From the IMG/VR virus record IMGVR_UViG_3300010883_000595, positions 1 through 21,506 of that record: a DNA stretch of 21,506 bases; one strand, 5' to 3'. This document shows, piece by piece, positions 1 to 21,506 of this stretch (position 1 is the stretch's first letter; the number at the start of each line of letters is the position of its first letter). The translations under genes and the position numbers were made by a program. The notes below the pieces were generated by a model that was not told the origin of the DNA, made no database searches, and saw nothing but the letters and a program-made list of their open reading frames with translations. This DNA comes from a virus.

Positions 1-119
1 TTTTCTTTGTGAGTTGTGAATTTTTTGATATCGATGAAACCCATATCAAGTATTTTTTTGTTTTCTGTGAATGCATATCCTACACAAGATGTGGATATGT
101 CTAACCCTAATATAACCAT
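1..119 (-). CDS. RuvC-like / RNase H-fold nuclease, N-terminus only (cut by window edge)
   Basis: Only the first 39 codons are present; the gene runs off the left edge. The translation begins MVILGLDISTSCVGYAF and continues with a short hydrophilic beta-turn-beta segment. A hydrophobic strand, then G-L-D-x-S-T-S-C-x-G-Y-A, is the first motif of RuvC-type Holliday-junction resolvases and related RNase H-fold nucleases, with the Asp as the first metal ligand. Phages use such enzymes to resolve branched DNA before packaging, so expression with late virion genes would make sense; that role is inferred. The ATG lies 11 bases after the stop of the preceding gene. The Shine-Dalgarno AGGA overlaps that stop codon (TAGGA), which points to coupled translation. 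The remaining catalytic residues are outside the window, so the exact family cannot be fixed. Confidence 0.6.
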   Translation of the reverse strand, partial: MVILGLDISTSCVGYAFTENKKILDMGFIDIKKFTTHKE

Positions 120-128
120 TTTTATTTT

Positions 129-133
129 TCCTA
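129..133 (-). promoter_or_regulatory. Ribosome binding site overlapping upstream stop codon
   Basis: Read on the minus strand, TAGGA combines the TAG stop of the 699-residue gene with the Shine-Dalgarno core of the RuvC-like gene, about 9 bases before its ATG. It supports the ATG at 119 as the start. Confidence 0.6.
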
Positions 134-2230
134 TAAATCTAATCTAACTTTTATAACACCCTCTTTTGTAAAATTTTTCAGAAGTGGTTTACTTAAAGAA
201 GCTACAGCAACAGCAATTCCAGACTTATTATATAACTGAACACCTGTAATAAACGAATGTGGATTACCATCCATTGTAGATGTTCCTGCAATATAAGCAG
301 TACCATCTTTACCAGTATAATCAGAAGAAATATTAAATCCATTCATTCTTCCAGGTTCAGTACCTTTTATATTTTCACCAGAAGAACTTATAATACTCAA
401 ATTTGTTGTATAATTATATTCCAATGCTTTAAATCTACAAGCATAAGTAACAGTAGTAGATTCTCTTTCACCATGAAGTGTGAGACAATTACCATCAACA
501 TTTCTTAAACAATTTATAAAACGTAGTGCGTTTTTATCATCTGAATTAGCAGACAGTCTTGGATAAAGTTGATTTTGATCATTACCAACACCATTAAATG
601 TTCCAATTGCTGGACTTGAAGATGTTTTAAAAACACTTGAAAGTTTTTCACCAAATACCATAATACCCACATCCGGATAAAAGAAACCATATCTATTATC
701 TAATGTTTGTCCAGATAATTTTCCAGCACTTCCTTCAAAAATATTATATCTTCTCCCAGCCACTGTATCTACATAACTTTTATCTCTAACACTATTATCA
801 GTTAAATGCATTGTTTTGGGAGTTCCTGCGTGCGAACCACTTAAAGTGAGTGTCCAAGTTCCTTCTTGAAGTTGATCTTTAAACAAACTTCTTTTAAAAT
901 TTAAAACATAAATCCACCTATCTTTATTTGGAACAATTGGGGTAGATTGATTGTCAGACCCCGAACTAATATAAAACCCACCAACAGGATCGTCTGTAAC
1001 TCCTAGTTTATTATCCAATAAAAAAGAAGCATGTTGTTTATAAACTGATTCAGAAGAACCTTTAATAAATTTATATCCAGTACCTCCTGTCAATGAACCA
1101 GAACCTTTATAATGTCCAAAACTAACTTGAAATTGAGTATCAGAAGTTCCACGTCCGGGATCCCCATCAGTAACACCAAAATAATATGGATGATTTGATG
1201 AATGCATACTACTTGTATAAACATCACCCCCACGTAATGTTGATGAATTATTATCAGAAAAATAATTAACAGTTGTTGTTTTAATTTTTGTTAATTTTTC
1301 ACGCTTTTCTCTACTATTAATTTTCTTTGCAATTTTTAAAGGTTTGGATTTATACTTAGTAGCTGTTTTCCAAGCTGGCGCGATGGTGTTAGTATGTACG
1401 TTAAATTCCCCACTTACTGGAAAGAAGATTTCTATCAAATTAGTTCTACCAGTTTTCATAGCCTTTTTAATAAACTCAAGTGGTCTTGCATCACCGGATT
1501 TTTTCTTAATAAACTCACCATCTGAAATATCTATAACACCTTGGGGACTTGAAACATCCAAATCTGAAAGATTTTTGTATCCAAGTGAATGAAGTTTATT
1601 AATCATTTTCAATATTGGAGTATTTTTTTTAAAACGAGTAGAAGTATCTCTGGGTGGTTTGGGTGCTCTCTGTAATTTATGAGTATGTCTACGTCCCTTT
1701 GAATCTCTAGCTGATCTTACAACACCACCTATTACTCTATGTCTATGACCTTTTTTCTGCCACTTTTTCTTGTGAGTATTTAACCAACCACTACCATTTT
1801 TATTTAACCTATAACTGTGTCTGTGACCCATACCCGTTGAAGTTCTACCTCCCAATTTATAAGATCTTCTCTTAGACCTCTTAACTTGTTCAGGCAAAAC
1901 TTTAACTTTAATAATCTTTTGACTTTTACCATTTTTGTTAAATGCTATAAATTTAAACCTTAAAGTTTCTGTAGTATAAGGTACTACAAAAGATACATTT
2001 TTTGAATTTCTATCAGATAATTGTACCTTTTTTCCACCAACTTGTTTCCACGAATATTTTAATCTCCCACCTTTTGATTTACCACCATTAAGTCCAAAAG
2101 AATATCCTGGTCTTGCTTCTTGTCTATAACCACCAATAACAACAGCTCTTGGCTTTTTCATTCTCGCCAATCTATATCTTTGTGAATTCCTGCGTTTTTT
2201 TCTATTAGTGTTTTTTCGTAGTTTTCCCAT
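131..2230 (-). CDS. Virion protein: basic N-terminus, Ig/PKD-like domain, HxH motifs, conserved marine-phage C-terminal module
   Basis: 699 residues. Residues 1-30 are very basic (KKRR, RMKKPR). Residues about 30-113 fit an Ig/PKD-like beta sandwich: YSWKQVGGKKVQLSD, then FVVPY, then a strand ending IKVKVLP. Residues 136-184 carry three His-x-His motifs (HRH, HRH, HTH) plus H153, a pattern seen in metal-binding phage tail tips. Residues about 345-699 align along their length with the C-terminal part of the 444-residue protein at 3205-4539. Shared landmarks are S-x-T-Q-F-x-V, x-x-Y-K-Q, HLTD, VAG-x-RYNI, NALR-x-x-NC and the ending FITG...IKVRLDL. The protein is most likely an adhesin or baseplate-periphery protein. 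That role is inferred from domains and from position after the baseplate genes. The ribosome binding site is weak (GGAT), and the start lies 2 bases after the previous stop. No enzymatic motif is visible. Confidence 0.7.
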   Translation of the reverse strand: MGKLRKNTNRKKRRNSQRYRLARMKKPRAVVIGGYRQEARPGYSFGLNGGKSKGGRLKYSWKQVGGKKVQLSDRNSKNVSFVVPYTTETLRFKFIAFNKNGKSQKIIKVKVLPEQVKRSKRRSYKLGGRTSTGMGHRHSYRLNKNGSGWLNTHKKKWQKKGHRHRVIGGVVRSARDSKGRRHTHKLQRAPKPPRDTSTRFKKNTPILKMINKLHSLGYKNLSDLDVSSPQGVIDISDGEFIKKKSGDARPLEFIKKAMKTGRTNLIEIFFPVSGEFNVHTNTIAPAWKTATKYKSKPLKIAKKINSREKREKLTKIKTTTVNYFSDNNSSTLRGGDVYTSSMHSSNHPYYFGVTDGDPGRGTSDTQFQVSFGHYKGSGSLTGGTGYKFIKGSSESVYKQHASFLLDNKLGVTDDPVGGFYISSGSDNQSTPIVPNKDRWIYVLNFKRSLFKDQLQEGTWTLTLSGSHAGTPKTMHLTDNSVRDKSYVDTVAGRRYNIFEGSAGKLSGQTLDNRYGFFYPDVGIMVFGEKLSSVFKTSSSPAIGTFNGVGNDQNQLYPRLSANSDDKNALRFINCLRNVDGNCLTLHGERESTTVTYACRFKALEYNYTTNLSIISSSGENIKGTEPGRMNGFNISSDYTGKDGTAYIAGTSTMDGNPHSFITGVQLYNKSGIAVAVASLSKPLLKNFTKEGVIKVRLDL
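1679..1825 (-). other. HxH-rich segment (possible metal-binding motif) in the 699-residue protein
   Basis: Residues 136-184 hold H136-R-H138, H153, H162-R-H164 and H182-T-H184, separated by Gly/Lys-rich linkers. HxH motifs in trimeric phage tail-tip proteins (for example T4 gp12 and P2 gpV spikes) bind metal on the symmetry axis. Metal binding here is inferred from that analogy. Confidence 0.5.
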
Positions 2231-2232
2231 TT

Positions 2233-3192
2233 CTAATGATCCATTCTAAATGATATTATCAAATCAATTTCAGATGTAGTCTTTACTGCTCTTGGAAAAT
2301 TAGCAATAAGTGCTGGTTCTTCATCTCTGTGTCTATATAATTGTAATTGATTAAAATATGGAGACCAACCACTGGAAGTTAACATTGGCATAAGTTGATT
2401 TGTTTTGACAGAAGGAACAACATCTCCATAACCAGAACCACTTCCAACAGAAGAGTTATTCATTGTAGTATCAAATTGTCCAGATTTAATTATAATTACA
2501 TATTCTGTAGTATAAAATGGTATAGTAGAATTAAAATCCATATGCCAATATCTATAATCATCTAAACCATCTGTTGTCTCTTTGCCGATATCAACATAAT
2601 TAACTGAACCAGACCAAGAAGCTGTTTCTGTTAAAACAGCAACTCCCAAATCATAAAATATATTTCCAATATAATTGTCTTTTGATGATAGCGATGTGTC
2701 AGCACTTTGAGAATGTTCAGCATTGTTAGAATAAAGATTTCCATTACCATCATCTCTAATAATAATTTGATCGCTTAAATTAGAAATGCTCCCAGTTCTA
2801 GCTACAAGTTGAAAACTACCAGACTTAATTCTATCACCGATATATTGTTGTGGAATATAAAATATAGAAATGTTATCATAAAACTTATTTGTATAAAATG
2901 GTTTTAAATCATGGTGTGTATTAAATTGATGATATATACTATTGAATTTACCAACTTCGTCTGAATTGGATTCTAGAACCTTTGAAGACCCACTTCTATA
3001 AAACATATTATGAACAAATGCCCAATGACTGCCAGAATCAGTTGGAACTTTCGCCATCTGATCTTCATAATCATCTTTTATAGCATAAACTACATTAACA
3101 CCATTAGAAGCGCTAGTTATAGTTTGGTTTTTGTATAATTTATGCTCCTCAAATGAGGTTTCTTTGGTATCGATTCTTCCAAACTTAGACAT
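2233..3192 (-). CDS. Phage virion structural protein of marine T4-like type
   Basis: 319 residues. It resembles a beta-rich virion protein recurrent in marine myovirus contigs, recognised here by memory of its pattern, not by search. The landmarks are NSIYH-x-F (84-90), a strand with IPQQYIGDRIKSGSFQL (113-129), IIIRDDGNGNLY (143-154), IGNIFYDLGVAVLTET (175-190), then SWSGSVNY. A C-terminal block, SPYFNQLQLYRHRDEEPALI (277-296), leads to ISFRMDH at the end. That block resembles the C-terminal end of the flanking 444- and 699-residue proteins, suggesting a shared attachment site. It probably decorates the baseplate or a tail fibre. No good Shine-Dalgarno precedes the ATG at 3192; another ATG 5 bases upstream is out of frame. 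Translation probably depends on coupling to the 444-residue gene, which ends 12 bases upstream. Confidence 0.65.
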   Translation of the reverse strand: MSKFGRIDTKETSFEEHKLYKNQTITSASNGVNVVYAIKDDYEDQMAKVPTDSGSHWAFVHNMFYRSGSSKVLESNSDEVGKFNSIYHQFNTHHDLKPFYTNKFYDNISIFYIPQQYIGDRIKSGSFQLVARTGSISNLSDQIIIRDDGNGNLYSNNAEHSQSADTSLSSKDNYIGNIFYDLGVAVLTETASWSGSVNYVDIGKETTDGLDDYRYWHMDFNSTIPFYTTEYVIIIKSGQFDTTMNNSSVGSGSGYGDVVPSVKTNQLMPMLTSSGWSPYFNQLQLYRHRDEEPALIANFPRAVKTTSEIDLIISFRMDH

Positions 3193-3204
3193 ACCATGTC
3201 ACTA

Positions 3205-4539
3205 TTAATAAGTTAATTTAATTTTAATTGTTGATTCGGATGAAAAGTTCTTCTTTAATGGAGAACTTAATTTAGCTATAGCAACTAACTGACCACCCGC
3301 GTTCCATAATCCAACACCTGTTATAAAGGTTTGTGGATTGCCCCTCATATCTTTATTTCTTATTTTATTTTTGTTAGATCCAGATGTAAAGGTTGGATTA
3401 TTACTATGATTCATCTGACCAGCTTTAACTCTACAAAAATAATGTAATTGTGTTTGATCTTCTTCACTTCTTAATCTTAAAGTCATCGTTGTAGCACCAG
3501 CACCAACATACCTCATACAATTTACAAGTCTAAGTGCGTTTCGTGGATTTCCTTTTGAAAATAGATTTGGTGTAAAGCCCGTACTCTTTTTCTCATTCGC
3601 GGTAGGACCTCCGGGATCTTGTAAAAAACTAGCCGTAATAGCCGCAGTACCATCAAAACCTGGTATTGCCGTTGCCAATGTAGCTCCACTAAATACCATA
3701 GCTCCCATTTCAGGATAAAGATGGCCATAACATGTTGTTGTAGCGTCTACTTTTACTGATCCAGCAGAACCACTTACAATATTATATCTTGGTCCAGCTA
3801 CTGTTGAAACTCCTGCTACTGCAGCACTATCATCAGTTAAATGTAAATCCTGAGCACCGGCGGCGGCTGCCCAACCAGCCAAACGAAGTGTCCAAGCTTT
3901 CTTATTTAACTTGTCTTTCATTCTCTCTCTTTTCCCAATAAGAACATAAATATGTTTATCTACAGCCCCACTTTGTTGTATATGAAACCCACCACTAATT
4001 TCAGATGGTAATAACATTAAATTTGCAAATTGTTTATAAATGGCCTGCGATTGTCCCTTTAAACCAGTAGGACTTCCAGTATCACCATACTGATCAGAAC
4101 CAGAACCTTCAATATGTCCCCAAGTTACTGAAAATTGAGTTTCAGAACTAGCTGAACCTGGATGTGCATTACAAACATCATAATAATATGCTTCATTAGA
4201 ATTTGCTTTTGAAGCTGTATGTATAAGAGGTCCCTCTATAGTACCATCACCGTTAGTAAAATAACCTTCTGTAACTTTTATGGTTTCCGTTATTTTATCT
4301 GTGGTATTTCCTGCTCCATCAGAAGACATATCTAAAAATATTGCGTTTGCCGGCGCTCCTCTTGGTCTCCACCCACGAGCGGGTCTACGACCTCCTCTTC
4401 TTCCTCTTCCTCCTCTTCTTCTACGGGGAGGCATTAATTCCATCAAATCACCATCATGATTAAAACTATCTTCGGATAATGTTTCCCAACGGCCGGTATT
4501 TTCATTAAACTTAGTTGTTATCTCATTATATATTTTCAT
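3205..4539 (-). CDS. Virion protein with Arg-Gly-rich tract and marine-phage C-terminal module (paralogue of 699-residue protein)
   Basis: 444 residues. The N-terminus is MKIYNEITTKFNENTGRWET followed by LSEDSF, a short lead-in that I associate with phage tail-periphery proteins. Residues 37-61 are a dense Arg/Gly/Pro tract (RRRRGGRGRRGGRR, then RGWRPRGAP). From about residue 112 it is a clear paralogue of the C-terminal half of the 699-residue protein: SSETQFSV, AIYKQ, HLTDD, VAGPRYNI, NALRLVNCMR and FITGVGLWN, ending IKIKLTY. Most of it is predicted beta structure with Gly/Ala/Ser-rich loops. It is probably a baseplate-edge or receptor-binding subunit (inferred). The ATG is supported by GGAGAG about 8 bases upstream. 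The sequence of residues 218-245 is unusually Ala-rich for such an AT-rich genome. Confidence 0.68.
   Translation of the reverse strand: MKIYNEITTKFNENTGRWETLSEDSFNHDGDLMELMPPRRRRGGRGRRGGRRPARGWRPRGAPANAIFLDMSSDGAGNTTDKITETIKVTEGYFTNGDGTIEGPLIHTASKANSNEAYYYDVCNAHPGSASSETQFSVTWGHIEGSGSDQYGDTGSPTGLKGQSQAIYKQFANLMLLPSEISGGFHIQQSGAVDKHIYVLIGKRERMKDKLNKKAWTLRLAGWAAAAGAQDLHLTDDSAAVAGVSTVAGPRYNIVSGSAGSVKVDATTTCYGHLYPEMGAMVFSGATLATAIPGFDGTAAITASFLQDPGGPTANEKKSTGFTPNLFSKGNPRNALRLVNCMRYVGAGATTMTLRLRSEEDQTQLHYFCRVKAGQMNHSNNPTFTSGSNKNKIRNKDMRGNPQTFITGVGLWNAGGQLVAIAKLSSPLKKNFSSESTIKIKLTY
4357..4431 (-). repeat. Low-complexity Arg-Gly-rich tract
   Basis: Residues 37-61 of the 444-residue protein are mostly Arg, Gly and Pro, with runs RRRR, RGGRGRRGGRR and RGWRPRG. 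The coding strand is locally purine-rich and GC-richer than its surroundings. This resembles RGG-type polyanion-binding tails, but no function is known here. Confidence 0.75.
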
Positions 4540-4567
4540 TTAACTTCTCTCCAAATTTTCTAAAAAA

Positions 4568-5236
4568 TTAACCCTTATCTCTTTTAACTCTGTCCATAGT
4601 TACTGTAGCTGATTTATATGCACCAGTTGATTTACTAATAAATGTAATTACAACCGATCTTGTTTGTGTTGTTTCAGCTCTGTCCAAGAAAACAGGCGGA
4701 GTATCATCAGAAGTATTTTCGTAAAGGGCGGCGTTTTCAATCTCTTGATCATTTAAGAATTGTCCTGATATTCCGGAAATATCAATTTGTTTCCAACCAC
4801 CAGTAATAGCGGTAAATAAAGATTTATCAGGAATAACCAACTGCCAACCTTGTGTTTCTGTTGAGTTTTCAAGTTTTGGTGTAATTGATTGCTGTTTCAT
4901 AGATGAACCAAAATTCTTTGTCACGGTTACTCCAATACCTTCACCATTCAATGCTACAAATGGTAATTCAACAGTATCACGACTAAGCGTAATTAAACTA
5001 TTTCTCATAAAATAAGCAGCGTTTGGAAGGGCTTCCAAATTAGGTAAATTTTCAATTGCCTCACCATAATAAGCTGAACCAGATGGGTGATCTGGATTCC
5101 ACAATGTATAATCAATACCTGTATCCGAAAGTGTAAAATAACTTATATTAAGCCCCTGTCCAGAAGCTAAAAGTTTTCTTCCCTGTTTTGTTAAAATTGC
5201 ATCTACTACAATTGTCGAGTTGTCTAAATATCCCAT
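4568..5236 (-). CDS. Phage virion protein, unknown role, of conserved marine-phage type
   Basis: 222 residues, compact and soluble, with no signal peptide or membrane segment. It opens MGYLDNSTIVVDAILTKQGR followed by KLLASG, which I recognise as a conserved start of small virion proteins in marine T4-like contigs. Next come a strand ISYFTLSD, IDYTLWNPDHPSGSAYYGEA (41-60), and a C-terminal beta strand pair VVITFISKSTG...SATVTMDR. The helix-plus-strand N-terminus probably packs on another tail component; this is inference. It is the first gene after the only sizeable gap and has the best ribosome binding site in the window (AGGAGA, about 9 bases before the ATG). It probably heads the operon of the 444-, 319- and 699-residue proteins and the nuclease. 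Its biochemical role is unknown. Confidence 0.65.
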   Translation of the reverse strand: MGYLDNSTIVVDAILTKQGRKLLASGQGLNISYFTLSDTGIDYTLWNPDHPSGSAYYGEAIENLPNLEALPNAAYFMRNSLITLSRDTVELPFVALNGEGIGVTVTKNFGSSMKQQSITPKLENSTETQGWQLVIPDKSLFTAITGGWKQIDISGISGQFLNDQEIENAALYENTSDDTPPVFLDRAETTQTRSVVITFISKSTGAYKSATVTMDRVKRDKG

Positions 5237-5240
5237 TTTA

Positions 5241-5252
5241 ATGTTCTCCTAT
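5241..5252 (-). promoter_or_regulatory. Strong ribosome binding site ATAGGAGAACAT
   Basis: AGGAGA lies about 9 bases before the ATG of the 222-residue gene. The same 12 bases occur at 19441-19452 before the 124-residue gene. It fixes the start at 5236. Confidence 0.75.
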
Positions 5253-5273
5253 GATTCTTTAATCAATGATGTT

Positions 5274-5282
5274 TTTATAACA
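5274..5282 (-). promoter_or_regulatory. Possible extended -10 promoter element
   Basis: On the minus strand TGTTATAAA matches the extended -10 TGnTATAAT with one mismatch, 38 bases before the 222-residue gene's ATG. No convincing -35 is present at the usual distance. In sequence this AT-rich such matches arise by chance, so only its position in the sole large gap gives it weight. Confidence 0.25.
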
Positions 5283-5336
5283 TATATTCAATTTCATATA
5301 TAAATATACAAATAATGAAAAATATGTTTATTTTAA

Positions 5337-8300
5337 TTACGATCCTCCTCTATTAACTTCAAGTCTATTTTCACCTGTTGTTACTATTGTATAAAAAGCG
5401 TCTTTTGATAAATCATTAAATATTTTAGATTCAAACTTTTGACCACCTTCATTTTGTGTTCCTTTATAATATAATTCATCTAAAATATATTTTGAATTAC
5501 CAATAATAAAATCATGATTTGCTGGATATATCATGTCCAACTCTTCATCTAAATATTTTCCACCATGTGGAACAGTTGATGCTTTTACAAATCCATATGT
5601 TGTACCTAATGGTCTTTCCCCCAAACCTTTAAATGTAGTTAAAAATGTCTTATTTTTTATATCTTTACTATTACTACTTGTATAATCGGTTTCAAAACTA
5701 TCAATTACATCCCCCAAAGCATTATGAGAAAATGAACCTGATAAGGTTTCCACATCTCCAAGAGTTGTAAAAATATTTCTTTCTTCATAATGATATGTAT
5801 TATAATCACCAAGACTTCCAGACCACCCCCAATGAATAAATTGTGTATTGCTTGATCCTGTTCCCCAATTATCTTCTAAATTTCTTTTTGTTTCAACATG
5901 TTTTGTATTAAAGTTTTTTTCACCCCACAAAAAATCCCCATCTATTGTTCTAAAAAGTTCTTCCTCAAATTTTAAAGCAACATCACCACGTCCATGTTTA
6001 ATACTAATACCATCATTAGTAAATAAAGTTCCTTTTTTTGAAGTTTCAAACGATGATGGGAATGAAATTACAGCATCATTGGCATCGTGTAATATCTCAG
6101 CCCCACCAGGTATCGTATACAATATTCCTTTTTTTGGTACTTCAAAACTAGATGGAAATGTAATTACCGGGTCATCGTCATCGTGAAGAACTTCAGTTCC
6201 ACCGGGTATTTTATACAACACACCTTTCTTTGGGGCTTCAAATGACGAAGGAAATGTAATTACCGGGTCATCGTCATCGTGAAGAACTTCAGTTCCACCG
6301 GGTATTTTATATAATATACCTTTCTTTGGTGCTTCAAATGACGAAGGAAATGTAATTGCTGCTTCATCGTCATCATGGAGAACTTCAGTTCCACCGGGTA
6401 TCTTATACAGCGTTCCCTTCTTTGGCGCTTCAAACGATGATGGAAATGTAATTACCGCTTCATCATCATCGTGAAGAACTTCAGTTCCACCAGGTATTTT
6501 ATATAACGTGCCTTTCTTTGGTGCTTCAAAAGATGATGGGAATGTAATTGCCGCTTCATCGTCATCATGTAATACTTCAGTTCCACCAGGTATTTTATAT
6601 AATGTTCCCTCTTTCGGAGCTTCATATGACGAAGGAAATGAAATAGCAACTTCATCGTCATCATGTAATACTGCAGTTCCACCAGGTATTTTATATAATG
6701 TTCCTTTTGGTGGTGTTGCAAATTCTGATGGGAATGTGATTACTGGTTCATCGTCATCATGTAATACTTCAGTTCCACCAGGTATTTTATATAATGTACC
6801 TTCTGGTGGTATTACAAATTCTGATGGAAATGTAATTGCCGCTTCATCATCGTCATGGAGAACTTCAGTTCCGCCGGGTATCTTATACAATGTACCTTCT
6901 GGTGGTATTACAAATTCCGTTGGAAGGGAAATAGCCACATCATCATCCTCGTGTAATACTTCTTTACCGGTAGGTATTTTATATAATAACCCTTCAACCT
7001 TTTTAACTTCACCATCTAGTGGAAGAATATTTTCAATCTTCATTGGGCTGTCAGTAAAATGTACTGAATCATCAATATTAACTATCTCCTTAATTCCCAA
7101 TTTAGATAACGGGCTCCCTTTAAAAGTATCTAAATGTTGTAAACCATCTTTACCTGTTTTCTGATGCATATATACGACTTCTTTATGATCTGTAACTCCT
7201 TGTATTGTTCCTTCAATGCGTTGTTCAAAAAATTGAATTCTATGATTATGTATTTTATTTCTTTCCAAATATGTTGGTTTTAAATGTACTCCTATTTTAG
7301 AAAGAGTAGCCCGCGCTGGAATAAGTCTTTTTATAGAAGTCATTAATGATTTATCAAATATAGCTAACTGAGCTCTAATGTATGTATTAACATTCATTGA
7401 CACATCATAATGATCCATAAAATCTCTAGTAAAATCTTTTAAATCTTTATATTCCCCCCTATAAATGTCTTGTGGGTTTGCAAATTTATCATTTATATCG
7501 AAATTACCAAGTTTTTCTGTTATAAATTCATTTATAGTATCTTGTGGTGATCTAACAATTTCGACTAGACTTGAAGCTTTTCGTTCATTTACTAAAGGAT
7601 CAAAAATTGTTAATTTACTAAATTTAAGTGGATTTAAATTATTTATAGTTCTAACATTTGTATCTAATAAAATATTATTTACATCCCATTGGGGTGAAGA
7701 TCCCATACTTCTAAATCCAAATTGTATTCTATCAATTTGATCTTCATCATATAAAGATCCAGTGAATGCTAGTGAGTTGGATATATCGGCATTAAATGGT
7801 ATAGAATAATCTTTTAAAGTTTTGGGGTTAGAATCCTTAAATACTAAAGATTTTGCGCCAGGTATATAATTTTCATTTAATTTAAAATGATAAATTAAAT
7901 TATATCTAGATGACAATACAGTATTTCCAGAAACACTCTTTTTATCTAAAACATGCGTTTTAAATACCGAAGCACTTAATGCGTTTTTCCAAACTCTTAA
8001 TTCTGCCATAGAACCTGTATATGTTCCACCGATAATTAAATTTTCACCTGTAGCGGGGTTTCTACTACCAGTTGAAGTCCAATTGTCTATACTAATAGCA
8101 TCAACATCAACACTATCTATTGAAGCTTTATCTAAATGAAGAATTAAATCTCCACGTTGTTCAGCAGTATAAAGTTCAAAATCACCGGATGCTTTTCTCT
8201 GTAATAGAACATTCCAAAAATTTTGATTTTTAAAATTCTTATAATCACTTGACATTGAAACTCTATTTGCAATGCTTGTAATTGTCGAAGTACCATCTTC

Positions 8301-10748
8301 CGTAGTATTTAATCTAAATTGTAATCTTGATTTTGTATCATCACTTTCAAATGGCTGTAAAACTACTTGCCATAATTCTTCATCAGTATTACCAACACTG
8401 TTTAAAATAGTTTGAGTATTTGTTCCTTTTACTGGTTTAAAAATAAATTCTATTGCTTCACCAGCTACATCATCTCTTGCCCATTCCGCTTTAATTCTTT
8501 TATTTGAATCATCTATAACATATGAAACCAACTTATCTTTTTTATCGTTATATGAAACATTACCACCAGTTCCACCAACACCATCCAATAAATTAGATGT
8601 ATCATCTGTTAAAGCCGTTCCCTCTACCAACGAAGCGCCGTGTTCTCTTAATACTAATATGTCTGGCGGGAAACCATATGAATTTAATAAAGCCCTTATA
8701 CTATTCTGCGTTCCTTTTGTTTTATAAATATAATTTAAATTATTGAGTATGTTTCTCCAAACAGAATTTTTAACATCTGCATTTTTATTAATATTGGATA
8801 ATTCAGTTCCTAAATATTCAACAAGTCTACTACCACTTCCACCATATGGAAGCATAAATTCCCAATTCTTACTTTCAGCTATAGCTGGTAAAATATTAGT
8901 AGGAACTGATTCCTCCTCTGGATATTGTAAACTAGTAAATGATTGATAAGTATCAATGTAATTTTTAATTATATCAAATTGTTCTCCAATCATATCAACA
9001 AATTTTCTTAAATTTGTATTGTCTTGATGGGATTCAATTGTGTAGTATTCTGGTAAATTGCTATATAAACGATGTAAATTTATATCATCATATAAAGAAG
9101 CAGATACATATTGATCATCATACCAATTTTCAAATTGTGCCGAGCCAGTTTTGTATATATTTGAAAACGGTACATAATCAATTGGATTATATTTTGATAT
9201 TTTCATATCCGCTAAAAAAGATGAAGTGGTTGCTGTACCATAATCGGTATTAATATGTATTCTAAATAATTCTCCTGCAGGTAAAATAGAACCAGTAAAA
9301 AATACTCCACTACCTGTAACAACAGTTGCTAAATTAGTATATCTATTACCAACTCTTATACCATAAGACCCAGAAACTTTATTTCCATGTAAAACATTTA
9401 TTCTATCAGAGCCGGCATTAAAATTATGTATTCCCCCCGGACCACCAACTATTGGCTGTGACTCTACTGGAACAAAATATGACATTGAAGCATGATAAAT
9501 ATATCTCTGCCAAGAACCAGATGTTATAGACGGTTGAAGAATAGAACTTGTATATAGAGTATCGTGTGGTAATTTCGGTACAGAATTTGGATTATTGTTT
9601 GTCCAAACAATATTATTATTAATAGTTTCATCACCCTTCATTAAGAATGATAAATAAAATGAACCACTATCATTGTAAAATGGTTTATTCTCTACTTCAT
9701 ATTTTCCTCTAAATAATTCAATAGCTTTATCAGAATTAGAACCAGAAACTTTGTATACCATATCAAACCCATCATATCCGGGAAGACGTTTTAAATTCTT
9801 ACCACGTACAGGTGTATTGGCTATATAATTATCACCAATTGTTAAATTATACTTAAATCCCCCCTTATGGGAATTATAATAAAGGTAATTTTCATATGGG
9901 GTAAACTCATTTTTCTCTTTTTGTATTTTTTCAAAAAAAGTTCTTCTTGAATTATTAACTGCGGTTGATTGTGCACTAGCGGTTGAATATAAAGATTGTG
10001 AAATCTTATTCAAATGACCTTCTATTCTTCCAACTTTTTCCTTAAAATTTTCAAGTTTAGAGACAGCAGATCCAAAATATGTAAAATTTTCAAAATTATT
10101 ATATTTAATTTTTAAATTAACATCAGGGCTTCCAGATATAATATTATTAAAAACTGAAGCATCTGAAAATGATCCAGTTAACTCATTATAAGTTTCAAAC
10201 TTTACATTAATAGAATCAGGATTTCCTACCTCATCAAGCATCCCCCTATCATAATCCAACCCACGCAACTCTGGTGTTGGTGGAGTTTCTGGTATATAAT
10301 AAACATCTTGTTCATATGAATTTATTATTTGTTCTTCAATGGAAATTAAATCTAAAGCTGATATAGAGGTTGGTAATGGATTAAGTAACTTAATTACAAC
10401 TGAAGGTATAGTATCCGAACTTAGTCCAATTAAATCTATATCTTCTACTTCAATATTAATAATCGGAATCATTTGATTAGTTTTTGAAACTATTACATAA
10501 TCATCTGTACTTCCATTTAGTAAATCTTTTAAATAACCTACTATTAATCTAATAATAGCTGGTTGAGGTCCTGGTGAAAAATAATTAGCATCTTCAGTTG
10601 GTATATATTTTGGACCCATTGTTCCATCATCAAAATTACCGTTAACCGTTCCAAATATGTAATAATTTACATCATTACTACCTATGGAACTTAAAGTTAC
10701 TCTAAGCTCTTTTCTCGATGGTGATATTTCTTTTACTATAAATCTCAT
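5337..10748 (-). CDS. Giant baseplate wedge protein: P2 gpI / T4 gp7-like with LamG-like insert and ten 32-residue repeats
   Basis: 1803 residues. Residues 1-570 are beta-rich with a short coiled-coil-like stretch near 228-275. Residues about 575-715 resemble phage tail protein I: a helical stretch, ILPAIAESKNWEFM (619-632), then SVWRNILNNLNYIYKTKGTQ followed by NSIRALLNSYGFPP. Residues about 738-960 look like a LamG/concanavalin-type sandwich (IEFIFKP, FWNVLLQRK, GSMAELRVWKNALS, LIYHFKLNENY). Residues about 1050-1170 are helical (RDFMDHYD, RLIPARATLSKIG). Residues 1254-1573 are ten exact-length 32-residue repeats, and 1574-1803 a unique C-terminal region. The gp25-gp6-gpI/gp7 set forms the conserved wedge of contractile tails, so this is the likely third wedge partner, greatly enlarged. 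The ATG overlaps the previous stop (TAATG), with AGAGAA upstream. Both the LamG-like fold and the gp7 equivalence are inferred. Confidence 0.7.
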   Translation of the reverse strand: MRFIVKEISPSRKELRVTLSSIGSNDVNYYIFGTVNGNFDDGTMGPKYIPTEDANYFSPGPQPAIIRLIVGYLKDLLNGSTDDYVIVSKTNQMIPIINIEVEDIDLIGLSSDTIPSVVIKLLNPLPTSISALDLISIEEQIINSYEQDVYYIPETPPTPELRGLDYDRGMLDEVGNPDSINVKFETYNELTGSFSDASVFNNIISGSPDVNLKIKYNNFENFTYFGSAVSKLENFKEKVGRIEGHLNKISQSLYSTASAQSTAVNNSRRTFFEKIQKEKNEFTPYENYLYYNSHKGGFKYNLTIGDNYIANTPVRGKNLKRLPGYDGFDMVYKVSGSNSDKAIELFRGKYEVENKPFYNDSGSFYLSFLMKGDETINNNIVWTNNNPNSVPKLPHDTLYTSSILQPSITSGSWQRYIYHASMSYFVPVESQPIVGGPGGIHNFNAGSDRINVLHGNKVSGSYGIRVGNRYTNLATVVTGSGVFFTGSILPAGELFRIHINTDYGTATTSSFLADMKISKYNPIDYVPFSNIYKTGSAQFENWYDDQYVSASLYDDINLHRLYSNLPEYYTIESHQDNTNLRKFVDMIGEQFDIIKNYIDTYQSFTSLQYPEEESVPTNILPAIAESKNWEFMLPYGGSGSRLVEYLGTELSNINKNADVKNSVWRNILNNLNYIYKTKGTQNSIRALLNSYGFPPDILVLREHGASLVEGTALTDDTSNLLDGVGGTGGNVSYNDKKDKLVSYVIDDSNKRIKAEWARDDVAGEAIEFIFKPVKGTNTQTILNSVGNTDEELWQVVLQPFESDDTKSRLQFRLNTTEDGTSTITSIANRVSMSSDYKNFKNQNFWNVLLQRKASGDFELYTAEQRGDLILHLDKASIDSVDVDAISIDNWTSTGSRNPATGENLIIGGTYTGSMAELRVWKNALSASVFKTHVLDKKSVSGNTVLSSRYNLIYHFKLNENYIPGAKSLVFKDSNPKTLKDYSIPFNADISNSLAFTGSLYDEDQIDRIQFGFRSMGSSPQWDVNNILLDTNVRTINNLNPLKFSKLTIFDPLVNERKASSLVEIVRSPQDTINEFITEKLGNFDINDKFANPQDIYRGEYKDLKDFTRDFMDHYDVSMNVNTYIRAQLAIFDKSLMTSIKRLIPARATLSKIGVHLKPTYLERNKIHNHRIQFFEQRIEGTIQGVTDHKEVVYMHQKTGKDGLQHLDTFKGSPLSKLGIKEIVNIDDSVHFTDSPMKIENILPLDGEVKKVEGLLYKIPTGKEVLHEDDDVAISLPTEFVIPPEGTLYKIPGGTEVLHDDDEAAITFPSEFVIPPEGTLYKIPGGTEVLHDDDEPVITFPSEFATPPKGTLYKIPGGTAVLHDDDEVAISFPSSYEAPKEGTLYKIPGGTEVLHDDDEAAITFPSSFEAPKKGTLYKIPGGTEVLHDDDEAVITFPSSFEAPKKGTLYKIPGGTEVLHDDDEAAITFPSSFEAPKKGILYKIPGGTEVLHDDDDPVITFPSSFEAPKKGVLYKIPGGTEVLHDDDDPVITFPSSFEVPKKGILYTIPGGAEILHDANDAVISFPSSFETSKKGTLFTNDGISIKHGRGDVALKFEEELFRTIDGDFLWGEKNFNTKHVETKRNLEDNWGTGSSNTQFIHWGWSGSLGDYNTYHYEERNIFTTLGDVETLSGSFSHNALGDVIDSFETDYTSSNSKDIKNKTFLTTFKGLGERPLGTTYGFVKASTVPHGGKYLDEELDMIYPANHDFIIGNSKYILDELYYKGTQNEGGQKFESKIFNDLSKDAFYTIVTTGENRLEVNRGGS
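6030..6989 (-). repeat. Ten in-frame 96-base (32-residue) tandem repeats
   Basis: The array is exactly 960 bases: units begin at 6989 and step by 96. A typical unit starts TLYKIPGGTEVLHDDDE, then has A/P-A/V-I-T/S-F-P-S, and ends in A-P-K-K-G or I-P-P-E-G. Units 2-9 are closely alike. Units 1 and 10 are diverged, and a decayed eleventh (TLFTNDGISIKHG) follows. Units 8 and 9 share about 60 identical bases, indicating recent duplication or gene conversion. Other pairs differ mainly at synonymous sites. Confidence 0.95.
7869..8537 (-). other. LamG/concanavalin-like domain inside the giant protein
   Basis: Residues about 738-960 show alternating strands ending in G-S-M-A-E-L-R-V-W-K-N-A-L-S, the usual last-strand signature of LamG-type laminin/pentraxin sandwiches, which often bind glycans. 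Boundaries are approximate and glycan binding is inferred. Confidence 0.5.
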
Positions 10749-13099
10749 TAATATATTCTCTTTTTACTTCTTCTTTTAAGTTTTCTCAATCCTCTAGATT
10801 TTTTTCTAAGTTTTCTAGCTTTTCTTAAAGGAATAACTTTCTTATCTTTAGATTTTATTCCTAATTTTTTTCTTAAATTTCTTCTAGCGGGTAATTTTTG
10901 ATATGGCACATCTATTTTAGAATAATCTATAGATTCATATCCCGTTTTAAGGTCTGTAATAACAGCTCTTTGTGGAACATCATCGGCTATAGCACCACGA
11001 TATTTACCTTCTTCATAAACTTCACTAGTTTTAGATGATGCAGTCATCAATCCTGGATCTTTATACTCAAATTCATATACATTAACTCCCAAAGGAGATT
11101 GCCCAATCAATTTAATATTCTTTTTAAGTCTTCTATCACTTTTCCACCATTTTTTCTTTTTCTTACGTTTTTTCTTTTTCTTGAACGTAAAGATTTTTTT
11201 AAGTTTTTTTCTAACTTTTTTGGGGGCTCTAAGCTTTCTTTTCAATTTCTTTGAGACTTTAAGTTTCCTTTTCAATCTCTTTGGAACTCTCAATCTTTTT
11301 TTGAGTTTTTTTGAGGGCTTAAATCTCCTTTTCATTTTCTTTGAAACTGTGAATCTTTTTTTAATTCCCCGTTTAGCCACCGAAAGCATAGCTTTTGCAA
11401 CATTTCTAACTTTTTTAGGTGGAAGTATTTTTCTCCTAATTTTCTTTGGAACTGTAAATTTCCTTCTTATTTTCTTTGGAACTGTAAATGCTTTCTTTAC
11501 TCTAGCTTTTACCTTTTTAATTTTAGCTCTGGCTATTTCTCTCTTGCTTCTTTCCTCATTTCTTTCAGCTGCCGACTCACGTCTTTCCTCATTTCTCTCA
11601 CGCCTATCTTCATTTTTTTGGTGTTCGTTTCTGCGGTTATCCTCCCGATCTTGAAAAGTTCCATCCAGTTCAGCAAGTCTTCTATTAAGCTGTTGTTGCA
11701 TACGAGCTTCTAATATTTCAACTCTTCTATCATATGCTAAATCACGTCTTTGGTTTTTTCTTTGCATTCGTTTTAAATAATTCACCGTATGATTTTTGAG
11801 CATTCTTTGCCGGGCTCGAGTACTTTTCTCCAAATACTGAACTTTTTTATTATATCTACTTCGCAAAAGAGCTTCCAACCGTAATCTATATGCAACATTA
11901 CTTCCACGACCACTACGTGGTTTTTTAGGTATTTTAAATATTACAGGCTTTCTTGTTCTGATTTCAGGGAAAACTTTTTTTCTTCTTGTTGCACCTTTTT
12001 TGATTTTTTTAAAATCAAATTTATCACCGAATAACTTCCAACCCCACCATTTTCTACCCACCACGGATGATCTAGATGCAAGTTCAAAACGAATATCAGT
12101 AAAATATCTTCTACCATCTGTATCGTTACTAGCCCGTTTTGTAGTTTGAGAGCCAACCCTCCAATAAACAATACCATCTTTACATTCACCAACACTAAAT
12201 TGTAAATACCTTCTTTCCCAAATTAAATCACCAATTACTTTTCTACTATTTTTATCGGCTATCCATCCTGGAACACCCATATCCGTACTTTTAATTACAT
12301 TATTTCCAGCTAACTGAAATAGATGAAATGATCCATCGTATCCACTAAAGTCATCATCATAAGCAACCCAGCAGCTAGCAATATATTTTCTATGTGGTTT
12401 TATTCCAGTTATACGCATATCATAATGATTACCAGCAAAGCCATCTTGTTCTAATACAAATTTACCTAATCCGGGATTAGGCACTTCAACAAAATTATTT
12501 AATCCGGATGATCTATCCAAATCCCCAGTTTGGGTTGCTTCTAATCCAGCAAAAAAGTTTCCATTTTCTATAAAATTATTTTTTAATATTTCAAGTAATC
12601 TACTTATATTGGATATGACATTTCTCAAAAAATGAACTTTTAATATAAACTTTCCTTTACCAAGACCAATTAAGCTAATAATTTCATTTGGTTTAATATA
12701 AATCTCATGATTTTTATCCTCATATATTTCAATTTGTTTTCTATATAAATCAGAAGGAACATCTGGTGGACTACTATCAAAATTAACTGGAGTTGGGATT
12801 AATTCAAGTTTTGGTTTTCCTTCCTCCACCCGCTCACGACCTTGCATAAATTTATTAGTATCTTCTTCAAAGTGATAATCACCAAAATAATAAGTATTAC
12901 CTTGTAATCTATTTCTTGCTCCCGGACCTGGATATCTAAGTAAAATCCTATTTGAATATAATATATTTAAAATAGTGTTATTCTCGTCAAATAGCTCTAC
13001 TTTAAGATAATCACCATTTTTTTTATCAAAATCTTTTAATGATTTATCTAATTTTATCTCTTCTAATATTTGATCACTATATAATTCTATTGTTTTCAT
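10748..13099 (-). CDS. Polybasic fibre-like protein with C-terminal S74 intramolecular chaperone domain
   Basis: 783 residues. Residues 1-170 are probably a baseplate-attachment region. Residues about 175-345 look like a carbohydrate-binding-type beta sandwich (NHYDMRI-TGIKPHRKYIAS, YLQFSVGE, YFTDIRFEL). Residues about 395-530 are a charged helix rich in Arg/Glu (ERNEERR). Residues 538-632 hold decapeptide repeats such as FTVPKKIRRK, followed by a near-pure polylysine stretch to residue 650. S654 begins SDRRLKKNI, then GVNVYEFEYK, KYRGAIADDVP and SIDYSKIDVPY. This is the S74 chaperone seen in phage tailspikes and fibres, which trimerises, assists folding and cuts itself off just before the Ser. 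S654 and K659 have the expected Ser-x4-Lys spacing. A further 50 residues, again very basic, follow. The ATG at 13099 overlaps the previous stop (TAATG). A role as a trimeric fibre or spike is inferred. Confidence 0.7.
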   Translation of the reverse strand: MKTIELYSDQILEEIKLDKSLKDFDKKNGDYLKVELFDENNTILNILYSNRILLRYPGPGARNRLQGNTYYFGDYHFEEDTNKFMQGRERVEEGKPKLELIPTPVNFDSSPPDVPSDLYRKQIEIYEDKNHEIYIKPNEIISLIGLGKGKFILKVHFLRNVISNISRLLEILKNNFIENGNFFAGLEATQTGDLDRSSGLNNFVEVPNPGLGKFVLEQDGFAGNHYDMRITGIKPHRKYIASCWVAYDDDFSGYDGSFHLFQLAGNNVIKSTDMGVPGWIADKNSRKVIGDLIWERRYLQFSVGECKDGIVYWRVGSQTTKRASNDTDGRRYFTDIRFELASRSSVVGRKWWGWKLFGDKFDFKKIKKGATRRKKVFPEIRTRKPVIFKIPKKPRSGRGSNVAYRLRLEALLRSRYNKKVQYLEKSTRARQRMLKNHTVNYLKRMQRKNQRRDLAYDRRVEILEARMQQQLNRRLAELDGTFQDREDNRRNEHQKNEDRRERNEERRESAAERNEERSKREIARAKIKKVKARVKKAFTVPKKIRRKFTVPKKIRRKILPPKKVRNVAKAMLSVAKRGIKKRFTVSKKMKRRFKPSKKLKKRLRVPKRLKRKLKVSKKLKRKLRAPKKVRKKLKKIFTFKKKKKRKKKKKWWKSDRRLKKNIKLIGQSPLGVNVYEFEYKDPGLMTASSKTSEVYEEGKYRGAIADDVPQRAVITDLKTGYESIDYSKIDVPYQKLPARRNLRKKLGIKSKDKKVIPLRKARKLRKKSRGLRKLKRRSKKRIY
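10901..11140 (-). other. S74 peptidase/chaperone domain with predicted self-cleavage site
   Basis: Residues 654-733. S654-D-R-R-L-K659 supplies the expected Ser-Lys pair, and the predicted cut lies between K653 and S654. It is short compared with the endosialidase-type S74 domain and matches the compact version common in marine phages. Confidence 0.7.
11150..11182 (-). repeat. Polylysine-encoding purine tract
   Basis: Residues 640-650 are ten Lys and one Arg, encoded by a nearly pure A/G run on the coding strand. Such a run is prone to slippage in sequencing and ribosomal frameshifting. The frame stays open into the S74 domain, so the assembled sequence is probably right. Confidence 0.8.
11204..11488 (-). 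repeat. Decapeptide Lys/Arg repeats (30-base units)
   Basis: Eight units follow the pattern F/L-x-V/P-P/S-K-K-I/L/M/V-R/K-R/K-K: residues 538-567 (three units) and 583-632 (five units), separated by a 15-residue spacer containing AKAMLSVAKRGI. The first two units are identical, FTVPKKIRRK. Conserved hydrophobic and Pro/Ser positions show this is a true repeat and not just random basic sequence. Confidence 0.85.
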
Positions 13100-14274
13100 T
13101 ATTTTCTAAACCACCTTTTTCTTCTAAGTTTTCTTCGTTTTTTACTAAAATACGAACCAATTTGAGCATCACCACTATCATCAACAGCATCATCGTATTC
13201 TATTTGATCAAATTCGTCAGAAGACGAATCTAGTGATGGGTCATATAAGGCGTCTTTTATATCATAGTCAGGATGAGTGGGATCAGATACTTCCAATGAT
13301 TTACTTGTGTCTCCTGATAAAGCAGCAAATTGTTTATGCATAACCTCAAGTTCTCTGTCTTTATTTAACATTATCTGTTCACACTTTTCAAGTTCAAATT
13401 TAAGATCTCCAATTGTATCAAATAAATCTTCCCATGGATCAACTCCTGGAAGTCTTTTTTTACACTCACTAAATAAATATAATATTGATTCTTCCTGAAT
13501 TACATCTTCTCCTTTCAATACCGCACTAACATCTGGTAAAAATCCCACATCTATTTCATCAATCACCATCTCAAAATATTCAAAAAATTTTTCAATTCTA
13601 TAATCTATTGGAACTTCTTTTGATGGAAAATATTCTACAAAAAAATCTTCACATCTATATCTATAAAATGGTAAAGATTTCTTATTTTTTTGAAAATTAT
13701 TAATACCACTCGTAAAAGTTTTTGGACTTAATTCAGAAAAATCTATATTAACATGTTCTCCCAATTTTGTTTTATCAATCTGTGTTTTAAATGGTTCAAA
13801 ATTTAAGAACTGAGAAACATTATCTTTGAGACGAACACCCTTTAAATCCCGAGCCCCAATTATACTATTAATTTGTAAATCATTTTTACCTGGAGCAGAA
13901 AAAACTAATTCTTTTCGAGATGCCCCATCGCTATTTACTACTTTTTCAAATTTAAGCTTAATATACTTTGGGTGTGTAAATTCTAACCAATCCATCATTA
14001 AATCAACAATACGTTTATCACCAGCATTAGCTTCGGTATCACTTTGATACACAACCATCACTTCTTCACTTTGTCTTCCAGCTATAACTTTCCCATTTTT
14101 CCAAGTCTTTTGAAAATCCTCAATTTCTTGATTAGTTTCCTCTGATATTTCTGGAAATCTATTAATTAATAATTCAGATATTCTGTCAAATACAGCTTCT
14201 TTGTATTCTTTTATATTTTCATTTTTCCAACGCTTTTTATAGCTAGCATCTGTTTTTGGATTGTATACACCCAT
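13099..14274 (-). CDS. Unrecognised baseplate-operon protein with acidic then basic C-terminus
   Basis: 391 residues; I do not recognise a family. The N-terminus is helical (SYKKRWKNENIKEYKEAVFD), residues 90-240 look mixed alpha/beta, and residues about 286-320 form a heptad-like helix (LKFELEKCEQIML...EVMHKQF). Residues 327-370 are acidic and Asp/Ser-rich (SLDSSSDEFDQIEYDDAVDD), and the last 15 residues are strongly basic (KKRRKLRRKRWFRK). There is no signal peptide or membrane segment. It sits between the DNRLRE pair and the polybasic S74 protein and overlaps the latter by TAATG, so the two are probably made in fixed proportion. Its acidic segment could contact the basic neighbour, or its own basic tail could fold back on it; both are guesses. 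The start follows the previous stop by one base, with AAGG upstream. Confidence 0.6.
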   Translation of the reverse strand: MGVYNPKTDASYKKRWKNENIKEYKEAVFDRISELLINRFPEISEETNQEIEDFQKTWKNGKVIAGRQSEEVMVVYQSDTEANAGDKRIVDLMMDWLEFTHPKYIKLKFEKVVNSDGASRKELVFSAPGKNDLQINSIIGARDLKGVRLKDNVSQFLNFEPFKTQIDKTKLGEHVNIDFSELSPKTFTSGINNFQKNKKSLPFYRYRCEDFFVEYFPSKEVPIDYRIEKFFEYFEMVIDEIDVGFLPDVSAVLKGEDVIQEESILYLFSECKKRLPGVDPWEDLFDTIGDLKFELEKCEQIMLNKDRELEVMHKQFAALSGDTSKSLEVSDPTHPDYDIKDALYDPSLDSSSDEFDQIEYDDAVDDSGDAQIGSYFSKKRRKLRRKRWFRK

Positions 14275-14275
14275 A

Positions 14276-15352
14276 TTAAATTACCTTAAATTCCTCATCA
14301 TTATCATAAATTATCTCTTGACCATCGTTATATTTTAATTTAAATAAAACCTTATAATATCTTCCAGGTTCAAATGTATTTAACCATTGATCAAAATACA
14401 TTGAAGTGGAATCACAACTCATTGATGTGTATGCACTAAATGGAACTATTGTTGTATTAGTTCCAACATCTACAAATGAATATAACCCACTTCCCTCTGG
14501 TACGTGAAAGGAGGAATTATAAACTGATTCTGTAAATGTTTTCTGTACATATTTCTTTCTACAACCTATTCTAAATCTAACTTTTTCTGATTCTCTGTAC
14601 TTTGGTTGTAATCCTTTAATAAATATATGATTTTCTAATTCTCCACTCATTGTTAATGCATTTAAATCACCTGTAGAAAAAGATGTATCATTCCATCTAA
14701 CTTCTAATTTTGGTGCATAAATTGTATGTGTATTCTTTGCAAAGAATTTTAAATTGTGTGGCGTCACATTATCTTCATAACTACCACTAAATTTTGTTAT
14801 AAATCCATAATTAGAAATAGTACTATCTAACTGACTATTTACAATATCAGTAACATCCATTTCTATATCACCAGATTGATTTACAAATGATTGGGATGCT
14901 TCATAACCACTACCACTTATCCAATCACCACCACTTAATGTCCAAGCAGAATCTGTAATTCTATTTGTCCAACTCACCCCATTCTTTTCGACTGGATTCT
15001 GTAGATATTTTCCAACACCCTCTTCCCAACTCTGTGATAATGCATATGATGATAATGAATAGGTTTTATCTAAATTAGATTGACCGCCTACTTCATAATA
15101 TCTTAAATAATATTTTGGATTTGTTATAATTCCATCTACAATAGAAGCCGATACATCCGAATAATCAAACTGTGTAAGTATTCTTGAAACATTATATGAT
15201 GATGTTGAATATGAATTAACAAATTCTTTTTTTAATTCTACTATTTCCCCACCACCATAATTTTTATCAACAGTATCCCGCAGCTGCTTTACATAACCAG
15301 CTGAATTTTTTGTTACATAAGAATCTTTACTTGCGAATATAAAATAATGCAT
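14276..15352 (-). CDS. DNRLRE-like virion protein, copy 2
   Basis: 358 residues, a diverged tandem paralogue of the upstream gene. Shared landmarks in order are: MHYFIFASKDSY; YGGGEIVELKKEF; VSRILTQFDYSD; YYLRYYE; SQSWEEGVGKY; NGVSW; SQSF...MDVTDIVNSQLDSTISNYGF (about residues 153-184); SGSYED; IYAPKLEVRW; RFRIG; and VPEGSGLYSFVDV. The first 215 residues fit the DNRLRE/CBM96-like jelly-roll found in secreted polysaccharide-binding proteins. The rest is a separate beta domain ending EEFKVI. It is likely an accessory or recognition subunit of the tail tip (inferred). The ATG directly abuts the previous stop (TAGATG), with GGTGG/GGTGAG serving as ribosome binding site inside the upstream gene. 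Confidence 0.65.
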   Translation of the reverse strand: MHYFIFASKDSYVTKNSAGYVKQLRDTVDKNYGGGEIVELKKEFVNSYSTSSYNVSRILTQFDYSDVSASIVDGIITNPKYYLRYYEVGGQSNLDKTYSLSSYALSQSWEEGVGKYLQNPVEKNGVSWTNRITDSAWTLSGGDWISGSGYEASQSFVNQSGDIEMDVTDIVNSQLDSTISNYGFITKFSGSYEDNVTPHNLKFFAKNTHTIYAPKLEVRWNDTSFSTGDLNALTMSGELENHIFIKGLQPKYRESEKVRFRIGCRKKYVQKTFTESVYNSSFHVPEGSGLYSFVDVGTNTTIVPFSAYTSMSCDSTSMYFDQWLNTFEPGRYYKVLFKLKYNDGQEIIYDNDEEFKVI

Positions 15353-16408
15353 CTAACTCACCACCTTAAAATTAAAATTGTCATCAAAAATTCTTAGTTT
15401 ATTATTATCCGTTTTTAATCTTAATATAATTCTATAAGATCTATTATTTATAAAACCCCTTAAATCTTGTTTAAAATAATTAGATCCCGAATCAGAACTA
15501 AACAATGAATAATCACCAAATGGAACAATAGTTGCTCCTGTTTCTACATCTATTATTGAATAACTACCACTACCTTCTGGCACATATAATGGAGAGGTAG
15601 TTGATTTGGTTGTAGACGCAGATTTTGTTTGATATCTCTCTCTAGCCCCAACTCTAAATCTTGGTTTTTCTGTTTCTTTATATGTATCTCTTAAATTAAT
15701 CATATAAAGATAATTATCTTTTGTACCATCAATAGTTAATTGTGTTAAACCCGTATCACCTATAGTTGTGTGGCTATCCCACCCAACTTCAATCTTTGGT
15801 GAATATATGGAATTTGCATTGGATGAAATGAAATTTATATCGCCAGTTTCGGTTGATGAATCTTCTTGACTACCACTCCATTTAAGAATTAATCCGTTGT
15901 TTGATATAGTCCCATCTAACCAATTATTTACAATATCAGTTACATCCATATTAACATCTGGAGATTCATATGAAAATGATTGTGAGCATTCACCACTACC
16001 AGTTATCCAAGCACCACCAGACCAATTAGTATTATCAAAACTTTCATCACTTCTTTCCCAACTCACACCATTTCTACTATTTGGATCTTGTGTTGTATAT
16101 CCAGTTCCATCTTCCCAACTTGATGATAGTGGGAATGTGGCTAATGAATATTCTGGTGAAAGTTCAGATGTTTTTTGTTCGTATAATCTTAAATAGTATT
16201 TAGCACTACTTGATATTTCATTAGATACAATTGATTGTGATAATTCAGCTAAATCAAATTGTAAAAGAACTCGTGAAACACCCTTTAGAGTATCAGTATC
16301 AAATTCTTTTTTAAGGACAAGAGTATTATCACCACCGAAATTCTTTTCAGAGTTATCATTTAATTCATATATGTAAGCATCTTTTGAAGGATATATAAAA
16401 TGATACAT
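15353..16408 (-). CDS. DNRLRE-like virion protein, copy 1
   Basis: 351 residues. The pattern is that of DNRLRE-type beta domains: MYHFIYPSKDAYIYE, FGGDNTLVLKKEF, SRVLLQFDLAEL, YYLRLYE, LSSSWEDGTGY, NGVSWE, then SQSFSYESPDVNMDVTDIV followed by NNWLDGTISNNGLILKWSGS (about 142-180), and SIYSPKIEVGW. Residues about 220-350 form a second beta domain with VPEGSGSYSIIDVETG and the ending NFNFKVVS. These proteins occur beside baseplate genes in marine T4-like phages. Related domains in bacteria bind polysaccharide, so surface recognition is plausible but inferred. A good AAGGAG lies 6 bases before the ATG at 16408. The nearby paralogue indicates tandem duplication followed by divergence, probably to widen or refine target recognition. 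Confidence 0.67.
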   Translation of the reverse strand: MYHFIYPSKDAYIYELNDNSEKNFGGDNTLVLKKEFDTDTLKGVSRVLLQFDLAELSQSIVSNEISSSAKYYLRLYEQKTSELSPEYSLATFPLSSSWEDGTGYTTQDPNSRNGVSWERSDESFDNTNWSGGAWITGSGECSQSFSYESPDVNMDVTDIVNNWLDGTISNNGLILKWSGSQEDSSTETGDINFISSNANSIYSPKIEVGWDSHTTIGDTGLTQLTIDGTKDNYLYMINLRDTYKETEKPRFRVGARERYQTKSASTTKSTTSPLYVPEGSGSYSIIDVETGATIVPFGDYSLFSSDSGSNYFKQDLRGFINNRSYRIILRLKTDNNKLRIFDDNFNFKVVS

Positions 16409-16418
16409 TTAAAACTCC

Positions 16419-18608
16419 TTATCTAACTATTCCCTTTATATTTTTATTTGGGTTTTTTAATTCGAATACTGCTGGTTCATATGCCGGCATTATAACACCA
16501 TCACCCGCAACAGCATTTGGTCCATAAAACTGACCAAAATCATAAAAATAACCATAACCTGGATTGTTACCACTAGAAGTTGTATTATCGGAACTAATAA
16601 GAGTATTATATAATCCTGGCGAAAATGCAAAATCCCCACCACTTTCTTTTGTAGTATTATAATCCATACCTTGTGTTAATGTTACATAATTTATCGATCT
16701 AACTCCATCAACCCCCATCAACAAATTCTCTAATTCGCTTGTATATATAATCTGTTTAAATTGCATTTCACTAATATTAAAATATTTTTTTATTGTTTCA
16801 ATACATCTTAACTTTACAAAACTTTTATTTTCAGTTTTTTGAGATACAACATCAAAAGTTACACCAAAATTTATAATATACCCATTAAAAAATATTATCT
16901 GATCTGTTATCATTCTATACTGATTTAAATATTGTTTAAGATTTTGTTGAACCAACATTGGTGTATTGATTAAATTTCTCTTATTATCATAAGAAAGTAA
17001 ATATAAATCAATTGTATATAATCTGTCATCTTGTGATATATTCGCATGTGCCATTTCTAATGTTTCTTCTAACATTTGGAAATCATCTTTATTTAATCCA
17101 CCATCTTTATTTGCATCAAGTTTTTCCCGTATTTGATTTAATCTTTCTTCTTTTATTTTAATATCTAAGTTTGGTTCATTTATTTTATAATTTAAATCAA
17201 TAACATCTTTAAGTCTAGTAACCAAATTTTGTAATTTTTCTCTTTGGGCACTTCGAACAGCACCAGCCCTAGCACAATAAACTTTTGCTATATTTCCAAA
17301 CTTAGCAGACATATTTAAAGTTCTAGCTTCATAATCTTCTTTGGTTACGCAACGAGTTTGAGTTGAATGTTCCCCAATAGCTCTATGTCTAATCTCTTCT
17401 AAAGTTTCCCCCGCAGATCCACCAGCCGCTGGTTGTAGATTTGTTACAGTTATTCCAGTAGATGTGGTTGAAGCTAAATTACTTATTGTATCTATTTTTG
17501 TTAAATCTCCAGATGGCACATTGGTGGCTATCCCCCCACCAACTCTATATGTTACAGTTAAAGATATATGTGCTGGTGCTTCTCCAAGAGTTCCATAAGA
17601 ATCTCCAAGCAAAGGATTTATAGACGAATTTAAATTTTCTTCACTACCAGGTAAATTAATTCCTGCTTGATTGAGTGCCAACATTAAATTTTCAAATGTT
17701 TGACCACTTCTCAATACACCATTTCCAAAAACAAGTGAAGTTCTATTATCAGCATTAACATCAATCATAAACCTTTTACTAACATTCCTATAATTTAAAG
17801 AATATGGAACTGGCATTTTTAAAATCGTACTATTACCAAGATTACTATAAGCACCATCTCTAACACTATCTGATGTATAATGAGTTTCGACTGGAACTTT
17901 ATCTTGTGCTAAATAATCAACCTCATACCATTTATTACCATTTGAATCCTTTACACTCAAAATTTCCACCACGTTTATTTCTGCTAATGTTAATCTTAAA
18001 AATTTTTGACTGGCACCAATATTAAAAGTAGTAGTAGTTGTTTCTCCAAACACAGCGCTTACTTTACGAGTTAATGTATATTCTTCTGGAATCCCTGTTA
18101 TACTTGCCACCTTTGTAGATTCCGGTGGTGCATCAACTGATGAGCTTACTGTAAAATCTATCACATCTAATGTTTCAAAAATAAGATTTGAATTTAAAGC
18201 AGACCCTACTTTCATTCCAGCATCAATAATAGATGCCTTTGAAAAATCTGGATTTCCTTTATTATTAGAAACAATAACTTGTTTAACAGTCAATTCAACA
18301 TAAGATGGTGAAATTGGTTTAACTTTATAACCATACGATTTGGCTAAATTTATAATATTTCTTCTCTCTTCGGCTAATGGTAATAACATTTCCTTATATT
18401 GGGTATCAACATAAAAGTTTAATACATCACCAACATACGCGGACATCTCAAGCAACATCATACCAGTAGATGTTTCATTAAAATCTCTATAAGAATTTGG
18501 GAAATAAGATTTTGCATAACGTATTAAAGATGTTTTAAGTTCATTAAAATCCTTTCCAACATAATTAACATTAGTAGTTGATAATTTATTTTTATTGTTA
18601 TATGGCAT
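16419..18608 (-). CDS. gp6: Baseplate wedge protein, T4 gp6 / P2 gpJ-like (baseplate J family), with EF-hand insert
   Basis: 729 residues. The N-terminus has YVGKDFNELKTSLI, then ETSTGMMLLEMSAYVGDVLNFYVDTQYKEMLL and RRNIINLAKSYGYK (about 46-96), the classic start of gp6/baseplate-J wedge proteins. The central part has YRVGGG, GGSAGETLEEIRHRA and TKEDYEA (about 354-427). The C-terminal part has YTIDLYLLSYD, LNQYRM-ITDQIIFFNGYIIN-FGVTFDV and a helical end domain. Gp6 dimers link neighbouring wedges and carry the sheath-contraction trigger in T4. Residues about 450-530 are an apparent insertion: a coiled-coil-like helix and then the EF-hand loop D498-A-N-K-D-G-G-L-N-K-D-D509. The gene follows gp25 directly, as in other contractile tails; GGAGAA lies within the last codons of gp25, and the ATG is at 18608. 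Confidence 0.88.
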   Translation of the reverse strand: MPYNNKNKLSTTNVNYVGKDFNELKTSLIRYAKSYFPNSYRDFNETSTGMMLLEMSAYVGDVLNFYVDTQYKEMLLPLAEERRNIINLAKSYGYKVKPISPSYVELTVKQVIVSNNKGNPDFSKASIIDAGMKVGSALNSNLIFETLDVIDFTVSSSVDAPPESTKVASITGIPEEYTLTRKVSAVFGETTTTTFNIGASQKFLRLTLAEINVVEILSVKDSNGNKWYEVDYLAQDKVPVETHYTSDSVRDGAYSNLGNSTILKMPVPYSLNYRNVSKRFMIDVNADNRTSLVFGNGVLRSGQTFENLMLALNQAGINLPGSEENLNSSINPLLGDSYGTLGEAPAHISLTVTYRVGGGIATNVPSGDLTKIDTISNLASTTSTGITVTNLQPAAGGSAGETLEEIRHRAIGEHSTQTRCVTKEDYEARTLNMSAKFGNIAKVYCARAGAVRSAQREKLQNLVTRLKDVIDLNYKINEPNLDIKIKEERLNQIREKLDANKDGGLNKDDFQMLEETLEMAHANISQDDRLYTIDLYLLSYDNKRNLINTPMLVQQNLKQYLNQYRMITDQIIFFNGYIINFGVTFDVVSQKTENKSFVKLRCIETIKKYFNISEMQFKQIIYTSELENLLMGVDGVRSINYVTLTQGMDYNTTKESGGDFAFSPGLYNTLISSDNTTSSGNNPGYGYFYDFGQFYGPNAVAGDGVIMPAYEPAVFELKNPNKNIKGIVR
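17046..17147 (-). other. EF-hand-like helix-loop-helix inside gp6
   Basis: Residues 488-521: helix ERLNQIREKL, loop DANKDGGLNKDD, helix FQMLEETLEM. Loop positions 1, 3, 5 and 12 are D, N, D, D, position 6 is Gly and position 8 is Leu, as in canonical calcium loops except Asp for Glu at 12. Calcium binding is inferred from the motif. Confidence 0.65.
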
Positions 18609-18610
18609 TA

Positions 18611-19057
18611 TTATTCTCCAATTGTCACTTGAACTGATTCGGTTGCATTTGTATCTTTATTTAAACCAAACTTAACAAATATATTTAATTTATTATATTC
18701 AATACTAGCCGCACTTTCAGACATACCAACGGTCAATTCTAAAATTGTAATATATGGTAGCCAATAAGCAAATGTATCTATAATATTGTTTTTTATAGCC
18801 ATTTGAATATCCGGTGTAAATGGATCAAATAAATACCTTTTTAATTTAACCCCAAAAGTTGGTTGCATAACCCTCTCACCAAGTTCAGTTAATAAAAGAT
18901 TTCTTATATTATGTTTTGTGGCTTCTAATACTGTTGTAGTAGTAGCAAACATTCCATTTAGTCCAGAATGTAATGGATAATCTAAACCAATAGATATATC
19001 ATCATCTCTATCTTCTATAAAAGGTTTTTTTGTTTTACTTAAATCTATTACTGCCAT
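18611..19057 (-). CDS. gp25: Baseplate wedge protein gp25-like (GPW/gp25 family)
   Basis: 148 residues, the usual length for the family. The diagnostic core is GLDYPLHSGLNGMF, then ATKHNIRNLLLTELGERVMQ and PTFGVKLKRYLFDP (about residues 24-79), followed by amphipathic helix IKNNIIDTFAYWL and strands. The E-R-x-x-x-P-x-F-G motif is the hallmark of gp25/gpW proteins. In T4, gp25 sits at the tail-tube end of the wedge and templates sheath assembly; it is named lysozyme-like but has no proven catalytic need. It lies immediately upstream of gp6, the standard order. The ATG at 19057 has GGTGGA in the last codons of the upstream gene as its ribosome binding site. Confidence 0.9.
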   Translation of the reverse strand: MAVIDLSKTKKPFIEDRDDDISIGLDYPLHSGLNGMFATTTTVLEATKHNIRNLLLTELGERVMQPTFGVKLKRYLFDPFTPDIQMAIKNNIIDTFAYWLPYITILELTVGMSESAASIEYNKLNIFVKFGLNKDTNATESVQVTIGE

Positions 19058-19060
19058 TTA

Positions 19061-19435
19061 TTATCCACCATTTTTTATTTTTTGTTTTTCATCTATTGCT
19101 TTCATTATCCCACTATAATCTTTCTTTAAAAAATCTGGTGTCTGACCATCAACAACTACACCACCAGTTTGTGGTTGTTCTGTAGAACCATCAATAAGAT
19201 CAGCCATTCTATCGGATGTAAATGTAGTTCCACCCATAGTTTCCCAGTCTTGTCCAGCTTCAGTATTATTTAACACCTCATTCAAAACTGGATTCTTTGT
19301 GTAGTTTTGTTTCTGTTTTGGTTTAGGTTTTTGTACTGGTTGTTTTTTAACTCCACCAAGAACTTCTTTTAAACCCAAACGGATTTCTTCTCTTACTACT
19401 TCTCTTATTACCATTTTTAATTGACTCATTTTCAT
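19061..19435 (-). CDS. Small helical protein of unknown function upstream of gp25
   Basis: 124 residues, no family recognised. The N-terminus is an amphipathic charged helix (MKMSQLKMVIREVVREEIRL, then GLKEVLG), a style I associate with small proteins encoded among marine-phage structural genes. It is followed by a Lys/Pro/Gln linker (KKQPVQKPKPKQKQ) and a mostly disordered, polar C-terminal part with TTFTSDRMADLIDG and QTPDFLKKDYSGIMKAIDEK. There is no membrane segment. It could be a scaffold or linker of the hub-wedge interface, but this is a guess from position only. AGGAGA lies about 11 bases before the first ATG (19435). A second in-frame ATG two codons later is possible but less well spaced. 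Confidence 0.6.
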   Translation of the reverse strand: MKMSQLKMVIREVVREEIRLGLKEVLGGVKKQPVQKPKPKQKQNYTKNPVLNEVLNNTEAGQDWETMGGTTFTSDRMADLIDGSTEQPQTGGVVVDGQTPDFLKKDYSGIMKAIDEKQKIKNGG

Positions 19436-19440
19436 AACTT

Positions 19441-19452
19441 ATGTTCTCCTAT
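19441..19452 (-). promoter_or_regulatory. Strong ribosome binding site ATAGGAGAACAT
   Basis: AGGAGA precedes the ATG of the 124-residue gene. The 12 bases are identical to those at 5241-5252. It lies in the 18-base gap after the hydrophobic protein gene. Confidence 0.7.
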
Positions 19453-19453
19453 A

Positions 19454-20704
19454 TTAAATATCTTGTTGATAAAATCCTTTTCTTTTACCTGTTCTCTTTG
19501 TTGCTTTTTTGACAGTTACATCATTATTTGGATAAAGTAAGCTAGTAATTATTTTATTTCCTAATTTATCAAATATATCCTTCATATTTCCATTCGCTGC
19601 CAATTCAGCATCGGTTGGTTCACCACCCAAATCTTTTAACTTTGATTTTAAACCAGCCAATATCCTTTTAAGGTTATCACCTGTAATTCCAGAATGTGGT
19701 GGGTGTGGAAATACAGTATCTCCAATACCAGCACCATAAGAACCTCCCTGTGCAGTACATTCTTCGGGTGATAATTGTTCAACAGAACCATCCGGTAATG
19801 TACATTCTACCAAACCATCACTATTATTTATTTCATTTTCTAAATTATTTATCTGTAAGCTCAGTGCTACTCTTAACTCCAATTGTGCGTCTTTAGCGCC
19901 CGATATATCACCCTCTGACATATTCAACGCTTCCTCTAATAATTTTTTAGCTACACCATCGCCCACCCCAGTACCTGAACCAGCACCAGTTCCAGCACCA
20001 AGTCCATCACCAGTACCTGTACCAGCATCGTTAATATCTTCCCAATCATCAGCTGATCTTGATGCTGATGCTAATTCACTATTAAAATCATCGTCTTGGT
20101 TTTTACCAAAATCAGCGGCAGATGCTAGCGCCCCACTACATAAACTTAATAAAAACAATAATGATAAATACACAGCAATAAGAGCATTAGCAACTGGACA
20201 AGCATCCATTAACCACGCTCGAGACATTTCTTTGGTGCCAGAAGCAAAACTACCAATGTTTGTAGCTACAACACCAAAACCAAAAGAAGGTACTACATGA
20301 TCTACCACTAAAGATATAATATGTATAATAGTAGCTATACCAATAACCACCGTCAAAACTTTAATAGCGACAGTTAGTGCATCCAAAAAAGATTTAATAA
20401 TCCTGATGATGACATTAATTGCTCTAATTATAGGATTTAATAAATGGATATGTTTCATTAAAGCCCCCAATAAAACCATAATCAAAAAAGCCACTAAAAG
20501 TTTCATTAATGGTGGTATGGCTTTCTCAACAATTTTAAGTAATGCCTTCATTGTAAGATCAGAAAATTTTGGTATTCCTGGTATCCCAGCTATTAAAATA
20601 TCAGTTGCAGCACACATAGCCATACTAGCTGCTGCTAATGGGGCAATTGTAGCTACCCTACCTGGTACATCAACGGGTTCTAATGGTAATAATGCTTCAG
20701 CCAT
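19454..20704 (-). CDS. Multi-pass hydrophobic protein in the baseplate operon, with Gly-rich linker
   Basis: 416 residues from ATG at 20704, where TAATG overlaps the previous stop. An in-frame TTG six codons upstream is possible but has no better ribosome binding site. The N-terminal half is strongly hydrophobic: membrane-segment candidates lie at about 64-83 (PLMKLLVAFLIMVLLGALM), 114-134 (KVLTVVIGIATIIHIISLVV) and 171-194 (ANALIAVYLSLLFLLSLCSG), with an amphipathic helix between the first two. Then come an acidic stretch, a Gly/Thr/Ala linker (GTGTGDGLGAGTGAGSGTG, about 228-246), a helix, a two-Cys motif (ECTLPDGSVEQLSPEEC, about 300-316) and a basic end, TGKRKGFYQQDI. I recognise no family. 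Its position beside spike and wedge genes suggests a virion protein that enters the host membrane during infection, or a membrane-bound assembly factor. Both are inference. Confidence 0.65.
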   Translation of the reverse strand: MAEALLPLEPVDVPGRVATIAPLAAASMAMCAATDILIAGIPGIPKFSDLTMKALLKIVEKAIPPLMKLLVAFLIMVLLGALMKHIHLLNPIIRAINVIIRIIKSFLDALTVAIKVLTVVIGIATIIHIISLVVDHVVPSFGFGVVATNIGSFASGTKEMSRAWLMDACPVANALIAVYLSLLFLLSLCSGALASAADFGKNQDDDFNSELASASRSADDWEDINDAGTGTGDGLGAGTGAGSGTGVGDGVAKKLLEEALNMSEGDISGAKDAQLELRVALSLQINNLENEINNSDGLVECTLPDGSVEQLSPEECTAQGGSYGAGIGDTVFPHPPHSGITGDNLKRILAGLKSKLKDLGGEPTDAELAANGNMKDIFDKLGNKIITSLLYPNNDVTVKKATKRTGKRKGFYQQDI

Positions 20705-21506
20705 TATATCATACCAGCCCAATCAAATGGGGTTAATTCATATTTTTTTCTAAATTTTTCTTCAAATGGATCATCTCTTTTTGTTCTACCATTTTCAACA
20801 GATATATGTGGACATAGCATATTTTTTAAGTCATCTTTAAAATCTTCAAGCATTTGATTTTGTTTGGTTAAAGATTTACCAACCAAAGCAGCAGCATTTT
20901 TAGCTGCAATACCAGCCGCTATCTGTTGATTTCCCAATTGTATCATACTAATTAAATTTAACATAAGTTCTCTTAACATATCTCCATCCACAGCCGGGTG
21001 CATTGAATCACCCTTCAACGTAGTTCCTAACAAAACTTTTCCAGGATTTTCTACAGTTCCACCATTACAAGTTAAAGTTATAGTTTCAGCATCTACTTTA
21101 AATGTGCTTGTATTAAAAATTGTACTTCCAGCAACCTCTCCAACATAATTACCTGATGTAGAAAATGTTATACTCTTACCGGCGCCCAAATGTATATGTT
21201 CAAGAGCTGAGGCGAATATACTATCTTTTTTAGCATTAAATGTTATTCTATTAGATGACATTAAAATTTGATTTCCATTATAACCATATACAGTTTTATC
21301 TATATCTTTGTCATCTTCTTTATCGTTTTTAGACCCATTAGCATATTCAGGAAGACCCCTACCATAACTTTTTGTATATGTTTTTGATATAGATCTTTTT
21401 GATTGACCCTGTCCTTCACCATCAAGTTTAAACTCATCATCAGCCAAAGTAAACTCATAAAGTTCTGATTTTTTTGTACTTGGATTTATAGTAACATCTT
21501 TAAAAA
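20704..21506 (-). CDS. Baseplate hub/spike-like protein (gp5-like C-terminal beta region), 5' end cut by window edge
   Basis: The frame is open to the right edge, so the visible 266 residues are the C-terminal part of a longer protein; a TTG 19 codons into the visible part is not a credible start. The visible sequence begins FKDVTINPSTKKSELYEFTL. A polar linker precedes a beta-helix-like region (YNGNQILMSSNRITFNAK, IHLGAGKSITFSTSG, STFKVDAETITL), which resembles the needle part of gp5/VgrG-type spikes as found in marine T4-like phages. A helical segment follows (LRELMLNLISMIQLGNQQIAA, NQMLEDFKDDLKNML), then CPHISVENGRTKRDDPFEEK and FDWAGMI. Gene order (spike, then gp25, gp6) supports a hub/spike role. 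No lysozyme domain is visible in this part. Assignment to gp5 is moderate because the N-terminal OB domain is missing from the window. Confidence 0.55.
   Translation of the reverse strand, partial: FKDVTINPSTKKSELYEFTLADDEFKLDGEGQGQSKRSISKTYTKSYGRGLPEYANGSKNDKEDDKDIDKTVYGYNGNQILMSSNRITFNAKKDSIFASALEHIHLGAGKSITFSTSGNYVGEVAGSTIFNTSTFKVDAETITLTCNGGTVENPGKVLLGTTLKGDSMHPAVDGDMLRELMLNLISMIQLGNQQIAAGIAAKNAAALVGKSLTKQNQMLEDFKDDLKNMLCPHISVENGRTKRDDPFEEKFRKKYELTPFDWAGMI

Follow-up and report, generated by a model that had tools for sequence, protein, structure and literature searches.

A 21,506-base virus record, analysed here over its whole length (the window) and representing a fragment of a contractile-tail phage, encodes a wedge-like baseplate protein in which ten perfectly phased 32-residue repeats lie between two conserved domains. 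The units of this array are old, their protein sequence is under selection, they have exchanged sequence with one another through conversion tracts, and in relatives the array is replaced by other, unrelated arrays. We suggest that the array forms an arm of variable length, made up of hairpin beads, within the C-terminal extension of a wedge protein, presenting the C-terminal domain for docking, and we regard this reading as having about an even chance of being correct. It would offer a specific example, open to testing, of how length can vary in a modular way in the type of wedge protein that is thought to relay the fibre signal to the contracting tail.

The repeat array and its history

The ten units occupy positions 6027-6986 on the minus strand (residues 1255-1574 of a 1,803-residue open reading frame, P0001) and have the consensus LYKIPGGTEVLHDDDEAAITFPSSFEAPKKGT. 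The initial annotation had described ten units of 96 bases without indels, and in the LYKIP register used here this is what the DNA contains; the array is the same one, although the position given for it (6030-6989) is one codon out of phase. Tandem Repeats Finder returns a period of 96 across the stretch, and the tandem-period score of the array is 225.6, whereas none of 60 shuffles exceeded 5.6. In pairwise comparison the ten units are 61-89% identical in DNA and 47-97% identical in protein, and beyond the array identity to the units falls to only 33-41% (over 96 bases) and 9-19% (over 32 residues). The decayed eleventh unit that had also been reported can be recognized at 5958-6026 (-) (residues 1575 to about 1597), where it aligns once small gaps are allowed (P = 0.0015 with unit 10 and 0.03 with the consensus). 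On the other side, a non-conserved linker precedes the array at 6987-7244 (-) (residues 1169-1254); a putative unit 0 upstream of the array was unsupported (P about 0.1).

The age of the units is evident from their synonymous sites, which differ by 52% on average (pS 0.52), compared with 15% for non-synonymous sites; the resulting pN/pS of 0.28 indicates that the protein sequence of the unit is under purifying selection. Superimposed on this divergence are two tracts of shared sequence. Units 8 and 9 have 62 identical bases in common, the longest exact repeat in the array (there is no exact repeat of 71 bases), and their 12 differences cluster outside this stretch (0 of 5,000 permutations); a tract of 48 bases is common to units 3 and 5 (P = 0.0002). 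Both pairs survive correction for the 45 unit pairs tested, narrowly or better. As these tracts are too long given the differences between the units that carry them, we conclude that units have exchanged sequence, that is, that the tracts are conversion tracts. The earlier proposal that copy number is still changing can thus be retained in part: exchange between units has occurred, but because even the closest neighbouring units differ at a third of their synonymous sites (pS 0.33), no recent change in copy number is shown. Among relatives, we found no copy-number variants of the 32-residue unit, and it is therefore the different arrays in relatives that point to a variable length.

The source is a metagenomic contig and the array is known from one copy, which raises the question of an assembly artefact. 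We consider this highly improbable: the longest exact repeat is shorter than usual read lengths (the read length being assumed), so that reads would separate the units; the units are diverged and the reading frame is open; and both flanks of the array are homologous to the closest complete relative within one open reading frame.

The repeat had been presented as unrecognized, and it remains so after comparison with Pfam, NCBIfam, PHROGs and PDB, none of which gave a genuine family match. No relatives of the 32-residue repeat were confirmed in viral contigs, 84,980 prokaryote genomes or 50,697 phage records, in searches that used short patterns or filtered out low-complexity sequence and that a diverged unit could escape. 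The Pfam family eIF_4EBP (PF05456) scores 42.9 bits on the array against a cutoff of 24, an artefact of summing across repeats: the match consists of 26 of 117 positions added up over the units, and the YxxxxL-hydrophobic motif of eIF4E-binding proteins is absent. What the two have in common is a turn sequence resembling GTL[YF]..PGGT..hD, and automatic annotation would fall into the trap of calling the array an eIF4E-binding protein. Together with this match, those to DUF7011 and to NCBIfam MazE were rejected (13-26 residues repeated across units), and phrog_29971 and phrog_13272, which cover only 16-25 residues of the repeat, were not used. The array, which contains no tryptophan, also matches neither MORN (YxGxWxxGxxxG) nor choline-binding repeats (GW, aromatic-rich units).

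The open-licence literature on repeats in the tail and baseplate proteins of phages yielded no description of this unit or of a repeat site that recurs at this position. Repeat-bearing extensions of tail-tip proteins are nevertheless a known kind, to which the 32-residue unit and its recurrent site appear to be new additions. According to PMC9887876 (citing Tetart 1996), the duplications in T4 gp37 and the 7-residue duplications in GP075 of phage K8 are short repeats whose length can change and which affect host range. Like these, the array consists of short tail-tip repeats that may change in length; the precedents concern other proteins, and any link of the array to receptor choice would be hypothetical.

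The wedge-like protein and its post-core site

The array had been assigned to a large protein of a baseplate gene cluster, and the neighbourhood agrees with this assignment. Transcription proceeds in the order P0011, P0010, P0009, P0008, P0007, P0006, P0001, P0005, P0004, P0003, P0002, in which P0011 is gp25-like (GPW_gp25 match) and P0010 is gp6-like (weak Baseplate_J match). Similar to P2 gpI, P0001 (5337-10748 (-)) is encoded after W/gp25-like and J/gp6-like genes, with four genes intervening after the gp6-like gene. Homologues with the same gene neighbours are present in three relatives (L003, L004 and L006), and Mel-JY01, immuto and L003 retain much of the gene order, including a protein of ~220 residues after the wedge protein.

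P0001 contains a conserved core (residues 531-1168) that was found in more than 80 fetched loci. It comprises a helical domain with a KTKGT..SIRALLNSYG motif (Tail_P2_I/gpI-like; 8613-9158 (-), residues 531-712, conserved in an alignment of 64 relatives), a LamG or concanavalin A-like jelly roll (7890-8552 (-), residues about 733-953) and a helical end (7320-7598 (-), residues about 1051-1143, from structure prediction), and closes with PAR...LERxK (residues 1144-1165). An AlphaFold prediction for residues 604-1803, based on an alignment of 64 rows, recovered the helical region with the KTKGT motif, the helical end and a well predicted jelly roll (pLDDT mostly 82-96). Foldseek matched the jelly roll to the thrombospondin-1 N-domain, neurexin and laminin G, and also returned similar long proteins from uncultured phages; Laminin_G_3 matches are found in 11 of 66 relatives. 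As modelled, the domain belongs to the LamG or concanavalin A-like fold, and a PDB sequence search with the core profile gave only LamG-type matches (E 0.016 or worse). Beyond the array, a C-terminal domain (5340-5936 (-), residues about 1605-1803) common to L003, L008, L010 and L011 matches nothing known and is poorly modelled.

Similarity to the known wedge proteins is less direct. Pfam Tail_P2_I (PF09684) gave no match in P0001, and below threshold it was detected in 4 of 66 relatives (E down to 4.7e-4), in one of which the match, examined in detail, lies at the expected place and reaches 13.3 bits, short of the curated cutoff of 20.6. P2 gpI itself aligns to P0001 at its own KGT motif over 28 residues only (hhalign probability 2%), with a score of 19.9 compared with 8.8-15.2 for five shuffles of gpI, a sequence similarity that is suggestive only; sequence similarity of T4 gp7 to P0001 was not detected. 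P0001 resembles the Tail_P2_I family in its place downstream of gp25- and gp6-like genes and may do so in the KGT-centred motif of its helical domain, but the family scores are sub-threshold, P0001 is about ten times longer, and it adds the LamG domain, the array and the C-terminal domain. The wedge subunits T4 gp7 and phage XM1 gp17 share with it their position in the gene cluster and the proposed role, but no repeat array is described for them in the excerpts of PMC10457771 and PMC3004832. We therefore refer to P0001 as wedge-like, that is, as a protein that would function like a gpI or gp7 wedge protein, with membership not proven.

The segment after the core is where relatives differ. The closest complete relative, IMGVR_UViG_3300025131_008477 (L003), is 51% identical overall to P0001 (54% in the core and 45% in the C-terminal domain) and likewise has a repeat array flanked by this core and this C-terminal domain, but one built of 24-residue HISIASHTGSIPTLTVKSVPNRDT units for which no homology to the 32-residue unit is detectable; L008, L010 and L011 retain the C-terminal domain and have no significant array. 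A significant tandem repeat, with a period of mostly 17-19 residues, occurs within the 220 residues after the core in 17 of 67 distinct relatives and within the 220 residues before it in 5 of 67, and tandem scores of at least 8 are reached in 10 relatives after the core compared with none in the preceding control stretch; as the P values were obtained by shuffling the residues of each sequence 100 times and the relatives are not independent, these counts describe a tendency and not a precise rate. As a separate observation, L057, L083, L034, L064 and L018 have their own 18-19-residue arrays after the wedge core, which in L057 (positions 8196-8573) consist of seven NTNTTLDxxELxTxxxYN-like units.

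Predicted structure and possible roles

In the long AlphaFold run, all or nearly all units have predicted strands on LYKI and TEVL(H) flanking PGG, as do most units in a separate five-unit prediction, at a mean pLDDT of 31 for the five units and of about 40 on the array in the long model (about 30-44 overall). Neither prediction contains confident packing between units. Of the beta hairpins or solenoid that had been suggested, these models weakly favour hairpins, which appear isolated and at low confidence, and not a packed solenoid; they support hairpins strung in a row, or an arm that is mostly flexible. Ion binding, also suggested earlier, is unsupported, as the RTX, EF-hand/dockerin and TSP3 motifs (GGxGxD, DxDxDG and DxDxDGxxD) occur zero times in the array and its net charge of about -11 per 100 residues is inside the acidic range of the same region in relatives.

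We propose that P0001 is a wedge protein of the P2 gpI/T4 gp7 functional type. The most likely fold of each unit is a single small beta hairpin, with LYKI and TEVLH on either side of a PGG turn, and an acidic, proline-rich connector would come after it, so that the array would resemble beads on a string. By analogy with XM1 gp17 and T4 gp7, the array would space the conserved C-terminal domain away from the wedge core, and this domain would probably dock a fibre, a spike or a neighbouring peripheral protein, with P0006, which has a basic extension that its homologues lack, as a candidate partner. The position itself may be a hot spot, at which phages of this group build, replace and lose unrelated short-repeat arrays via recombination between units. 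A spacer or arm had already been envisioned in the initial annotation, and both position and precedent argue for it: XM1 gp17 (a gp7 homologue) holds twelve spikes via two unresolved flexible regions, one of which is the C-terminus, and the authors propose that the link between gp17 and the spike relays a signal to the sheath (PMC10457771); T4 gp7 is a monomer, present in six copies per tail and touching gp9 and gp10 (PMC3004832). Counting against the proposed arm are the low pLDDT of the array, given that hairpins could be a default guess for a disordered region, the matchless and poorly modelled C-terminal domain, the weak relationship to gpI and the undetected one to T4 gp7. A wider version, which we hold only tentatively and consider rather unlikely, is that the post-core segment serves as a general cassette site throughout a widespread group of phage wedge proteins. 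Unrelated hairpin-repeat arms of 17-32-residue units would arise and be exchanged there again and again, which would determine how far the fibre docking sites reach and how many there are, and hence host choice; the 32-residue acidic unit would be a new repeat family.

Other roles would place the function in the array itself or deny it one. The exposed and repeated acidic DDD(E/D) motif, the lectin-like LamG domain in the same protein and the finding that short duplications in a wedge protein of phage K8 altered receptor use (PMC9887876) would suit an adhesive or ion-binding receptor arm, in which the acidic turns would together bring about avid binding to the cell surface or to divalent cations. 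We consider this unlikely, because the ion-binding motifs are absent, many relatives with unrelated repeats are similarly acidic in the region, and the repeat is conserved rather than diversified within the array. Disordered and largely dispensable filler, maintained through slippage and through weak selection for solubility, would fit the very low prediction confidence, the acidic and proline-rich composition and the relatives that have the C-terminal domain without an array; it is improbable in view of the pN/pS ratio, the unchanged frame and length of all ten units and the conservation of hydrophobic and Pro-Gly positions.

Also quite improbable is an electrostatic pairing of the acidic array with the basic C-terminal tract of the adjacent P0006, which would fix a fibre to the wedge. 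The two proteins are encoded side by side, and the homologues of P0006 in L003, L009 and L090 lack the basic extension, L003 also having no acidic array, but this amounts to a single complete comparison; in a set of 74 loci, tail acidity and a basic neighbour do not go together (Spearman -0.04, P = 0.76), and we rejected such pairing as a general rule. For the array of P0001, the hairpin arm presenting a docking domain remains our preferred reading.

Neighbouring genes

The very basic C-terminal extension of P0006, which adjoins P0001, comprises 440 residues (10751-12082 (-)). Its basic region has a net charge of about +121 (residues 361-783) and includes a basic tract at 11135-11494 and repeats of about ten residues, for example FTVPKKIRRK; the homologues without the extension are 375-380 residues long. 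Directly after the lysine-rich tract, positions 10973-11143 (-) weakly match the chaperone-like Peptidase_S74 (15.2 bits, where the cutoff is 22) and contain an SDRRLKKNI motif. S74 domains self-cleave, and if the S74-like part of P0006 does so, mature P0006 would end in a basic tail.

Two further pairs of genes look related. P0002 (131-2230 (-)) and P0004 (3205-4539 (-)) match the same L003 proteins, P0002 via its C-terminal half, and thus look like paralogues; P0002 has an additional basic N-terminal part with a PKD-like match. P0008 and P0009 (14276-16408 (-)) match each other's homologues, both with a weak Disaggr_repeat match, and probably represent a tandem gene duplication.
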